DNA of 64,000 bases from Gemmatimonadales bacterium (GTDB lineage Bacteria > Gemmatimonadota > Gemmatimonadetes > Palauibacterales > Palauibacteraceae). Below are positions 1-64,000 of this stretch, piece after piece (the stretch's first letter is position 1; every line of letters starts with the position of its first letter). A program made the translations under genes and the position numbers. The notes beneath the pieces were generated by a model. The model ran no database searches, was not told the origin of the DNA, and was given only the letters and a program-made list of their open reading frames with translations. The stretch spans positions 62,001 through 126,000 of the forward strand of contig VXQX01000080.1 in NCBI GenBank assembly GCA_009838765.1, read 5' to 3'.

Positions 1-56
1 CATCGTTGATGACATCCCGGGGGAGAACCCGCGACGCAAGAGCAGACGCTCCGGGC

Positions 57-1298
57 CTACGGCGGGGAGAAGCGGAGCCGCACCACGCGCTGGACGTCGA
101 ACTCCATGTACTGGACGCCGAGCGCAACGTCGCCGCTCACGCCGCCCAGGGACAGATCGATCCCCCGCGGCCACTCGGCCGTGAAGAGCGGCTCGCCGTC
201 CGGGTCGTAGACGTGCGCGCGCAGGACCTCGTCCGCCTCCGCCCACGCGAGCCGCACCCACAGGCGTCCGTCCTCGTCGTACCACATGTCCCCCACCGGC
301 GGCTTCCGCTCCGGCATCTCGATCGACGGAAAATCGATGAGCACGTCGGCGAAGGCCCTACGTGCTTCATCCAGTCGTTCCCGTTCCCGGCGCACCTCAC
401 GCTCCGTCACCCGCGGACCGGCTATATCGCGGCGGATCTCGCGGCGCAGCTCGCCATTAGGACCGAACAACTGGACCAGGTATTCCCGGGTGTAGAGGTG
501 CGCGGATCGGGAGTCGGGCGAGTGCACGCGGATGTTGCGATTGGCGAAGGGTGCCGGAATCTCGGTCTCCCGCCGCCCCCAGGTCTCGTGACGCCAGACC
601 ACGACGAGGCGGTTCGTCTCCCGGAGGTCCCGTTCGGGGATCGTTACCCGGCTGACGATGTCGCCTTCGAGCCCGATGGTCACGTGCTGCCGCTCGATGA
701 CGTAGTCGTTGTTCTCATCGACACCGACGCTGTCCACCACCATGATCAGGCCCGTGGGGCCCGTAAACATCGGGTTCACGCAGCTCGTGGTGCCGCCCGC
801 GACCAACGCGTTGCCCTGTCCCATATCGATCTGCCGAACCTCGTCGGGCGGCGGGACATCCCGGACGTGGTCCGCCCGGTCCTCGAGGATGTCGAACACC
901 TTGTACGAGTCCAGGGCGTCCACCCAGAGACGGCCGTCCCGATCGAACACCAGCCCGCACACGTCCCGGCGGATCTCCCCCGGCCCTTCGCCCGGGCCCG
1001 CTACCCGAAACAGGTATCCACCATCCGGCCCATACGCGCGCACATCCCGGGTGCTGGAATCCCCCACGTAGATCCGTCCGTCGGCGTCCCGGGTCAGTCC
1101 GCTGATGTTCTCGAACAGGTATCCCTGTGCGCCGTCCATGACGCCGATCGTGAGGTCGATTCCCCCCCGAAGCGTCCGCTCCTGTCCGTGGGCGAAAGTT
1201 GCGGCCATTGCGATGGCGGTCGCCGCGAGCCGCACCGGGATCCGCAATCGGCCCTTCCCGGGGAAGGTTCGAACACGCCGAATGGGACTGTCCCTCAT
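57..1298 (-). CDS. Exported 6-bladed beta-propeller (NHL-like) protein
   Basis: 413 aa. An N-terminal export signal of basic residues followed by a hydrophobic Ala-rich stretch (about residues 20-40) ends near AHGQ. The mature part shows repeated propeller signatures: RIYVGD, VRAYGPDG and FDRDGRLWVD at about residues 65-135, and YDEDGRLWV with VYDPDG near the C terminus. This matches the 6-bladed beta-propeller family common in Gemmatimonadota and Bacteroidota, whose molecular function is mostly unknown. No catalytic motif is visible. The ATG lies in an ATGA overlap with the end of an upstream open frame, so translation may once have been coupled. Family confident, role unknown. Confidence 0.75.
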   Translation of the reverse strand: MRDSPIRRVRTFPGKGRLRIPVRLAATAIAMAATFAHGQERTLRGGIDLTIGVMDGAQGYLFENISGLTRDADGRIYVGDSSTRDVRAYGPDGGYLFRVAGPGEGPGEIRRDVCGLVFDRDGRLWVDALDSYKVFDILEDRADHVRDVPPPDEVRQIDMGQGNALVAGGTTSCVNPMFTGPTGLIMVVDSVGVDENNDYVIERQHVTIGLEGDIVSRVTIPERDLRETNRLVVVWRHETWGRRETEIPAPFANRNIRVHSPDSRSAHLYTREYLVQLFGPNGELRREIRRDIAGPRVTEREVRRERERLDEARRAFADVLIDFPSIEMPERKPPVGDMWYDEDGRLWVRLAWAEADEVLRAHVYDPDGEPLFTAEWPRGIDLSLGGVSGDVALGVQYMEFDVQRVVRLRFSPP

Positions 1299-1459
1299 CT
1301 CACGGCAACCGTGCGTTCAACGCGGATCGTATCGGCTGGCCGGCTGGAGCCGAAGGACGGATACGTGATGTCGTTCAACCCGAATACCGTCACCGTTCCA
1401 GCGCCTCGAGACGCGAATCGCAGAAAGGCGATCCGTGCGGCTGTCGGCTCCGTTTGAGA
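1295..1459 (-). pseudogene. Possible 3' remnant of an upstream gene
   Basis: A minus-strand frame of about 55 residues reads as ordinary protein (it includes ARIAFLRFASRGAGTVTVFG and ends in RTVAVR). Its TGA overlaps the ATG of the propeller gene as ATGA, the arrangement used by coupled genes elsewhere in this window. No start codon exists in this frame before an upstream stop, so at most the C-terminal part survives. The Phd/PIN module begins just beyond it. It could also be chance coding-like sequence. Confidence 0.25.
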
Positions 1460-1545
1460 GGCGGTTGAGGTTCTTCCCCAAGAACGTGTGGGAGGGGTGA
1501 TTCGAGACGCCTCGGGATGAGCGGATGTTATGGTTTTTGGGATGA

Positions 1546-1566
1546 TGGTACATTATTTATGTACAT
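1546..1566. promoter_or_regulatory. Candidate operator of the Phd/PIN module
   Basis: Perfect inverted repeat GTACAT-TATTT-ATGTAC at 1548-1564, in an AT-rich patch just before the antitoxin gene. The right arm runs into TGTACA, the core hexamer known from YefM/Phd-family operators, which fits autoregulation by the antitoxin encoded next. Confidence 0.5.
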
Positions 1567-1594
1567 ACTCGAATTCGGAGCAGGACCCTGGGGG

Positions 1595-1846
1595 ATGGCC
1601 ATGACGAGAACCGTGGGTGTGGCGGTGTTCCGCAAGACGTGCGCGCGACTGATTGCGCAGGTCGCCGAGCAACGGGAACCGATCACGATCACCAAACACG
1701 GTCGGCCCGTCGCGCTGCTGGCGCCGGTGCCCCGGCCCGACGACGGCCGTCGGCAGATCATCGGTGCGCTGCGGGGATCCGTGTTGGGCTACGATGATCC
1801 CTTCGCGCCGGCCGCCGATCCGGCGGAATGGGATGCCCTGAGGTGA
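1595..1846 (+). CDS. Type II antitoxin, Phd/YefM family
   Basis: About 83 aa. The core reads VAVFRKTCARLIAQV, then EPITITKHGRPVALLAP, the Phd/YefM DNA-binding fold that ends in a short toxin-neutralising tail. Upstream in-frame ATGs exist at 1517 and 1559, but they lie before or inside the candidate operator palindrome. ATG 1595, or 1601, is therefore preferred. Its stop codon overlaps the GTG of the PIN toxin gene (GTGA), as expected for a coupled toxin-antitoxin pair. The protein should bind and inhibit the toxin and repress its own promoter. Confidence 0.8.
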   Translation: MAMTRTVGVAVFRKTCARLIAQVAEQREPITITKHGRPVALLAPVPRPDDGRRQIIGALRGSVLGYDDPFAPAADPAEWDALR

Positions 1847-2256
1847 TCGTCGTCGATACCCATGTGCTGATCTGGGCCATCCAGGGAGATCGGAGACTGG
1901 GCTCGGCCGCGGCCCGCGTCATCGAAGCGAACGGTCGAGAGAGTCGTGTCGGTGTGTCCGCCATCACTCCATGGGAGATCGCCCTCCTGACCGAGAGGGG
2001 ACGGCTGCGCCTCGATCGTGATGTCGTGGAGTGGATCGACGCCGTTCTCGAGCTGCCCGCCTTCCGACTCCTCCCCATCGAACCCGCGATCGCCGTGGGG
2101 AGCGTACGCCTGCCGGGCGCCTTCACCTCCGACCCCGCCGACCGGCTGATCGCCGCCACGGCCCGCCACCATGGAGCCCGGCTGCTCACCGCCGACCAGA
2201 CCATCCTGGATTACGGGGCGGCGGGGCAAGTGCGGACGAGGGACGCGCGACACTAG
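1843..2256 (+). CDS. PIN-domain toxin (VapC-like ribonuclease)
   Basis: 137 aa from GTG 1843, which makes the protein begin in the family-typical way (M-IVVDTHVLIW). An in-frame ATG at 1828 would add five residues. PIN acidic positions are visible: the first Asp in VVDTH, the Glu in TPWEIALL, the Asp pair in DPADRLIAATA, and the late Asp in LLTADQTILDYG. VapC toxins are Mg-dependent RNases that cleave tRNA or rRNA. The pairing with a Phd-type rather than VapB-type antitoxin is common for this PIN subgroup. Confidence 0.85.
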   Translation: MIVVDTHVLIWAIQGDRRLGSAAARVIEANGRESRVGVSAITPWEIALLTERGRLRLDRDVVEWIDAVLELPAFRLLPIEPAIAVGSVRLPGAFTSDPADRLIAATARHHGARLLTADQTILDYGAAGQVRTRDARH

Positions 2257-2303
2257 TCGATACGCCTCGGCGCCCCGCGCGGCCTTGGACCCAGGCCGCC
2301 GGA

Positions 2304-2891
2304 CTACGGCGAGGAGCGCCACCTTCCGATCAGGCGGCGGACCCAGCGGATCGAGACGCTCGAGCCGACCGCAAGCACGCTTGCCAGGAGGTCGAACCCG
2401 ATGTCGAACAGGTCGAAGGTGCGGCTGGGCAGGAAGAACTGGATGCACTCATCCACGACGCCGACTGCCGTCGTCAGCGTGATGGCCAGCACGGCCGGGA
2501 CCGGGACACGCTTCCCGTGGGCCGTCCGTTCCACCAGGGCCTCGTGGATGATGAGCGCCAGCACCGCGTACTCGATGAGATGGGACCGCTCGGCCGCGGC
2601 GATCCCGCGGGCGAAGCCGATGACGGCGATCGCCGCGACGCCCAGCGCGAAGCCGACCTCCACGCCGCGCGACCGCTCCCTCAGCCCCTGCACCAGGATC
2701 GCGATCCCGATCAGGAGCATGCCGACGCTGAACATGGTGGGGGTGAGTTCGAGCAGCCCGCTCTCGCGCAGCGCGTCGGCCAGCGTTCGCGCGAGATCGG
2801 CCGTCGCATAGATCGCTACGACCACCGCCAGCGCCCAGGTCCACAGGCGTCTCTCGCGGCGCGAGGAGAAGAGACCATGCTCGCCGGTCAC
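2304..2891 (-). CDS. VanZ-like membrane protein
   Basis: 195 aa with about five hydrophobic segments. The C-terminal half carries the VanZ-like pattern: ERSHLIEYAVLAL, then VDECIQFFLPSRTFDLFDIG and a final hydrophobic helix. VanZ-like proteins are integral membrane proteins of poorly known function (the founding member gives low-level teicoplanin resistance). The start is GTG at 2891. It stands alone, convergent with the PIN toxin gene. Confidence 0.65.
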   Translation of the reverse strand: MTGEHGLFSSRRERRLWTWALAVVVAIYATADLARTLADALRESGLLELTPTMFSVGMLLIGIAILVQGLRERSRGVEVGFALGVAAIAVIGFARGIAAAERSHLIEYAVLALIIHEALVERTAHGKRVPVPAVLAITLTTAVGVVDECIQFFLPSRTFDLFDIGFDLLASVLAVGSSVSIRWVRRLIGRWRSSP

Positions 2892-3100
2892 GATGTGGGC
2901 TCAATCATCGGCTCTATTCTCGCTTGGCGATGGTAGTCAACGATCTCCACGTCGTACGCGTTTCCGCGCTCGAAGCGGAACAAGGTCGGTATCGGTGCGG
3001 GACATCGCCACCGGAACCCGTGAATCATCGCGCAACGGGCCATATGATTGGAGAGTGACCCTTCGTGTCGCCGAGACGCTGAACCGCGGGGGAAGTTCCG

Positions 3101-4189
3101 ATGAAGGCAACCATGATTCGAGCAACGGTCGCGGTCGCGGTGGTCGTCGCGGTGTCCATCCCGGTCGCGCGGGCGCAGGATGGCGGCGCAGTGCCGCGCA
3201 CGCCGGACGGGCGGCCGGACCTGCAGGGGAACTGGACGAACGGGACGATCACCCCCATCGAGCGGCCCCGGCGGTTCGAGGCTGTGCTCACGCCCGAGCA
3301 GGTGGCGCAGATCGAGGGCGGCCGGCAGGAGTGCATCGAGGCCCACTCGGGATCCAGCGATCCGGACCGCGACGCACCGGCGGAGGGCGGGATCGCCATC
3401 GGGTGCGACTTCATCCTGGAGGCCGCGGCCGGCGGCACGGGGGGCTACAACCTCTTCTACCTGGACCGGGGAGATCGGGTCGCCGTCGTGAACGGCGAAC
3501 CGCGCAGTTCCCTCCTCACGATTCCGGAAGACGGCCGCATCCCCGCGCGCACCGCCGAGGCCCAGCAGCGGCTCGGGCAGCTCATGGCCGCCCGCGGCCG
3601 GCACGGAGAGTACGACAACCCCGAGAACCGGCCCCTCTCCGAGCGCTGCATTGTCTCCTTCGGGTCCAACGCCGGCCCTCCGATGCTCCCCAACTACTTC
3701 TACAACAACAACTACACGATCGTGCAGACCTCCGACCATCTCATGATCATGACGGAGATGGTGCACGACGCCCGCATCATTCCGATCGGTGTCGCTCCCG
3801 GCGCCGGAGCGTCCGACGAGACCGGCGCCCCGTCATCGTTCCCCGATGCGATCCGGCCCTGGTTCGGGGATTCCCGCGGCTGGTGGGAGGACGACACCCT
3901 CGTGATCGAGACGTCGAAGCTCAATCCGCAGCAGCTCACCGCCTACCGCGAGTTCTTCGGCGCGAGTCCGAACATGAAGATCACGGAACGGCTCACGCGC
4001 GTGGACGCGAGCACGATCAACTACGAGTTCCTGATCGACGACCCGGACACATGGGAGACCCCGTGGGGCGGCGAGGTCCCGTTCGTGAGGATGGACGACC
4101 TCCTCTACGAGTACGCCTGCCACGAAGCGAACTACGCGCTGGAGAACGTGCTGCGCGGCGCCCGGGCACAGGAGCGCGAGAACCGGTAA
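3101..4189 (+). CDS. Exported protein of unknown function
   Basis: 362 aa. A clear signal peptide (residues 1-24, ending at ARAQ) is followed by TPDGRPDLQGNWTNGTITPIE. That opening is shared by a family of secreted proteins frequent in Acidobacteria and Gemmatimonadota with no assigned activity. The mature protein is rich in Asn, Tyr and Trp, with two Cys pairs that could form disulfides (ECIEAH, IGCDF, ERCIVSF, YACHEA). GGGGGAAG precedes the ATG at a suitable distance. I do not recognise a catalytic motif. Confidence 0.75.
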   Translation: MKATMIRATVAVAVVVAVSIPVARAQDGGAVPRTPDGRPDLQGNWTNGTITPIERPRRFEAVLTPEQVAQIEGGRQECIEAHSGSSDPDRDAPAEGGIAIGCDFILEAAAGGTGGYNLFYLDRGDRVAVVNGEPRSSLLTIPEDGRIPARTAEAQQRLGQLMAARGRHGEYDNPENRPLSERCIVSFGSNAGPPMLPNYFYNNNYTIVQTSDHLMIMTEMVHDARIIPIGVAPGAGASDETGAPSSFPDAIRPWFGDSRGWWEDDTLVIETSKLNPQQLTAYREFFGASPNMKITERLTRVDASTINYEFLIDDPDTWETPWGGEVPFVRMDDLLYEYACHEANYALENVLRGARAQERENR

Positions 4190-4254
4190 AGCGCAGGCCG
4201 GCCCGGGAGAGCGTGGCGAGGAGGCGGGGGAGAATGAGGAGGCGGGTGGGAGAA

Positions 4255-4327
<73 letters not shown>

Positions 4328-4387
4328 GTACGACGTCACAAGCTCTCGTTCGCGGGCTCGTGCGGGCAAACCGCGCAGGCCACGAAA

Positions 4388-4460
4388 TGGAGCCGAGGGG
4401 ATTCGAACCCCTGACCTCTGCAATGCCATTGCAGCGCTCTCCCAGCTGAGCTACGGCCCC
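4388..4460 (-). tRNA. tRNA-Ala(GGC)
   Basis: 73 nt. Acceptor GGGGCCG pairs with CGGCTCC (one G-T pair), discriminator A. Anticodon loop ATGGCAT lies on a CTGCA/TGCAG stem. T-loop TTCGAAT. CCA is not encoded. Confidence 0.95.
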
Positions 4461-4524
4461 GCGCTTCCCGCTTCCGCCTCCCGTGGACGGGCCATCGCCG
4501 TTCCCGTCCCGCGCTTCCGTCGAG

Positions 4525-4596
4525 TACCCCCAAGGGGAATCGAACCCCTATCTCCACCTTGAAAGAGTGGTGTCCTAGCCGTTGGACGATGGGGGC
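4525..4596 (-). tRNA. tRNA-Glu(TTC)
   Basis: 72 nt. Acceptor GCCCCCA pairs with TGGGGGT (G1-T72 wobble), discriminator A. Anticodon loop CTTTCAA gives TTC. D-arm has the usual Glu form ATCGTCCAACGGCTAGGAC. Confidence 0.95.
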
Positions 4597-4624
4597 TCGT
4601 TGCCGCTGTCGTCCCCTTCTGCCA

Positions 4625-4699
4625 CGCGCCCGCCAGGACTCGAACCTGGGACCCCCGGCTTAGAAGGCCGGTGCTCTGATCCAACTGAGCTACGGGCGC
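4625..4699 (-). tRNA. tRNA-Arg(TCT)
   Basis: 75 nt. Acceptor GCGCCCG pairs with CGGGCGC, discriminator G. Anticodon loop CTTCTAA lies on a CCGGC/GCCGG stem, giving TCT, which reads AGA/AGG, rare codons at this G+C. Confidence 0.95.
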
Positions 4700-4701
4700 C
4701 C

Positions 4702-4725
4702 GTTATCCCGTTATCCCGTTATCCT
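4702..4725. repeat. Three-copy 8-bp tandem repeat in tRNA spacer
   Basis: GTTATCCC, GTTATCCC and GTTATCCT in tandem between tRNA-Arg and tRNA-Thr. No function is evident; it may be simple slippage in a spacer that is removed during tRNA processing. Confidence 0.5.
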
Positions 4726-4741
4726 GTTCCAAGCTGCTCCA

Positions 4742-4813
<72 letters not shown>

Positions 4814-4816
4814 CGA

Positions 4817-4889
4817 CAGGGGCGGAGGGACTCGAACCCCCAACCGCCGGTTTTGGAGACCGGTGCTCTACCAATTGAGCTACGCCCCT
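4817..4889 (-). tRNA. tRNA-Trp(CCA)
   Basis: 73 nt. Acceptor AGGGGCG pairs with CGCCCCT, discriminator G. Anticodon loop CTCCAAA lies on a CCGGT/ACCGG stem, giving CCA. Only three bases separate it from tRNA-Thr. Confidence 0.95.
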
Positions 4890-4931
4890 CTGCCGCTTCC
4901 CGCGGACCGGCCGACGGCGGCCCGTGGCAAA

Positions 4932-5004
4932 TGGCTGGGGGCGGAGTCGAACCGCCGACACCGGCGTTTTCAGCGCCGTGCTCTACCGCCTGAGCTACCC
5001 AGCC
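4932..5004 (-). tRNA. tRNA-Phe(GAA)
   Basis: 73 nt. Acceptor GGCTGGG pairs with CCCAGCC, discriminator A. Anticodon loop CTGAAAA lies on a GGCG/CGCC stem, giving GAA. Confidence 0.95.
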
Positions 5005-5039
5005 GTCCTGGCAGCCCGTGGCAAGAGCCCCGCTGCCGA

Positions 5040-5112
5040 CTCCGGGGGTGGGATTCGAACCCACGACCTAGTGGTTAACAGCCACCCGCTCTGGCCACTG
5101 AGCTACCCCGGA
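5040..5112 (-). tRNA. tRNA-Asn(GTT)
   Basis: 73 nt. Acceptor TCCGGGG pairs with CCCCGGA, discriminator G. Anticodon loop CTGTTAA lies on a GGTGG/CCACT stem, giving GTT. GTT here has the first position that TGT exchanges for queuosine, relevant because the window also encodes QueG and a Qng1-like protein. Confidence 0.95.
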
Positions 5113-5146
5113 TCGTACCCCCGTCCCGCAAAAGGGATCGGAGACC

Positions 5147-5177
5147 AAAACGCCTCGCCCCGCAGCTTTGCGAGGCG
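5147..5177 (-). terminator. Rho-independent terminator-like hairpin after tRNA-fMet
   Basis: On the minus strand CGCCTCGC pairs with GCGAGGCG (8 bp, 11-nt loop) and is followed directly by TTTTGG. It lies between tRNA-fMet and tRNA-Asn, so it may end part of the transcription from the fMet promoter and set fMet apart from the other eight tRNAs. It could instead be an RNA-processing hairpin. Confidence 0.5.
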
Positions 5178-5187
5178 AGGCGAGAGA

Positions 5188-5261
<74 letters not shown>

Positions 5262-5272
5262 GCGCGACCCGC

Positions 5273-5301
5273 AGGATACACAGGGATGGAAAAAGTGTCA
5301 A
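5273..5301 (-). promoter_or_regulatory. Sigma70-type promoter of the tRNA array
   Basis: On the minus strand TTGACA (5301-5296) is separated by exactly 17 bases from TATCCT (5278-5273). The -35 is perfect and the -10 matches 4 of 6. Transcription would begin about 5-7 bases before tRNA-fMet. The site lies between the end of the gamma-glutamyltransferase gene and the first tRNA. Confidence 0.75.
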
Positions 5302-5335
5302 CCTTCAAACGGCCCGCCGGGAGCTGGCCGGAGAG

Positions 5336-7114
5336 CTAGACGGTGGCCGATCCGCCGCCCCACCCGCGCGGGTCCGGTCCCCCCGTCAGACGGCCTGTGT
5401 CCGGGTCGATCCCGACCGCGTGGAGCTGCGCGACGAACGCGTCGTTCCCGACCACCAGACCGCGTCCCTCCAGCTCCTCCTTCAGGTGATGAAAGAGCTG
5501 CGGCTCCAGCTCGAGCAGGTGGTCCTCCCAGTGCCAGCGCGGGACGGAAACGGCTTCGAGCGCAGACATGCCGAAGTCGACGGTATTGCTGATCGTGTGC
5601 TGGACGGCGCCCAGGATGCGGGTGCCCCCCGCCGCGCCCGTCACCAGGATGGGCTGCCCATCCCGCAGCACGATGGCCGGCGAGATCCCGGTGATGCGCG
5701 CCTTCCCCGGCGCGATGCTGTTCGGCCGTCCGGCCACCGGGTTGAACTGGAACATGCAGTTGTTCCACGTGAAGCCGAGGCCTTCGGTGACGACCCCCGA
5801 AGCGGAGCCGAGCGTGTGCGTGAGCGCGACGCAGTTCCCGGCCCGGTCGGCGGTCGAGAGGTGCGTCGTGTCCGGTCCCTCCGGCGGCTCCTCCACAACG
5901 TCGGGCGGAAGTTCGCGGCGGTCGATGAAGCCTCTCAGTTCCGCCGCGCGGTCCTTCGACACGAGGATGTCCGTCGGGTCGTCGATGAACTTCGGGTCGC
6001 CGTGGTACCGGCGCCGGTCGATGAAGGAGAGGATCTGGGCGCGGCCGAGCAGTTCGACGTGGTCCGCCTTCCCGTGTTCGAGACCCGGCACGTCGTAGCC
6101 CTCGAGAAGGTTCAGGATCTCGATCACCTGGGCGCCGCTGCCGGGCAGGGCGTTCGAAAACACGTCGTGTTCGCGGTAGGTGCCATGCACCGGCTCGTAG
6201 ACATCGGGCGTGTACGCCTCGAGGTCGGCCATCGTGAGGAGGCCGCCGTTGCGCTCGAAGTCTGCCGCGATGCGTTCGGCGATCTCGCCGCGGTAGACCA
6301 CATCGGCCCCGCCCGCGGCGATGAGTTCGAGCGTGCGGCCGTAATCGGGCTGCACGAGCCGTTCCCCGGCCCGCCACGGTACTCCGTTGTTGAGAAATAT
6401 GCGGGCGGAGGCGTCGGTCGTTTGGACCTTGGTGAAGAACGGGACGACGCCCGAGGACGACTCGGTCCGGGTCGTGAAGCCGCGCGCGAGGGCGCCGGGG
6501 ATTTCGAAGCCGTCGTAGGCGAGCCGGATCGCCGGCTCTACAAGTTCGGCCCACGGCCGCGTCCCGAACTGGCTCCACGCCTCCCACAGGCCGGCGACCG
6601 TCCCCGGAGTGACGACGGATTGATAGCCGATCTGGTTGATGTCGCCGCGCACCTTCCAGCGGTCCGCGTGTCCGTAGATCCGTCCCTCGAGCGCGCTCCG
6701 GTAGATGTCCGGCGTCGCCCTGCTCCCGGCGCGCCCGTGGAAGTCGATGGACGTGGCGCGCCGGGTGCTCGCGTTGTACACGACCATGCAGCCGAAGCCG
6801 CCCACACCGGCCGAGAACGGGGTCGTGATGAACTGCGCGAAGGCCGTCGCGACCGCCGCGTCGATCGCGTTGCCGCCGCGCTTGAGCGCGCCGATCCCGG
6901 CCTCCACCGCGATGGGTCCGCGCGCGACGACGATCCCGCCGCCCACGTCCCGCGCCCCGTTGTCCGATGTGCTCGCGGCCGTCTCCTCGTCACCCGGACC
7001 GCACGCGCCGAGCGAGCCCGCCGCCGCCGCGCCCACCCCGGCCGCCGCCGTCGCGATGAAGACTCTTCGTGACTGAACGTTTGCGGGCAGGACATCGCTT
7101 CGGTCGGTCTTCAC
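5336..7114 (-). CDS. ggt: Gamma-glutamyltransferase, Tat-type lipoprotein signal
   Basis: 592 aa. The N terminus carries a twin-arginine motif (SRRVFIA, residues 15-21), an Ala/Gly-rich hydrophobic core, and GACG resembling a lipobox, so export to the periplasmic side is likely. The body is a full-length gamma-glutamyltransferase, an Ntn-hydrolase that cleaves itself and transfers or hydrolyses the gamma-glutamyl group of glutathione. The small-subunit nucleophile motif TTHLS is at about residue 416, and the GxGGF motif (GVGGFG) appears in the large subunit. It is transcribed divergently from the adenosyltransferase gene; the tRNA array lies downstream. Confidence 0.92.
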   Translation of the reverse strand: MKTDRSDVLPANVQSRRVFIATAAAGVGAAAAGSLGACGPGDEETAASTSDNGARDVGGGIVVARGPIAVEAGIGALKRGGNAIDAAVATAFAQFITTPFSAGVGGFGCMVVYNASTRRATSIDFHGRAGSRATPDIYRSALEGRIYGHADRWKVRGDINQIGYQSVVTPGTVAGLWEAWSQFGTRPWAELVEPAIRLAYDGFEIPGALARGFTTRTESSSGVVPFFTKVQTTDASARIFLNNGVPWRAGERLVQPDYGRTLELIAAGGADVVYRGEIAERIAADFERNGGLLTMADLEAYTPDVYEPVHGTYREHDVFSNALPGSGAQVIEILNLLEGYDVPGLEHGKADHVELLGRAQILSFIDRRRYHGDPKFIDDPTDILVSKDRAAELRGFIDRRELPPDVVEEPPEGPDTTHLSTADRAGNCVALTHTLGSASGVVTEGLGFTWNNCMFQFNPVAGRPNSIAPGKARITGISPAIVLRDGQPILVTGAAGGTRILGAVQHTISNTVDFGMSALEAVSVPRWHWEDHLLELEPQLFHHLKEELEGRGLVVGNDAFVAQLHAVGIDPDTGRLTGGPDPRGWGGGSATV

Positions 7115-7131
7115 ATCACGGCTCCCTGTTG

Positions 7132-7162
7132 GCGGTGCCCGGTGGCGGTGCCCGGTGGCGGC
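7132..7162. repeat. 13-bp direct repeat in divergent promoter region
   Basis: GGCGGTGCCCGGT occurs twice in tandem plus a 5-base start of a third copy, between the divergent ggt and adenosyltransferase genes. It may be a regulator site or simple duplication. Confidence 0.45.
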
Positions 7163-7197
7163 GTTTCGGCGCGGGCTGTTAAGGTTCGCGCATCAGC

Positions 7198-7839
7198 GTG
7201 GCGCACGACGCGCGGCACGCGGCCAAACCCGATGACGGCCGATCCCGATTGAAGATATACACGAAAGGTGGGGACGGAGGGGAGACCGGTCTCCTCGGCG
7301 GTGCGCGGGTTCCGAAGGACGATGCGCGGGTCGCGGCGTACGGCACCGTTGACGAACTGAACGCCGCGGTCGGGGTGGCACTCGCCCTCGACCCGCGGAG
7401 TTCGACGCTCGGCGAATCCGGGCCGGCGCTCCGAACCGTCCAGGAGGATCTGTTCACGATCGGGGCTCGCCTCGCCTCCGCGAACCCGGAGCGGTTGCTG
7501 CGAAAAGGCACGATTCCCGCGCTCTCCGCCGACCGGATCGACGCGCTCGAAGCCTGGATCGACGCGCTGGACGCCGAGCTTCCTGAACTCGATGCGTTCG
7601 TCCTGCCCGGCGGGTCGCCCCTCGCCGCGCAGTTGCATGTCGCGCGCACCGTCTGTCGGCGCGCGGAGCGAGGCGTCACGGCTCTCCTCGACGAACAGCC
7701 GGACCTCGCCGAAGTCGTCGTCCCCTACATCAACCGTCTCTCCGACCTGCTCTTCACGCTCGCCCGGGCCGCGAACCGGCGCGCCGGCCGCGAGGACGCG
7801 ATGTGGCTGCCGCAACGGCAGCGGGACGGGAACGCGTGA
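7198..7839 (+). CDS. Cob(I)alamin adenosyltransferase, PduO type
   Basis: 213 aa from GTG 7198. The family usually begins at MKIYTKxGDGG, and an in-frame TTG at 7249 gives exactly that start, so the true protein may be 17 residues shorter. The signature KIYTKGGDGGETGLLGG binds ATP. YGTVDELNAAVG, FVLPGG and RTVCRRAER are the conserved helical-bundle motifs that hold corrinoid and ATP. It transfers the adenosyl group of ATP to cob(I)alamin, making adenosylcobalamin. First gene of a long plus-strand run; the next gene overlaps its stop (TGATG). Confidence 0.92.
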   Translation: MAHDARHAAKPDDGRSRLKIYTKGGDGGETGLLGGARVPKDDARVAAYGTVDELNAAVGVALALDPRSSTLGESGPALRTVQEDLFTIGARLASANPERLLRKGTIPALSADRIDALEAWIDALDAELPELDAFVLPGGSPLAAQLHVARTVCRRAERGVTALLDEQPDLAEVVVPYINRLSDLLFTLARAANRRAGREDAMWLPQRQRDGNA

Positions 7840-8750
7840 TGAAGGCGGTCGGTGAGGACATGATGCGGACCGTGACGCGCACCCCGTTTCGACTCACGCC
7901 GCCGGGCGCGGACCTTCGCGGCGACTACCGAGCGCCCGTTTCTGTTGTCAGTGGAACTGCCGCCGAGGAAGCCGGCGTGGCAACCGACGCGGCGATCGTC
8001 GTCTGCCACGGCTTCAAGGGGTTCAAGGACTGGGGCTTCTTCCCCCATCTCTGCGCACGACTCGCCGAACGAACGGGGATCCCCGTCGTCTCCTTCAACT
8101 TCGACGGTTCCGGCGTACGCGACTCGGACTTCGACGACCTGGAGGCCTTCAGCCACAACACCTTCTCGCGCGAACTTTGGGATCTGGAGGCCATCCTCGA
8201 CGGACTCGCGGCTGGCCGGCTCGGAGACGTCAAGGTGCCGCGAGCCACGCGCTTCGGCCTGCTCGGACACAGCCGTGGCGGCGCCACCTGCATCCTGAAG
8301 GCGGGCCTCCGATCCCAGGTCCGAGGGCTCGTTACATGGGCCTCGATCTCCTCGGTCACGCGCTACGAGAGCTTCGCTGACCGGTGGGACGCCGGGGAAA
8401 CCGTGATCATCCCCAACGCGCGTACGAAGCAGGACATGCCGCTCGAGCGAAACGTGCTCGACGACATGCGCGCGAACCGGGAGCGCCTCGACGTGCTCGC
8501 CAGCGCCGCGAGCCTGCGGATTCCGGTCACCGTGGTGCACGGGACCGCCGACGAGTCCGTGCCCTTCAGCGACGCCTGGCGGATCGCGGACGCGGTAGGC
8601 GACCTCGCGCGGCTCGTCGGGGTAGAAGGGGGTACGCACACGTTCCAGGCGGGACACCCGTTCGCGGAGACGACGACGCAACTCGACGAAGCGATCGATG
8701 CCTCCGTCGAACTGTTCACGCGCGTGCTCATCACGCGCGCACCGGAGTGA
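7839..8750 (+). CDS. Alpha/beta hydrolase (dienelactone hydrolase/BAAT-like)
   Basis: 303 aa from ATG 7839, which overlaps the stop of the preceding gene by one base. Alpha/beta hydrolase features: oxyanion region VCHGFKGFKDWGFFP, nucleophile elbow GHSRGG (Ser about residue 145), acid in VHGTADESVPF, and base His in GGTHTFQAGHPF. There is no signal peptide, so it is cytoplasmic. HGFKG-type hydrolases of this size act on acyl esters or thioesters; the substrate is unknown. Confidence 0.8.
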   Translation: MKAVGEDMMRTVTRTPFRLTPPGADLRGDYRAPVSVVSGTAAEEAGVATDAAIVVCHGFKGFKDWGFFPHLCARLAERTGIPVVSFNFDGSGVRDSDFDDLEAFSHNTFSRELWDLEAILDGLAAGRLGDVKVPRATRFGLLGHSRGGATCILKAGLRSQVRGLVTWASISSVTRYESFADRWDAGETVIIPNARTKQDMPLERNVLDDMRANRERLDVLASAASLRIPVTVVHGTADESVPFSDAWRIADAVGDLARLVGVEGGTHTFQAGHPFAETTTQLDEAIDASVELFTRVLITRAPE

Positions 8751-8755
8751 GACGA

Positions 8756-9280
8756 ATGGCCCGAAACCGATCAAGCGGAAGGGGGAGTTCGGGGTTCCAG
8801 GCGGCGACGGTGGCCGTCTTCGTGGCCGGACTCGCGATGGCGGGCTGCCGCGTCGAGCGGCTGGACAACAACGGCGCTCCGCCGACGGACGAGGGGCCCG
8901 ATCTCGCCGAGCAGGTCGCCTCCCTGCTCGACCGGCAGGCGGCCGCGTGGAACGGGGGCGACCTCGAGGGCTTCATGAGCGCCTACTCCCCATCTCCGAC
9001 GACGACCTATATCGGATCGACGGGACTCATCGAGGGCTACGACGGGATTCGGGAGCGATACGCCCCGGGATTCGCGCAGGGCGCGGCGCGGGACAGCCTC
9101 CGCTTCGAGGGCCTGCGGGTCCGGGAGGTGGACGAGCGGGTCGGCGTCGCGACGGCGCGCTACGTTCTCGAACGCGAGGGGACGGTCACATCGACCGGAC
9201 CGTTCACGCTCGTCCTGCTGAACGTGGAAGGGGCCTGGCTCATCGTCCACGACCAGTCGGCCGAAGACGGCGGGAGCTGA
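8756..9280 (+). CDS. Lipoprotein with SnoaL/DUF4440-like (NTF2-fold) domain
   Basis: 174 aa from ATG 8756, five bases after the preceding stop. The N terminus is basic then hydrophobic, ending in a lipobox (LAMAGC), so the mature protein is probably lipid-anchored. The rest reads as an NTF2-like fold: helix QVASLLDRQAAAWNGGDLEG, then YSPSPTTTYIGSTG, GYDGIRERY and TGPFTLVLLNVEGAWLIVHDQ. Such domains bind small ligands or have lost activity; no catalytic residue can be assigned. Confidence 0.75.
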   Translation: MARNRSSGRGSSGFQAATVAVFVAGLAMAGCRVERLDNNGAPPTDEGPDLAEQVASLLDRQAAAWNGGDLEGFMSAYSPSPTTTYIGSTGLIEGYDGIRERYAPGFAQGAARDSLRFEGLRVREVDERVGVATARYVLEREGTVTSTGPFTLVLLNVEGAWLIVHDQSAEDGGS

Positions 9281-9286
9281 CGACAG

Positions 9287-10522
9287 ATGCGGACCTTCGA
9301 CTACGTCATCGTGGGGGGCGGCCTCGCGGCGGTCTCGGCGGTGGACGGGATCCGGGAGATCGACCGTGAAGGCTCGATCGCCATGTTCGCCGAGGAGCTG
9401 GACCCTCCCTATCACCGGCCTCCCCTGTCGAAGGAGTTCCTGCAGGCGGAGGGGGCGCCGCGGACCCTGCTGCACGTGAAGCCCGCGCGCTGGTTCGAGG
9501 AGCGGGCGAACGGACTCAAGCTGTTCACGGACGCGCCGGTGAAGCGTCTGGATGCGCGCTCCATGACCGTCCACACGGCCGCGGGCGACGCGATTCGAGG
9601 CGGCCGAATCCTGATCGCCACGGGCGGGCGGGCGAAGCGGCTCGAGGTGCCCGGAAGCCACCTTGCCGGCGTGTCGACGCTGCGCACGGCCGCCGACTCC
9701 GAGCAACTCCGCGAGATGGCCCGCGGGGCGTCGCGCGTCGTGCTCGTCGGCGCCGGCTTCATCGGGATGGAACTGGCCTCATCGCTGTCGAAGTTCGACG
9801 TCGATGCGATCGTCGTCGAGGTGGAGCCGCGCGTCTGGGCGCGGGTCTTCCCCGAGACGATCGCGGGTTTCCTCCGCCGCTACTTCGAGGAGCGGGGCGT
9901 GCGCTTCATGATGGGATCGAGCGTGGTCGCCTTCGAAGGCGAGGGACGCCTTTCGCGGGTCGTGCTCGACAGCGGCGAGGAGATTTCCGCCGACCTCGCG
10001 ATCCTGGGCGTCGGGATGTCGCCGAACGATGAACTCGGCGCCCGGTCCGGCCTCGCGGTCCAGAACGGGATCGTGGTGGACGGGTTCGCGGAAACGACGG
10101 CTGCCCACATCTACGCGGCGGGCGACGTGGCCCGCTTCCCGGACCCCGCGGGAGGCGGGCTGTCGCGCCTCGAGCACTGGGACCACGCCCGCGCGCATGG
10201 ACGCCACGCGGGCCGCAACATGGCCGGCGCCCGGGAGACCTTCGACCACCTGTCCTATTTCTTCACGCACGTGTTCGACCTGAGCATCAATGTGTTCGGA
10301 GAGACGGCCGAGGTGGACCGCACGATCGTCTCCGGCGAACTCGGCTCCGGCCGCTCGATCGTGTACTGCGTGACGGACAACCGGCTCACCGGCACGATCC
10401 TGATCAACGCGACCGGCGCAATGGAGGACTGCCGGGCGCTGGTGCGCGCGCGTCCCACGGTCGAGGATCTGTTGAAGGAATTCGAGAAGCCGGGCGTGCG
10501 CCCCGGCGAGCTGGTGGGATAG
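9287..10522 (+). CDS. FAD-dependent ferredoxin/rubredoxin reductase-like protein
   Basis: 411 aa. Two Rossmann motifs are visible: FAD-binding DYVIVGGGLAAVSAV at residues 5-19 and NAD(P)-binding VVLVGAGFIGMELASSL at about 150-166. YHRPPLSKEFL near residue 45 and the late FAD motif HIYAAGDVARFP at about 275 are typical of the BenD/rubredoxin reductase family. A reductase C-terminal domain follows. It should pass electrons from NAD(P)H to a ferredoxin or Rieske partner, but none is encoded nearby. Six bases after the lipoprotein gene. Confidence 0.88.
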   Translation: MRTFDYVIVGGGLAAVSAVDGIREIDREGSIAMFAEELDPPYHRPPLSKEFLQAEGAPRTLLHVKPARWFEERANGLKLFTDAPVKRLDARSMTVHTAAGDAIRGGRILIATGGRAKRLEVPGSHLAGVSTLRTAADSEQLREMARGASRVVLVGAGFIGMELASSLSKFDVDAIVVEVEPRVWARVFPETIAGFLRRYFEERGVRFMMGSSVVAFEGEGRLSRVVLDSGEEISADLAILGVGMSPNDELGARSGLAVQNGIVVDGFAETTAAHIYAAGDVARFPDPAGGGLSRLEHWDHARAHGRHAGRNMAGARETFDHLSYFFTHVFDLSINVFGETAEVDRTIVSGELGSGRSIVYCVTDNRLTGTILINATGAMEDCRALVRARPTVEDLLKEFEKPGVRPGELVG

Positions 10523-10583
10523 GCGAAGCGTTCGGGAGGCGGGGGAGTCGGACGGAGGTTCGGGTGAGGAAAACCGTCGAAAG

Positions 10584-10961
10584 GTGACGAAACAGATGGA
10601 AGCGAACGATACGAGGGATCCGATGGACGGCATGGGCTCGGCCGACGAGGCGTCCGGGGCGACGCCCGAGATCGAGGAGCAGGTACGGACCGCGCTTCGC
10701 TCCGTGACGGATCCCGAACTCGGCATCAACATCGTGGATCTCGGGCTCGTGTACGATGTCGAGGTCGAAGAGGGCGAGGCGAAGGTCACGATGACGCTGA
10801 CGAGCCCCGGCTGCCCGGCGGGCGGTCAGATTCTCGGAGGCGCGAAGGACGCGGCGGAATCCGTGGACGGGGTGGAGGAGGCGGTGGTGAGCCTCGTGTG
10901 GAAGCCCTTCTGGACGCCCGAGAGGATCGACCCGGCCGTGCGGGCGATGATGGGCTTCTGA
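10584..10961 (+). CDS. MIP18/DUF59 Fe-S assembly factor (SufT/PaaD-like)
   Basis: 125 aa; in-frame ATGs at 10596 and 10623 are possible alternative starts. The MIP18/DUF59 fold is clear: VRTALRSVTDPELGINIVDLGLVYDV, then VTMTLTSPGCPAG with the conserved reactive Cys, and a C-terminal VWKPFWTPERI. Members (SufT, PaaD, Cia2) help mature Fe-S proteins or assemble multicomponent enzymes. Neighbouring Fe-S or flavin electron-transfer genes fit a maturation role. Confidence 0.87.
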   Translation: MTKQMEANDTRDPMDGMGSADEASGATPEIEEQVRTALRSVTDPELGINIVDLGLVYDVEVEEGEAKVTMTLTSPGCPAGGQILGGAKDAAESVDGVEEAVVSLVWKPFWTPERIDPAVRAMMGF

Positions 10962-10997
10962 CGGCGTTCGGATTCTGACGGCCCCGCGGTTCTGACC

Positions 10998-11519
10998 ATG
11001 CTTCTGCGGCTGTTCCTGCTGTTCACGATCGTGCCCGTCGTGGAGCTTGCGCTCCTCATTCAAATCGGGGGTCTGCTGGGGCTCGGGCCTACGCTTCTGC
11101 TCGTCATGGGCACGGGGTTCGCCGGCGCCTGGCTCGCGCGGCGCGAAGGTCTGCGTGGCTGGCTGGCCGTCCGCGACGAGCTCCAGGGCGGCCAGCTTCC
11201 GGGCGAGTCGCTCGTCCATGCGCTGCTGATTCTCGCTGCGGGGGTCGTCCTCATCACCCCGGGCGTCCTCACCGACATCGCCGGCATCCTACTGCTGGTC
11301 CCGCCGGTGAGGCGGCGCCTCATCGCCCGCGTCCGGGACTGGCTCGGCCGGCAGGTGGCCGGCGGCACGATCCGTGTGGTGCGCGACCCCGGCGGATTCT
11401 CCGGACTCCATGGAGATTTCGGGACGCGCGCCGGGGCTCGCGGGCCCAACCCGCCGAGTACACGCTCGGGAAGAGGACGGGAGATCGTCGTGGAGGAGTC
11501 CGACCCGGACGCGGACTAG
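10998..11519 (+). CDS. fxsA: FxsA-family membrane protein
   Basis: 173 aa. Residues 1-70 hold two or three membrane helices with the FxsA pattern (LFTIVPVVELALLIQIG, then LLLVMGTGFAGAWLARREG). A further hydrophobic segment contains VVLITPGVLTDIAGILLLVP, the most conserved part of the family. A charged tail of about 50 residues is cytoplasmic. E. coli FxsA suppresses phage T7 exclusion by the F plasmid when overproduced; its normal role is unknown. Confidence 0.85.
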   Translation: MLLRLFLLFTIVPVVELALLIQIGGLLGLGPTLLLVMGTGFAGAWLARREGLRGWLAVRDELQGGQLPGESLVHALLILAAGVVLITPGVLTDIAGILLLVPPVRRRLIARVRDWLGRQVAGGTIRVVRDPGGFSGLHGDFGTRAGARGPNPPSTRSGRGREIVVEESDPDAD

Positions 11520-11573
11520 CAGCCCGGCCGCGCGGTGCTTGCAAGGCGGGGCGTCGGAATCGACCTTTCGAGC

Positions 11574-12167
11574 ATGACGAGCATGAAACCGTCCGCCGGC
11601 GCGATCGGCGCTGCCGCCGTCCTCGCGATCTCCCTCGGCTCGCCCGTGTCGGGCGAGGCACGTGCCGCCGACCCGAGCGGCATCCCGGCTCCGGAGGGGG
11701 CAGCGCCGTGGGTCGTCGCGACGCCGCGAGGCGACGCCTGTCTCGTCACCCCGGAAGTGGTTCGTCTGTCGGGCACGCAGAGTGCGCCCGGGAACCGCGG
11801 GTCGATGACGCTCACGCAGCCCGGCTCGCCGTTCGAGATCACCGTGGACGACAGCGGCTTTCAGACGTTCGACATCGAGATCCAGGTCGACCGGCTGCGG
11901 CGCCGCGGCGGGGCGGTGTACGTCGCGTGGGCCGCGAAGCCCGAACTCGACGAATGGATGCAGCTCGGCACGCTCGGCGAGGAGAACCGGCTCGCGGCGC
12001 GGATCGCGTGGAACCAGTTCCTCGTGTTCGTGAGCGAGGAGGCGTCGACCGACATCGAGCGCTGGCAGGGCCCGATCGTCCTCACCGGCCTCTCGCCTTC
12101 CGGCCGGCTGCACACGATGGCCGGGCACGGCCCGTTCGAGGCCATGAACTGCCAGCTCTACTTCTGA
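11574..12167 (+). CDS. Exported protein of unknown function, beside a multicopper oxidase
   Basis: 197 aa from ATG 11574 (11583 also possible). The signal peptide ends near GEARA-AD. The mature part is mostly beta-like: PEVVRLSGTQSAPGNRGSMT, FQTFDIEIQVDRL, GAVYVAWAAKPELDEWMQLG and IAWNQFLVFVSEE. The pattern of a charged, Trp-containing sandwich next to a copper oxidase suggests a periplasmic partner, but I recognise no family. It lies 27 bases before the multicopper oxidase gene and is probably cotranscribed with it. Confidence 0.65.
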   Translation: MTSMKPSAGAIGAAAVLAISLGSPVSGEARAADPSGIPAPEGAAPWVVATPRGDACLVTPEVVRLSGTQSAPGNRGSMTLTQPGSPFEITVDDSGFQTFDIEIQVDRLRRRGGAVYVAWAAKPELDEWMQLGTLGEENRLAARIAWNQFLVFVSEEASTDIERWQGPIVLTGLSPSGRLHTMAGHGPFEAMNCQLYF

Positions 12168-12194
12168 GTCGGCGATAGCGAGCCGGCCGGGACC

Positions 12195-13928
12195 GTGATG
12201 CCGCGCGGTAGGAAGAGCAGACCGGGCGGGCGGATGGCCCGTCGCGTTGCCGCCGGAGCGGCCTTCCAGGCGCTGTTGTGGCTGACCGGCGCACCGGCAT
12301 CGGGGCAGCAGCACGCGGGCCACATGATGGCGACGGACAGCATGGGGGCCGTTTGGCGCATGCCGCCGCAGCCGATCCCGATGCCGATGATGCTTCCGGG
12401 CCTGATGGGCGCCGTCCCCGGAGTGACTCCGTACCTGCCCGACGCCGGCCACGACCCCGCGATGCTCCCGGAGGCGGTCTTCCGCGAGGTCGTGGAGATG
12501 GCCGACGGCGACACGCTCCGCCTCAAGGCCGGGTTCGTCCGGCGCACGATCGGGATGCGGACCTTCACGATGTACGGCTTCAACGGGCAGTACCCCGGGC
12601 CCCTCATCCGCGTCCCGCAGGGCGCGGAGATCATCGTCCTGTTCACGAACCACATCGACCTGCCCACGGCGGTCCATTGGCACGGTCTGCGACTTGAGAA
12701 CGAGTTCGACGGCGTCCCCGGCGTCACCCAGGACCCGGTCGAACCGGGCGAGTCGTTCATGTACCGGGTCCATTTTCCCGACGCCGGCCTGTACTGGTAC
12801 CACCCGCACCACCGCGAGGACATCCAGCAGGACCTCGGCCTGTACGGGAACATGCTCGTCGACGCACCCGCCGCGGATTACTACGGCCCGGCGAACGGAG
12901 AGGACTTCCTCATGCTCGACGACCTGCTCGTCGACGAGGGCGGACTCTTCCCCTGGGGACGCGAAGCCGCCATCCAGACGCTGATGGGCCGCTTCGGGAA
13001 CCAGTTGCTCGTGAACGGCGAGCCCCGCTGGGAGGCGACGGTCCGCCGCGGCGAGGTGCGCCGGCTCTATCTCACGAACGTCGCGAACACGCGCACCTTC
13101 AACCTCGTCCTCGAGGGCGCGGAGCTGAAGCTGGTGGGCGCCGACGTGAGCAAGTTCGAGCGCGAGAGCTTCGTCTCCAACATCGTCCTCGCCCCCGCCC
13201 AGCGGTACATCGTCGACGCGCGTTTCGACGAGCCCGGCACGTACGCGCTCCTCAACCCGATCCAGGCCATCGACCACTTCAACGGTCGCTTCTATCCGCA
13301 GACGGACACGCTCGGGATCGTCACCGTCCTCGACGAACCGGTGGCGGAGGACCACGGGGAAGCGTTCTCCACCCTGCGCGAACACGCCGACGTGATCGAG
13401 GACATCGACCGCTACCGCGCCGAGTTCGGTCGGCCCATCGACCACGAACTCGAACTCACGGCACGCGTGGGCGACCTGCCCAGCGACATCGTCGCGGTGA
13501 TGGCGATCGACACCCTCTACTTCCCGCCCGTCGAATGGACGGATGCAATGCCGATGATGAACTACCTGTCGACGTCGGAGAACCTGATCTGGATCATGCG
13601 CGACGCACACACGGGGAAGGAGAACGGGGACATCGACTGGCGCTTCACGGAGGGGGCCGTCCGCAAGATCCGCATCCACAACCAGCGCCGCTCGTTCCAC
13701 CCCATGCAGCACCCGATCCACTTCCACGGGCAACGCTTCCTGATCCTTTCCAGGGACGGGGTGCCGTCGGACAATCTCGCCTGGAAGGACACGGTCGTGA
13801 TCCCGGTCGGGTCGACGTTCGACATCCTGCTCGAGGCCTCCAACTCTGGCCGCTGGATGGCGCACTGCCATATTGCGGAGCATCTGGAGGCCGGGATGTC
13901 CATGGTGTTCACGGTGGATCCCGGCTAG
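12195..13928 (+). CDS. Multicopper oxidase, exported, Met/His-rich N terminus
   Basis: 577 aa from GTG 12195 (ATG 12198 equivalent). A signal peptide is followed by a Met/His/Pro-rich stretch (HAGHMM, PMPMMLPGLMG) before the first cupredoxin domain. All four copper-ligand clusters are present: HWHG (about residue 161), WYHPHH (about 200), HPMQHPIHFHG (about 501) and HCHIAEHLEAGM (about 557), with Met as the axial type 1 ligand. It should oxidise substrates at the type 1 copper and reduce O2 to water; cuprous or phenolic substrates are plausible. It shares a run with an unknown exported protein and an LVIVD protein. Confidence 0.9.
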   Translation: MMPRGRKSRPGGRMARRVAAGAAFQALLWLTGAPASGQQHAGHMMATDSMGAVWRMPPQPIPMPMMLPGLMGAVPGVTPYLPDAGHDPAMLPEAVFREVVEMADGDTLRLKAGFVRRTIGMRTFTMYGFNGQYPGPLIRVPQGAEIIVLFTNHIDLPTAVHWHGLRLENEFDGVPGVTQDPVEPGESFMYRVHFPDAGLYWYHPHHREDIQQDLGLYGNMLVDAPAADYYGPANGEDFLMLDDLLVDEGGLFPWGREAAIQTLMGRFGNQLLVNGEPRWEATVRRGEVRRLYLTNVANTRTFNLVLEGAELKLVGADVSKFERESFVSNIVLAPAQRYIVDARFDEPGTYALLNPIQAIDHFNGRFYPQTDTLGIVTVLDEPVAEDHGEAFSTLREHADVIEDIDRYRAEFGRPIDHELELTARVGDLPSDIVAVMAIDTLYFPPVEWTDAMPMMNYLSTSENLIWIMRDAHTGKENGDIDWRFTEGAVRKIRIHNQRRSFHPMQHPIHFHGQRFLILSRDGVPSDNLAWKDTVVIPVGSTFDILLEASNSGRWMAHCHIAEHLEAGMSMVFTVDPG

Positions 13929-13989
13929 CCGCACCGCCGCGCCGATCCCGGCTCGCCGCGGGGCGCGCCGCTTGAAAACGGAGGAAAGA

Positions 13990-15366
13990 ATGAAGGTTGG
14001 AAATCGGACCCTGACGCTCTTCGCGGTCGTCGCGCTCGGAGCGGGCTTCGTCGCCCCGACGGCCCTCGGCGCCCAGGCGATCGATGTCGTGGAGCGCGGC
14101 AGCCGGAACATGGAAGTGCTCGGACACGTCCCGCTCGGCCCGCGGCTCAGCATCGCAGACATGGACATCGAGCAGGAGATGCACCGGCCGTACGCGTACG
14201 TGGCGCGCATGCAGTACGGGCCGGTCGGTCCGAAGGGGCTGGATATCGTCTCGATCGAGGACCCGGAGCACCCCGAAGTGCTCTACGAGTGGCGGATCGA
14301 GGACCAGGACCTCCACCAGCGCACCGGCGGGATGGACGTGAAGCACTTCAAGTGGGGCGACCGCTACTACGTCGTGCAATCGCTCCAGTTCGGCCAGGGA
14401 GGCCCGGACTCCGACATGGGGGCGGTCGTCCTCGACGTCACGGGACTGCCGGACGCCTCCACGGTGCGTGAGGTGGCCCGCATCAGGGAACCCGACCTTC
14501 CGGGCGGCTTCCACAACATCTTCATCTACAAGCACTCCAACATGAACGTCTACCTCGTCGCCACGGTCTCGGGACCGTACGCGGCCGTCTACGACCTCGG
14601 CGCGCTCGTCGAGGGGCGGGGCGATGAGATGGTGGCGCAGATCCCGGTGCCGGATCAGGGGATGACGGGGAACCGGCGGCGCGGATACCACGATTTCTAT
14701 CTCGGCTATCACCCGGAAACGGGGACGGACCGCTTCTATGGCGGCGGCACCGGCGGCTACTACATCTACGACGTGACGGACCTCGGGAATCCCGAACTTC
14801 TGACGCAGATCGTCGGAGTCTCCGGGGTTCGCAGCGGGCATACGTTCACGCCCACGCCGGACGGCAACTTCGCGATCGCTGAGACGGAGTATCAGTACGC
14901 GCCGCTCCGGATCTTCGATCTCAGGCCGGGGCTGAACGGCGAGGTGTCGGCCATCAACCGCCCGATCGCGGCGTGGACGGCGAACTGGAAGAACCTCGTC
15001 CACAACCATGAGGTGCGCTGGCCGCTCGTGTTCGTGTCCGGCTACCTGGACGGGCTCGTCGTGTTCAACATGATGGACCCGGAAAACCCGATCACGGTGG
15101 GCCACTACGACACCTATCTGGGGCCGCCGAACGTGGATCGGACGCCCGTGTTCAACGGCACGTTCGGGGTCGACATCCGAAATGAGGACGGGCTCATCGT
15201 CGTGAGCGACATGACGACGGGCCTCTGGACCTTCCGGATGGAGGGCTTCCAGGGGTGGAACGGCGACGACTGGGGCGTACCGAACATCTCCAGCGCCCAG
15301 GACTGGGACAACGGGCCCGCCGGCGCGGCCGGGCGCATCACGACGGATCAGCAGCAGGGCGACTGA
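13990..15366 (+). CDS. Exported LVIVD-repeat beta-propeller protein
   Basis: 458 aa from ATG 13990 with a good Shine-Dalgarno (GGAGGAAAGA). Signal peptide ends near LGAQA. The body has recurring units of the type GLDIVSIEDPEHPEVLYEWR, AVVLDVTGLPDAS, YIYDVTDLGNPELLTQI and VVFNMMDPENPITVGHY, the LVIVD repeat thought to form a propeller. It follows a multicopper oxidase gene by 61 bases, so the two may work together outside the cytoplasm. No catalytic residues assigned. Confidence 0.8.
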   Translation: MKVGNRTLTLFAVVALGAGFVAPTALGAQAIDVVERGSRNMEVLGHVPLGPRLSIADMDIEQEMHRPYAYVARMQYGPVGPKGLDIVSIEDPEHPEVLYEWRIEDQDLHQRTGGMDVKHFKWGDRYYVVQSLQFGQGGPDSDMGAVVLDVTGLPDASTVREVARIREPDLPGGFHNIFIYKHSNMNVYLVATVSGPYAAVYDLGALVEGRGDEMVAQIPVPDQGMTGNRRRGYHDFYLGYHPETGTDRFYGGGTGGYYIYDVTDLGNPELLTQIVGVSGVRSGHTFTPTPDGNFAIAETEYQYAPLRIFDLRPGLNGEVSAINRPIAAWTANWKNLVHNHEVRWPLVFVSGYLDGLVVFNMMDPENPITVGHYDTYLGPPNVDRTPVFNGTFGVDIRNEDGLIVVSDMTTGLWTFRMEGFQGWNGDDWGVPNISSAQDWDNGPAGAAGRITTDQQQGD

Positions 15367-15376
15367 CGCCGGCGAC

Positions 15377-17167
15377 GTGAGCGCCCGGCCACGGCTCCTC
15401 GTGGTCGGGAGCCCCTCTCTGGACCTCCTGCACCTCGGGGGCCGCTCCGTGCGGTCCGCCGGGGGCGCGGGACTCTACACAGCACTCGCCGCACAGCGGG
15501 CCGGGGCCGAAGTCACGGTCGTCGCGCCGCGGCCCGATCCCATGCCGGCGGAGCTCGAGCCGGCGGACCGCCTCCTCGACTGGCGGGGACCTCCGGTGCC
15601 GCCCGCCGCGCTCCCCCACTTCGAGATCGAATACTTCCCCGACGGCCGGACCGAGTACCGCCGGGCGGTGCGCGGTTCCGAGGGGGACATCCGCTACGGC
15701 GACATCCCGGACGCGGGGCCGGGGGCCTTCGCGTACGTCGTCCCCCTCCTCGACCCGGAGCTGCAGTTGGGGTTCGCGCGCCGGCTGTCCGCGGCGGGCG
15801 TGCGCGTCGGGTGCGGGACCTATGCGCCGGGGATCCGCGCGCACCGTGAGATCGTCGCGCGGGTGGTGGAGGCGTCCCACTACTTCTTCTGCAACGAGGA
15901 GGAGGCCGGTCTCCTGTTCGGGTCGCTCGATGAGGTGGCGGTCGCGCCGGGGCGCGCCTTCTTCGTCACCCGGGGGCCGCGCGGGGCTCGTGCCGTCCTG
16001 GGCGATCACGCGATCGACGTCCCCGCCCCCGAGGTCGAGGAGGTGGATCCGACGGGTGCCGGGGACACCTTCTGCGGGACGGCGCTGGCCCGACTCGCGG
16101 CCGGGGACCATCCCGCCATCGCCGCGCGCGTGGCGACGGCCTGCGCCGCGCACACGGTGACGGGCATCGGTCCCGCGCCGCTCCTCTCGGACAGCCCGCC
16201 GGCGGCGCCGCCGCGGGACGCTCGGGTCCGCCTCGACGCGGATCGGATCCGGCGCGTGGCCGGCGTCATCGCCTCGGCTCCGGAGGCGGCGGCGTTCGAC
16301 TTCACCGGCCCGGATTTCCCCGAACCCGGCGATCCGACGGCGCTCGATTTCTTCTTCGCCGGCACCGTGCAGCAATTCGGTTTCTGGCAGGAGCGCGCAG
16401 CCCGCTACGAGGCACCCATGATCGCCTCGCTGGGGGGCCGGGCCCTTAAGGGGAGCGACTACCTGTGGGCCGCCTACCTGCGCTGGACCCGCGAGGCACC
16501 GGACGAACTCACTCCCGTTGGACAGGCCGCTCTCGACGACGCGAAGTTCGATCGCCGACTGCGAGCCGACGGAGGACGCAACCCGCTCCCGGCCGGCCCC
16601 CTCCACCCGGCGTGTGCGCGGGCCTACGGTCGCGCCATGCGGGGTCTCGGACTGACCCCAGCATCGCTCCTGGCCGAAGCGAACGCCGCGGAGCGGCCCC
16701 TCGCGCGCTTTCTCGCGCGCCTCGATGCGGTCGGCGGATACAGGGAGGATCCGTGGCGGAAGAAGTCCGCCCTGCTCGCGGCGATCCTCAGCCAGCGGCC
16801 GGAGCGCTTCCTGCGATTCGGGGAGGGGGAAGACGTGCCGCCCATCGTCGACTACCACTGCCAGCGCAGTTGCCTCCGGCTCGGCGTCGTATCGGTGGAC
16901 GACGAGACGCTGGCCGCGAAGCTCGCCAGGCGGGAGGTTGTGAGCGACGAAGTGGAGGAGGCCGTGCGCGCCGCCTGCTACGAGGCGGTCGGGGAGATCC
17001 GGCGTCTGAGCGGGCGCTCCATGGGGGGTGTGGACTGGTTCTTCTTTCAGAACCGGACGCGCTGCCCCGAGATGACGGAACCGGACTGCGCGGCGTGCCC
17101 GGCGGATCCGGTCTGCGCACACCGCACCCGACTCTTTCAGCCGGTGTTTCGCACGACCGCGTACTGA
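15377..17167 (+). CDS. PfkB-family kinase fused to a Qng1-like/HhH domain with an Fe-S loop
   Basis: 596 aa from GTG 15377, ten bases after the preceding gene. Residues 1-275 are a PfkB sugar/nucleoside kinase: VVGSPSLDLLHLGG at the start and DPTGAGDTFCG (about residues 225-235) with the catalytic Asp. Residues 280-560 do not belong to PfkB. They resemble queuosine salvage protein Qng1 (DUF2419): LDFFFAGTVQQFGFWQ, ALKGSDYLWAAYLRW, and IVDYHCQRSCLRLGVV with Asp492 in the place of the DYRVPQ motif. The end has four Cys (563, 571, 574, 580) spaced like the endonuclease III Fe-S loop. I infer nucleoside phosphorylation followed by base release; the second activity is unproven. Confidence 0.7.
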   Translation: MSARPRLLVVGSPSLDLLHLGGRSVRSAGGAGLYTALAAQRAGAEVTVVAPRPDPMPAELEPADRLLDWRGPPVPPAALPHFEIEYFPDGRTEYRRAVRGSEGDIRYGDIPDAGPGAFAYVVPLLDPELQLGFARRLSAAGVRVGCGTYAPGIRAHREIVARVVEASHYFFCNEEEAGLLFGSLDEVAVAPGRAFFVTRGPRGARAVLGDHAIDVPAPEVEEVDPTGAGDTFCGTALARLAAGDHPAIAARVATACAAHTVTGIGPAPLLSDSPPAAPPRDARVRLDADRIRRVAGVIASAPEAAAFDFTGPDFPEPGDPTALDFFFAGTVQQFGFWQERAARYEAPMIASLGGRALKGSDYLWAAYLRWTREAPDELTPVGQAALDDAKFDRRLRADGGRNPLPAGPLHPACARAYGRAMRGLGLTPASLLAEANAAERPLARFLARLDAVGGYREDPWRKKSALLAAILSQRPERFLRFGEGEDVPPIVDYHCQRSCLRLGVVSVDDETLAAKLARREVVSDEVEEAVRAACYEAVGEIRRLSGRSMGGVDWFFFQNRTRCPEMTEPDCAACPADPVCAHRTRLFQPVFRTTAY

Positions 17168-17233
17168 GTGTCCGGACGCCATGGACGACCAACCGGACGA
17201 AGGACGACCGACCACAGGAATCGGGAGAATCCC

Positions 17234-17725
17234 ATGAGAAAGTTCCGAGTGACCTTGCTGCTCACCGCCGCGATCCTCGTCGCGCCCGCGGTTGCCGACG
17301 CACAGGATGACGCCGAAGCCGGGGCGGTCGCGACCGTGCAGGCCCTCTTCGACGCCATGGCCGCCCGCGACGGCGACGCGATCCGCAACCTCCTGACCGA
17401 GGGCGCCACCTTCGTGGCCACGGCGGAGACGCCGGATGGCGTCCAGGTCCGGGAGAGCACCGGCGCCGACTTCGCCGCCTCGATCGGTCAGCCGGGCCCC
17501 GCGCTGCTCGAACGGATGTGGGACCCGCACGTGATGATCGAGGGTCCGATCGCCGTCGTGTGGACGCCGTACGACTTCCACGTGGACGGCCAGTTCAGCC
17601 ACTGCGGCATCGACGCGGTCAGCCTCGTGCACACGAGCGACGGCTGGAAGATCTCCAGCATCGCCTACACCCGCGAGACCGAGGACTGCGAGCCGAGCCC
17701 GCTCGGCCCTCCGCCGGGCGACTGA
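17234..17725 (+). CDS. Exported NTF2-like (SnoaL/DUF4440) protein
   Basis: 163 aa from ATG 17234; a longer start at 17168 has no ribosome site and lies before the signal peptide. Signal peptide residues 1-22 end at ADA-Q. The mature part is one NTF2-like fold: VATVQALFDAMAARDGDAIRNL, FVATAETPDGVQV, IAVVWTPYDFHVDGQFSHCG and VSLVHTSDGWKISSIAYT. Two Cys (one in SHCG, one near the C terminus) may pair. Ligand unknown. Last gene of the plus-strand run, convergent with cusA with 22 bases between. Confidence 0.8.
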   Translation: MRKFRVTLLLTAAILVAPAVADAQDDAEAGAVATVQALFDAMAARDGDAIRNLLTEGATFVATAETPDGVQVRESTGADFAASIGQPGPALLERMWDPHVMIEGPIAVVWTPYDFHVDGQFSHCGIDAVSLVHTSDGWKISSIAYTRETEDCEPSPLGPPPGD

Positions 17726-17747
17726 CGCCGCGCCGCCCGGCAGACCG

Positions 17748-20700
17748 TTACGCCCGGGAACCGGGCCGTAGCGGCGCGTCCGCGATGCGGCGGAGTTGCC
17801 ATCGGCGCCACAGCAGGTAGATGGCCGGGATCACGAGCAGCGTGAGTACCGTCGCCGAGATCATTCCCCCGACCATAGGCGACGCGATGCGCTTCATCAC
17901 GTCCGCGCCCGTGCCGGAACTCCACAGGATCGGCATCAGCCCGGCCGTGATCGCCATCACCGTCATCACGACCGGACGCAGCCGCTCCAGCGCCCCTTCG
18001 CGAACCGCAGCGGCCACATCCGCGGCGGTCCGGATGCGGCCCTCGCGGCGACGACGGCGGAACGCCTCGTCCAGGTAGATCAGCATTACCACTCCGGTCT
18101 CCGCCGCCACGCCGGCGAGCGCGATGAACCCGACCCAGACCGCGACGCTCGTGTTGTAGCCCAGGAGCCACAGGAACCAGATGCCGCCCACGAGCGAGAA
18201 CGGCAGGGCGAGCATGACGATCAGCGACTCGGCCACGCCCCGGAAGTTGAGGTAGAGGAGAAGGAAGATGATTCCCAGCGTCACCGGAATCACGACGCGC
18301 AGGCGCTCCTGCACCCGCTGCATGAACTCGTACTGCCCGCTCCATACGAGAGAGTACCCGCTCGGGAGTTCGAGCTGGGCGGCGACGACGCGCCGGGCCG
18401 CCTCCACGTAACTCCCGATGTCGACGCCCTCGATGTCGACGAAGATCGTCGTCACGGGAAAGGCGTTCTCGGTTTTCACGGCCATGGGCCCCTGAACGGC
18501 CGCGACGCGGGCCACCTGGCCGAGCGGGATCTGCGTCCCATCGGGCACGGGCACCAGCACCTCGCGCAGGTTCTGCAGGTCGTCGCGCAGCTCGCGCGGA
18601 TAGCGGACGTTCACCGCGTATCGCTCTCGCCCCTCCACGGTGACCGTCGCGTTCATCCCGCCGACCGTCGCCATGATCGCGTTGTGCACGTCGCCGACGT
18701 TGAGGCCGTAGCGCGCCGCCTCCGGCCGGTCGACGTCGATGTCGACGTAGTACCCGGAGACGCCGCGCTCCGCGAACGCGCTGCGCGTTCCCGGGATCTC
18801 GCGCACGATGCGCTCGGCCTCCTCCCCGAGCGCCTGCAGCGTGTCGAGATCCGGGCCGAAGATCTTGATCCCCACCGGCGTGCGGACGCCCGTGGCGAGC
18901 ATGTCGATGCGCCCCTTGATCGGCATCGTCCACGCGTTCGTCACGCCGGGGAGGGCGACGGCCTCGTCCATCTGCGACAGCAGCCCGGCGTAGGTGACCC
19001 CGGGACGCCACTCCGCCCGGGGCCGCAGGGTGATCGTCGTCTCGAACATGTCGAGCGGGGCGGGATCCGTGGCGGTTTCCGCGCGTCCCGCCTTCCCCAG
19101 GACGCTCTCCACCTCGGGGAAGGTCGCGAGAACGCTGTCCTGGTATCGCATGATCTCCCGGGCCTGGGCGATCGACGCCCCCGGCACGGTGGTCGGCATG
19201 AAGAGGATCGACCCTTCGTGAAGCGGCGGCATGAACTCGCTGCCGAGCCGCTGCCACGGCAGAACCGTGGCGCCCAGCAGCCCTGCGGCCGTGGCGACCA
19301 CGAGCCATGGGCGGCGGAGCGCGAAGCCCAGGAAGGGTCGGTAGAGCCAGCGCATGATGCGATTCACCGGGTTCGCCCGCTCCCGACGGATCCGTCCGCG
19401 CACGAGATATCCCATCAGCACGGGAACCAGGGTGATCGCGAGGAACGCGGACCCCGCCATGGCGAAGGTCTTGGTGAACGCGAGGGGTCTGAACAGCCGG
19501 CCCTCCTGCTGCTCGAGCGCGAACACCGGAAGGAAGCTGAACGTGATGATGAGGAGTGAGAAGAAGAGGGGCGGACCCACCTGTTTCGCGCTCGCGAGGA
19601 CCACGTCCCAGCGCGACGTGCCGGGGGCGGCGCGCTCGAGATGCTTGTGCATGTTCTCGACCATGACGATGGCCGCGTCCACCATCGCTCCGATCGCGAT
19701 CGCGATCCCCCCGAGGCTCATGATGTTGGCGTTCACGCCGATCCACCGCATGACGATGAACGAGATGAGGATGCCGAGGGGCAGCGTCACGATCGCGACG
19801 AGCGCCGAGCGGAAGTGGAGGAGGAACACCAGCGCCACGGCGGCGACGATGAGCGATTCCTCCACAAGCTTCTCGCGGAGCGTGTCGATCGCCCGGTGAA
19901 TGAGGTCGCTGCGGTCGTAGGCCGGCCGCAGCCGCGTGCCGGCCGGAAGCCCCGCGTTGATCTCGTCCAGCCGCTCCTTCACCCGCTCGATCGTCTCGAG
20001 CGCGTCCGAGCCGAAGCGCATGATGACGATGCCGGCCACGACCTCGCCGCGGCCGTTCAGATCCGCGACGCCGCGCCGGGGGGCCGGGCCTTCCTGCACG
20101 GTCGCCACATCGGCCACCCGGATCGGCGTGCCGTTCGGCGTCGACCCCACGGCCACGTTCTCGATGTCGAGCGTGCCCCGCAGGTAGCCGAGGCCGCGGA
20201 TCATGTATTCGCGCCCCCCCATCTCGAGCACGCGCGCCCCGATGTCGATGTTGTGGTCCCCGATCGCCCGGGACACGCGCGTCACGGGGATGTCGAACGC
20301 TCGCAGCCGCTCCGGATTCACCTCCACCTGGTACTGCTTGACGAATCCGCCCAGGCTCGCGACTTCGGCCACCCCCGGCACGGCCGTCAGTTGATAGCGG
20401 AGGTACCAGTCCTGGAGCGTGCGCAGTTCCGCGAGGTTCAGGCTGTCCGACTCGAGAGTGTACTCGTAGACCCAGCCCACGCCCGTCGCGTCCGGGCCGA
20501 GCACCGGTTCGACGTTCTCCGGCAGCTGCCGCCGGATCCCGTTCAGGTATTCGAGCACCCGGGATCGGGCCCAGTAGATGTCCGTGCCGTCCTCGAAGAT
20601 CACGTACACGAGGCTGAGCCCGAAGAAGGAGAACGCGCGCACCACGCGTGCCCCCGGCACCTTCAGCATCTCCGATGCGATCGGGTACGTGACCTGATCT

Positions 20701-20885
20701 TCGACGATCTGCGGGGCCTGTTCCGCAAAATCGGTCTGGACGATGACCTGGACATCCGACAGATCGGGAATGGCGTCGAGCGGCGTCGTACGCACGGACC
20801 ACAGCCCCGCGCCGAGGATGACGGCGGTCCCGAGGAGGACAAGAAACCGGTTCCGGATCGACCAGGCGATGACGCGCTCGATCAT
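17748..20885 (-). CDS. cusA: CusA-type heavy-metal RND efflux pump
   Basis: 1045 aa, the usual length for the inner-membrane proton/metal antiporter of a tripartite RND pump. The membrane helix 4 motif GAMVDAAIVMVENMHKHLE matches the monovalent-metal (Cu/Ag, HME4) subgroup, not the CzcA form. YWARSRVLEYLNGI, the porter region DYVDIDVDRPEAARYGL-like repeats and ITLVPVLMG are all in place. With CusB and CusC it should carry Cu(I)/Ag(I) out of the periplasm. Start overlaps the cusB stop by four bases. Last gene of a seven-gene operon. Confidence 0.92.
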   Translation of the reverse strand: MIERVIAWSIRNRFLVLLGTAVILGAGLWSVRTTPLDAIPDLSDVQVIVQTDFAEQAPQIVEDQVTYPIASEMLKVPGARVVRAFSFFGLSLVYVIFEDGTDIYWARSRVLEYLNGIRRQLPENVEPVLGPDATGVGWVYEYTLESDSLNLAELRTLQDWYLRYQLTAVPGVAEVASLGGFVKQYQVEVNPERLRAFDIPVTRVSRAIGDHNIDIGARVLEMGGREYMIRGLGYLRGTLDIENVAVGSTPNGTPIRVADVATVQEGPAPRRGVADLNGRGEVVAGIVIMRFGSDALETIERVKERLDEINAGLPAGTRLRPAYDRSDLIHRAIDTLREKLVEESLIVAAVALVFLLHFRSALVAIVTLPLGILISFIVMRWIGVNANIMSLGGIAIAIGAMVDAAIVMVENMHKHLERAAPGTSRWDVVLASAKQVGPPLFFSLLIITFSFLPVFALEQQEGRLFRPLAFTKTFAMAGSAFLAITLVPVLMGYLVRGRIRRERANPVNRIMRWLYRPFLGFALRRPWLVVATAAGLLGATVLPWQRLGSEFMPPLHEGSILFMPTTVPGASIAQAREIMRYQDSVLATFPEVESVLGKAGRAETATDPAPLDMFETTITLRPRAEWRPGVTYAGLLSQMDEAVALPGVTNAWTMPIKGRIDMLATGVRTPVGIKIFGPDLDTLQALGEEAERIVREIPGTRSAFAERGVSGYYVDIDVDRPEAARYGLNVGDVHNAIMATVGGMNATVTVEGRERYAVNVRYPRELRDDLQNLREVLVPVPDGTQIPLGQVARVAAVQGPMAVKTENAFPVTTIFVDIEGVDIGSYVEAARRVVAAQLELPSGYSLVWSGQYEFMQRVQERLRVVIPVTLGIIFLLLYLNFRGVAESLIVMLALPFSLVGGIWFLWLLGYNTSVAVWVGFIALAGVAAETGVVMLIYLDEAFRRRRREGRIRTAADVAAAVREGALERLRPVVMTVMAITAGLMPILWSSGTGADVMKRIASPMVGGMISATVLTLLVIPAIYLLWRRWQLRRIADAPLRPGSRA

Positions 20886-22108
20886 CGCCCCTCCTCGCCG
20901 TGGCCCGCGTGCTGCATCCCGGGCATGCCCCCGCCGGTCGCGCCGAGACGGGACTCGGCATCGATGAGGAAGTTGGCGGAGGCGACGATCGTCTCCCCTT
21001 CCGCGAGCCCGCTCAGGATCTGGACCAGATCCCCGGCCCGCGCCCCCAGCACGACCTCATGCGGCATGAGCAGCCCCCCCTCGTCGCGCACGAAGACGAG
21101 GTTCCGTTCTCCGGTGACGACGACCGCCTCCAGCGGCACCGCGATGTCGTCCTGGATCGCGGCGACCTCGAAGAAGACGGTGGCGAACATCCCCGGCTTG
21201 AAGCGGAGGCCGGGGTTCGGCACGGAGACCCGGACGCGGTTCGTGCGGCTTGCGATCTCCACGGTAGGATTGACGAAGCTCACCGCCCCCATCATGTGTT
21301 CGCCCGGATAGGCGGTGACCTCGATGTGGGCCTGCGAACCGACGTCGACGAACTGGAGGTCCCGCTCGAACACCTCTCCCTCCACCCACACGGTCGAGAG
21401 GTCGGCGATGCGGTACAGGCGCGTGCCCGGCGTCACCCGCTGTCCCTCGACGACGTCCTTCTCGAGGACGATCCCGCTCACGGGGGCGACGAGCTGCATC
21501 GTCTTCGTGACTTCGCCCGTCTGCTCCAGCCGCTCGATCTGCTCGTCGGTGATGTCCCACCAGGCGAGCCGGCGGCGGCTCGCCTCGAGCATGGACTGCG
21601 CGTTCGACCACGCCTCGGTGGCGACCGTATCGACCTGCGCGGCGAGCCGGCGCGCCGTCAGCAGTTCTTCCTGGGCTGCGACGAGCGCGGGGCTGTAGAT
21701 CGTGAGCAGCGGCTGGCCCCGCCGAACGGCCTCGCCGGTGGTCGCGACCAGGAGTTCCTCGACGAAGCCGTCGGTCTTGGGCGTGATGTCGGCGATGTTG
21801 CCCTCGGGGGCGTCGATGCGGCCCACGGTTCGGATCTCGCGCACCGCGGAGACCCGCTCCACGGCCGTGTAGGTGACGCCGAGCGCCTGCTCCTGTTCCG
21901 ATGTGAGCTGGACGAGGCCGCGCCCGAGCGCCGGCATCGTGTCGGTTTCCGGGGGAGCGGCCATGGCGGGCATGTGCGCGGCGTGCTCGCCTTCCACCCC
22001 GGGCATCTCCGCCGTCTCGGAGCCGCCGCCGCACGCCCAGTGCACGGCCGCGACGGGAACGAGCGCGACCCGGGCGCGCGTGGACGAAAAGAGATTGAAT
22101 CGTTTCAT
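20882..22108 (-). CDS. cusB: CusB-type periplasmic adaptor subunit
   Basis: 408 aa from ATG 22108, which overlaps the cusC stop (ATGA). The N terminus is a lipoprotein-like signal (VHWACGGG) and the mature start is Met/His-containing (HAAHMPAM and DTMPALG), fitting metal capture. It has the membrane-fusion architecture: beta-barrel and lipoyl halves (GRIDAPEGNIADITPKTDGF; MQLVAPVSGIVLEKDVVEGQ), a helical hairpin between, and ADLSTVWVEGEVFE. The C-terminal ten residues again contain Met and His (GMQHAGHGEE). Confidence 0.92.
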   Translation of the reverse strand: MKRFNLFSSTRARVALVPVAAVHWACGGGSETAEMPGVEGEHAAHMPAMAAPPETDTMPALGRGLVQLTSEQEQALGVTYTAVERVSAVREIRTVGRIDAPEGNIADITPKTDGFVEELLVATTGEAVRRGQPLLTIYSPALVAAQEELLTARRLAAQVDTVATEAWSNAQSMLEASRRRLAWWDITDEQIERLEQTGEVTKTMQLVAPVSGIVLEKDVVEGQRVTPGTRLYRIADLSTVWVEGEVFERDLQFVDVGSQAHIEVTAYPGEHMMGAVSFVNPTVEIASRTNRVRVSVPNPGLRFKPGMFATVFFEVAAIQDDIAVPLEAVVVTGERNLVFVRDEGGLLMPHEVVLGARAGDLVQILSGLAEGETIVASANFLIDAESRLGATGGGMPGMQHAGHGEEGR

Positions 22109-23415
22109 CGGATCACCTCCGTTCCACCCCCCAGCAGGGCTTCGATCTCCGCGACGGCCGAGTGATAGGCGGCGGTGAGCCGTACGCGTTCGATCTCGTA
22201 GCGGTGCACGGTGAGTTCGCTCTGCACGAGCGTCATGAAATCGACTTGACCGACGCGGTAGGCGGAGAGGGACGATTCGACCGCGGCCCGCGCCTGGGGG
22301 AGGATCGACGTGGCGTAGAGGTCGTGGAGCCGCAGGGCGCGATCGGACTCGGCCCGCGCTTCCGCGATCCGGGCCCAGGTCTCGTTCAGGAGTTCGAGTT
22401 CGGCGGCCTCCTCGGCGGCCTGGCGGGCGAACGCCTCGTCCCGCATGGGCAACTGGCGGGAACCCGCCCACAGCGGGACGCTGACCCCCACGCTGAAGCT
22501 CAGCATGTCCGCGAACCGCGGTCGGTGCGCGTAGTCGGCCCCAAGCCTCAGATCAGGGTAGATGGCGCGGCGGGCGGTCTCGTAGGCCGACTCCGCCGCC
22601 CGGATCCGCTCGCGGGCGGCGCGCAGCGCGGGCCGTCTCTCGGTCGCCACGGCCATGAGGTCCGTCACGCCCGGAAGGGGCTCGCCGGTGCCGGGCAGTT
22701 CGAGCGCCCCCACGTTTCGTTCGGGCCCGCGCCCCAGGAGCGCGTTCAGCCGTGCCGCCATGGCGAGCCGTGCCTGTTCCGCCGCCGTGATGTCCTCGGT
22801 CATCGTGGCGACGGCCACCTGTGCCTGCAGAACATCGTTCTGAAGGCCCGCCCCCACGGCGTAGAGCGTGTTGGAGACATCGAGGAACTCGCGCAGGAGA
22901 TCGCGCGTGTCGCGCATGATGTCCAGCGCCCGGTCCTCGAAGGCAAGTTCGAAGTACACCGCCTTCACGCGGCGGACGAGGGCGGCCTCGTGGTCGAGGA
23001 CCGCCAGCTCCTCGGCGACCGCGAGGTGCGCCGCGCGCGCCTCGGCCAAGCCGAGTTTCCCGGGCCAGGGCAGCGTCTGCTGCACCTGGAGCGTGTTCAT
23101 CGTCATTCTTTCGCCCGCCCCGAACCCGTCGAGGGGACGGTTTCCGAGACGGAACGAGACGACCGGATCCGGCGGCGCGCTCATCTGCGGCACGCGTGCC
23201 CGTGCAGCGTCGGCCCTCAGGCGGGCGACCCGCAGCATCGGGTTGGAACCGCGCGCCGCGGCGACCGCGTCGGCCAGGTGGAGCGTGTCGCGCTCCTGCG
23301 CCCGCGACGGGGACGCCATGGCCCCGCCGGCCGCCACGGCCCACGCAAAGAACCGGATGCCCCGGCGCATCCCGCCCTTCATGCGGGACACGCGGGCATG
23401 GGTTACGGATGGCAT
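22105..23415 (-). CDS. cusC: TolC-family outer membrane factor (CusC-like)
   Basis: 436 aa from ATG 23415; alternatives at 23382 and 23370. Signal peptide ends at SRAQE. The body is a TolC repeat protein: LHLADAVAAARGSNPMLRVARL at the first helix, then long heptad helices, and DYAHRPRFADMLSFSVGVSVPL at a beta-barrel strand. It forms the outer-membrane channel of the Cus pump. The Shine-Dalgarno (AGAGG) and the start codon sit in a small hairpin, noted separately. Confidence 0.88.
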   Translation of the reverse strand: MPSVTHARVSRMKGGMRRGIRFFAWAVAAGGAMASPSRAQERDTLHLADAVAAARGSNPMLRVARLRADAARARVPQMSAPPDPVVSFRLGNRPLDGFGAGERMTMNTLQVQQTLPWPGKLGLAEARAAHLAVAEELAVLDHEAALVRRVKAVYFELAFEDRALDIMRDTRDLLREFLDVSNTLYAVGAGLQNDVLQAQVAVATMTEDITAAEQARLAMAARLNALLGRGPERNVGALELPGTGEPLPGVTDLMAVATERRPALRAARERIRAAESAYETARRAIYPDLRLGADYAHRPRFADMLSFSVGVSVPLWAGSRQLPMRDEAFARQAAEEAAELELLNETWARIAEARAESDRALRLHDLYATSILPQARAAVESSLSAYRVGQVDFMTLVQSELTVHRYEIERVRLTAAYHSAVAEIEALLGGGTEVIR

Positions 23416-23429
23416 GAGATGCCTCTCAT
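23414..23429 (-). promoter_or_regulatory. Hairpin overlapping cusC ribosome site and start codon
   Basis: On the minus strand ATGAGA-GGCA-TCTCAT forms a 6-bp stem with a 4-base loop. The stem and loop take in the Shine-Dalgarno (GAGAGG) and the first two bases of the cusC ATG, so folding could limit initiation. Short and AT-rich, hence weak. Confidence 0.35.
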
Positions 23430-23502
23430 CTGAACGGTGACAACTCGCCCGCGGATCGCCGTTATCGCACGGCGGCCGGGGGCCTCACGCGGATGTGTCC
23501 GT

Positions 23503-23832
23503 TCAGACGGTTTTTGGCGGAGGGGTGTCGGGAGAGGCTCTGGACCGGAGTTGGAATGCAGCGCCGGCGAGCGCAACGTTCGAATCGTGCGCGAAGGAGC
23601 GGAAGCTGGTCGTGCCCAACGGGAGCGAAGCCTGCAACACGACCGCGCAACCCATCAGCGAGTGACAGTCCCTTCCCGCCCCCGCGCCCTCTACCGGAGA
23701 CTCGACGAGAGTCGGCAACCCCGCCATCGCGTGGTGCTCGCCGTGTTCGTGCGAGCCCGCCTCGCACAGCGGGGCGCGCGCGTACGGAAGCACGAGCGTG
23801 GCGAGAAGCAGGGGAATGGTGAGCCGGCGCAT
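23503..23832 (-). CDS. Small exported protein with His-rich segment, in copper operon
   Basis: 109 aa. Signal peptide (RRLTIPLLLATLVLPYARA) is followed by a short metal-binding-like stretch (CEAGSHEHGEHHAM) and two more Cys (DCHSLMGC). The C-terminal half is unremarkable, without a second membrane helix. Small His/Cys exported proteins are common next to CusCBA pumps and may hold or pass on metal; this is inference from composition and position. It lies between the DoxX gene and cusC with gaps of 63 and 87 bases on the same strand. Confidence 0.6.
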   Translation of the reverse strand: MRRLTIPLLLATLVLPYARAPLCEAGSHEHGEHHAMAGLPTLVESPVEGAGAGRDCHSLMGCAVVLQASLPLGTTSFRSFAHDSNVALAGAAFQLRSRASPDTPPPKTV

Positions 23833-23895
23833 GATGCCAGTCTACGCGGCCCCGTGCGCCGTGTCGATGCGGCGGAACGTTCCCGCGGGAACGCC

Positions 23896-24327
23896 TCAGT
23901 CGATGACCACCTCGACGTCGTTCGCGAGGAGGCTCTTGAGCGTCGCGATCCCGGATCCGGCCAGGACGAGCGTCAGCAGGGCGGCGACCAGGAGGAGGTT
24001 GAACTCGTAGCCGCCCTGGCCCGGGCCCACGACGTAGAAGCCGTTGGCCAGATGGACGAGGAAGATCCCCGCCAGCATGTGCGCGGCGAGAAGCAGCGCG
24101 AAGGGCGTCACGCACAGGCCCGCGATCAGGCATGCGCCACCCAGCGTCTCAGCCAGCGCGATCCCCCACGCGACCGCGCCGGAGAGCGGGATTCCGAGCG
24201 AGCCCAGGAAGGCTGCGGTGCCCTCGATGCCGCCGGCCAGCTTGGGCCAGCCGTGCATCACGAAGATCAGTCCGATCACAACGCGGAGGATGGCCAGACC
24301 CAGGCCGGGATTTCTGCCGCCAAGCAT
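23896..24327 (-). CDS. DoxX-family membrane protein
   Basis: 143 aa from ATG 24327, chosen because AAAGGAGG lies five bases before it. Four membrane helices with the DoxX pattern: LAILRVVIGLIFVMHGWPKLAGG, then AETLGGACLIAGL, LLAAHMLAGIFLVHLANGF and YEFNLLLVAALLTLVLAG. DoxX proteins are linked to quinone or thiol redox and oxidative stress, usually by context only. Here it sits in a metal operon, 60 bases after the ZIP gene. Confidence 0.85.
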   Translation of the reverse strand: MLGGRNPGLGLAILRVVIGLIFVMHGWPKLAGGIEGTAAFLGSLGIPLSGAVAWGIALAETLGGACLIAGLCVTPFALLLAAHMLAGIFLVHLANGFYVVGPGQGGYEFNLLLVAALLTLVLAGSGIATLKSLLANDVEVVID

Positions 24328-24387
24328 CGTGCCTCCTTTGGAGTGACGCCACACCGGCTTACGCCGGCGGGCCAGCAGTCCGGGCTG

Positions 24388-25614
24388 CTACGCGGTCACC
24401 ATGAGCGCGGTGCCGTACATGACCAGCAGGCCGAGGAGGAGGCCCGTGGCGTTGAGCGGGGTGAACAGGCCCTGGGGCCAGCTCTTCCGGATCAGCCTCG
24501 TGACCTCGACGATGACCTGCAGGATGGCCCCGGCGCCGAGCGCGAGGAAGAAGGTCGCCAGCGTCGGCGAGTAGGAGAAGCCGCCGGCCCACGCCCCCAG
24601 CACGGTCGGCAACCCGGCGATGCCGCCCATGAAGGCGAAGTGCCGGAGCGCGGGCCGCCGGTCCGCGACGGGCGCGACGATGGCCAGCCCCTCGGTCGTG
24701 TTGTGGAGCGCGAAGCCGATGACGAGGAAGCTCCCGAGCGCAATCTCTCCCAGCGAGAAGGCCGCCCCGATCGCGAGTCCCTCGCCGAGGTTGTGCAGTC
24801 CGATGCTGATGGCGATGAGGTAGGCCACCGTGAGCCCGGGGCTCGCTCCACCGCCGTCCGCCCCCGTGGAGTCTCCGCCCCCCCTGCCGCGCCCGAGGTT
24901 CCCCAGCGCTCTGAGGCCGACGATGGCGCCGATCACCCCGACGGCGATCAGCCCCGCGGCCTGGAATCCCTCCGGCACGAGCGCCGACGCCTCGAGCGTG
25001 TCCTCGAACGCATCGACGACGAGGAACGCCAGCAGACCCACCGTGAGGCTGAGGTAGAAGTGGATCCACTTGCGGTCGATCCGCCGCAGAAACGGATACC
25101 ACAGCAGGCCCACGAGGACGGGGATCACGCCGGCGTAGAGGCCGAGGAGGCCGAACGTCGTCAGGTAGAGGGCGTTCGGGCGCGGCGAGAGAGTCGCCAC
25201 CGCCACCTCGTGGTCGAACGTGAGTCCGGTGGAAGTGACCAGCCGAATGACGTGGAGTTCACCCTCCACCCAGGGGTAGTCCAGCTCGAGCGTGGCCCGG
25301 GCGAGACGCGGCAGCGTCGGGTCCCCGTCGATCTCGAACTGCCAATAGGCGTCGTCGACGATCACCTGCGCGATGGTGGCCGCCTCCGGTCCCCCGTTCA
25401 CGACGTGCACGCGCATGACGCCGGTCTCCGGGAAGCTCACGCGCTCAATCGTGAGGTCCTCGACGGGCGGGAACGCGTCCCGGAAAGGGGCGGTGGGATC
25501 GGCACCGAAGAAGAAGGCGATGAGCCCCGCCAGCAGTGCGAGCGGGAAGAGGCCCAGGACCCAGCGCGCCGGGCCGCTCCGGCGCGGCGCGGCGTCGGAT
25601 CGCTCGTCAGACAT
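24388..25614 (-). CDS. ZIP-family metal permease with N-terminal exported-side domain
   Basis: 408 aa. A first helix (residues 18-38) is followed by about 110 residues of beta-like domain (MRVHVVNGGPEAATIAQVIVDD). The rest is a ZIP transporter. Its two metal-site helices carry IGLHNLGEGLAIG (about residue 271) and GFALHNTTEGLAI (about 302), with a Gly/Ser loop (GRGRGGGDSTGADGGGASPG) just before. ZIP proteins move divalent metals toward the cytoplasm. The extra N-terminal domain is unusual for bacterial ZIPs. The ATG lies inside the end of the upstream oxidase gene (8-base overlap). Confidence 0.88.
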   Translation of the reverse strand: MSDERSDAAPRRSGPARWVLGLFPLALLAGLIAFFFGADPTAPFRDAFPPVEDLTIERVSFPETGVMRVHVVNGGPEAATIAQVIVDDAYWQFEIDGDPTLPRLARATLELDYPWVEGELHVIRLVTSTGLTFDHEVAVATLSPRPNALYLTTFGLLGLYAGVIPVLVGLLWYPFLRRIDRKWIHFYLSLTVGLLAFLVVDAFEDTLEASALVPEGFQAAGLIAVGVIGAIVGLRALGNLGRGRGGGDSTGADGGGASPGLTVAYLIAISIGLHNLGEGLAIGAAFSLGEIALGSFLVIGFALHNTTEGLAIVAPVADRRPALRHFAFMGGIAGLPTVLGAWAGGFSYSPTLATFFLALGAGAILQVIVEVTRLIRKSWPQGLFTPLNATGLLLGLLVMYGTALMVTA

Positions 25615-26713
25615 CGCTCGGAGCCGGGCGCACGGGCGCGCCCTCGTCGGCGGCGAGCCGCTCGACCGCCTCGAAGAATCCCATCCATCCCAGTTCCGCG
25701 AACTCGCTCTGGTGCGCGTGGAACATGTGCATGCCGGGGTTCTCGAGCCGGAACTCGAGGACGTGCCGCTCGCCCTGGCACATCATGATCGTGTCCGTGA
25801 GCTCGTACTGGTCCGGCCGGGTGCCGGTCCGGAACACCTTGAACATGCCCGCGTGCAGGTGGAAGGAGTTGATGAGGTCGAACTCGGTCGTGTTCACGAG
25901 ATAGATGCGGCACAGGTCGTTCACGCCCACGCGCACGGGATGGTGGTGGTAGTAGAACGCCGACGTGTTGACCGCGTACACCTCGTTGTCGCCGTCGAGG
26001 TTGCTGTCGAACGCGTTCATCACCATGACCATCTCGCGCGCCGGTTCCCGGCCTTCGGGCGGATCGACGATGAAGGTCCCGTACAGGCCCTTATGGATGT
26101 GCCGCTTGAGCGGCATCGTGTGGCAGTGGTACAGGTGGAGGCCGAACGGCTTCGCCTCGAACTCGTAGGTGAAACGCTGCCCCGGTTCGACGATGGGTTC
26201 GAAGCCGTCCATCTCCGGCGGGTGCGTGCCGTGGAAGTGGATGGTGTGGGGGTGCGAGCCCGCGTTCGTGAACTCGACCTGGAGGATGTCCCCCTCGGTG
26301 CAGCGCAGGGTCGGGCCCGGCACCTGCCCGTTGTAGGTCCACGCCGGAAAGAAGACTCCGGGCGCGATCTCGATCTCCCGGTCGAGCGCCACCACCTGCC
26401 AGCGGCGCACGACGCGCCCGTCGGCACGGGTCGTGACCTCTCCGTAGTCGAAGTCGGTGAGGAAGGCCGCCGGATCGAACGCCCCGTCGGGCCCGGGCAT
26501 GCCGACGATCCCCATCGCCTCCTGGTGCCCCGCGTGCGGGCTCGCCGCAGCGCCATCGCCTCGCGGCTCGCGCGGCATGGCGCCGCTGGCCGCCAGCGCC
26601 GCAGCCGCACCGCCCCGGGAGGCCAGGTCCAGCACCGTTGCGCCCGATACGCCCGCAACCCCCGCGGCGCCCAGCTTCAGCCAGTCGCGCCGACTCAACT
26701 GCTCCGGCCTCAC
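25607..26713 (-). CDS. Tat-exported multicopper oxidase, short form
   Basis: 368 aa from GTG 26713 with GGAGG nine bases before it. Twin-arginine signal SRRDWLKLGAAG at residues 7-18. Copper clusters: HPHTIHFHG, then LHLYHCHTMPLKRHIHKGLYG (about residue 196) in the first domain, and FHLHAGMF with GMHMFHAHQSEFAELGWMG in the second. The short two-domain arrangement resembles nitrite-reductase-like or small-laccase-like oxidases. It is the first gene of the metal operon and 53 bases after a perfect palindrome. Confidence 0.88.
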   Translation of the reverse strand: MRPEQLSRRDWLKLGAAGVAGVSGATVLDLASRGGAAAALAASGAMPREPRGDGAAASPHAGHQEAMGIVGMPGPDGAFDPAAFLTDFDYGEVTTRADGRVVRRWQVVALDREIEIAPGVFFPAWTYNGQVPGPTLRCTEGDILQVEFTNAGSHPHTIHFHGTHPPEMDGFEPIVEPGQRFTYEFEAKPFGLHLYHCHTMPLKRHIHKGLYGTFIVDPPEGREPAREMVMVMNAFDSNLDGDNEVYAVNTSAFYYHHHPVRVGVNDLCRIYLVNTTEFDLINSFHLHAGMFKVFRTGTRPDQYELTDTIMMCQGERHVLEFRLENPGMHMFHAHQSEFAELGWMGFFEAVERLAADEGAPVRPAPSDV

Positions 26714-26743
26714 TCGTCCTCCGAATTTCCCGCGAACACCCGT

Positions 26744-26759
26744 CCAGGCCGCAGCCTGG
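26744..26759. promoter_or_regulatory. 6-bp inverted repeat in leader of metal operon
   Basis: CCAGGC-CGCA-GCCTGG between the main palindrome and the first start codon. It could form a small leader hairpin. Function unknown. Confidence 0.35.
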
Positions 26760-26765
26760 AGCTAA

Positions 26766-26787
26766 ATTTTTAGCCTAGGCTAAAAAT
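26766..26787. promoter_or_regulatory. Candidate operator of the metal operon (DtxR/MntR-like)
   Basis: Perfect 22-base palindrome, core TTTTTAGCCTAGGCTAAAAA, standing 53 bases before the first start codon of the metal operon in otherwise G+C-rich DNA. TTAGCC/GGCTAA half-sites resemble operators of DtxR/MntR-family metal repressors. The regulator itself is not in the window, so family and metal are inference. GTTCC-TG-GGAAC at 26789-26800 adjoins it. Confidence 0.6.
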
Positions 26788-26840
26788 AGTTCCTGGGAAC
26801 ATGCACGGAACTCGGAGCGGCGTCAACAAAGCGCCCGGGG

Positions 26841-26940
26841 CCGTCCGCGGCGGGGGGAGTCCGTCGACGGCAAGCTGGGTCCGTCCGCGGCACGCTGCGT
26901 CAATCCATGGCGGGCCGGGTCAGTCCGTGGCGAGCCCGTT
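26841..26940. repeat. Five tandem degenerate 20-bp repeats
   Basis: Five exact-length 20-bp units begin at 26841, 26861, 26881, 26901 and 26921. They share CCGTCCGCGG in the first half (or a variant such as CAATCCATGG) and end in GT or TT. They are non-coding, lie eight bases past the desaturase stop, and are 54-153 bases upstream of the palindrome in transcription order. The first ten bases are near-palindromic, CCGTCGACGG in unit 2 being a perfect palindrome, so a regulator array is possible. Confidence 0.7.
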
Positions 26941-26947
26941 TTTGGGG

Positions 26948-28000
26948 TCAGGCTTCCACGGCGCGGAGGATGCGGGTGCGGGCGGCGTCGCGAGCCCGGT
27001 CGAGTTCGGCACCGGCCTCCGCCTTGGCCCGGGCGACGCGCGCGAACTTTCCGGTTCGGACCCGGTCCAGTCGGGCCCGGGCCCGGGTGGCTGCCCGGTC
27101 GAGACGCACGAGGGACTGCTCCTCGCGGGCGCGTTCGATGCGCAGGAGGCCAGCCTCCCGGGTCCGCTGGATGCGCGACAGCGCCCGGTCGAGGCGCCGG
27201 TTCATGCGGTCCGCGGAGTCGCGGTAGAACTTCGCCGCGAATTCCCGGGGGGTCGCCGTGCGCGCGTACAGCACGTTGGCAAGTCGCAGGACGCTCAGGA
27301 TCCGGATGTATAGCCAGCCGATGTCGAACTCCCACCAGTGCGCCTTGAACTTGGCCGAGCGCGGGTCCGCGTGGTGGTTGTTGTGGAGTTCCTCGCCGAG
27401 AATCCAGATCCCCCACGGATAGAGATTACGGCTGTCGTCGCGGGTGCCGAAGGTCCGGTAGCCGAGCGCGTGCCCGAGACCGTTGATGATGTTCCCCGTG
27501 AGCGGCATCCAGAACACCATGCACGTCCAGACGATGAGCCCGGGGATGATCCCGAACAGGTACAGATTGAGGACGAGCATGATTCTGAGCCCCAGGCCGC
27601 GGCGCTTCGTGTAGACGTTGCGCTCGACCCAGTCGTCCGGCGTCCCCTTCCCGTATTTCTCGAGCAGCGTCTCGTCCTTCGCGGCCTTCCGGTAGAAGAA
27701 GAGCCCGCCGAACGCGATGTTCGCGAGACCCTCGAGCGTGGGCGAATGGGGATCGCCCTCGCGGTCCGCGTAGGCGTGGTGCTTCCGGTGGATCGCGACC
27801 CACTCCTTCGTCACGATCCCGGTCGTGAGCCAGCACCAGAACCGCATGGCGTGCTCGACGACCGGATGGAACACGACGCCGCCGTGCGTCGCCGAGCGGT
27901 GCAGATAGAGCGTGTTCACCATGTTCGTCAGGTGGCCGGCGACGAGGATCCACACGAGCGCGATCCACCAAGGTTCTCCCAGGGCCGCATAACCCGGCAT
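26948..28000 (-). CDS. Fatty acid (delta-9-type) desaturase with long Arg-rich tail
   Basis: 350 aa. Membrane di-iron desaturase with the three histidine boxes HRSATH (about residue 32), HRKHH (about 69) and HNNHH (about 206), and membrane segments between. It introduces a double bond into acyl chains and needs a separate electron donor. The tail from about residue 255 is about 95 residues of Arg/Glu-rich coiled coil (MNRRLDRALSRIQRTREAG and on), absent from typical members. Its C terminus could hold a partner or be on the cytoplasmic side for regulation. Confidence 0.88.
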   Translation of the reverse strand: MPGYAALGEPWWIALVWILVAGHLTNMVNTLYLHRSATHGGVVFHPVVEHAMRFWCWLTTGIVTKEWVAIHRKHHAYADREGDPHSPTLEGLANIAFGGLFFYRKAAKDETLLEKYGKGTPDDWVERNVYTKRRGLGLRIMLVLNLYLFGIIPGLIVWTCMVFWMPLTGNIINGLGHALGYRTFGTRDDSRNLYPWGIWILGEELHNNHHADPRSAKFKAHWWEFDIGWLYIRILSVLRLANVLYARTATPREFAAKFYRDSADRMNRRLDRALSRIQRTREAGLLRIERAREEQSLVRLDRAATRARARLDRVRTGKFARVARAKAEAGAELDRARDAARTRILRAVEA

Positions 28001-28045
28001 GCGTCTTTCTCCTCGGTTCTACACGTTTCGCTGCGAACGTCCAAC

Positions 28046-28783
28046 CTAACCGTGGAGCACGTTGAGCGCCCAGCGGGCGTGCTCGCGGACGAGCGGAGAC
28101 GGGTCCTCCGCGAGGCGCCGCAGGATCGGGCGGGCGGCGAGCCCGCCGGCGTTGCCGAGGCCGACGGCCAGGTTGCGGAGGAGCCCGTCGCGGCCGGGGC
28201 GGCTGAACGCCGTTCCGCGGTAGCGAGCCCGGAACTCGTTGGCGTCGAGGGGGGCGAGTTCCTCGGCCCACGCGATCATGTCCTCCGGCGGCACCGGCTG
28301 GCCGGGCCGGGGCGCGAACGGCGCCTCCGCGGGGACGGGGGCGTCCCGGTTCCAAGGGCACACTTCCTGGCAGATGTCGCAGCCGAACACGCGGTTTCCG
28401 ATCGCGGGGCGCAGCGTCTCGGGGATGGAGCCCCGGAGTTCGATCGTGAGATACGAGATGCAGAGGCGCGCATCGAGGAGCCGGCCATCGAGAATCGCGT
28501 CCGTCGGGCAGGCGTCGATGCAGCGGCGGCAGGTCCCGCAGCGGTCGTGGACGAACGGCGGATCGGGTTCGATCTCGAGGTCCGTGAGCAGCTCTCCCAG
28601 CATGAAGTAGGACCCGAGGTCGGGGTGAAGGAGCATCGTGTTCCTGCCGATCCAGCCCAGGCCCGCGCGCTGTGCGTGGTCCCGCTCGAGGACGGGGCCG
28701 TAGTCGACGTAGCGCTGCGTGCGGGCGCCGGGAGAGAGGCCTTCGATCGCGGCGGAGAGCGCGTCGAGCCGCTCCTCGAACAC
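28046..28783 (-). CDS. queG: Epoxyqueuosine reductase QueG, C-terminal part of disrupted gene
   Basis: 245 aa from GTG 28783; homology continues upstream in the same frame to about 28846 (VARYALGRDYHDV). QueG uses cobalamin and two 4Fe-4S clusters to reduce epoxyqueuosine to queuosine in tRNA. Visible: CGTCRRCIDACPTDAI and CDICQEVCPW (two cluster motifs), the GLGWIGRNTMLLHP region, and a HEAT-like end (LAEDPSPLVREHARWALN). The N-terminal part is in another frame beyond a block of nearly pure G and C (28847-28980). Probably one gene with a sequence error rather than a short protein. Confidence 0.75.
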   Translation of the reverse strand: MFEERLDALSAAIEGLSPGARTQRYVDYGPVLERDHAQRAGLGWIGRNTMLLHPDLGSYFMLGELLTDLEIEPDPPFVHDRCGTCRRCIDACPTDAILDGRLLDARLCISYLTIELRGSIPETLRPAIGNRVFGCDICQEVCPWNRDAPVPAEAPFAPRPGQPVPPEDMIAWAEELAPLDANEFRARYRGTAFSRPGRDGLLRNLAVGLGNAGGLAARPILRRLAEDPSPLVREHARWALNVLHG

Positions 28784-28846
28784 GTCGTGGTAATCGCGGC
28801 CCAGCGCGTAGCGGGCGACGCCCGGCAGCCGGCGGTGCCGGTCGGG

Positions 28847-28980
28847 GGCCCCCCCGCCGCCCGGCCCCCCCCCCCCCCACCCGGGCGCCCGCCGCGGCGC
28901 CCGGGGGGGGGGGGGGGGCCCGGGGCGGCGGGGGGGGGGGGGGGCCCCCCCCGCGCCCGCGGCGCCCCCCGCCCGGCCCC
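28847..28980. other. Low-complexity G/C block inside queG (probable assembly error)
   Basis: 134 bases with one A, at 28879, and otherwise only G and C, including long runs of C and G. It lies inside queG and shifts the frame by one, joining two good coding stretches. No gene elsewhere in the window has such runs. Confidence 0.7.
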
Positions 28981-29255
28981 GTCGTGCCGGCCGGCGCCGA
29001 CCCGTAGAGGAGGCTCACTACGATGAGCGTCCGGCAGCCGGGAAGGGCCTCGCGCGGGTCGAGGCGGCGGCGCACCGCGTCTTCGCGCGCCATGTAGCCC
29101 ATCTCGCCGTGGTAACCGCTCGCGAGCCAGGCCTCGTACGCCTCCGCGTGCGCCGGTGCCGCCGCAGGAGCGAACCCCACCTGGTCGAACCCGGCGGCCC
29201 GCGCGGCGGCGCGGACGTCCCGCTTCAGCGCGGCGGCATCGCGGGCGACCTTCAC
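28981..29255 (-). pseudogene. queG: QueG N-terminal part of disrupted gene
   Basis: About 91 codons from GTG 29255, two bases after the nth stop: VARDAAALKRDVRAAARAAG, FDQVGFAP, then EMGYMAREDAVRRRLDP and CRTLIVVSLLYG. These are the QueG N-terminal landmarks. The frame then enters the G/C block and does not resume in register with the C-terminal part. If the block is an error, 28046-29255 is one intact queG of about 390 codons or fewer. Confidence 0.65.
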
Positions 29256-29256
29256 A

Positions 29257-29916
29257 TCACCCGAACTTCCCGGCGCTCGCGCACAGATCGGCCACCGGGC
29301 ACGCGGCGCAACGCGGTTTCCGGGCGTAGCAGACCGTGCGGCCGTGCAGGATCGAGCGCCACGCGAAGGGGTGCCATTCCTCCCGAGGCAGCACCCTCAT
29401 CAGGTCCTTCTCCACCTTGGGGGGATCGACCTCGTTCGTGAGGCCGAGGCGGTGCGTGACCCGCTTCACGTGCGTGTCCACGACCACGCCCTCGTGGAGC
29501 CCGAACGCGTTGGAAAGCACGACGTTCGCCGTCTTCCGGGCAACGCCCGGCAGCGTGAGCAGGTCCTCCATCGTCCCCGGGACCTCCCCGCCGTACACGT
29601 CGACGAGGCGGCGGCCGAGCCCCTTCAGGTGGCGCGCCTTGTTGTTGAAGAATCCCGTCGGGCGCACGGCTTCCCGCAACTCCTCCAGCGGCGCGTCGGC
29701 GTACGCGCGGGCGTCGGGATAGGCCGGGAAGAGGGCGCGCGTAACCCGGTTCACGCGCTCGTCCGTGCACTGGGCCGAGAGCACCGTCGCGACGATCAAC
29801 TGGAGTGGCGTCTCCCAGTCCAGCGAGACGGTGAGGTCCGGATAGAGGGCGGCAAGTCGCGGAGACAGGGCCGCGGCCAACTCGGAACGAGCCTTCCACG
29901 AACGTGCCCGGGGCAC
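29257..29916 (-). CDS. nth: Endonuclease III
   Basis: 219 aa. Helix-hairpin-helix DNA glycosylase/AP lyase for oxidised pyrimidines: VLSAQCTDERVNRVT, the hairpin LPGVARKTANVVL with catalytic Lys (about residue 125), VDTHVKR with catalytic Asp (about 144), and the Fe-S loop CYARKPRCAACPVADLC (C-x6-C-x2-C-x5-C). Length typical. It is packed between the site-2 protease and queG genes (gaps of 3 and 1 bases). Confidence 0.95.
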   Translation of the reverse strand: MPRARSWKARSELAAALSPRLAALYPDLTVSLDWETPLQLIVATVLSAQCTDERVNRVTRALFPAYPDARAYADAPLEELREAVRPTGFFNNKARHLKGLGRRLVDVYGGEVPGTMEDLLTLPGVARKTANVVLSNAFGLHEGVVVDTHVKRVTHRLGLTNEVDPPKVEKDLMRVLPREEWHPFAWRSILHGRTVCYARKPRCAACPVADLCASAGKFG

Positions 29917-29919
29917 GGC

Positions 29920-31128
29920 TCAGGCGCTCCTGGCGGGCGGTGGCCCGAGGTCCTCCCCGGAGGCCGGACCCCGGGCAGCGACCGGCCTCCCGTCCAGCGA
30001 CACGAGCCCCATCCGCTGCAGCCGCTGCACTCTCGCGCCGACCTCCCGCGGGTCGAGCGCGCCGACGACGAACCCGTTCTCGATCACGAGCAGGTACGAC
30101 ACCTGGATTCGAATCCGGAACAGGGCTTCGGCCAGGGACTCGTCGGGGCGTGCCACCGGGAACTCCTCGGCGGGCCGCGTGACCGCCGCGACGGGCGTCG
30201 TTGCGCGAGCATCCTCCGGTACGGCGGAGGCCGCCTGCGCTTCGACGACCCCGATCAGGTCGCCGTCGCGCGCGACCGGATACGCCTCCTCCCGTCCGCG
30301 CAGGAAGTAGTCGGATATGGCCCTCTCCACGGGCATGTCCGCCTCGATCATGCGGGGGCGGGGGTTCATGACCGTCGCGACCGGGATCCGGCGCAGGAGC
30401 GTGCGAAGTTCGAAGTGCCGCAGGCTCGACGAGGCCGCGTTGACCACGAACCAGCCGATGAAGGCCGCCCACACGCCGGAGAGGAACTGCCCGCGGCTCA
30501 GGTTGAAGAGCCCGAGCACGATGAGCGCGCCGCCGAACAGCCGTCCCCCCTGTGTCGCCCACCGGGTGGCCTTGACGAGATCTCCGGTGACCGCCCACAC
30601 GATGGAGCGGAAGATCCGGCCCCCGTCGAGCGGAAAGCCGGGGATCATGTTGAAGACGGCGAGCACGAAATTGAGGAGCGCGAGGAACCCGAGCACCGTG
30701 ACCACCGGCGCCGGGGCGCCCCAGGCCTCCGCCGCCACCCGCCCGCCGTGGAACGCGCCGGCGAGGGCGACGCTCGCGAGGGGCCCCGCCGCGGTGAGCA
30801 GGAATTCGTCCAGCGGACGCCGGGCCTCGTCGCGCGCCTGCGCGATGCCGCCGAAGATGAAGAGCGTGATGTGCTCGACTTCCACCCCCCGCGCCCGGCC
30901 CGCCAGGGCGTGACCCAGTTCGTGCAGGAGCACGGAGAGGAAGAAGAGGAGCGCCGCCGCCGTGCCCATCGCGAGATACGTGGATGAGGGATGGCAGGGC
31001 AGCGCGCGCGGGAATTCGCGCGTGGTGAAGGTCCAGATCACGAGCGCCGCGATCGGAAACCACGAATAGTCGATCCGGATGGGGAAGCCGAACCAGCGTC
31101 CGATCCGAAAGCTGCCGAATAGCGGCAT
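29920..31128 (-). CDS. Site-2 protease family protein with CBS pair (M50B)
   Basis: 402 aa from ATG 31128, which overlaps the preceding stop. Membrane zinc protease: FFLSVLLHELGHALAGRARG (HExxH at about residue 70) and NMIPGFPLDGGRI (about 166) with the third zinc ligand Asp. The second half holds two CBS modules (VATVMNPRPRMIEADMPVER; FPVARPDESLAEALF) that may sense adenine nucleotides. It likely cuts membrane-bound regulators or signal peptide remnants. Part of a continuous minus-strand run from glyS to the desaturase. Confidence 0.9.
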   Translation of the reverse strand: MPLFGSFRIGRWFGFPIRIDYSWFPIAALVIWTFTTREFPRALPCHPSSTYLAMGTAAALLFFLSVLLHELGHALAGRARGVEVEHITLFIFGGIAQARDEARRPLDEFLLTAAGPLASVALAGAFHGGRVAAEAWGAPAPVVTVLGFLALLNFVLAVFNMIPGFPLDGGRIFRSIVWAVTGDLVKATRWATQGGRLFGGALIVLGLFNLSRGQFLSGVWAAFIGWFVVNAASSSLRHFELRTLLRRIPVATVMNPRPRMIEADMPVERAISDYFLRGREEAYPVARDGDLIGVVEAQAASAVPEDARATTPVAAVTRPAEEFPVARPDESLAEALFRIRIQVSYLLVIENGFVVGALDPREVGARVQRLQRMGLVSLDGRPVAARGPASGEDLGPPPARSA

Positions 31129-31832
31129 CAGCCGTCTTCGGCGGGGAGAGGGTACGCCGGGAGGGAGACTTGTGCGGGCCTGTATTTCTTCCCGCGCGGG
31201 AACCGCCACCATGGAGGGCGGCGGCGGATGATGACGCACAGACGGCCCCCGGCCAGGTTCGGCACTTCCACGAACGCGCGGCTCGCGTACACCGGAGCCT
31301 CCACGGCGTAGCGTCGGCCGCGCCATTCGAAGACGGCTTCATCCGCGTTTTCCGGGATCACCGACTCGACGAACAGCTCCGACTCCAGCTTCACGATCCC
31401 GTCCGGGCCGGATGGCACGGCCCGGCAGAAATCCGGATCGAAGGGCTCCCCCGCGAGCCGGCGCAGATTCTGTTCGTGCGCCCAGTCCACCTCATCCAGA
31501 CCCGCCTCCCCGGCGGCCGATTCCCGGTGGTGCAGCAGTTCGTGCAGGATCGTCTCCCACAGTTCCCCTTCCCAGTCGAAGTCCGGATCCTCCTCCGCGA
31601 GCGCCCGGAAGGAGCCATGGTAGAGGACGAGTTCCGAACGCACGTCGCCGTCCCCGCCGGCGCCGCTCGGCCACGCCTCCGTCAGGCACTCCCCCATCGT
31701 GTACACCCAGCCGAAGTCGGGGTGGCGTGCGGCCTCGGGCTCGATCGTCAGCCCGTCGACCCCCTCCCGTGCCTCGGCGGGAATCTCGTGCCACATGCGG
31801 CGGGCCGCCGTCTCGAATCGGTTGAAGTTCAC
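31128..31832 (-). CDS. Zincin-like metallopeptidase-fold protein
   Basis: 234 aa. No signal peptide or membrane helix. The single clear motif is ETILHELLHHRE (about residues 94-105): HELLH is a zinc-binding HExxH with an additional His after it, and WVYTMGECLTE lies before it. The C-terminal 100 residues (VKLESELFVESVIPENADEA; WRGRRYAVEAPVY) are beta-like. It may be a minimal metallopeptidase; substrate unknown. Overlaps the site-2 protease gene by one base, so the two are probably coexpressed. Confidence 0.65.
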   Translation of the reverse strand: MNFNRFETAARRMWHEIPAEAREGVDGLTIEPEAARHPDFGWVYTMGECLTEAWPSGAGGDGDVRSELVLYHGSFRALAEEDPDFDWEGELWETILHELLHHRESAAGEAGLDEVDWAHEQNLRRLAGEPFDPDFCRAVPSGPDGIVKLESELFVESVIPENADEAVFEWRGRRYAVEAPVYASRAFVEVPNLAGGRLCVIIRRRPPWWRFPRGKKYRPAQVSLPAYPLPAEDG

Positions 31833-31859
31833 CGCGCGATCGAACGGTCGCCGCCTCCG

Positions 31860-33347
31860 TCAGGCGTCTTCCGCCGAAGCGGGGGAGCCTGCGGCGTTCG
31901 CGGCCAGCCAGCGGTTGAGACCCACGAAGGCGGCGATCGCGATCGCCCACTGGATGAGCACCGTTCCGACGTTGAACTGCGAGAACAGCGTGAACGACGC
32001 GGCGAGGTCGTTCAGATCGATGGATCGCCACAGCCACCACACGGTGATCACGACCGCCTGCAGGGCCACGAGTCGAATCACGACGTTCCACCACCGTCCG
32101 ACCACGAGGTCGCTGCCCTTGCTGTTCACGAGCCGGGTGCGGAAGCGGTCCACGCCGTGGCGCATGATCATGAGCGAGAAGAAGAGGCCGCTCAGCATCA
32201 GCCCGACGCCCCACACCCAGTCCTGATTGCGGAAGACCTCGATCCAGATCGCCGACGGCAGTCCGAGGATGAACCCGAGGCCGCCGATCGTCAGCACGGC
32301 CCTCTTGCGCGCGATCCCGGCGTCCGCGAGGACGCGCGTGGGCATCTCGATCATCGCGATCAGGCTGCTCCAAGCCGCGAACACGAGCGCGAGGAAGAAG
32401 AGGACCATGAACACGGAGCCGCCCGGCATGAGCCCGAAGAGTTGCGGCACCCAGATGAAGGTCAGTCCCTCGTTCCCGGCTCCGACGATCTGGTCGGCCG
32501 CGTTGGGCAGGATCGCGAACACCGTGCACAGCACCATGATGCCTGCCAGCAGCGACACGGAGTTGTTCCCGAACCCGAGCATGAAGGCGTTCAGTGTCGT
32601 GTCCTCGCGCTTCTTCATGTAGACCGCGTACGCGGTGATCAGCCCCCAGCCCGCGCCCGTGTCCCAAGCGTTCTGGGTCAGGGCCTCGAGCCAGATCGTC
32701 GGGTCGCCCAACTGCGCCCAGTCGGGCGTGAAGAGGAACGCCAGACCCGCGCTCGCCCCCGGGAGCGTGACCGCCCGGACCGTGAGCGCCAGAACGAGAA
32801 GCAACAGACTCGGGATGAGAAAGCGCGCGGCGCGCTCGATGCCCTTCACGCCGCGGAGTACCACGATCACCGCAAGCCCGATCGCAATCGCGTGCGTGAG
32901 GATCGGCCACGGAGAGCCGATGAAGCTGTCCCAGTACTCCTGCGGCCCGACGCACGCCCCGGCCCCGACCTCGCAGGGAGCCGTCGGCACGGTGCCGGTG
33001 ACGGCCCCGACGAGATACCGGATCGTCCAGCCCATGACGACCGTGTAGTAGAACATGATCGCGGTCGAGATGAAGGCGATCCAGGCGCCCATCCAGGCGG
33101 CCTTCTTCCCCCCGAGCTTCGTGAACGCTCCGATCGGACCCGAGCGGGTCGCCTTCCCGGCGGCGAACTCCGCGAGGATCAGGGGCACGGACCAGAGGAA
33201 GAGGAAGACGACCCACGCGACGAGGAAGGAGCCGCCACCGTTGGAGGCCGCGATGCGCGGGAAGCGCCAGATGTTGCCGGTTCCGACGGCCATCCCGAGC
33301 ATGGCCAGCATCATCGCGGCCCGGGAGCTGAAGACGGGATTCGTCAT
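31860..33347 (-). CDS. Sodium-dependent transporter, NSS (SNF) family
   Basis: 495 aa from ATG 33347, in an ATGA overlap with the preceding stop. About twelve membrane helices. The first carries the family signature MAVGTGNIWRFPRIAASNGG (sodium and substrate site), followed by FLVAWVVFLFLWSVPLILAE. NSS proteins couple sodium entry to import of amino acids or amines; LeuT is the model. A charged loop near AYMKKREDTTLNAF is typical. Substrate cannot be read from sequence. Confidence 0.92.
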   Translation of the reverse strand: MTNPVFSSRAAMMLAMLGMAVGTGNIWRFPRIAASNGGGSFLVAWVVFLFLWSVPLILAEFAAGKATRSGPIGAFTKLGGKKAAWMGAWIAFISTAIMFYYTVVMGWTIRYLVGAVTGTVPTAPCEVGAGACVGPQEYWDSFIGSPWPILTHAIAIGLAVIVVLRGVKGIERAARFLIPSLLLLVLALTVRAVTLPGASAGLAFLFTPDWAQLGDPTIWLEALTQNAWDTGAGWGLITAYAVYMKKREDTTLNAFMLGFGNNSVSLLAGIMVLCTVFAILPNAADQIVGAGNEGLTFIWVPQLFGLMPGGSVFMVLFFLALVFAAWSSLIAMIEMPTRVLADAGIARKRAVLTIGGLGFILGLPSAIWIEVFRNQDWVWGVGLMLSGLFFSLMIMRHGVDRFRTRLVNSKGSDLVVGRWWNVVIRLVALQAVVITVWWLWRSIDLNDLAASFTLFSQFNVGTVLIQWAIAIAAFVGLNRWLAANAAGSPASAEDA

Positions 33348-34339
33348 GCGTCGCCTCTCTCGACTGACTCTTCTTCCGCTTCCTCCCGCGCCCGGAGCCG
33401 CTGGAGCCAATCGTCCAGCGTCTCATTGAAGGCGCCGGGGCGCGAGATGTGCGAGCCGTGCCCGGTGCCGGGAATGGGAACGTACTCGGCGTTGGGGAGC
33501 AGTTCGGTGATCTCGCGCGCCCACTCCACCGGACAATACTCATCGCGCGGGCCCTTCACCACGAGCGCGGGAACCGCGGTGTCCGCCAGGCCGGGCCGCA
33601 GGTCGATCTTCCGCAGGCGGGCAACGCGGGCGGTCGCAACGGCGGGGCGTACCGTCCGCGGACCGGTGAAGAGCGCGTATTCGATAAGCGCTTCCCGGCC
33701 GGGGGAGTCGTCGAAGACCCAGATGCCGTGGCGGCTCCAGAAGCGGGCGAAGCCGCGCGACACCTCCGTCGGCAGGTATCGCGTCGTGAACCTGGCGAGA
33801 ACGATGAGGGCCAGGTCGTCGACGCCGACGTGGTCGTAGGAGATGTGCGCCAGGGGGTTGCAGAGGACCATCCCGCGCAGCCGTTCCGGAAATCGGTGGG
33901 CGAAGCGCATCGCGATGGCGCTGCCGAGGCTCACTCCGATGAGGACGAAACGCTCGACGCCGCGCGCGTCCACCAGTTCGGCCACGTCGTCGACCATGCG
34001 GTCGAAGTCGTCCTCGGCGGCGAACTCGCGCCGCAGGTCCGCGCACACCACGCGATGCCGCCGGGCGAAGCTCGGCAACTGATAGCGAAACGTCTCCTTC
34101 GGCCCGTCCGCGCCGGGGACCCAGACGAGCGCATCACCCGACCCCGCGTCGACGTACTCGACCCTCTCGCCGTCGGAATACTCGATGACGCCGCCGGGGA
34201 GCGCCTCGCCGGAGCCATCCCGGACGGGCGGCCGCACCAGCGCCTGGTTGCGGCGCGTCATGGCCAGCCACCAGCCGACGCCCGCAACTCCGGCCGCCGC
34301 GCCCAGCGCGAACCTGCCCGGCCAGCCCAGCCCGCTCAC
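33344..34339 (-). CDS. Alpha/beta hydrolase, membrane-anchored N terminus
   Basis: 331 aa. A single hydrophobic segment near the start (FALGAAAGVAGVGWWLAM) may anchor it. The fold is clear: VWVPGADGPKETFRYQLPSF, VCADLRREF, the nucleophile elbow LIGVSLGSAIAMRF (Ser about residue 138), acid in VVKGPRDEYCPVEW, and base in PGTGHGSH. Esterase, thioesterase or lipase activity possible; no specific clue. Lies between the peptidase gene (11 bases) and the NSS gene (overlap). Confidence 0.8.
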   Translation of the reverse strand: MSGLGWPGRFALGAAAGVAGVGWWLAMTRRNQALVRPPVRDGSGEALPGGVIEYSDGERVEYVDAGSGDALVWVPGADGPKETFRYQLPSFARRHRVVCADLRREFAAEDDFDRMVDDVAELVDARGVERFVLIGVSLGSAIAMRFAHRFPERLRGMVLCNPLAHISYDHVGVDDLALIVLARFTTRYLPTEVSRGFARFWSRHGIWVFDDSPGREALIEYALFTGPRTVRPAVATARVARLRKIDLRPGLADTAVPALVVKGPRDEYCPVEWAREITELLPNAEYVPIPGTGHGSHISRPGAFNETLDDWLQRLRAREEAEEESVERGDA

Positions 34340-34349
34340 TGGGGTCCGC

Positions 34350-35840
34350 TCACTGCCAGCGCTCGACGCGCCCGAGCAGCGTCTCGGGCGTCAGCCCCTC
34401 CACGCCGAACTGCGGGGCGACTTGCGCGGCATCCTCGCGCCGGCCGGTCGAAAGGACCTCGAGCAGGAACTTGCCCGCCGCGACGCTGCGGTGCCATTCG
34501 GCCCCGAAGCGCTTGTTCAGGCGATCGATGATGATGGAGCTGAGCATCCAGCCGCGCAGGCGCCGCGCGGCCTGGAAGCCCCGACGATGATCCGTCAGGT
34601 AGGTGCCCGGATGGTGCGCGAACCCGGTCGCTTCGCTCAGCAGTTCGGCGTATCGGCCGGCCTGCTCGCCCGGCCGCACCGCCCGGGCCAGCTCCACCTC
34701 CCAGAGAAGCCGCGCGGCATCCCGGCGCAGACGGTAGAGCCTCAGGAAGGCCGCGAGTTGTCGATAGTCCTCGAGCGCGGCGCCCTTGAGTCCCGTCGCG
34801 GATTCGACCCATCCGCGATCCAGCGTCAGCGAGTCGAACACCAGGCCGAAAGACTCGCCGATCGAATCGTCGCCCAGCACCCGCTCCTCCCACGAGAGCG
34901 CGGCGGAGGCGTGCGTGTAGTGGAGCGCGTGTCCCGTTTCGTGGAGCAGGCGGCGCGCGTCGATCCATCCCCCGAGCGGACACACGACGAGGCGCACGTC
35001 CCCCGGCACGTCGATGACCGCCGTGAACGACCGCTCGTCCTTGAGCGATCGCCGGTCGATGTCGACACGCACGGAGCGATCGAACACCCGACCGAGTCCC
35101 AACCCCTCCATGGCGCGGCGAAGATGCGCGGCGAACGGCTCGACCTCGAAGTGCCGCCCGAGCCAGCGCATCCCCATCAGCCACCGCGCGTCGGCTCGCG
35201 ACGGGGGGCCCTCGCGCGGGTCGAGGCGAGCCTCCGCCTCGGCCGCGAACATCCGCCGGTAGCGCGCTTCGGTACCCTCCAGAATCGCCGCCGCATCGCG
35301 CTCCACGCGCTGCAGATCCAGGCCGGCCAGCCGCTCCCGCGCCTCGGTGAATCCCCCGAGACCCAGTTGAACCACCGCCTCGCGTCCCCGGTGCACGACA
35401 TCGAGCCGAAGCGCCGCGGCCTCTTCGATCCGTCGGTGGCGCGCCGCCTCCCACCCCAGCCGCTCGCCTCGGTCCTCCGCGCGCACGATCCAGTCGGGGA
35501 CGCGCCTCAGCGGAATCTCCCGCTCGGCGAGGGTGACCGTCGCCTCGGTCTCCCACGACCGCAGTTCGTCGTCCAGCGGGGCGAGTTCGGCTTCGATCTG
35601 CTGGCCCGCAACCCAATTGAAGAGCGTCTTCAGGCGCCGGCGCTCATCTCCGTACGCCTCGGAAAGGTCGCGCTGGATGGCCTGAAGCACTCCTGGGCTG
35701 AGGAGAAGTCGATGTTGCCGGTACAGAGACGCGAGCGACGACCGTTCGTCCTGTCCGCTGCGCAGCCGATACCAGGCGCGCGCCAGGGCGCTCTGCAGGT
35801 GTTGGGCCCGATCCCGGATCTCCGCTACGCGGAACGGCAA
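34350..35840 (-). CDS. M3-like zinc peptidase
   Basis: 496 aa from TTG 35840. No signal peptide. LLHETGHALHYTHASAALSW (HExxH about residue 298) with a downstream Glu in GESFGLVFDSL gives the M3 (oligoendopeptidase/thimet) zinc site. The N-terminal two thirds is helical, with many Arg/Glu pairs, and the last 140 residues contain AFLRLYRLRRDAARLLWEVE, also seen in M3 peptidases. It may cut peptides in the cytoplasm. Overall similarity is weak outside the zinc site. Follows glyS by 15 bases. Confidence 0.7.
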   Translation of the reverse strand: MPFRVAEIRDRAQHLQSALARAWYRLRSGQDERSSLASLYRQHRLLLSPGVLQAIQRDLSEAYGDERRRLKTLFNWVAGQQIEAELAPLDDELRSWETEATVTLAEREIPLRRVPDWIVRAEDRGERLGWEAARHRRIEEAAALRLDVVHRGREAVVQLGLGGFTEARERLAGLDLQRVERDAAAILEGTEARYRRMFAAEAEARLDPREGPPSRADARWLMGMRWLGRHFEVEPFAAHLRRAMEGLGLGRVFDRSVRVDIDRRSLKDERSFTAVIDVPGDVRLVVCPLGGWIDARRLLHETGHALHYTHASAALSWEERVLGDDSIGESFGLVFDSLTLDRGWVESATGLKGAALEDYRQLAAFLRLYRLRRDAARLLWEVELARAVRPGEQAGRYAELLSEATGFAHHPGTYLTDHRRGFQAARRLRGWMLSSIIIDRLNKRFGAEWHRSVAAGKFLLEVLSTGRREDAAQVAPQFGVEGLTPETLLGRVERWQ

Positions 35841-35855
35841 GCGCTGCCCGCCCGG

Positions 35856-37232
35856 TCAGGCGCCGCCGACCGCGGCGCCGAGCCACGCCGCGACGCCCGC
35901 CAGCGGCACGCGCGTCTGCTCGAGCGAATCGCGGTCGCGCACCGTGCACGTCTCATCCTCAAGCGTCTGCCCATCGATCGTGAGACAGAACGGCGTCCCC
36001 GCCTCGTCCTGCCGCCGGTACCGCTTTCCGATCGATCCCGCGATGTCATGCAGCACGTTGAAAGGCCCGCGCAGTTCATCCGCCAACTTCTCCGAGATCT
36101 CCGGCATTCCGTCCTTCTTCACGAGCGGAAAGACGGCCGCCTGGAAGGGAGCCAGCGCCGGCTTGAGCCGCAGCACGACGCGCTGCTGGCCGTCGACTTC
36201 CTCCTCGTCGTAGGCGTCCGCGAGCACGACGAGGAGGGTGCGGCTGAGTCCCGCCGAAGTCTCGATCACGTACGGGACGTACTTTCGGTTCGCGGGCTGG
36301 TCGAAGTACTCCAGCTTCTTCCCCGAGTGCTCCTGGTGGCGGCCGAGGTCGTAGTCCGTCCGGTTGTGGATTCCCTCGAACTCCTGCCACCCGAACGGGA
36401 ACCGGTATTGGATGTCGGACGCGTCCTTGCAGTAGTGCGCAAGTTCGTCCGGCCCGTGCCGGTGGAAGCGCAGCCGCCCCGGCCGGATGCCAAGCGTCTC
36501 GACCCACGCCATGCGGCGTTCCTTCCACGTCTCGAACCACTCGTCCTCCGTCCCCGGCGCGACGAAGAACTGCATCTCCATCTGCTCGAACTCGCGCGTG
36601 CGGAAGATGAAGTTTCCCGGCGTGATCTCGTTCCGGAACGCCTTCCCTACCTGCGCGATCCCGAACGGGACTTTCTGGCGCACGGATTCCTGCACGTTGC
36701 GGAAGTTGACGAAGATTCCCTGCGCCGTCTCCGGCCGCAGGTAGACGGTCGAGGCCTCGTCCTCCACCACCCCCATGAACGTCTTGAACATGAGGTTGAA
36801 CTGGCGGGGGTCGGTCCACTGGCCGGTCGTTCCGCACACCCCGCACGGCTGCGCTTCGGGCTCGCCCGCCTCCAGCTTCGGCAGGTCGTCCACGCGGAAG
36901 CGGCGGTGGCAGGTCCGGCACTCGACGAGCGGGTCCGTGAACGCGCCGACGTGCCCGCTCGCGACCCACACGTCGGGGTTCATGAGGATTCCCGCGTCGA
37001 GCCCGACGATGTTCGGGTGGCGGTACACCATCTCGCGCCACCACAGATCCTGGATGCGGCTCTTGAGTTCGATGCCGAGCGGGCCGTAGTCGTACACCGA
37101 TCCGACGCCTCCGTAGATCTCGGAGGACTGGAAGATGAACCCGCGCCGCTTGGCGAGGGACACGAGCTTGTCCATCAGCCCGGCCGGATGGCCCGAATCG
37201 GCGGCGGAGTCCGTGTTCGTGTTGTCGGTCAT
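35856..37232 (-). CDS. glyS: Glycine--tRNA ligase, single-chain class II
   Basis: 458 aa. Homodimeric GRS1 type: MDKLVSLAKRRGFIFQSSEIYGGVGSVYDYGPLG at residues 20-53, zinc pair CRTCHRRF and CGVCG, motif 2 PFGIAQVGKAFRNEITPGNFIFRTREFEQMEMQ-type region, FQYRFPFG-like pocket, and AGLSRTLLVVL motif 3. The C-terminal anticodon domain is present (FPLVKKDGMPEISEKLADEL). It charges tRNA-Gly with glycine. First gene of the long minus-strand run. Bacterial taxa are split between this and the two-subunit form. Confidence 0.95.
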   Translation of the reverse strand: MTDNTNTDSAADSGHPAGLMDKLVSLAKRRGFIFQSSEIYGGVGSVYDYGPLGIELKSRIQDLWWREMVYRHPNIVGLDAGILMNPDVWVASGHVGAFTDPLVECRTCHRRFRVDDLPKLEAGEPEAQPCGVCGTTGQWTDPRQFNLMFKTFMGVVEDEASTVYLRPETAQGIFVNFRNVQESVRQKVPFGIAQVGKAFRNEITPGNFIFRTREFEQMEMQFFVAPGTEDEWFETWKERRMAWVETLGIRPGRLRFHRHGPDELAHYCKDASDIQYRFPFGWQEFEGIHNRTDYDLGRHQEHSGKKLEYFDQPANRKYVPYVIETSAGLSRTLLVVLADAYDEEEVDGQQRVVLRLKPALAPFQAAVFPLVKKDGMPEISEKLADELRGPFNVLHDIAGSIGKRYRRQDEAGTPFCLTIDGQTLEDETCTVRDRDSLEQTRVPLAGVAAWLGAAVGGA

Positions 37233-37404
37233 GGATATCTTCGGCAGCCGCTCGCGCTGGGTGCGACGGCGGCATCGGCTGGATTTACCGGAGCCTTGGG
37301 AATCGCGAACGCCGCGGCTTCGGATGCGAGCCGCAACGATAGCCGTGCCCGGCAGCCCGTGGCAAAACCGCGTGCGGGCGCGAAGCCTTCCATCTCCTCA
37401 GGGC

Positions 37405-37703
37405 CTGTGGGACGAGTACCACCGCGCTGCCCGCCCGCTCAGGGTGGTGTTGCCGGGTTCGGCGCCCCTGCTCGTCGAGCGCGGTCTCACGGAGGGCGCA
37501 CCTGACAAACGCCGCCGACATGGACGAGTGCGAGGTGTACTATTGGCGGGACCGTGGCCGCGAGGTGGACTTCGTGTTGCGCGCCGGATCCGTCCTGACC
37601 GCCCTGGAGGTGAAGAGCGGCCGGAATCCAGCTCGACGAGTTCCTCGCGAGACCGGTCGAACACTGGATGCGTCCCTCAATCCCGGAGGCCACCCTGCGG
37701 TGA
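37405..37703 (+). pseudogene. Relic of AAA_14/DUF4143 ATPase, spread over three frames
   Basis: Three homologous pieces occur in order in three different frames: LWDEYHRAARPLRVVLPGSAPLLVERGLTEGA from 37405 (ATPase core), CEVYYWRDRGREVDFVLRAGSVLTALEVKSGR from about 37529 (C-terminal domain), and IQLDEFLARPVEHW from about 37626 running to a stop at 37703 (final segment). The stretch between the first two is only about 30 bases where the intact protein has well over 100 residues. No start codon or Walker A motif is left. It is a decayed ATPase of the COG1373 type, found widely on mobile or defence islands. Confidence 0.75.
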
Positions 37704-37818
37704 GCTGCGGTCGCTGGCGATTCGGTGCGGGGGGAACGAGATTCGGATCGGCGCTGTCGTGGCGCATGCCCCGCCGCGGCGCGCATTCCCGACGAGACGA
37801 GAGGAGTAGGCAGGCGAG

Positions 37819-38334
37819 ATGATCGGTACCAGGATGCAGGCGGCGCTCAACGAGCAGATCACGCAGGAGCTGTACGCGAGTCAGGTCTACCTTTCCATGT
37901 GTGCGCACTTCGAGGGGGAGGGCCTTCCGGGCTTCGCGCACTGGATGCGCGCGCAGGCCGAGGAGGAGCGAGAGCACGCGCTCCGCATCTTCGACTTCGT
38001 GAACGACCGCGAGGGACAGGTTTCGCTTGATGCGATCGATGCCCCGCCCTCGGAGTTCGGTTCACCGCTGGAGGTGTTCCAGGACGCGCTGGGGCACGAG
38101 CGGAAGGTGAGCGGGATGATCGGCGACCTCTATCGCCTCGCGATGGACGAAGCCGACTATCCGGCCCAGGTCATGCTGCAGTGGTTCGTCAACGAGCAGG
38201 TCGAGGAGGAGAAGACGATCTCCGACATCGTCGACCGGCTGCGGCTCGCGGGCGACGACAAGTCGGCCCTGCTCATGCTGGAGACGGAGTTGGGGCGGAG
38301 AACGGAGGATCCGGAGGCCGACCCCGCCGGGTAG
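37819..38334 (+). CDS. Ferritin, non-haem
   Basis: 171 aa, typical length. Four-helix ferritin: LNEQITQELYASQVYLSMCA (helix A, Glu ligand), FEGEGLPGFAHWMRAQAEEEREHALRIFDFV (helix B, ferroxidase Glu and His), then helices C and D with EQVEEEKTISDIVDRL. It oxidises Fe(II) and stores Fe(III) in a 24-mer shell. GGAGTAGGCAGGCGAG precedes the ATG. It stands downstream of the ATPase relic, convergent with the deacylase gene. Confidence 0.92.
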   Translation: MIGTRMQAALNEQITQELYASQVYLSMCAHFEGEGLPGFAHWMRAQAEEEREHALRIFDFVNDREGQVSLDAIDAPPSEFGSPLEVFQDALGHERKVSGMIGDLYRLAMDEADYPAQVMLQWFVNEQVEEEKTISDIVDRLRLAGDDKSALLMLETELGRRTEDPEADPAG

Positions 38335-38347
38335 CCGGCGCGCCTGT

Positions 38348-38370
38348 GCGCGGCGATCGGGGCGCCGCGC
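38348..38370. terminator. Stem-loop between convergent ferritin and deacylase genes
   Basis: GCGCGGCG-ATCGGGG-CGCCGCGC: perfect 8-bp stem with a 7-base loop between the two stop codons. No T-tract on either strand, so it is at most a factor-assisted, two-way terminator. Confidence 0.45.
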
Positions 38371-38371
38371 G

Positions 38372-40063
38372 CTACCCGCCGGGCGTTTCGGTGAGGTGGC
38401 GGGCGGGCCCCCTCAGCACCTGGCCCGGCTTCGCGCCCGTGACCGAGCCGTCGAGGATCACGGGGACGCCGTTCACGATCACGTGGTGGATGCCGACCGA
38501 GTAGCGGTGCGGGTCTACGTAATCGGCGCGGTCGATGATGCGGTCGGCATCGAAGACGGTGATGTCCGCCCACATGCCGGGCGCGATCCGGCCGCGCTCG
38601 GACTGGCCGATCTCGTCGGCCGACATCGAGGTCATCTTCCGGATCGCCTCCTCCAGCGTCAGTACGCCCATTTCGCGCACGTAGCGGCCGAGGATGCGGG
38701 GGAAGGTGCCGTAGCTGCGGGGATGCGGGAAGCCGAGCCCGTAGCCGACCGGGTCGCCGTCCGTCTCGAACATCGCCTGCGGGTGACGCATGATGCGGAT
38801 GACGTCGGCCTCGTCCATGAAGTGGTAGATGGCGCTGAACCCGCCTGCCAACTGAAGTTCGATCGCGAGCTGGACGCCGGTGGCGTCGTTGTTCGGGAGT
38901 CCCCGGTCCGCGGCGAGGTCCGACATCCGCCTCCCGTTGTATTCGGGGAAGGCGCGGAGCGTGCGGAACTGGATGCGTGACAGGTCCCCGCCCGTCCAGT
39001 CGCGGCGCATCCACTCCTTGATCTCCGGCTCCATCCGCGCCCGCATCTCCGGGTCCGTGACGCGGACCCGGAACGAGTCGATGCCGCCCGCCAGCACCCA
39101 CTGCGGAAAGAGCACGCCGGAGCCCGTGCTCCCCGCCGTGTATGGGTAGACGTCGACCTTTACGTCGATGCCTTCGGCGCGCGCGGAGTCCACGAGCGCG
39201 AGCGACTGGACCGTCTGCCCCCAGCTGTCCACCCCCATCGCCTTGAAGTGGTTGATGTGGACGGGCAACCCGCCCTCGGCGCCGATGCGGATCGCCTCGC
39301 GCACGGCCGGCAGCAGCCCGCGCGCCTCGTCCCGCATGTGCGTGTAGTAGATGCCGCCGTATTCGGCCGCGACCTTCGCCAGTTCGATGACCTCCTCGGT
39401 TTCGGCGTAGTTCGCGGGGACGTAGAGGAGCCCGGTCGCGAGCCCGAGCGCGCCGTCCTCCATCGCCTCGCGCACGAGGTCGCGCATCTCGTCGAGCTCC
39501 TCCGGGCTCGGCGCGCGGTCCTCCATCCCGAGCACCTGCTCGCGCGTCCAGGTGTGGCCCGCGAAGAAGCCGATGTTGGGCGCGACCTCGAGGTTTTCGA
39601 TGTAGTCGCGCAGCGGGTACGGCTGGTCGCCGCTGTGAAGCGACGGGAGGATCGTCGTGATCCCCTGGCGGATGAAGTTTTCCGCCAGCGGCCGCCGGTG
39701 GACCTGGTTCTGGACGTGGTTGTGGTGGTCGACGAACCCCGGCGAGACGACGAGCCCGGACGCGTCGATCTCCTCGGCCCCCTGCCCCGAGAGCCCGACG
39801 TCGCGCGCGACGTCGACCACGCGACCGTCGCGGATGCCCACGTCGGCGGTGAAGCGGTCGACCCCCGTCCCATCAACGACGGTTCCGCCGACGATCACGA
39901 GGTCGTACGGAGCGTCGCCGGCACGAGAGGCCGCGCCATCGTCCGCCGACTCCGGCGCGACTCCGCACGCGGCGAGGGCCAGGGCGCCCGCAAGTGCCGG
40001 GGCCGGCCGCGGAAGGGTCGACCGCCCCGGAATCCGCCGCTCCGCCGAGGTCCCGCGCCTCAC
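38372..40063 (-). CDS. N-acyl-D-amino-acid deacylase/D-aminoacylase-like lipoprotein
   Basis: 563 aa from GTG 40063, which overlaps the upstream stop as GTGA. The signal (ALAGALALAACGVAPES) is a lipoprotein lipobox. Amidohydrolase-fold: YDLVIVGGTVVDGTG at the start, metal site GFVDHHNHVQNQVHRR, GALGLATGLLYVPANYAETEEV, GIYYTHMRDEARGLLPAVREA (D-aminoacylase hallmark), and C-terminal RIAPGMWADITVFD. It would release D-amino acids or related products from N-acyl forms at the cell surface. Paired with another amidohydrolase upstream. Confidence 0.85.
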   Translation of the reverse strand: MRRGTSAERRIPGRSTLPRPAPALAGALALAACGVAPESADDGAASRAGDAPYDLVIVGGTVVDGTGVDRFTADVGIRDGRVVDVARDVGLSGQGAEEIDASGLVVSPGFVDHHNHVQNQVHRRPLAENFIRQGITTILPSLHSGDQPYPLRDYIENLEVAPNIGFFAGHTWTREQVLGMEDRAPSPEELDEMRDLVREAMEDGALGLATGLLYVPANYAETEEVIELAKVAAEYGGIYYTHMRDEARGLLPAVREAIRIGAEGGLPVHINHFKAMGVDSWGQTVQSLALVDSARAEGIDVKVDVYPYTAGSTGSGVLFPQWVLAGGIDSFRVRVTDPEMRARMEPEIKEWMRRDWTGGDLSRIQFRTLRAFPEYNGRRMSDLAADRGLPNNDATGVQLAIELQLAGGFSAIYHFMDEADVIRIMRHPQAMFETDGDPVGYGLGFPHPRSYGTFPRILGRYVREMGVLTLEEAIRKMTSMSADEIGQSERGRIAPGMWADITVFDADRIIDRADYVDPHRYSVGIHHVIVNGVPVILDGSVTGAKPGQVLRGPARHLTETPGG

Positions 40064-41463
40064 CGTCTGCTCGTGCTCGTATGCGTCCTTTCCTTCTCCC
40101 ACACCGGGACGCCGTCCCGCTTGTAGATGATCCCGTCCTTTATCACGTCGGTCACGTAGCCGAGCACGTTGATGTCGAACAGCGGGTTGCCGTCCACGAC
40201 GATGATGTCGGCGAGCTTGCCGGGCTCGATGGTCCCCGTCTCGCGGAGCCCGAGGACCTCCGCCGAGACCTTGGTGGCCGCCGAAATCGCCTCGATCTCC
40301 GTCATCCCCATGTCGACGAACGCCGACACCTCGCGCCACGCCGACTCCGCGTGGAAGTTCAGCGGCGACCCGGTGTCCGTGCCCATCGCCATGACGGCAT
40401 CCGCGTCGATGAACTGGCGCCCGGCCCGCTCGCTGTTGCGGATCTGGCGCGGGGTGGTGCGGAAGTAGGATCTCCGCCAGAAGTCGTCCTTCGTGTAGGA
40501 ATTCAGCACCTGTTCCCGGATCGGCTCGGGGAAGCTGTTGATGATATCGGGGTCCCAGAGCCGCTCCGGGAACTCGACCGTGGCGGGGTAGACCCAGATC
40601 CGGTGCGAGATCGTCTGCACGACCGGGATGCCCTCCATGGCGATGTGGTCGACGAGTTCCTGCGAATAGGGAGGAACGCTGCCGCCCGAACCGGCGTGCT
40701 GAAGCACGTCGCAACCGCCGCGGATCGCTCCCCACACGACCTCCTCCGCGTAGACGTGGCAGTGGATGGGGATACCCGCCGGACCCGCCACCGCCTTGAT
40801 CGCCCGCATGTCCTCCTCGGTCGTGCCGATCCATGTCTTGATGACGTCGACTCCGGCGTCGATCAGCATCCGCGTCCGCTCCGCCGCCTCCTCGGGCGTG
40901 CGGTGCAGCGCGCGGAGTTCGTCGGGAAGGAAGTTCCAGGCGTAGCGCGTGACCCAGGGGCCGCTCGCGAGGAGCCGGGGACCGGGGACTTCGTTGCGGT
41001 TCACGCGATCCCGGAAGGCGAGGCTCGACATCGGCGCCGCGAGGTCGACCCCCGCGGTCACACCGGCCGCGAGCAACTGCCTGGCGGACGTCTCGTACAC
41101 GAGGTCGTGGTTCCCCTCGAACCACGGGAACCAGTCGGCGTACTCGCCGTGTCCGAGAATCATGATGTGCACGTGCGCGTCGACCATCCCGGGCATCATC
41201 GTCTTGCCCCGCGTGTCGATGACCTCCGCGTCCGGCGGGATCTCGATCTCGGCCGCGGGCCCCACGGCGACGATCCGGTTCCCCTCGATGACGACGGCCG
41301 CGTGGTGGATGGGGGGCACCTCGTATCCGTCCAGCAACTGGCCTCCGACGAGCGCGATCGTCCCTTCCTGGGCGGCGGCGGGCGGGACCGCGAGGAGCGC
41401 GGCGAAGGCCGCGAGCGCTGAAACTCCGGTCATCCGGGCGGAGCGACGGGCGGAATCCATCAT
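40060..41463 (-). CDS. Exported amidohydrolase
   Basis: 467 aa from ATG 41463; the next ATG (41460) has a better spacing from GAGGAGGAC and may be the true start. A signal peptide ends near VPPAAAQEG. Amidohydrolase-superfamily: TIALVGGQLLDG, PGMVDAHVHIMILG (HxH), GVDVIKTWIGTTEED, HCHVY, and AMGTDTGSP with the late Asp, then TGTIEPGKLADIIVVDGNP. Metal-dependent amidase or imidazolonepropionase-like hydrolase; substrate not evident. Cotranscribed with the deacylase gene. Confidence 0.85.
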   Translation of the reverse strand: MMDSARRSARMTGVSALAAFAALLAVPPAAAQEGTIALVGGQLLDGYEVPPIHHAAVVIEGNRIVAVGPAAEIEIPPDAEVIDTRGKTMMPGMVDAHVHIMILGHGEYADWFPWFEGNHDLVYETSARQLLAAGVTAGVDLAAPMSSLAFRDRVNRNEVPGPRLLASGPWVTRYAWNFLPDELRALHRTPEEAAERTRMLIDAGVDVIKTWIGTTEEDMRAIKAVAGPAGIPIHCHVYAEEVVWGAIRGGCDVLQHAGSGGSVPPYSQELVDHIAMEGIPVVQTISHRIWVYPATVEFPERLWDPDIINSFPEPIREQVLNSYTKDDFWRRSYFRTTPRQIRNSERAGRQFIDADAVMAMGTDTGSPLNFHAESAWREVSAFVDMGMTEIEAISAATKVSAEVLGLRETGTIEPGKLADIIVVDGNPLFDINVLGYVTDVIKDGIIYKRDGVPVWEKERTHTSTSRR

Positions 41464-41758
41464 GTCCTCCTCTGCCTTGCGCGGGCTGGGTCGTTCAGCC
41501 CGTGAAACGTGCGGCGCCTGGAGGCAGGGCGGCAATGGCGGCAGGTACACTTCCGTCGACATCACCGGCGTGATGCGTCTCCGTTGACCCGCTCCGTCAT
41601 CCTGTGATGCGGTATCGCGGGCGGAGGGCGTTCGCGCGAGAGAACTCGAGGACCCTACCTTGGGTCGAGAATCACGGAGGTATGATGAGACGTCCCTTTC
41701 ACGCTACGCGGCATGCCGAACGAGACCGCCCGTCGCCGGATTCGGCGGAGGCGCGCCG

Positions 41759-42154
41759 ATGAGCGGGGAGATCATCGCTGTCGTCGCGGCGGCCATCGCG
41801 TTGGCCGCGGTAATCGTTCCCGGCCAGCGCAGCATGCGGAACGATATCAAGCACCTGCTCACGAAGACGAGTGGGCTGGATGGACGCCTCGACGCCATGG
41901 ACGGACGCCTCGGCGCCATGGACGGACGCCTCAACGCCATGGACGGACGCCTCGACGCCATGGAGGGATGTCTCGGATCCGTGGAGCGGAGGGTCACCAC
42001 CGTGCGTACGGAAGTGGCGCAGGTGGAGACACGGCTCACCAGCTGCATCGGCAAACTGGAGGCGGCACTCAAGGAACGTCTGGCTCGACTCGAAGGCTAT
42101 TTCGAAGCCATGGGGGCCGGGGGGCGCGCGATCCGAAAGCGAGCTGCCAAGTAG
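41759..42154 (+). CDS. Membrane-anchored coiled-coil protein with 7-residue repeats
   Basis: 131 aa from ATG 41759 (an upstream in-frame ATG at 41660 is less likely). Residues 1-22 are hydrophobic (IIAVVAAAIALAAVIV), followed by a basic linker and then DGRLDAM/DGRLGAM/DGRLNAM/DGRLDAM, exact heptads forming a coiled coil. A further helical part (VERRVTTVRTEVAQVETRL) ends in GRAIRKRAAK. Probably an inner-membrane protein with a long cytoplasmic rod; partner unknown. Convergent with the crotonase gene. Confidence 0.6.
   Translation: MSGEIIAVVAAAIALAAVIVPGQRSMRNDIKHLLTKTSGLDGRLDAMDGRLGAMDGRLNAMDGRLDAMEGCLGSVERRVTTVRTEVAQVETRLTSCIGKLEAALKERLARLEGYFEAMGAGGRAIRKRAAK
41879..41983. repeat. Tandem 21-bp repeats encoding coiled-coil heptads
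   Basis: Four near-identical 21-bp units (41879, 41900, 41921, 41942) plus a degenerate fifth, each encoding one heptad starting D-G-R-L. Each unit differs at one to three bases, so copy number may vary between strains. Confidence 0.85.
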
Positions 42155-42163
42155 GCGGAGCCG

Positions 42164-42958
42164 CTACTCTCCGCGGTAGACGGGGGCGCGCTTCTCGGCG
42201 AAGGCCTTCAGGCCCTCGCGCCAGTCCGCGGAGGCCATGCAGGTGAAGAGTGCTTCGGCCTCCAGCCCCAGCGCCTCCTCGGGATCGACGGATTCCGCGC
42301 GGTCGAGGAGCCGCTTGGCGAGACGCATGGAGATCGGAGCGTTGCGGGCCAGTCGTCCGGCGAGATCGAGCGCGGCGGGGAGGACCTCCTCCGCAGGGAG
42401 CACCTCGTTCGCCAGTCCCCACGCTCCCGCCTCCTCCGGGGTGAAGTAGCGCCCCAGCAGGATCAACTCGGCCGCGCGCGCGTGTCCCACGCGCCGACGC
42501 AGCGTGTAGGCCGTCCCGCCGCCGATGAAGGTCCCCAGCGCGACCTCCGGCATGCGGAGCTTCGCCTCCTCCGCCACGAGGACGAAGTCGCACGAGAGGG
42601 CGAGTTCGCAGCCCGCTCCGATCGCGTGTCCGTTCACGGCCGCGACCACGGGCTGCGGCAGCGTCTGGAGTGCCCGGAACACACGCTGGCTCGTCTCGAT
42701 GTAGGCGTGGCGCTCCGCGCGCGACGCTTCGTGATCCCGGTGCGCCTTGAGATCCGCCCCGGAGCAGAACCCCCGTCCCGTCCCGGTCACGATGACGACG
42801 CGCGTCTCGAAGTCGGCGCCGATGCGGGCGAGTTCGGTCTCCAGCGCCTCGTACATGGGGAGGCTTACGGCGTTGAGACGGTGAGGACGGTTGAGGCGGA
42901 GGATCCGGACGGGACCCTCCGCCTCGACCAGGAGCGGGACTTCGGCCGTTCCGCTCAG
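42164..42958 (-). CDS. Enoyl-CoA hydratase/isomerase family protein (crotonase fold)
   Basis: 264 aa if it starts at CTG 42958, a rare start codon that overlaps the S9 peptidase stop as CTGA. The next in-frame conventional codon upstream is a GTG about 80 bases inside that gene, and the first ATG lies inside the fold. Motifs: RGFCSGADLKAHRDHE (first oxyanion position), NGHAIGAGCELALSCDFVLVAEE with the second, and MPEVALG with the usual Glu. It hydrates or isomerises acyl-CoA in the cytoplasm. Start choice is uncertain; length 264 is typical. Confidence 0.8.
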   Translation of the reverse strand: MSGTAEVPLLVEAEGPVRILRLNRPHRLNAVSLPMYEALETELARIGADFETRVVIVTGTGRGFCSGADLKAHRDHEASRAERHAYIETSQRVFRALQTLPQPVVAAVNGHAIGAGCELALSCDFVLVAEEAKLRMPEVALGTFIGGGTAYTLRRRVGHARAAELILLGRYFTPEEAGAWGLANEVLPAEEVLPAALDLAGRLARNAPISMRLAKRLLDRAESVDPEEALGLEAEALFTCMASADWREGLKAFAEKRAPVYRGE

Positions 42959-45423
42959 CTTCCCGCGTCGTCCGTCGTGGTGACGGGCTTCGCCGGCTTC
43001 ACGTGCATCTCGAGCCAGCGGTCGGTCTCCCACAGCACGTGCAGGACCGACTCGCGCGCGGCGTAGCCGTGGCTCTCCGCCGGCAGGAAGACGAGCCGCG
43101 CCGTCGCGCCCAGCCCCTTGAGCGCCGCGTAGAAGCGCCGCGACTGGATGGGGAAGGTGCCCGAGTTGTTGTCGTCCTCGCCGTGGATGATGAGGATGGG
43201 CTCGTTCACCTTGTCCGCGTGCATGAAGGGCGACATGTACAGGTAGAGGTCCGGGTCCTCCCAGAAGAGCCGCTGCTCCCGCTGGAAGCCGAACGGCGTC
43301 AGCGTTCGGTTGTAGGCGCCGCTGCGCGCCACGCCGGCCCGGAAGATGTCGGAGTGGGCGAGCAGGTTGCCGGTCATGAACGCGCCGTAGGAGTGTCCGC
43401 CGACGCCGACCCGGTTCGGATCCACGACCCCGCGCCGCACGCCCTCGTCGACCGCCGCCTGGGCGTTCGCCACCAGCTGCTCGCGGAAGCTGTCGTTGGG
43501 CTCGGCGTCGCCCTCGCCGATGACCGGCATCGACGCGTTGTCGAGCACGGCGTAGCCACGGGTCACGTACGGTACGGCGCCGCCATAGGGGATCCGCGTG
43601 AACTGGTACGGCGAGTCGCGCCGCTGGCCGGCCGCCGCCGCGCTCTTGAACTCGGTCGGATACGCCCACACGAAGGTCGGCAGCGGACCATCGCGCTCCT
43701 GGTCATAGTCCGCCGGCAGGTAGAGCGTCGCCGAAAGCGGGATGCCGTCCCCGCGCTCGTACTGGATCGCCTCCTTGCGGACGCCGGCGAACTGCGGATA
43801 CGGGTGCGGGAACTCGGTCACCGCGCTGATCGTGCCCCGCTCGAGGTCGCGCACGAAATAGTTCGGGGGCTCGTCCACCGACTCCCGCCGCGTCATCAGC
43901 CGCCCATCCTCAAGGAGCGTGACCACGCCCTCGTAGTACGGCGCCTCGGAGCGGAACAACTCCTCTTCCTCCCCCGTTTCGAGGTTCCGCTTCCTGAGGA
44001 AGGGACGGTTGCCTTCCGGCGAAGCGCCCTGCCCCGCCAGGTAGATCGAGGACCCCCCGTCGGTGGTCATGAGGACGCCCCGGCCGCGCTCGTTCGTCGT
44101 GAACATCGGAAAGCCGGGGTTGTTGTAGCGGTCCTCCGTCTGCAGATCGAAAATCAGCTCCATCTCGCCGGGGGCGTCTGGATCGATCCGGTAGGTGCGC
44201 TGCTGGCGGGTGGAGAACCAGCTTTCGCTCACGAATGCGAACCCTTCCTCCGCCCACATCACGCCGCCGTAGCGGAGCGGGAGCGCCGCGATCGCGGCGG
44301 GCTCGCCGGAGAAGGGCGCCGCGTGCATGAACACCCGGTCGCGGATGTCCGCTTCGGCGAGCGCGTCGCCGCCGTCCTGCGCCTCCGTCCAATACAGCGT
44401 CGCGTCCGCGTCGGCGCGCCACGAGATCGACCGCACGCCCGTCGGAACCGACCCGAACGACGTGGGGACGCCATCCTGGAGCGGGAGTTCGGCGACCTGG
44501 TGAACCACGTTCCCCTGCGTGTCCCACACTTCGATCGTGCGCGGGAAGCGGGAGGCCGGCACCTGGTACGAGTACGGCCGGTGGGTCGTCTGTACGAGCA
44601 GATGCTCGCCGTCCGGCGATGGCGAGGAGCCCGAGAAGATCGAGGGATCGCCGACCATGGCCACGGCACCGTCGAGACCGACGCGGGCCAGCTGCGCCGT
44701 CGAGTAGTACTCGTAGAGCGCCTCATCGTGCTGGTCCTGCAGCAGGTCCTGATACGTGCGGGCGGGGGCCGCTTCTCCCGACGTCTCCTCGATCATGGGC
44801 GCCGTCGGCACCATCGGCTCGGCGGGCGCCGGGCCTCGGCCGGGCGGCACCGCCATGGCGTAGAGGAAGTCTCCTTCCGGCGACCAATTGAACGGAGCCC
44901 CGAAGCCCACGTTCACGAGATCGAGGTCCGACAGGCGCCGCGCCGCCGCGGACGCGACGTCCACGATCCAGAGTTGCACGGCCGAGTCGGTATCGTGCGT
45001 GAACGCCACCGTGCTCCCGTTCGGCGACCAGCGCGTGTTGCGGATGCGCGGATTCTCCGGCAGGCCGGTCACGGCGCGCTCTTCCCCGTCGAAGGTGCGA
45101 AGTGCGAGACCGTTTGAGGGGCGCGCGCGGCTGGGGCCGTTCGTGCGGGGGTTGATGCGCAGTCCGGCGATCCGCAGTTCCGGCGCGGCGACCTCGGCGA
45201 TCGACGGCAGGCTGGGCCGCATCGTGAGCAGCATCACCGACTCGTCGGGACTCAGGCTGATCCCCGGGGTCGCCGGGGCGTCGACGAGCGCGGCGAGTTC
45301 GGCGGCCGGCGTCTGATAGTCGTCCGCACCCTCCTGCGCGGCAACATCCGCCGTGGCCGCGGTGAGGACGAACGCGAAGGAGAGGGAGAATCGGAGGATT
45401 CGAGCGCTGTAATCGTGTCGCAT
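42955..45423 (-). CDS. Exported S9 family prolyl oligopeptidase-type peptidase
   Basis: 822 aa from ATG 45423. The signal peptide ends near ADVAAQ. Residues about 50-500 are a beta-propeller with repeats such as NTRWSPNGSTVAFTHDTD and FNWSPEGDFLYAM. The C-terminal hydrolase domain holds GGHSYGAFM (nucleophile Ser about residue 676), HGEDDNN (Asp about 753) and AESHGYAA (His about 782). It should cleave short peptides, in the manner of acylaminoacyl or glutamyl peptidases, outside the cytoplasm. Divergent from the selenoprotein gene. Confidence 0.9.
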   Translation of the reverse strand: MRHDYSARILRFSLSFAFVLTAATADVAAQEGADDYQTPAAELAALVDAPATPGISLSPDESVMLLTMRPSLPSIAEVAAPELRIAGLRINPRTNGPSRARPSNGLALRTFDGEERAVTGLPENPRIRNTRWSPNGSTVAFTHDTDSAVQLWIVDVASAAARRLSDLDLVNVGFGAPFNWSPEGDFLYAMAVPPGRGPAPAEPMVPTAPMIEETSGEAAPARTYQDLLQDQHDEALYEYYSTAQLARVGLDGAVAMVGDPSIFSGSSPSPDGEHLLVQTTHRPYSYQVPASRFPRTIEVWDTQGNVVHQVAELPLQDGVPTSFGSVPTGVRSISWRADADATLYWTEAQDGGDALAEADIRDRVFMHAAPFSGEPAAIAALPLRYGGVMWAEEGFAFVSESWFSTRQQRTYRIDPDAPGEMELIFDLQTEDRYNNPGFPMFTTNERGRGVLMTTDGGSSIYLAGQGASPEGNRPFLRKRNLETGEEEELFRSEAPYYEGVVTLLEDGRLMTRRESVDEPPNYFVRDLERGTISAVTEFPHPYPQFAGVRKEAIQYERGDGIPLSATLYLPADYDQERDGPLPTFVWAYPTEFKSAAAAGQRRDSPYQFTRIPYGGAVPYVTRGYAVLDNASMPVIGEGDAEPNDSFREQLVANAQAAVDEGVRRGVVDPNRVGVGGHSYGAFMTGNLLAHSDIFRAGVARSGAYNRTLTPFGFQREQRLFWEDPDLYLYMSPFMHADKVNEPILIIHGEDDNNSGTFPIQSRRFYAALKGLGATARLVFLPAESHGYAARESVLHVLWETDRWLEMHVKPAKPVTTTDDAGS

Positions 45424-45625
45424 TTTATGGGCTCCAGCTGATGACCGAGGTCCCCTGAACCGGTGATCGGGACCACTTGGTGTCGTGTCCCGGAAATAGT
45501 CCGAACCGCCCGTGGCGTACGCAAGACGCGCCGGACCCCCGAGCCACGCCGGCGCCGCCGCCGATGGCCGCCGCCGATGGCTGCCGCTGCTGTCGCGCGC
45601 GCCCCCGGTGCGATAGCGTTGCCGG

Positions 45626-45654
45626 GCCCGCGAACGGCAGCGGCGTTCGCGGGC
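45626..45654. promoter_or_regulatory. 10-bp hairpin in leader of selenoprotein gene
   Basis: GCCCGCGAAC, 9-base loop, GTTCGCGGGC: perfect 10-bp inverted repeat about 30 bases before the selenoprotein ATG. May be an operator or a leader hairpin; no known family matched. Confidence 0.45.
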
Positions 45655-45683
45655 GCACACAAAAGGGAAAGGACGACAGGGAG

Positions 45684-46379
45684 ATGCGGATGATGGACGC
45701 GCGTTACCTCCGGCTATTTTCGGCGGGTGCCCTCGTGGCGGCGGGGTCGGCCGGCTGCGCACCCGGGGGAGATACCGAAGATGCCGACGCCTCGACCGCG
45801 GCGGTCCAGGTGGCGGCCCAGGAAGCGACCCAGGTGGCGCTCGGCCCCGTGGACGGGCATGACCTGCCCCCGGCGGACCTCGAGCGCGTGCTCGCCGGCA
45901 GCCCGGCGCCCGACTTCACCGCCCTTTCGAGCACGGGCGAGCCGATCACGCTTTCGGACTACCGCGGAGAGAAGGACGTCATCCTCTTCTTCTACCGCGG
46001 CCACTGGTGACCGTACTGCGCAAAGCAGCTCGGAGAGCTGCGAGACTTCATGACGCCCGAACAGCGCGAACGGACCCAGCTCCTGGCGATCGCTCCGGAC
46101 AGCCCCGAGGACATCGGTCTCATGGTCGACCGGGTCCTCGAGGACTACGACTACGCGCTCGACTTCCCGCTCCTGTCTGATGACGGCTCCGCGATCACGT
46201 ATCGCTACGGCCTCCTGAACGAGGACTCCGGGCGCGGGCGCCAGCTCCCGCACCCCACGACCTACGTCATCGACATGGACGGCACGGTGCGCTGGAGCTT
46301 CACCGAGGTGGACTACCGCGTCCGCCCGGAGCACGCCGACATCCTGGCCGCGCTCGAAGCCCTGGCGCAGCAGCCCTAG
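45684..46379 (+). CDS. Selenocysteine-containing peroxiredoxin-like lipoprotein (UGA readthrough)
   Basis: 231 residues if the in-frame TGA at 46008-46010 is read as selenocysteine; codon 109. Both halves are in the same frame. The N-terminal part is a lipoprotein signal (FSAGALVAAGSAGC) and the peroxiredoxin start APDFTALSSTGEPITLSDYRG. The motif reads VILFFYRGHW-Sec-PYCAKQLGEL, so the UGA is at the peroxidatic Cys position, with the following Cys as possible resolving residue. The rest (LAIAPDSPEDIG; LDFPLLSDDGSAITYRYGL; HPTTYVIDMDGTVRW) completes the AhpC/TSA fold. A bacterial-SECIS-like hairpin follows. ATG 45690 or 45693 also possible. Confidence 0.85.
46008..46041 (+). promoter_or_regulatory. 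UGA codon and bacterial SECIS-like hairpin
   Basis: UGA at 46008-46010. At 46025-46041 GCAGCTC pairs perfectly with GAGCTGC around a loop of GGA. The loop starts 22 bases after the UGA, within the known 16-37 base range, and opens with G as bacterial SECIS loops require for SelB binding. The hairpin is inside the coding region, as usual in bacteria. Confidence 0.8.
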
Positions 46380-46394
46380 CTGGCAGTCCAGCTA
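46377..46394. terminator. Palindrome spanning both convergent stop codons
   Basis: TAGCTGG-CAGT-CCAGCTA: perfect 7-bp stem and 4-base loop. TAG at its left end is the selenoprotein stop and, read on the other strand, TAG at its right end is the SDR stop. No T-run, so a weak two-way hairpin terminator at most. Confidence 0.4.
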
Positions 46395-47363
46395 CCGGGA
46401 GGCGTCGTCCACCAAACGACAGCGACCGCCCCGGCAGCGAATGCCGGTCAGTGCCTGGCTCAACCGCTTGAGCCGGGCACGCGCCTGCGGGTCGTAAGCC
46501 TGGTCGTTCGCGCGGGTCGGATTGAGGCCGCTGAAGTACTGCCCGCTCTCGAAGTCGTCGGAGTCGACGACCTGCATCACGGCATCGGCCCCCTCGGCGA
46601 TGGTGGCGCGTGGCGTCGCCCCCAGCCGCCGCACCATCTCCGTCGGCATGTAGGTCGCCGGGTGGAGTGAGCCGACCACGATCCCGGTCCCGGCCAGGTC
46701 GTCGGCCAGGTCGTGCGTGAACATGATCTGGGCGAGCTTGCTCTGCGCGTACGCGCGGCGGCCGCTGAAGTTGTTCTCGATCATCACGTCGTCGAAGTCG
46801 ATCGGCGTCTGCGCGCCGGACGACACGTTCACGATGCGCGACGGCGTGCTGTCGAGCAGGCGCGGCATCAGCATGTGCGTGAGCAGGAAGGTGGAGAGGT
46901 AGTTCACCTGGAAGCGGTACTCGTGCCCGTCCTCGGTGACCCACCGCTCGTCCGGCGCAGAACCGAAGCCCGCGTTGTTGATCAGGATGTCCAGCCGGTC
47001 GTAGTCGGCGAGCAGCGTCTCGGCGAAGGTGCGAACCTCCGCGAGAGACGCGAAGTCGGCGCGATAGAAGCGGGCGCTCCCGGGTCCGGCCGCGTTGATC
47101 GCATCCACGACCTCCGCGCCCCGTTCAACGTTGCGGCCGTGGACGATGACGTGATCGCCCCGCGCGCCCAGCCGCAGGGCGAGTTCGCGGCCGAGGCCGG
47201 AGGTGGCTCCGGTGACCAGCACGACCTGCTGCCCGGAAGCGGGAGCGGGCGCCGCCTGAGCGAGTGCGTCGGCGGTGAACGTCGGCCAGACGGTCGTGAA
47301 AACGGCGGCAGCCAGCGCGGCGGTCGTCCTGAGCGCGGCCTTCGCGAGTGTGGTGCGGTTCAT
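46392..47363 (-). CDS. Exported short-chain dehydrogenase/reductase
   Basis: 323 aa from ATG 47363, chosen because AAGGA lies seven bases before it; ATG 47396 overlaps the upstream stop as ATGA and adds 11 residues. Residues 1-45 look like a signal (AALRTTAALAAAVFTTVW, ending near ALAQA), odd for an SDR. The Rossmann fold follows: VVLVTGATSGLGRELALRLG (TGxxxGxG), DRLDILINNAG, then IVNVSSGAQTP and the catalytic pair YAQSKLAQ. NADP preference is suggested by the Arg after the HGRN turn. Unusual location or residual signal; substrate unknown. Confidence 0.85.
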   Translation of the reverse strand: MNRTTLAKAALRTTAALAAAVFTTVWPTFTADALAQAAPAPASGQQVVLVTGATSGLGRELALRLGARGDHVIVHGRNVERGAEVVDAINAAGPGSARFYRADFASLAEVRTFAETLLADYDRLDILINNAGFGSAPDERWVTEDGHEYRFQVNYLSTFLLTHMLMPRLLDSTPSRIVNVSSGAQTPIDFDDVMIENNFSGRRAYAQSKLAQIMFTHDLADDLAGTGIVVGSLHPATYMPTEMVRRLGATPRATIAEGADAVMQVVDSDDFESGQYFSGLNPTRANDQAYDPQARARLKRLSQALTGIRCRGGRCRLVDDASR

Positions 47364-47392
47364 GGTGCGATCCTTCACTGTCATGGGACTTT

Positions 47393-49336
47393 TCATGGGA
47401 CGAGTTCCTCTTCGACAAGGCGGGCGATCCACAGGCCGGAGTGGAGGTCGGAGGTGAAGATCCGGCCCTTGAACAGTTGGGCGCCCCACGTCATCGACCA
47501 GTTCGGCACCGCGGCGTCCGGCGATGACGTCTTGATCGCTCCGATCTCGCGGCCCTGGCGGTAGAGGTCGCCGCGCAGTTCGCCGGAGATGTCCAGTACC
47601 CGCAGGCCCGCCTGGTAGTAGCCGACGTAGAGCCGGTCGCGGTCGTCGCTCCACAGGTTGTGCGCCCCGGCTTCCGGCACGGTGTAGTGGGCGACCTTCA
47701 CCGGCTCATCCATGTCGGTCATGTCCAGGACCTCCACGTAGCCCCGCGCCTCGATGGGGCCGAGCGCGTTCGGATCCCAGTCGGACGGGTAGATCTCGGC
47801 GGCCACGAACAGGTATTTCCCGTGACGCCAGGCGACGTGCGTGTTCCCCTGCCCCGACACCCACCGCGAGACGAGCTTCGGATCGCGGGCAGTGCCCCCG
47901 TGCGTGCCCGCCCCCGCGTCGAGGATGTAGATGCCCTCGTTCCAGAACGACGCGTAGGCGTAGCCGTCCTGGACGATCACGTCATGGAGGCTGCGAACCG
48001 GTTCGTCGTGCGCCCAGCGGTTGATCTCGCGCGGGTTCGCCGGATCCGAAATGTCGAGGATGACGAGCTCGCTCGTCCCGTTGTGGCAGGCGTAGACGAG
48101 ATCCTCGTCCCCCAGGATCCAGACGTTGTGTACGCCCCCCGTCACCGTGTCCGTGTACTCGGAGAGGATCTCCGGATGGGCGGGATTCGAGAGGTCGAGG
48201 AGGACGATCCCGTTCCTTCGGCTGGACGCTCCTTCGCGCGTGACGATCCCGAGGCGGTTGTCGGGGTGGATCTTCACGTCGTTGATGCGCCGGGCATCGA
48301 GCTGGATCGAGTCCGTGAGGACGGGCTGCGCCGGGTCCGTCACGTCCCACACCTTCATCCAGTCGTGGTAGAAGGTGCCGAGATAGGCGTAGTCGCGTCC
48401 GTCGACGCCCTCGAACACCCAGGTGTCGCCGGCCCGGTGCGTGGACGTGATCCCGCTTCCCACGAGTTCGAGGCGGGCGGTGTGGCGGCGGGGTCCGACC
48501 CGCACGGAAACGGTCCGGGCGATGGCCGGGCCCGCGATCGCGGTCACGAGGTACGTGCCCGGCTCCTCCGCCACGAAGAGTCCGCGTCCATCGACAGGTT
48601 CGACGCTGGCGCCGCTCGGGGTCACGCTCCACAGCGGCGCGAGCGGGATCTCGCCGCCCCCGGCGCCGCGGCCCACCAGCCGGAAGGCCGCGACATCTCC
48701 TGTCGAAAGCGAGTTCACATCCCCGGACGCCGCCAGTTCGTATTCCTCCGCCGCGTTCGGCTCGACGGTCACGTCGACCCGGGCGGAGGCGTCTCCCGCA
48801 GAGACGGTGATGACGGTCTGTCCCGGCCCGTGGCCGAGCACGCGTCCGGCCGCATCTACCGTCGCAACAGCCGCGTCGGCGGAGGCAAACGCGAACTTGG
48901 CATCGTCCACCGCGCTGCCGGGTTCCGTGTAGGCCTCGAGATGAAGAGCCGCGGTGGCGCCCGCGTAGACGGGACCGGCGACGCGGGCCTCGATGCGGGC
49001 GGGCTCGAGCCGCGGCACGCGGATCGTCACCCAACTCGGCTGGCCGCGGAACATCGCTGCCACGCGGAACTCGCCCGGCCGCGCCGCCGTCACCACACCC
49101 TCGGGCGTCACCGTCACGCCATCGTCGGCCGCGAACCAGCGCACCTCCGAGGCGGCGCCTTCCTCCGCGGCTCCCTGGATCTCCGCCGCGAGCTGGAAGG
49201 ACGCCCCGACTTCGAGTTCCAGTTCAGCCGGCGAAGCGACCGCGTACACCCGCTCCTGAGCGTCGAGGGCGGGCCGGCCGGCGGTCGCGACGCCGGCGGC
49301 GAAGATGGAAGCGAGAAGCCCTGAGCGGAGCGACAT
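47393..49336 (-). CDS. Exported LVIVD-repeat protein with Ig-like (BIG2-type) domains
   Basis: 647 aa from ATG 49336, with GGAGGAGA six bases before it. Signal peptide ends near ALDAQ. About residues 30-270 contain two or more bacterial Ig-like domains (VASPAELELEVGASFQLAAE, FAFASADAAVATVDAAGRVL). Residues 290-640 have LVIVD-type repeats (VWDVTDPAQPVLTDSI, VILDISDPANPREIN, VEVLDMTDMDEPVKVAHY, LRVLDISGELRG). Probably a secreted binding or scaffold protein. Divergent from the three-domain fusion gene. Confidence 0.8.
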   Translation of the reverse strand: MSLRSGLLASIFAAGVATAGRPALDAQERVYAVASPAELELEVGASFQLAAEIQGAAEEGAASEVRWFAADDGVTVTPEGVVTAARPGEFRVAAMFRGQPSWVTIRVPRLEPARIEARVAGPVYAGATAALHLEAYTEPGSAVDDAKFAFASADAAVATVDAAGRVLGHGPGQTVITVSAGDASARVDVTVEPNAAEEYELAASGDVNSLSTGDVAAFRLVGRGAGGGEIPLAPLWSVTPSGASVEPVDGRGLFVAEEPGTYLVTAIAGPAIARTVSVRVGPRRHTARLELVGSGITSTHRAGDTWVFEGVDGRDYAYLGTFYHDWMKVWDVTDPAQPVLTDSIQLDARRINDVKIHPDNRLGIVTREGASSRRNGIVLLDLSNPAHPEILSEYTDTVTGGVHNVWILGDEDLVYACHNGTSELVILDISDPANPREINRWAHDEPVRSLHDVIVQDGYAYASFWNEGIYILDAGAGTHGGTARDPKLVSRWVSGQGNTHVAWRHGKYLFVAAEIYPSDWDPNALGPIEARGYVEVLDMTDMDEPVKVAHYTVPEAGAHNLWSDDRDRLYVGYYQAGLRVLDISGELRGDLYRQGREIGAIKTSSPDAAVPNWSMTWGAQLFKGRIFTSDLHSGLWIARLVEEELVP

Positions 49337-49415
49337 GATTCTCCTCCATGTGACTAAGCGATCATGCGACCAGGCGATCGAACCGGGATCGAAAGCTCGT
49401 TTCGACCGGCGCGGG

Positions 49416-49437
49416 CGGCAATAACCGCCAATTGCCG
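49416..49437. promoter_or_regulatory. Inverted repeat in divergent promoter region
   Basis: CGGCAAT-AACCGCCA-ATTGCCG, a 7-bp inverted repeat between the LVIVD gene and the fusion gene. Possible operator for both; the rest of 49337-49462 holds no clear promoter. Confidence 0.4.
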
Positions 49438-49462
49438 GCGTGGTTGACCCGACCTTTGGCGG

Positions 49463-52400
49463 GTGGGAGCTTCGCCCATCATGGAAACGCTCGACGCCGG
49501 CTATGCGGCCGGGAGGCCTTCGCTCTCGGAGGGAGAAGCGACCGGACTCGTCCGGGACGTCTGGGGCGTGCGCGGGCAGGCCCGCGAGTGCGCCAGCGAG
49601 CGCGACCGGGTGTTCGAGATCTCGTCGGATGCGACCGCTCGCGAGACTTCCGGCGGCTCCGGGGTCCGCGGATACCTGAAGGTCTCGAACCTGCTCGAAG
49701 ACCGCGCGGTCCTCGAGGAGGAAGCGGCCATGCTGGCGGCTCTTTCGGAGTCCCAGGCCTGCTTCGCGCTTCCGCACTGGCGCCCCGCCGGGAAGGGCGG
49801 GGACGCGGAGGCCCGCGCGGACACACCGGCGGGCGGGGGTCTCGTCGAACACGCGATCGGCGGGCGCACCCACTTCGCCCGCTTCCTGGAACCGGTCCCG
49901 GGGATTCCGCTGGACCGTTTCCGGCCGCACGGACCCGAACTGCGCCGGCAGATCGGCCGCCTCGCCGGGATCGTCGATCGTTCTTCGTCGCAACTGGCGG
50001 GCGCGGACCGCCCGATGATCTGGGACCTGCGCCGGGCCGCCTCGCTCATCGGAGAGAACCTGGACGCGATCCGGGAGCCGGGACGGCGCGAAGTCGTGGC
50101 CCGAGTCCTCGAGCGGCACGCGGCGGTCGTGCGGCCGCGGGCGGGCGAGTTGCGCGAGAGCCTGATCTACAACGATGCGAACCCGGCCAACATCCATGTC
50201 GATCCGGGGCGGATGAAGGCCGGGGCGCCCCACCTCGTCGGGATCGTGGACTTCGGCGACACGGTCCGTTCGTGGACGGTGGCGAACCTCGCCGTGGCCT
50301 GTGCCTACGCCGGGTTCGGGACGCGCGATCCGGTGGCCGCCTTCTGCGATGTGGCGCGGGGGTACGCACCGGAGCACGAGGTCATGGAGGCGGAAGCCGA
50401 TGTCCTCTACGAACTCGCGCGGCTGCGGCTCGCCCTGAGCGTGACCATCTCGTCCGTGCGCGGCGCCCAGGAGCCGGACAACGCGTACCTGCTCGTGAGC
50501 CAAGCGCCCGCGTGGGAGGTGCTCGAGCGGCTGGACGCGACGCCGCCGAACCTTGGACGTTACCGGCTGCGGGAGGCCTGCGGGCACGTGCCGTGTCCCT
50601 CGACGGCCCGCGTCATCCGGGCGCTCGAACGCGCGGCCCCGAGCGCCGCGCCCGTGCTCGATCCGGACCCCCGCACCGCGCCCACCGTCACACTCGACCT
50701 GAGCGTGGAGTCGGGGGACGACGGCGGAAGCTTCGATCCCACGGATCACTCGAAGTTCTCGCAGCGGCTGTTCGACCGGATGCGGGACGCGGGCGCGGCC
50801 GTCGGCATCGGCCGCTACGACGAGGTGCGCTGGTGGTACACGGGCGAAGCCTTCCGCGCGCCGGGGAACGAGATGGACGAGTGGCGGACCGTTCACCTCG
50901 GAGTCGACCTGTTCGCGGAGCCGGGAACGCCCGTCCTCGCGCCGCTCGGGGGTCGCGTCGTGTCCGTGCGCGACAACGCCGACCGCCTCGACTACGGCCC
51001 CACCATCATCCTGGAGCACGACCTGGAGCACGTCCTGGAGAACCCGGCCGGCGAGGCGGAGGAGGAGGAACCCGTCCGATTTCGGACGCTGTTCGGGCAC
51101 CTGTCGCCCGAATCCTTACCGAACTTCGCGCCCGGCGAGGTCGTGGAGGCGGGCCGGACGATCGGCTGGGTCGGGGGCCCGCCGGACAACGGCGACTGGG
51201 CCCCGCACCTTCACTTCCAGATCCTCCTCGATCCCCTTGGTTACGACGGCACCTTCCCGGGCGTTGCCACCCCGAGCGCCCGCGATGTCTGGGCGGCGGT
51301 GAGCCCCGACCCGAGCCACCTGCTCCGACTCCCGGGCGAGTCCGCGGCGCCACGGCCTCGCGGCCACGCCGCCCTGGTCGAAGACCGGAACCGCCAGCTC
51401 GGCCCTTCGCTGAGCCTCTCCTACCGGCGACCCCTCCACATCGTGCGGGGCCGGGGCGCCCGGCTCTACGACATCGACGGCCAGCCCTTCCTCGATTGCG
51501 TGAACAACGTCGCCCACGTGGGACATTCGCACCCGCGCGTGAACGAGGCGGCGCGCCGCCAGATGGCCGCACTCAACACGAACACGCGCTACCTGCACGA
51601 GACCATCCTCGAGTACACGGAGCGGCTGACGGCGCTCTTCCCGTCGCCCCTCGACGTGTGCTTCCTCGTATGCTCCGGCACGGAGGCCAACGAACTCGCC
51701 CTGCGCATGGCGCGCACGCACACGGGCAAGGTGGGCGCGGTCGTCCTCGACGGGGCCTACCACGGGAACTCGAGTTCGGTCGTCAACCTGAGCCCCTACA
51801 AGTTCAACGGCCCCGGCGGGAAAGGGCTCCGGCCCTGGGTCCGCATGGCGCCGATGCCGGACCTGTTTCGGGGCATCCACCGCGGGCCGGAACGGGAGGC
51901 GGCGCCCCTGTACGCGGCCCACGTCGGCGAGGCGGCGCGGGCGCTCGAGACGGAGCCCACCTGGTTCGAGGACCGCCCGCCCGGCGCGGCCGCCTTCTTC
52001 CACGAGTCGATCCTCAGTTGCGGCGGCCAGATCCCGCTCCCGGCCGGATACCTCGCGGCTTCCTACGCGGCGGCCCGCGAGCACGGCGCCCTGTGCGTGG
52101 CCGACGAGGTGCAGGTCGGCTTCGGCCGCGTGGGGTCGCACTTCTGGGCCTTCGAGGAGCACGGCGTCGTCCCCGACATCGTCACCCTCGGCAAGCCGAT
52201 CGGGAACGGCCACCCGCTCGCCGCGGTCATCACGACGCGCGAGATCGCCGAGTCCTTCGCCAACGGGATGGAGTACTTCAACACCTACGGCGGGAACCCC
52301 GTCGCCTGCGCCATCGGCCTCGCCGTCCTGGACGTGATCGAGGAAGAGGGACTGCGGGAGAACGCCGCCATCGTCGGCAGGCGCCTGCTCGCCGGCCTGG

Positions 52401-52681
52401 AAGGCCTCCGCGACCGTCACGCCCCGGTGGGCGATGCCCGCGGCCGCGGCCTGTTCACCGGCATCGAGTTCGTGCGGGAGGGAGACGATCTCGAACCGGC
52501 CGCCGATCTCGCCGACGCCGCCGTCCAACGCATGCGCGACCAGGGGCTCCTCCTCAGCACGGACGGCCCGGACCACAACGTGATCAAGATGAAGCCCCCG
52601 CTCGTCTTCTCCGAAGCCGACGCCGACCTCCTGGTCTCGGGCCTCGACGAGATCCTCGCCGAAACCGCCTTCCAGCCCTGA
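49463..52681 (+). CDS. Three-domain fusion: APH-like kinase, M23 peptidase-like, class III aminotransferase
   Basis: 1072 aa from GTG 49463 (ATG 49481 is also in frame). Residues about 30-345: aminoglycoside-phosphotransferase-fold kinase with the catalytic NDANPANIH (about 236) and DFGD (about 263). Residues about 450-620: M23/LytM-like domain with HLGVDLF (about 478), LFGHLSP and APHLHF (about 580), so all zinc ligands are in place. Residues about 650-1050: class III aminotransferase with the PLP Lys911 ([15 protein letters not shown]). Possibly related to ethanolamine-phosphate or similar lyase fusions. A coupled kinase/transaminase pathway is inference; the M23 role is unclear. Confidence 0.85.
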
Positions 52682-52688
52682 TGAGCGA

Positions 52689-52709
52689 CCCGTTTGAACG
52701 GGATTTGTT
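52689..52709 (+). terminator. Terminator after the fusion gene
   Basis: CCCGTT-TG-AACGGG at 52689-52702 followed by ATTTGTT, eight bases past the stop. Short loop and a weak T-tract, so moderate. Confidence 0.45.
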
Positions 52710-52712
52710 CTG

Positions 52713-52826
52713 TTACGTTAGATGCCTCTTGAACGAACAGATTTCGTCGTACCTGGCATAGCTGGCTGGATCCTCTCCCAACTCGACAAGCGTTTCCGCT
52801 GAGGTTGATAGCCCGGCGTTGATCGT
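52713..52826 (-). other. Short protein-like frame, no start codon identified
   Basis: About 38 residues, LTINAGLSTSAETLVELGED to CSFKRHLT and a stop, read as natural protein but the only possible start is a TTG. May be the 3' end of a lost gene. The rest of 52710-52897 shows no gene. Confidence 0.2.
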
Positions 52827-52897
52827 CAACGCATGGGAGCCGCACAAGGGGGGAAGCGAGGCGACGGAGGGGGACAACCGCTCGACCGTGAAACGGC

Positions 52898-53314
52898 CTA
52901 ACCTGGAGAGCGGTGTCCCAGGTAGTAGCCGAGACCTAGGAAGGCGCCGCCGGAGAGTGCGTGGCTCAGCAGCACGACTGCAGTGTCGCGCTGCCCCTCG
53001 TCGCCCAGGAACACTGCCCAGAGCAATACCGCGAAGACTGCCAGCCCGGCAGCTATCCCCACCCACGCCATCCTGGTCCTAGAAGTCCAGCGACGAGTGC
53101 GGTGCTCGTCGTCACGTCGGATCCGCTCTTTGTGGAATTCGAGTTGCTGCCGCTGGGTTTCGTGGGCCAAGGCGATTCCCTCGCGCAGCACTTCCGTGCG
53201 GCGGTCAGCACTTGCTATGCGTTCTTGCTCGACGGCGCGGAATTCGGCCCACAGTTCCATTTGTCTTGAGTCGTCTTGGCGCTGCGCGATTTCTCGACCG
53301 GTCGTTTCACTCAT
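52898..53314 (-). CDS. Small membrane protein, unknown
   Basis: 138 aa from ATG 53314, which overlaps the preceding stop as ATGA. Residues 1-80 are charged and helical, rich in Arg, Glu and Gln (EFRAVEQERIASADRRTEVLR; RRDDEHRTRRW). Two membrane helices follow (WVGIAAGLAVFAVLLWAVFL; VVLLSHALSGGAFLGLGYYLG). Probably a cytoplasmic coiled coil anchored in the inner membrane. I do not recognise the family. Confidence 0.55.
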   Translation of the reverse strand: MSETTGREIAQRQDDSRQMELWAEFRAVEQERIASADRRTEVLREGIALAHETQRQQLEFHKERIRRDDEHRTRRWTSRTRMAWVGIAAGLAVFAVLLWAVFLGDEGQRDTAVVLLSHALSGGAFLGLGYYLGHRSPG

Positions 53315-53568
53315 CGATGGACATACCTTGGCGGCCGTAGCAACTCGTCCGGTGACGGCGCCAGCGTCGCGTCGTCAAGGACGGCGGCAAACGCTTCCGC
53401 TGAAACGCTGTAGACGATGTACCCGCGGTAGGGCGATTCGTCGAAGCGTGTGATCGCGCTCTCCGGGTCCAGCGACGCCTGCCTACGAACGACTTCGGCA
53501 AGCGCCTCATCCACGGTTTCGCAAAAAAAGTCCGGGATGACCCGAGGGAGCATGTCCATCGTGAGCAT
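53311..53568 (-). CDS. Hypothetical protein, coupled with downstream membrane protein
   Basis: 85 aa from ATG 53568 with AGGAG eight bases before it; the ATG at 53601 lacks a site. Contains MLPRVIPDFFCETVDEALAE, VRRQASLDPESAITRFDESP and GYIVYSVSAEAFAAVLDD, read as a small alpha/beta protein. Stop overlaps the next start by four bases. No family recognised. Confidence 0.5.
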   Translation of the reverse strand: MLTMDMLPRVIPDFFCETVDEALAEVVRRQASLDPESAITRFDESPYRGYIVYSVSAEAFAAVLDDATLAPSPDELLRPPRYVHR

Positions 53569-53727
53569 CGGTTTCTCCTGACGTTGTGTGCTACCGTCCA
53601 AGTCAACCTAAGCCGTCAACGGCACCGTAACCAAGGTCGACAGCCCGCACGGCTCGACCCGCAGCCCGTTCCACCCCGGTACCCGGAACATCGCGAGCGT
53701 AGGCGTAGAAACAACATTCTCGCGTAC

Positions 53728-53760
53728 ATGTGGGTAAAACGACCGCATTTTTACCCACAT
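53728..53760. repeat. 12-bp perfect inverted repeat ending a truncated HicB gene
   Basis: ATGTGGGTAAAA, 9 bases, TTTTACCCACAT. The TAA stop of the HicB gene lies in the right arm. AT-rich for this region. Either a terminator-like hairpin or the end of a small inserted element. Confidence 0.6.
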
Positions 53761-53954
53761 CCAGGAGATTCTCTCCCCTTCTCCTCACAGAATTCGAGGT
53801 AGTCGTCGACCGCGTGTCGCATAGACTCCTTCAGCTCCGCTACCGTCCTGCCCTCGAAGTTGATTCCGTCTCGCGTGTCGATGATGTGACCCGAAAAAAA
53901 CTCGTACTCTTCGTCGTATTCGAAGATGCCGGTGTATCCCCGGTACTCGATCAT
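53751..53954 (-). CDS. Truncated HicB-like antitoxin
   Basis: 67 aa. Starts like HicB: EYRGYTGIFEYDEEYEFFSG, HIIDTRDGINFEGRTVAELK, SMRHAVDDYLEFCEEKGRES. Intact HicB proteins continue with a ribbon-helix-helix DNA-binding domain of about 40 residues; here the frame ends at PGCG inside an inverted repeat. The ATG overlaps the PIN stop (ATGA). There is no HicA nearby, so it may be a relic or an adapted accessory of the PIN module. Confidence 0.7.
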   Translation of the reverse strand: MIEYRGYTGIFEYDEEYEFFSGHIIDTRDGINFEGRTVAELKESMRHAVDDYLEFCEEKGRESPGCG

Positions 53955-54370
53955 GGCGCGGCTCCGGTCTGATCCAGGATGAGTTGGAAGGGTTGGCCGT
54001 CATCCGTGCGGTAGGTGCGGAACCCTCGCCGGTCGAGTGTCAGGACCTCATGCACGTCGAGTCGCTGCGTGAGCAGGACGAGCGTGGCGTCGGCGAAGTC
54101 CATCGGCGTGTCGGCATAGCGATCCATCAGGAGCGCGGCGTTCATGATCCCGGAAGGCTGGCATGCGTCGTGGACGCGCATGTCGCTGGACCTGACGAAG
54201 TCCGCGAGAGCCGATGGGCCGCGGCGAGCCCGGGCGAGTAAGTGCATGGCCTCCGTCACGACGGCGCCCGTCGTGTGGAGCACGCCCCGGAAGCGGTCGA
54301 GAGCGGCCCCGACCTCCGGGTGCGCCGGGTCGTCCGGATCCAGATAGGCGACGATCGGGCCCGTATCCAC
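53951..54370 (-). CDS. PIN-domain nuclease toxin (VapC-like)
   Basis: 139 aa from GTG 54370. PIN acidic residues: Asp2 in DTGPIVAYLD, Glu in VVTEAMHLL, Asp in MDFADATLVLL, and Asp in VLTLDRRGF, which completes a Mg-binding set. It should be a sequence-specific RNase held inactive by the antitoxin encoded just upstream, 11 bases away. Overlaps the truncated HicB gene by four bases. Confidence 0.85.
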   Translation of the reverse strand: MDTGPIVAYLDPDDPAHPEVGAALDRFRGVLHTTGAVVTEAMHLLARARRGPSALADFVRSSDMRVHDACQPSGIMNAALLMDRYADTPMDFADATLVLLTQRLDVHEVLTLDRRGFRTYRTDDGQPFQLILDQTGAAP

Positions 54371-54381
54371 GAGCCATTCGG

Positions 54382-54615
54382 TCAGCGGCGCCAGTTACGA
54401 CTCCGAAGCGAAACGCGCCACGCGTCGTCAGCGGATTCCAGGCGGACGGTCCCCTTGAGGTGACGGATCCGGTCGCCGATCGGCCGATCCGCTACCGCCT
54501 CGCGGAGCGTCTCCCGTACGAAGCCCGACACCGTCGTCCCCTCCGCGACGGCACGGCGGTTGACCGCCTCCCGCAGCTCCTCCTCCAATCGCACCGCCAG
54601 GATTGTTTTACGCAT
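54382..54615 (-). CDS. Ribbon-helix-helix antitoxin (CopG-like)
   Basis: 77 aa from ATG 54615. RHH DNA-binding N terminus: KTILAVRLEEELREAVNRRA, then EGTTVSGFVRETLREAVAD. The C-terminal 35 residues (IRHLKGTVRLESADDAWR) should wrap the PIN toxin. The start codon sits in the centre of a palindrome, suggesting autoregulation. The extra in-frame upstream ATG at 54798 is ignored because it lies beyond that site. Confidence 0.85.
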   Translation of the reverse strand: MRKTILAVRLEEELREAVNRRAVAEGTTVSGFVRETLREAVADRPIGDRIRHLKGTVRLESADDAWRVSLRSRNWRR

Positions 54616-54626
54616 GTATAACAATC
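54601..54626. promoter_or_regulatory. Operator overlapping RHH antitoxin start codon
   Basis: GATTGTT-T-TAC-GCAT-GTA-T-AACAATC: a 26-base near-perfect palindrome with 10 of 13 positions paired, centred on the antitoxin start codon. Position fits RHH autorepression at the ribosome site or promoter. Confidence 0.6.
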
Positions 54627-54715
54627 TGTGGGGAAGCCGCGTTACGGCGCAAGCTCCCGGCGGCGAACCGGGCCGTTGGCCGGCAACTAGCCGCACCTCA
54701 ACCTGCCGAGGGTCG

Positions 54716-56557
54716 TCACGGGCAGATTCGCAGTTGCGCGACGTGCGCCCGCGTCTGGCGATTGTAGTCGGCCTCACAGGGCGAATCGTTGCGATCATTC
54801 CTGGCGTTCAGATCCGCGCCCGCTTCAAGAAGGACTTCGAAAACGTCCCTGGGCGCCATACGACGCACGGCATAATGCAGCGGCGTCTCGCCCCGCTCGT
54901 CTGCGGCGTTCACGTCCGCTCCGGCATCGACCAGGGCTGCGGCGATCCGTGGGTCCTCCCATCGCATTGCAAGGTGAAGCGCGGTCCGTCCGCCGGTACC
55001 TCGTGCGTTTACGTCGACGCCCGCCGCAATCAGGGCACGGAGAGGACCGGCATCCAACCGATTCCACTGCGACAGGAGATGGTGAAGGGGGGTCTCCGCC
55101 GATTCCGTTTGGGCCGCGATGTCCGCCCCGGCCCCCAGCAGCAGTTCCAGCATCGCCGGATCCCGGACTCCCTCCGCCCATGCGTGCACGACGCTCAGTC
55201 CGTTTCCGTAGCGTGCCGCGATGTCGGCGCCCCCGTCCATCAGAGGCCGGACCACGTCGCGCCCGGCTCGACGCCTGGCGGCGAGGTGAAGCGCGGTCTC
55301 GCCCCGGTCAACCGTGGCGTGGATGTCGGCCCCCGCCTCCAGCAGCGCGTCGAGAATTTCGGGACCCTCGGTCCACGACAAGAGGGCGACGTAGTGCAGC
55401 GCTGTCCGACCGAGTTCACCGCGCGCGTTCACGTCGACACCGGCCTCGACGAGCAGCGGCACATGGCCCGCCGCCCCGACCTCGTGCAGTGCCGTGTTCC
55501 CGCGCTCGCTGACGGCCAGAGGATCCCCACCCGCCTCGAGGAGTGCGCGGAGGACATCGGGATTGTCCCTCGAAACCGCGTGGTGAATGGCCGTCCCGCC
55601 TCGCTCGTCGCTCGCGTTGACGTCCGCGCCGGACTGCACCAGCAAGTGCACCATGTCCGCGGCGTCCGCATCGTTGAAGGTGGCGGCCGCGTCGTGCAGA
55701 GGCGTCTGGCCCCACTCGTCGCGCGCATTCGGGTCCGCACCGGCCGCGAGGAGTCGCCGGACCGCCCCGATGTACGCCAAGCCGACCGTTGTGTGAAGCG
55801 GAGTGCTTCCGCTGTTGTTTCGGGCGTCGCGGTCCGCACCGGCCGCGAGCAGCCGCTCGACGACGGTTGTAAATTCCGAGTCGCCGAGTTCCGGCGGGAC
55901 GTAGGCGTGGCCGGGCTCGGCGTTGGGAGATAGATGAAGCGGAACGTTCCCTTCGCGGCTGCGGGCGTTCACATCCGCGCCGGCCGCAAGCAGGGTCTGG
56001 ATCATCTCGATCCCGCGATAGACACCCTCGTGAAGCGCCGTTCGCCTGTGGAAATCCAGCCCGTTCACGTCCGCACCCGCCTCCAGCAGCGCCTGAACGG
56101 TTTCCGTCGGTCCGAGCTGCGCCGCGACGTGAAGAGGCGTGTCCCCCTCGTCGTCCCGTGCGTTCAGATCCGCCCCGAATGCGAGAAGCAACGAGGAAAC
56201 GTCGGGGCTACAGAAAGCGGCTTCATGCAGGGGCGAACGTCCCAATTCGTCTTGGGCATGCACGTCCGGAGGAGCTTCCGCACGGAGAAGAAGTTCCAGG
56301 GATTGAGGACTGCAGGTCTCGCGGACGATCGTGTGCAGAAGCGTCCGCCCTCCCCAGCCCCGCACGTTCACGTCGCAACCCTCGGCCATGGAACGCGTCA
56401 CCGCGGCGACGTCGAGAGGCCTCTCCCAACAGCCGGGCGTCTGCGCCTCCGCGGGCGAGGCGTACGCGAGGACGGCGAGTCCGCCCGCGAGTGTGCCGAG
56501 TCGGAAGACGGCCACGGGGCACGCGCCCCGAACAAGTGAGGCTCGGTGCACTGTCAC
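54716..56557 (-). CDS. Exported ankyrin-repeat protein 1
   Basis: 613 aa from GTG 56557, which overlaps the stop of the neighbouring ankyrin gene as GTGA. Signal peptide (AVFRLGTLAGGLAVLAYASPAEA). The mature part starts TPGCWERPLDVAAVTRSMAEGCDVN and holds about 16 ankyrin units of the form G-TPLH-A...LLEAGADVNARD. A scaffold for protein binding at the envelope or outside; no catalytic domain. The first 30 residues after cleavage match the paralogue next door, so they are a family. Confidence 0.85.
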   Translation of the reverse strand: MTVHRASLVRGACPVAVFRLGTLAGGLAVLAYASPAEAQTPGCWERPLDVAAVTRSMAEGCDVNVRGWGGRTLLHTIVRETCSPQSLELLLRAEAPPDVHAQDELGRSPLHEAAFCSPDVSSLLLAFGADLNARDDEGDTPLHVAAQLGPTETVQALLEAGADVNGLDFHRRTALHEGVYRGIEMIQTLLAAGADVNARSREGNVPLHLSPNAEPGHAYVPPELGDSEFTTVVERLLAAGADRDARNNSGSTPLHTTVGLAYIGAVRRLLAAGADPNARDEWGQTPLHDAAATFNDADAADMVHLLVQSGADVNASDERGGTAIHHAVSRDNPDVLRALLEAGGDPLAVSERGNTALHEVGAAGHVPLLVEAGVDVNARGELGRTALHYVALLSWTEGPEILDALLEAGADIHATVDRGETALHLAARRRAGRDVVRPLMDGGADIAARYGNGLSVVHAWAEGVRDPAMLELLLGAGADIAAQTESAETPLHHLLSQWNRLDAGPLRALIAAGVDVNARGTGGRTALHLAMRWEDPRIAAALVDAGADVNAADERGETPLHYAVRRMAPRDVFEVLLEAGADLNARNDRNDSPCEADYNRQTRAHVAQLRICP

Positions 56558-57747
56558 TGGCAAATCCCCAGTAGGACCCAGCGCTCGTACCCGCCCTCCG
56601 CTTGTCTCGCCAAGTCGCATATCGTGTTGCCGTGGACGTCTCTTGCGCTCACGTCCGCACCGGCCTCCACGAGCATTTCCAACTGTGGCGCCGGCCGACC
56701 GTAGCGCCAGGCGGAGTGGATGGGTCTCCGTTGCCGGTCATCGGCCGCGTTCAGGTCGGCGCCGGCGGCGATCAGAAGCTCCAGTTCCGGTCCGCCGCCA
56801 TCGCCGAATCGACGCGCCCAATGATGGAGCGGCGTTGCCTCGTGTTCGTCGCGTGCATTCACGTCCCCGCCCGCGGCCAGCAGCGCAGAAATCGCTTCGG
56901 GAGGCCCCCGCGGGGCCGCATGGTGCAGTGGCGTGCTGCCACTCCGGTCCCTTGCGCCAATGTCCGCGCCCGCCTCCCGCAAAGTCCGTATGATTGATCC
57001 GACCTCTGCCTCAAGAACGCGCTTCCTGAATACAACATCGCCGACCACATATGTGCCGAAATGAAGCGGCGCATGCCCCTGGAAATCCTGTACGGAAGGA
57101 TCCGCACCGGCCTGGAGAAGCACTCTCACGGCGCCGAGCTCGTGGAAGGCCGCTTCGTGAAGGGGCGTCCGCCCGTGGTAGTCGCGTGCATCCACGTCCG
57201 CGCCCGCGTCCAGGAGCGCCCGCGCCGCCATCGCTTCGCCCCGCTCCCCGGCTACGTGCAGAGGTGTCCTGCCCGTTTCGTCCAACACGCCGATGTCCGC
57301 CCCAGCTTGAAGCAGGCGGACGATCTGGGCAACTTGGCAATCTGTCGCGGCGTGGTGCAGCGGCGTACGTCCGTCGTCGTCACCCGCTGAGACTCCGGCG
57401 CCTCGGCCCAGGAACAGGTCCACCAGCGTGGTGCCGCAATCGGCTGCGATCGCACTGTGCAGCGGAGTCTCACCCCGTTCATCGCGAGCGTCCAACGCGG
57501 CCCCGGCCGCGAGCAGCGCGACGGCGCCCTCCGAGTCATTCGCGGCCGCGACTCTGTGGAGAGGGCTCCTCCCTTCCGTATCCCGCTCGTTGATGTTGCA
57601 GCCCGCGGCCAGGAAACGGGTCACGGCCTGCCGGTCGAGCTCGCCCTCCCAGCACTCCGGCTCCTGCGCGGAGAGCGCCGGACTGATGCCTATGGCGACG
57701 ACACCAAGGGCCATCATCTGACTCACGCCAGACACCCCTCGTTGCAT
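56554..57747 (-). CDS. Exported ankyrin-repeat protein 2
   Basis: 397 aa. Signal peptide ends near ALSAQ. Mature start ECWEGELDRQAVTRFLAAGC matches the opening of ankyrin protein 1 in the positions CWE-LD-AVTR-GC-N, so the two are paralogues. About ten ankyrin units follow (GRTPLHHAATDCQVAQIVRL; GRTPLHEAAFHELGAVRVLL). Its stop overlaps the next GTG, so the two are probably made together. Confidence 0.85.
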   Translation of the reverse strand: MQRGVSGVSQMMALGVVAIGISPALSAQEPECWEGELDRQAVTRFLAAGCNINERDTEGRSPLHRVAAANDSEGAVALLAAGAALDARDERGETPLHSAIAADCGTTLVDLFLGRGAGVSAGDDDGRTPLHHAATDCQVAQIVRLLQAGADIGVLDETGRTPLHVAGERGEAMAARALLDAGADVDARDYHGRTPLHEAAFHELGAVRVLLQAGADPSVQDFQGHAPLHFGTYVVGDVVFRKRVLEAEVGSIIRTLREAGADIGARDRSGSTPLHHAAPRGPPEAISALLAAGGDVNARDEHEATPLHHWARRFGDGGGPELELLIAAGADLNAADDRQRRPIHSAWRYGRPAPQLEMLVEAGADVSARDVHGNTICDLARQAEGGYERWVLLGICQ

Positions 57748-57829
57748 TCCTTCACCTCCCTGGGTCGGGGCAGGCCTCGCGCCTACAGCAAGTGAACGCG
57801 CGACTGCCTCGAATCAGGGACACGAGCGA

Positions 57830-59935
57830 CTACGGCATGGTTGCGGCGGTGCGTTCGTCGTCGTGGGTGCCCCAGCGCTCGAACCACTTCCTGAGGATGA
57901 GTTGCGTGCGCAGGAAGTTGGACGGCAGGCGGGACGTGCCGTGCCATTCGCCCTCGAACTGGACCATCGCCGTCGGCTTGTTCTGCGCCTTGAGCGCCTG
58001 GTAGAACTGCTCCGTCTGCGACATCGGCGTGCGCAGGTCCCGAACGCCCGTCATGAGCATCGTCGGCGTGGTCACGTTACCCACGTAGCTGATCGGCGAG
58101 CGGCGAATGTGCTCGCTCGGGTCCACCCACGGGAACTCCCGAAAATCCGCGTACCAGCGCAGGTAGTTGCCGTCGACCTCGTTCGGGAAGTTGAACCAGT
58201 TCACGACCGGACAGTTCGCCGACGCGGCCCGGAAGCGGTCCGTGTGCCCTACGACCCACGAGGTCAGGACGCCGCCGCCCGAGCACCCGTAGACGAACAT
58301 GTTGCCATCGTCCACGTACCCGCGGGAGATGACCTCGTCCACGCTCGACATGAGGTCGTCGAAGTCGTGGTTCGGATAGTCGTACTGGATCGCGTTCCCG
58401 AACTCCGTCCCGTAGCCGGAGCTTCCGCGCGGGTTCGTGTAGAGGACGACGTATCCGTTCGCGGCGTGCTCCTGCCACGAGAAGTTGAATCCGCCGTTGT
58501 ACATGCCGTGCGGGCCGCCGTGGATCACGAGGATGAGGGGGTACTGCCGCGACTCGTCGAAGTCCGGAGGCTTGATGACCCAGCCGTGAATCGGGAGTCC
58601 GTCATGGGACGACTCGCTCCAGACCTGTTCGACTTCGCCCAGCGTCACGCCCGCGAGCACGTCGGCGTTTACGTCCGTCAGCCTCGTGCGCCGGTCGGGC
58701 CGGTCCACCGGGAAGGCATGGATGTCACCGGGTTCGTGCGCGTCCCCCCACATCCCCACGGCCATGCCGCCGCCGCTCACGTCGTTGAGGCCGAACATCT
58801 GCGGGCCCTCGGTCATCGCCCGCACCTCTCCGTCCACCGAGGCGTAGTGGAGGTTGCGATAGCCGTCGGCCGCCGCGTCGAAGTAGACGCCGCCGCCGTC
58901 CGGGGCCCAGTGCAGCGCCCCGGGGCTGCGGTCCATCTCGGCCGTGAGGGCGCGCGGGTTCGATCCATCCGCGTTCATCACGTAGACGGCGGATTCAATG
59001 TAGTCGAACGTCGTGGTGTCGTGCCCCACGTAGGCGATCATGCGCCCGTCCGGCGATGGCACCGGCCGGTTGTCCGGGCCCTTGCGCGTCGTGACCTGGC
59101 TCAGTTCACCGGACGCGGCGTCGAGCCGATAGATCTCGGTCTCCTGCCACCGGTATACCGCGTCTTCCGCGATGAGACCGCTGAACAGGAGCGACTGTCC
59201 GTCAGGTTCCCAGACCGGGACTCCGTAATCGAAGTCGCCCAGGGTGAGCTGGCGCGCCGTGCCGCCCTCGGCTGGGACGACGAAGATGTGCCGGTACTTG
59301 TCGCCCAGGAATCCGACCCGGTCCTGCCGATAGACGAGGCGCTCGATGATCCGCGGCTCCGGCGTCCACGTCGCCCCTTCGGGCTTGGGAAGCGGAATGG
59401 ACCAGTGGCGCGCCGTGGGCTGCTCCGCCCCCACCCGCATCGTGAACGAGAAGCGCGTCCCGTCGGGGGACCACGCGAGGTTCGATGGACTGTCCGTGAG
59501 CCGCGTCACCTGGGAGACGGCGCCCTCGGCATCCATCCAGCGCACGAAGATCTGCGTGGTCCCCTCGTCGTCTGGCGCGAGGAATGCGAGCCGGCTGCCA
59601 TCGGGCGACCAGCGCGGCGAGGACCCGTCGACGAGGTGGCGCGGACGGCTCCCGTCCGCATTCACGATCCAGATCGACGACTCCCACGCGTCGTTCATCC
59701 TGTCGACCCACAAGCGCTCGTACACCACGGCGCCGCCGTCCGGCGAGATCCGCGGATCCTGGACCCGCTCCCAGTCGAGCCAGGACTCGAGCGCAAGCGC
59801 GCCGTTCGCTCCCTGCGCGACCAGCGCCGAGCCGGGGATCGCGAGGCTGAAGAGCACGCCGAGTGCGCAGAGCGCGATGAGGGGGACCGGATTCCGGAAG
59901 AGGGCGCGGCGGGAAAGGGGGGCGCGCGTGTCCAT
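57830..59935 (-). CDS. S9 family prolyl oligopeptidase-type peptidase, exported
   Basis: 701 aa from ATG 59935 with AGGAGG seven bases before it. Signal peptide (IALCALGVLFSLAIPGSALVAQ). A propeller domain (PRWSPDGSRLAFLAPDD and similar; VPVWEPDGQSLLFSG) precedes the hydrolase domain with YPLILVIHGGPHG, YGCSGGG (Ser about 553), GVRDLRTPMSQ (Asp about 631) and EWHGTSR (His about 663). Resembles dipeptidyl peptidase/acylaminoacyl peptidases. Divergent from the class V aminotransferase gene. Confidence 0.92.
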   Translation of the reverse strand: MDTRAPLSRRALFRNPVPLIALCALGVLFSLAIPGSALVAQGANGALALESWLDWERVQDPRISPDGGAVVYERLWVDRMNDAWESSIWIVNADGSRPRHLVDGSSPRWSPDGSRLAFLAPDDEGTTQIFVRWMDAEGAVSQVTRLTDSPSNLAWSPDGTRFSFTMRVGAEQPTARHWSIPLPKPEGATWTPEPRIIERLVYRQDRVGFLGDKYRHIFVVPAEGGTARQLTLGDFDYGVPVWEPDGQSLLFSGLIAEDAVYRWQETEIYRLDAASGELSQVTTRKGPDNRPVPSPDGRMIAYVGHDTTTFDYIESAVYVMNADGSNPRALTAEMDRSPGALHWAPDGGGVYFDAAADGYRNLHYASVDGEVRAMTEGPQMFGLNDVSGGGMAVGMWGDAHEPGDIHAFPVDRPDRRTRLTDVNADVLAGVTLGEVEQVWSESSHDGLPIHGWVIKPPDFDESRQYPLILVIHGGPHGMYNGGFNFSWQEHAANGYVVLYTNPRGSSGYGTEFGNAIQYDYPNHDFDDLMSSVDEVISRGYVDDGNMFVYGCSGGGVLTSWVVGHTDRFRAASANCPVVNWFNFPNEVDGNYLRWYADFREFPWVDPSEHIRRSPISYVGNVTTPTMLMTGVRDLRTPMSQTEQFYQALKAQNKPTAMVQFEGEWHGTSRLPSNFLRTQLILRKWFERWGTHDDERTAATMP

Positions 59936-60141
59936 GGGTACCTCCTGGTGTGGTGGGCGCGGGGCCTTTCGGAACATGGGGCGCGCCTCGCCGCGTGCAT
60001 AGACCGCGGCCGCCGCGCGCGCCCCCATGCCGCCCGAAGTTCCGCGTCTTATGTTGGACGGCAGTTCGTTTTGCCACGGGCTGCTTGAACGACCGCGGCT
60101 GCCGCGCGGGATTGCGGTGGCCCACAAGCCGGGAGGTTGCC

Positions 60142-61464
60142 GTGACGACCCGCACGCCCACCGACGCGACCCGACCGCCCGACCGTCGCCGATTCCTCAA
60201 GCACGCCGCGGCGGGGGCCGCCCTCGCGGCGACTCCGGCGTGGACGCGGGTCCCATCGAGGCCACGTCTCAACCTGGAGGAACTGTCGGCGCGGCGAGGC
60301 TTCCCGGGGACGGAGGACGAGTCCTTCTGGGAGATGGTGAAGTCACAGTTCCCGCTCCGTCCCGGACTCATCCTCGTGAACGCGGCGAATCTCTGCCCCT
60401 CGCCGTATCCCGTGCAGGAGGCGGTGTTCGGCTACACGCGCGACATCGATCAGGACGCCTCGTTCCACAACCGGGCCAAGTTCAACGCGCTGGCCGCGGA
60501 GTCCGTGGAAGCGCTCGCGCGGCTGCTCGGCGCCTCGCCCGATGAGATCGTCGTCACCCGCAACACCTCCGAGAGCAACAACACCGTCATCAACGGGCTC
60601 ACGCTGGGCGCGGGAGACGAGGTCGTGCTGTGGGATCAGAACCATCCCACGAACAACGTGGCGTGGGACGTCCGGGCGGACCGCTGGGGCTACAGGGTGA
60701 TCCGGGTGGCGACGCCGCCGGCGCCCGAGACGGAGGACGAACTGATCGACGCGTTCGTGAGCGCCTTCACCGACCGCACGCGGGTGCTCGCGGTCACGCA
60801 GATCTCGAACATCTCGGGGGTCGAACTGCCGGCGCGGCGCCTGTGCCGCATCGCGCGCGACCGGGGGATCTACGTGCACATGGACGGGGCGCAGAGCTTC
60901 GGCGCGGTGGAAGTCGACCTGCACGCCATGGGCTGCGACTCGTACACCGGGAGCGCCCACAAGTGGTTCTGCGGGCCGAAGGAAGCCGGGGTCCTCTACG
61001 TCCGGGCCGAACGGGTCGCGGAGCTGTGGCCGAGCGACGTCGGCGTGGGCTGGGAGGGGGTGATCGCGGGCGGCGGTGCCGACAAGTTCGGCACGTACGG
61101 CCAGCGGGACGACGCCGCGGTGGCGGGCGTGGGGACGACGGTGGAGTTCCACGAGGCGATCGGGGCGGCGGCGATCGAGGCCCGCATGCGCGCCCTCGCG
61201 GCTGGCCTCAAGGGGGCAATCCGCGAGCGCATCCCCGGCGTGAAGTTCCACACGTCGGACGTACCCGGCCTCGGCGGCGGCGTGGTCATCGCCGAACTTG
61301 GGGTCGACGACCACACGGAGATCTACAACCGGATCTACGAGGAGCACGGCGTCGCGGGAGCGCTCCGCCGCGGCGTCTTCCCGGGCATCCGGCTCTGCCC
61401 GCACATGTACAACACGATGGCGGAGATGGAGCAGATCGCCGACGCGCTCGCCGCTTCCGCCTGA
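60142..61464 (+). CDS. Tat-exported class V aminotransferase-like protein
   Basis: 440 aa from GTG 60142 with GGGAGG at a suitable distance. Twin-arginine signal: DRRRFLKHAAAGAALAATPA (residues 14-33). PLP type I fold: NTSESNNTVINGLTLGAGDEV, LWDQNHPTNN, ISNISGVELPARRLC, HMDGAQSFG, and the Schiff-base Lys in GSAHKWFCGPKEAG (about residue 274). Isopenicillin N epimerase/cysteine desulfurase-like members act on amino acids; substrate unknown. Tat export fits cofactor loading in the cytoplasm first. Confidence 0.88.
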   Translation: MTTRTPTDATRPPDRRRFLKHAAAGAALAATPAWTRVPSRPRLNLEELSARRGFPGTEDESFWEMVKSQFPLRPGLILVNAANLCPSPYPVQEAVFGYTRDIDQDASFHNRAKFNALAAESVEALARLLGASPDEIVVTRNTSESNNTVINGLTLGAGDEVVLWDQNHPTNNVAWDVRADRWGYRVIRVATPPAPETEDELIDAFVSAFTDRTRVLAVTQISNISGVELPARRLCRIARDRGIYVHMDGAQSFGAVEVDLHAMGCDSYTGSAHKWFCGPKEAGVLYVRAERVAELWPSDVGVGWEGVIAGGGADKFGTYGQRDDAAVAGVGTTVEFHEAIGAAAIEARMRALAAGLKGAIRERIPGVKFHTSDVPGLGGGVVIAELGVDDHTEIYNRIYEEHGVAGALRRGVFPGIRLCPHMYNTMAEMEQIADALAASA

Positions 61465-61488
61465 ATCGCGGCCCGCGGTTCGAACCGA

Positions 61489-63177
61489 CTAGAGCTCGCC
61501 GCGGTTCTTCGCCCAGAGCGCGTAGTGGCAGGCGCGGGCGGTGAGGGCCATGTAGGTGAGGGACGGGTTCTGGCAGGCGGATGAGGGCATGGCCGCGCCA
61601 TCGATCACGAACAGGTTCGGCGCATCCCATGCCTGGTTGTAGCTGTTGAGGACAGAGGTCGACGGATCCCGCCCCATCCTCGCCGTCCCCATCTCGTGAA
61701 TCGTGAGACCGGGCGCGGTGATGTCGGTCAGCAGCTCGATGTCCGTGCCACCGCCGGCTTCCAGCATTTCCGCGGCGCGGTCCGCGCTGTCCCGCATCAT
61801 CAGGCGCTCGTTATCGCTCCACTCACAGTGGATGCGGAGGGCGGGGATGCCCCACGCGTCGACGCGCTCCGGGTCGAGTTCGATGTAGTTTTCCTCGCGC
61901 GGGAGACATTCCCCGAAGGCGCCGAGTTCGAACTCCCACACCCCGGGTTCCGTGAGCCGGCGCTTGTATTCCGCCCCGAAGCCCGGCATGTCGAGGCCGC
62001 GGCTCCAGCCCTGCCGCGTGGACCAGCCCTGGTAGCCGTAACCGCGGATGAAGTCGGGCGACGGTTCCGTCACGTTGCGGAAGCGGGGGATGTAGATCCC
62101 GTTCGGACGCTCGCCGGTGTAGCCGTGGTTCTCCCAGCCCGGGAATTTCGCCTTCGCCCCCGTGCTCATCGTGTGATCCATGAGATAGCGGCCGAGGACC
62201 CCGCTCGAGTTCGCGAGTCCGTCCGGGAAGTCGGCGGATGTCGAGTGGAGGAGAATCCGCGTCGACTCGAGCGCGGAGGCGCCCAGCATGACGATCTCCC
62301 CGAAGAACTCCAGATCCTCCCCCGTCTGACGGTCGATGACGCGCACGCCCGCGACGCGGCCGCGGGCGGGGTCCCAGATCACGCTGTGCACGACGCTGTC
62401 CGGGCGCAGCGTCATCCGGCCCGTGGCCTCGGCGGCGGGGAGGGTGGCGTTGAGCGAACTGAAGTAGCTCTTCGTGATGCAGCCGCGGTGGCAGGGACCG
62501 CAGTAGTGACAGGCGCTCCGTCCCTTGTGGTCGCGGGTGAGGACGGCCGTGCGCCCGATCGTCATCATCCGGGTGTCGCCGAAGTCGCGGGCGATCGCCT
62601 CCTTCACCGCGTTCTCGACGCAGGTCATCTGCATGGGAGGCAGGAGGACGCCGTCGGGCAGCTGGGGAAGTCCCTCCGGCTGGCCGCTGATGCCCACGAA
62701 CTCCTCGACGTGCGCGTACCAAGGGGCGAGGTCCGAGTAGCGGATCGGCCAGTCGACCCCGATCCCGTCGCGCGCGTTGGCCTCGAAGTCGAGGTCGCTG
62801 AGGCGGTACGACTGCCGCGCCCACATGATCGAGCGCCCGCCGACCTGGCGGCCCCGGATCCACAGGAAGGGCTTCTCGTCCGGCGTGGTGTACGGGTTCT
62901 CGATGTCGTTGACGAAGAACTTCCGGCCCATCTCGTCGCAGGCGTAACACTCGCGCTGCACGGGCTGCTCGGCGGCGAGCGCCTTGCGGTCGTTCCAGCC
63001 GCGGTACGGCATGCGGTAGGGGGGCACGTGCTCGGTATAGTCGCGCTCGGGGACGATCATGGGCCCCGCTTCGAGCACGAGCGTCCTGAGGCCGAGTTCG
63101 GTGAGTTCCTTCGCGGCCCAGCCGCCCGTGATCCCCGAGCCGACGACGATCGCGTCCCAGACCTCCCGCCGGCTCAC
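61489..63177 (-). CDS. GMC-family FAD oxidoreductase
   Basis: 562 aa from GTG 63177, which overlaps the subunit-3 stop as GTGA. No own signal peptide. FAD site IVVGSGITGGWAAKELTELG at residues 9-28, then VLEAGPM, the GMC region GGRSIMWARQS, and the C-terminal HEMGTARMG with CQNPSLTYMAL (catalytic His/Asn pair). The middle holds a Cys cluster (ACHYCGPCHRGC), frequent in gluconate or sorbose dehydrogenase-type members. Partner of the Tat-carried small subunit, so likely exported with it. Acts on an alcohol or sugar; electron acceptor not in the window. Confidence 0.9.
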   Translation of the reverse strand: MSRREVWDAIVVGSGITGGWAAKELTELGLRTLVLEAGPMIVPERDYTEHVPPYRMPYRGWNDRKALAAEQPVQRECYACDEMGRKFFVNDIENPYTTPDEKPFLWIRGRQVGGRSIMWARQSYRLSDLDFEANARDGIGVDWPIRYSDLAPWYAHVEEFVGISGQPEGLPQLPDGVLLPPMQMTCVENAVKEAIARDFGDTRMMTIGRTAVLTRDHKGRSACHYCGPCHRGCITKSYFSSLNATLPAAEATGRMTLRPDSVVHSVIWDPARGRVAGVRVIDRQTGEDLEFFGEIVMLGASALESTRILLHSTSADFPDGLANSSGVLGRYLMDHTMSTGAKAKFPGWENHGYTGERPNGIYIPRFRNVTEPSPDFIRGYGYQGWSTRQGWSRGLDMPGFGAEYKRRLTEPGVWEFELGAFGECLPREENYIELDPERVDAWGIPALRIHCEWSDNERLMMRDSADRAAEMLEAGGGTDIELLTDITAPGLTIHEMGTARMGRDPSTSVLNSYNQAWDAPNLFVIDGAAMPSSACQNPSLTYMALTARACHYALWAKNRGEL

Positions 63178-63815
63178 TGCTGCTCTCCGGCGCGGCTCTG
63201 CCGCCTGCGCCGCCCGCCGGGGCGACCCTCTCCGGTGCCGTACTGGTCCAGGATGACGCACCCCTCGAAGGCGCCGGGGATGATCCGGTATCCGAGCGAC
63301 CGCAAGCCGACCTGCGAGGTGAAGTAGCCGGCGAGCGTGAAGCGCTTCATGTCGTAGAAGAACGTCTGCCGCTCGTCTTCATCCGGATCCCGGCGGCGGC
63401 GGTCGAGCTCCGCGTCCAGCCGCGCCACGAGTTCCGTCTGCTGAGCCGGGCTGCAGTCGGCGAAGTCGGCGCCGTGGGCCGCCCGGGCAATCGGGTCCAT
63501 CTCGTCCAGGCCGGCCAGGAAACGGTCGCGGTCCGACGCGTCCAGCCAACCGCTCAGGAGGGCATCGACGAATGCGGTAACGCCCGCCTCGCTCGCGCCG
63601 GGCGTGTCGGTCCTGGGGATGATGACCTCGGCGAGCGCCGTCACTGTCCGCGCCTGCGCGGGCGTGAGCGTCGCGGGCGGCGCGCCGCCGACCGGGCCGG
63701 CCGCCGACCGGATGCGCTGCCCGAGCGCCAGGGCCTCCGCCACCGCACTCCCCGGCGCCAGCAGCGGCGCGCCCGCGGCCACACCGATGATTTCGAGAGC
63801 CCTGCGCCGTCTCAC
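63174..63815 (-). CDS. Gluconate 2-dehydrogenase subunit 3-like Tat protein
   Basis: 213 aa from GTG 63815. N terminus RRRRALEIIGVAAGAPLLAPG is a Tat-type signal. The mature part shows the family: TLTPAQARTVTALAEVIIPRTDTPGASEAGV, AFVDALLSGWLDASDRDRFLAGL, and a conserved end (TFFYDMKRFTLAGYFTSQVG, GYRIIPGAFEGC). It helps carry the flavin subunit through the Tat pathway and anchors it. Overlaps the GMC gene by four bases. Divergent from the partial gene at the window end. Confidence 0.88.
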   Translation of the reverse strand: MRRRRALEIIGVAAGAPLLAPGSAVAEALALGQRIRSAAGPVGGAPPATLTPAQARTVTALAEVIIPRTDTPGASEAGVTAFVDALLSGWLDASDRDRFLAGLDEMDPIARAAHGADFADCSPAQQTELVARLDAELDRRRRDPDEDERQTFFYDMKRFTLAGYFTSQVGLRSLGYRIIPGAFEGCVILDQYGTGEGRPGGRRRRQSRAGEQQ

Positions 63816-63949
63816 AGTCGGTCCTCCCGGCCCGCATCGACGCGCGCGGACGGCGGAGGCGCCACCGCGCCCCGCATAATAGGCCCGGCAGCCCGCGGCA
63901 AAAGCCCCGCGGTTCGACGCCGACCGGGACGCGCGACATATTGCGCCCA

Positions 63950-64000
63950 TGGACAGACGAAAATTCGTGCAGAACTCGCTCGGAGCCGGACTCCTCCTCG
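63950..64000 (+). CDS. Start of Tat-exported protein (partial)
   Basis: 17 codons from ATG 63950 run to the end of the window: MDRRKFVQNSLGAGLLL. RRKFVQNSLGAG is a twin-arginine signal. The protein continues beyond the window, so its family cannot be read. Confidence 0.6.

Follow-up and report, generated by a model that had tools for sequence, protein, structure and literature searches.

A gene in the window, the whole 64,000-nucleotide stretch of Gemmatimonadales DNA analyzed here, very probably encodes a selenoprotein. Its conservation across genomes and the decoding genes of its own genome argue for the insertion of selenocysteine (Sec) at an in-frame TGA within the UxxC motif of a Prx-like protein (Table 1). 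Translation of 45684-46379 with TGA read as U gives one frame of 231 residues that ends in a TAG at 46377-46379; its only in-frame TGA, codon 109, lies between FFYRGHW and PYCAKQL, in agreement with a preliminary description made from the sequence alone. Starts at 45690 or 45693, with a better-spaced GGGAG, are alternatives to that at 45684. A standard gene caller would cut this gene off at the TGA. It is unaccompanied: on one side lies an S9 peptidase gene encoded on the opposite strand, with its start near 45423, and on the other an SDR gene of the minus strand; the same order of the three recurs in Ca. P. poriticola. Elsewhere in the window, 49463-52681 forms a single frame of 1072 residues that, judging its translation by eye, fuses kinase-like, M23-type peptidase-like, and class III aminotransferase-like domains.

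Table 1. Coordinates of the predicted selenoprotein gene and its features within the window
Feature	Position	Strand	Details and basis
Predicted selenoprotein gene	45684..46379	+	231 residues, Sec codon 109, TAG stop; translation and same-genus orthologues
Predicted signal peptide with lipobox-like SAGC	45684..45761	+	Cys25 at 45756-45758; sequence inspection and sister-species comparison
AhpC-TSA/Redoxin domain	45894..46358	+	About residues 71-225; PF00578, 9.7e-30; PF08534, 1.4e-21; model pLDDT mostly >90 here
Active-site motif R105-G-H-W-U109-P-Y-C112	45996..46019	+	R105, G106, W108, U/C109, and C112 invariant in 36 sequences
TGA codon, predicted selenocysteine 109	46008..46010	+	Conservation and Sec machinery
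Predicted bacterial SECIS hairpin	46025..46041	+	7-bp stem GCAGCTC/GAGCTGC; loop GGA at 46032-46034
H190-P191, N-terminus of a beta strand	46251..46256	+	Cis-Pro position of thioredoxin-type proteins (Arg in peroxiredoxins); alignments, model, PMC2757866

The genome to which the window belongs (3.6 Mb, 95% complete, a draft in 96 contigs) holds all four genes for which the preliminary description had proposed a search: selA (490.6 bits), selB (370.5 bits), selD (369.7 bits, with one in-frame TGA), and, on the selB contig, a tRNA-Sec with the anticodon TCA (79.7 bits). SelA, SelB, SelD, and tRNA-Sec, as expected for a bacterial selenoprotein, are therefore all represented. The selD gene (L011, G000:C43:6923-7849, minus strand) is itself a predicted selenoprotein gene, with the motif HGAGUACKLG and a stem whose loop, GGA, is at base 21 counted from the TGA. 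In a relative from the Longimicrobiales, the orthologue of the window gene is followed about 2 kb downstream by a Sec-containing selD (L128:6650-7675). The in-frame TGA of the window gene comes after a Trp codon, which might suggest a genome-wide reassignment of TGA to tryptophan or another residue. This reading was rejected as extremely improbable, because TGA serves as a normal stop that terminates clear genes of the window (the amidohydrolase, the S9 peptidase, and the aminotransferase fusion); moreover, the tRNA-Trp has the anticodon CCA, relatives have Cys or Sec at the position, and SelB and tRNA-Sec are present.

The TGA is retained in all 14 of the other same-genus genomes with the gene, two further genomes of the genus being without a strong match. 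A survey of 395 genomes of the phylum returned 87 strong matches (E at most 7e-41), of which 84 carry the in-frame TGA, while the remaining three have TGC (Cys) at the same column; the named relatives are Gemmatimonadota MAGs, several of them Candidatus Palauibacter. A bacterial selenoprotein family would be expected to show such a TGA at a redox position that is conserved and, in some homologues, occupied by Cys. The earlier statement that Cys stands at this position in the known family is only partly correct, as the close homologues overwhelmingly share the TGA. Downstream of the TGA, the coding sequence is subject to purifying selection (dN/dS 0.10-0.44). Under the standard code the TGA is a stop, and the gene might be taken for a pseudogene whose remainder is decaying; the conserved TGA and the selection beyond it led us to reject this as highly improbable. 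An assembly or sequencing error for TGC or TGG, for which the draft state of the 96-contig assembly might speak, is even less credible and was likewise rejected, since the identical TGA occurs in relatives whose genomes were assembled independently.

The three Cys genes form a single clade (SH-aLRT 98), and the tree requires only one change. They belong to the genus g25, whose listed members have SelB matches of only about 1e-47 to 1e-50, below the cut-off; matches to tRNA-Sec at 43-50 bits in this genus, which seemed to represent the machinery, were identified as tRNA-Ser by ARAGORN. When the two tables are compared by eye, all Sec genomes have a clear SelB match except one draft assembly (G156), where the match is below the cut-off, and a tRNA-Sec search of the draft assembly of another Sec genome (G157) found none. 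Because the Cys forms make up one clade, the agreement of Sec or Cys with SelB represents one evolutionary event, which supports Sec insertion and does not multiply the evidence. Within the family, Sec and Cys forms provide a natural contrast that follows whether or not SelB is present, and in the Cys forms the hairpin is disrupted. The genus copies (with L042, L043, and L049) cluster with sequences from a different family of the same class, and a strong match is missing from 18 other genomes of their own family, a pattern that transfer or repeated loss might explain. A paralogue (L111, G259:C308) retains the TGA and has Ser (TCC) at the position of C112.

Downstream of the TGA, the perfect 7-bp stem with a GGA loop is exactly as first described: the hairpin lies 14 bases beyond the TGA, and its loop starts at the 22nd base. 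Bacterial SECIS elements are hairpins just downstream of the TGA with a G in a small apical loop (PMC1088965), and the window gene has such a hairpin. By itself the hairpin counts for little: shuffled sequences of the same composition reach a comparable folding energy (z = -0.38), and of the 1258 TGA triplets found on the two strands of the window, 6 are followed at a SECIS-like distance by a perfect stem of at least 7 bp whose loop has a G as its first or second base. A search of the region against Rfam for SECIS or another RNA family gave only chance-level matches, none above threshold. The case for Sec is instead decided by conservation, as the TGA and the hairpin recur together across dozens of genomes. 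All 82 Sec genes examined keep 6 or 7 of the 7 stem pairs and start the loop with G (GGN or GTG). Covariation is limited to the outermost pair (G-C in 29 genes, U-A in 50), the others being nearly invariant. The codons that form the stem are fixed, with CAG at +6 in 82/82, CTC for Leu+7 in 81/82, and CTG for Leu+10 in 82/82, and with third-base entropy near zero where adjoining positions vary; elsewhere in the Sec genes, CTC accounts for 43% and CTG for 41% of Leu codons. The stem is broken in all three TGC homologues. These patterns favor the SECIS-like reading that was initially proposed and, along with the Sec-decoding genes, strongly support reading of the TGA as selenocysteine. Three further genes of this genome with an in-frame TGA, namely selD, L023, and L026, have unrelated stems whose loops begin at base 21-22 after it.

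The predicted protein combines features of two groups of redox proteins. PF00578 matches it at 103.5 bits against a cut-off of 26, and an AlphaFold2 model (pLDDT 84.9, pTM 0.77) has a peroxiredoxin fold: its closest PDB counterparts are the peroxiredoxins AhpC2 and AhpE, not thioredoxins, with TM-scores of 0.84-0.87 by AhpE length. The active site is different. R105, G106, W108, U/C109, C112, H190, and P191 are invariant in 36 aligned sequences, and in an ungapped alignment of the motif with Mycobacterium tuberculosis AhpE, R105 falls on the Pro, U109 on the Thr, and C112 on the peroxidatic Cys, with P191 at Arg116. The PxxxT(S)xxC signature of catalytic peroxiredoxins is accordingly absent from RGHWUPYC, which keeps only its Cys, and Pro takes the place of the Arg opposite the peroxidatic Cys. 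The paralogues of the same genome give the same picture. In the TxxC proteins (L024, L027), the residues aligned with U109 and P191 are Thr and Arg; in the CxxC proteins (L025, L028), they are the first Cys and Pro. The TxxU protein L026 likewise has Arg at the P191 position. Sec had at first been placed at the peroxidatic site; it instead occupies the Thr of PxxxTxxC, three residues before that site. The term peroxiredoxin, also used in the preliminary description, consequently fits the fold only, the first Pro and the catalytic Arg being replaced and Sec standing at the Thr. A cis-Pro is typical of thioredoxins and cytochrome maturation proteins, where peroxiredoxins have Arg (Trx-fold atlas, PMC2757866); in the model, U109 immediately precedes a helix and P191 a strand, so that a thioredoxin-type UxxC is joined by a Pro at the matching alignment position and strand start. 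Taken together, the alignments, the cis-Pro rule, and the model suggest a peroxiredoxin scaffold bearing a thioredoxin-type UxxC/Pro site.

The protein is probably exported, likely as a lipoprotein, as originally suggested. The signal-like stretch ending in SAGC has equivalents in sister species (LAGC, LAAC, AAGC, or AVGC), and a lipobox-like motif is present in 39 of 86 homologues across the phylum; most of the others have a hydrophobic N-terminal stretch, and many look cleaved by signal peptidase I or membrane anchored. Ribosomes would read UGA codon 109 as Sec by means of SelB and tRNA-Sec, with the hairpin directing the insertion. Sec109 would then most likely attack a disulfide (or a peroxide), yielding a selenenylsulfide with Cys112 whose reduction might fall to a reductant of the membrane or periplasm, possibly a protein of the CcdA/DsbD type. 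Proteins of this type are encoded in the genome, none of them linked to the selenoprotein gene, and their presence makes an envelope electron donor plausible. Thiol/selenol-disulfide exchange is the somewhat favored activity, the reaction, substrate, and electron donor all being inferred. Since the overall fold matches peroxiredoxins, not thioredoxins, a selenoperoxidase has an appreciable, if smaller, chance of being correct: Sec109 would reduce envelope hydroperoxides, and Cys112 would resolve the selenenic acid. Sec often confers peroxidase activity, and both the fold and the family matches are to peroxiredoxins (AhpE, AhpC2). No NCBIfam model matches the protein at its cut-off, the top match below it being a thioredoxin-dependent thiol peroxidase. 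Such a role is opposed by the active site, where only one of the four peroxiredoxin signature residues is kept and R105, U109, and P191 stand in for the Pro, Thr, and Arg. Compatible with Sec insertion, and rather tentative as a refinement of it, is inefficient reading of the UGA, which would yield a 108-residue product next to the full one, or Cys in place of Sec when selenium is scarce; PMC4513850 puts UGA recoding in vivo at 30-40% efficiency. The 108-residue product is unlikely to have a role, as C112 and most of the domain would be missing from it.

Assignment to the Prx-like UxxC selenoproteins, which are already known, is well supported and makes the window protein a further example. 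They were described as "Prx-like" with UXXC and PF00578 in the Sargasso Sea set (PMC1088965), as "Prx-like 1" with PF00578 in the GOS set, which had 225 Sec forms and 2,740 Cys homologues (PMC2398784), and as "Prx-like thiol:disulfide oxidoreductase" in reviews (PMC13188914, PMC9312934). A literature search found no enzymology for UxxC Prx-like selenoproteins and no account of selenoproteins in the phylum Gemmatimonadota, where this gene is widespread. The same genome has a second UxxC Prx-like gene (L023, G000:C49:9917-10447), with FFRGRWUPYC and an 8-bp stem with a GGT loop unrelated in sequence to the window hairpin. It also has a third redoxin with an in-frame TGA (L026/L143, G000:C40:53711-54271, minus strand), which is of the TxxU type (TRGU), keeps the Arg, has Sec at the peroxidatic position, and faces a CcdA-type gene and a thioredoxin-domain gene. 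A single genome thus offers a clean contrast between a UxxC gene and a TxxU-type gene.

Compared by family descriptors, the window protein matches the published Prx-like UxxC selenoproteins in PF00578, distant homology to peroxiredoxins, UxxC (WUPYC) instead of TxxU, and a SECIS with a G in the apical loop. The Gemmatimonadota subfamily differs from that family as described in its probable export, in its invariant RGxW[U/C]xxC motif and HP pair, and in a Sec:Cys ratio of 84:3. It is a speculative suggestion that the phylum harbors a distinct, mostly Sec-dependent, envelope-exported Prx-like branch, in which Sec prevails and Cys occurs only in a clade without Sec decoding, and which possibly carries out an undescribed periplasmic seleno-thiol reaction. 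With the Sec peroxiredoxins of the TxxU type (PrxU, NF040737), the window protein shares the Pfam fold and, by prediction, active-site selenium, but in PrxU the Sec is peroxidatic, preceded by Thr and opposed by Arg, whereas here Sec occupies the Thr position and Pro that of the Arg. The SelL-related redox proteins (NF040769) align over the redox-motif region (37.5 bits over residues 74-145), yet this score is far under their curated cut-off of 120. Finally, the TlpA/ResA/CcmG-type oxidoreductases resemble the window protein in having [C/U]xxC at a helix start, a Pro that aligns with the cis-Pro position, and, probably, export; unlike them, it has a peroxiredoxin-like scaffold and Sec in place of the first Cys.
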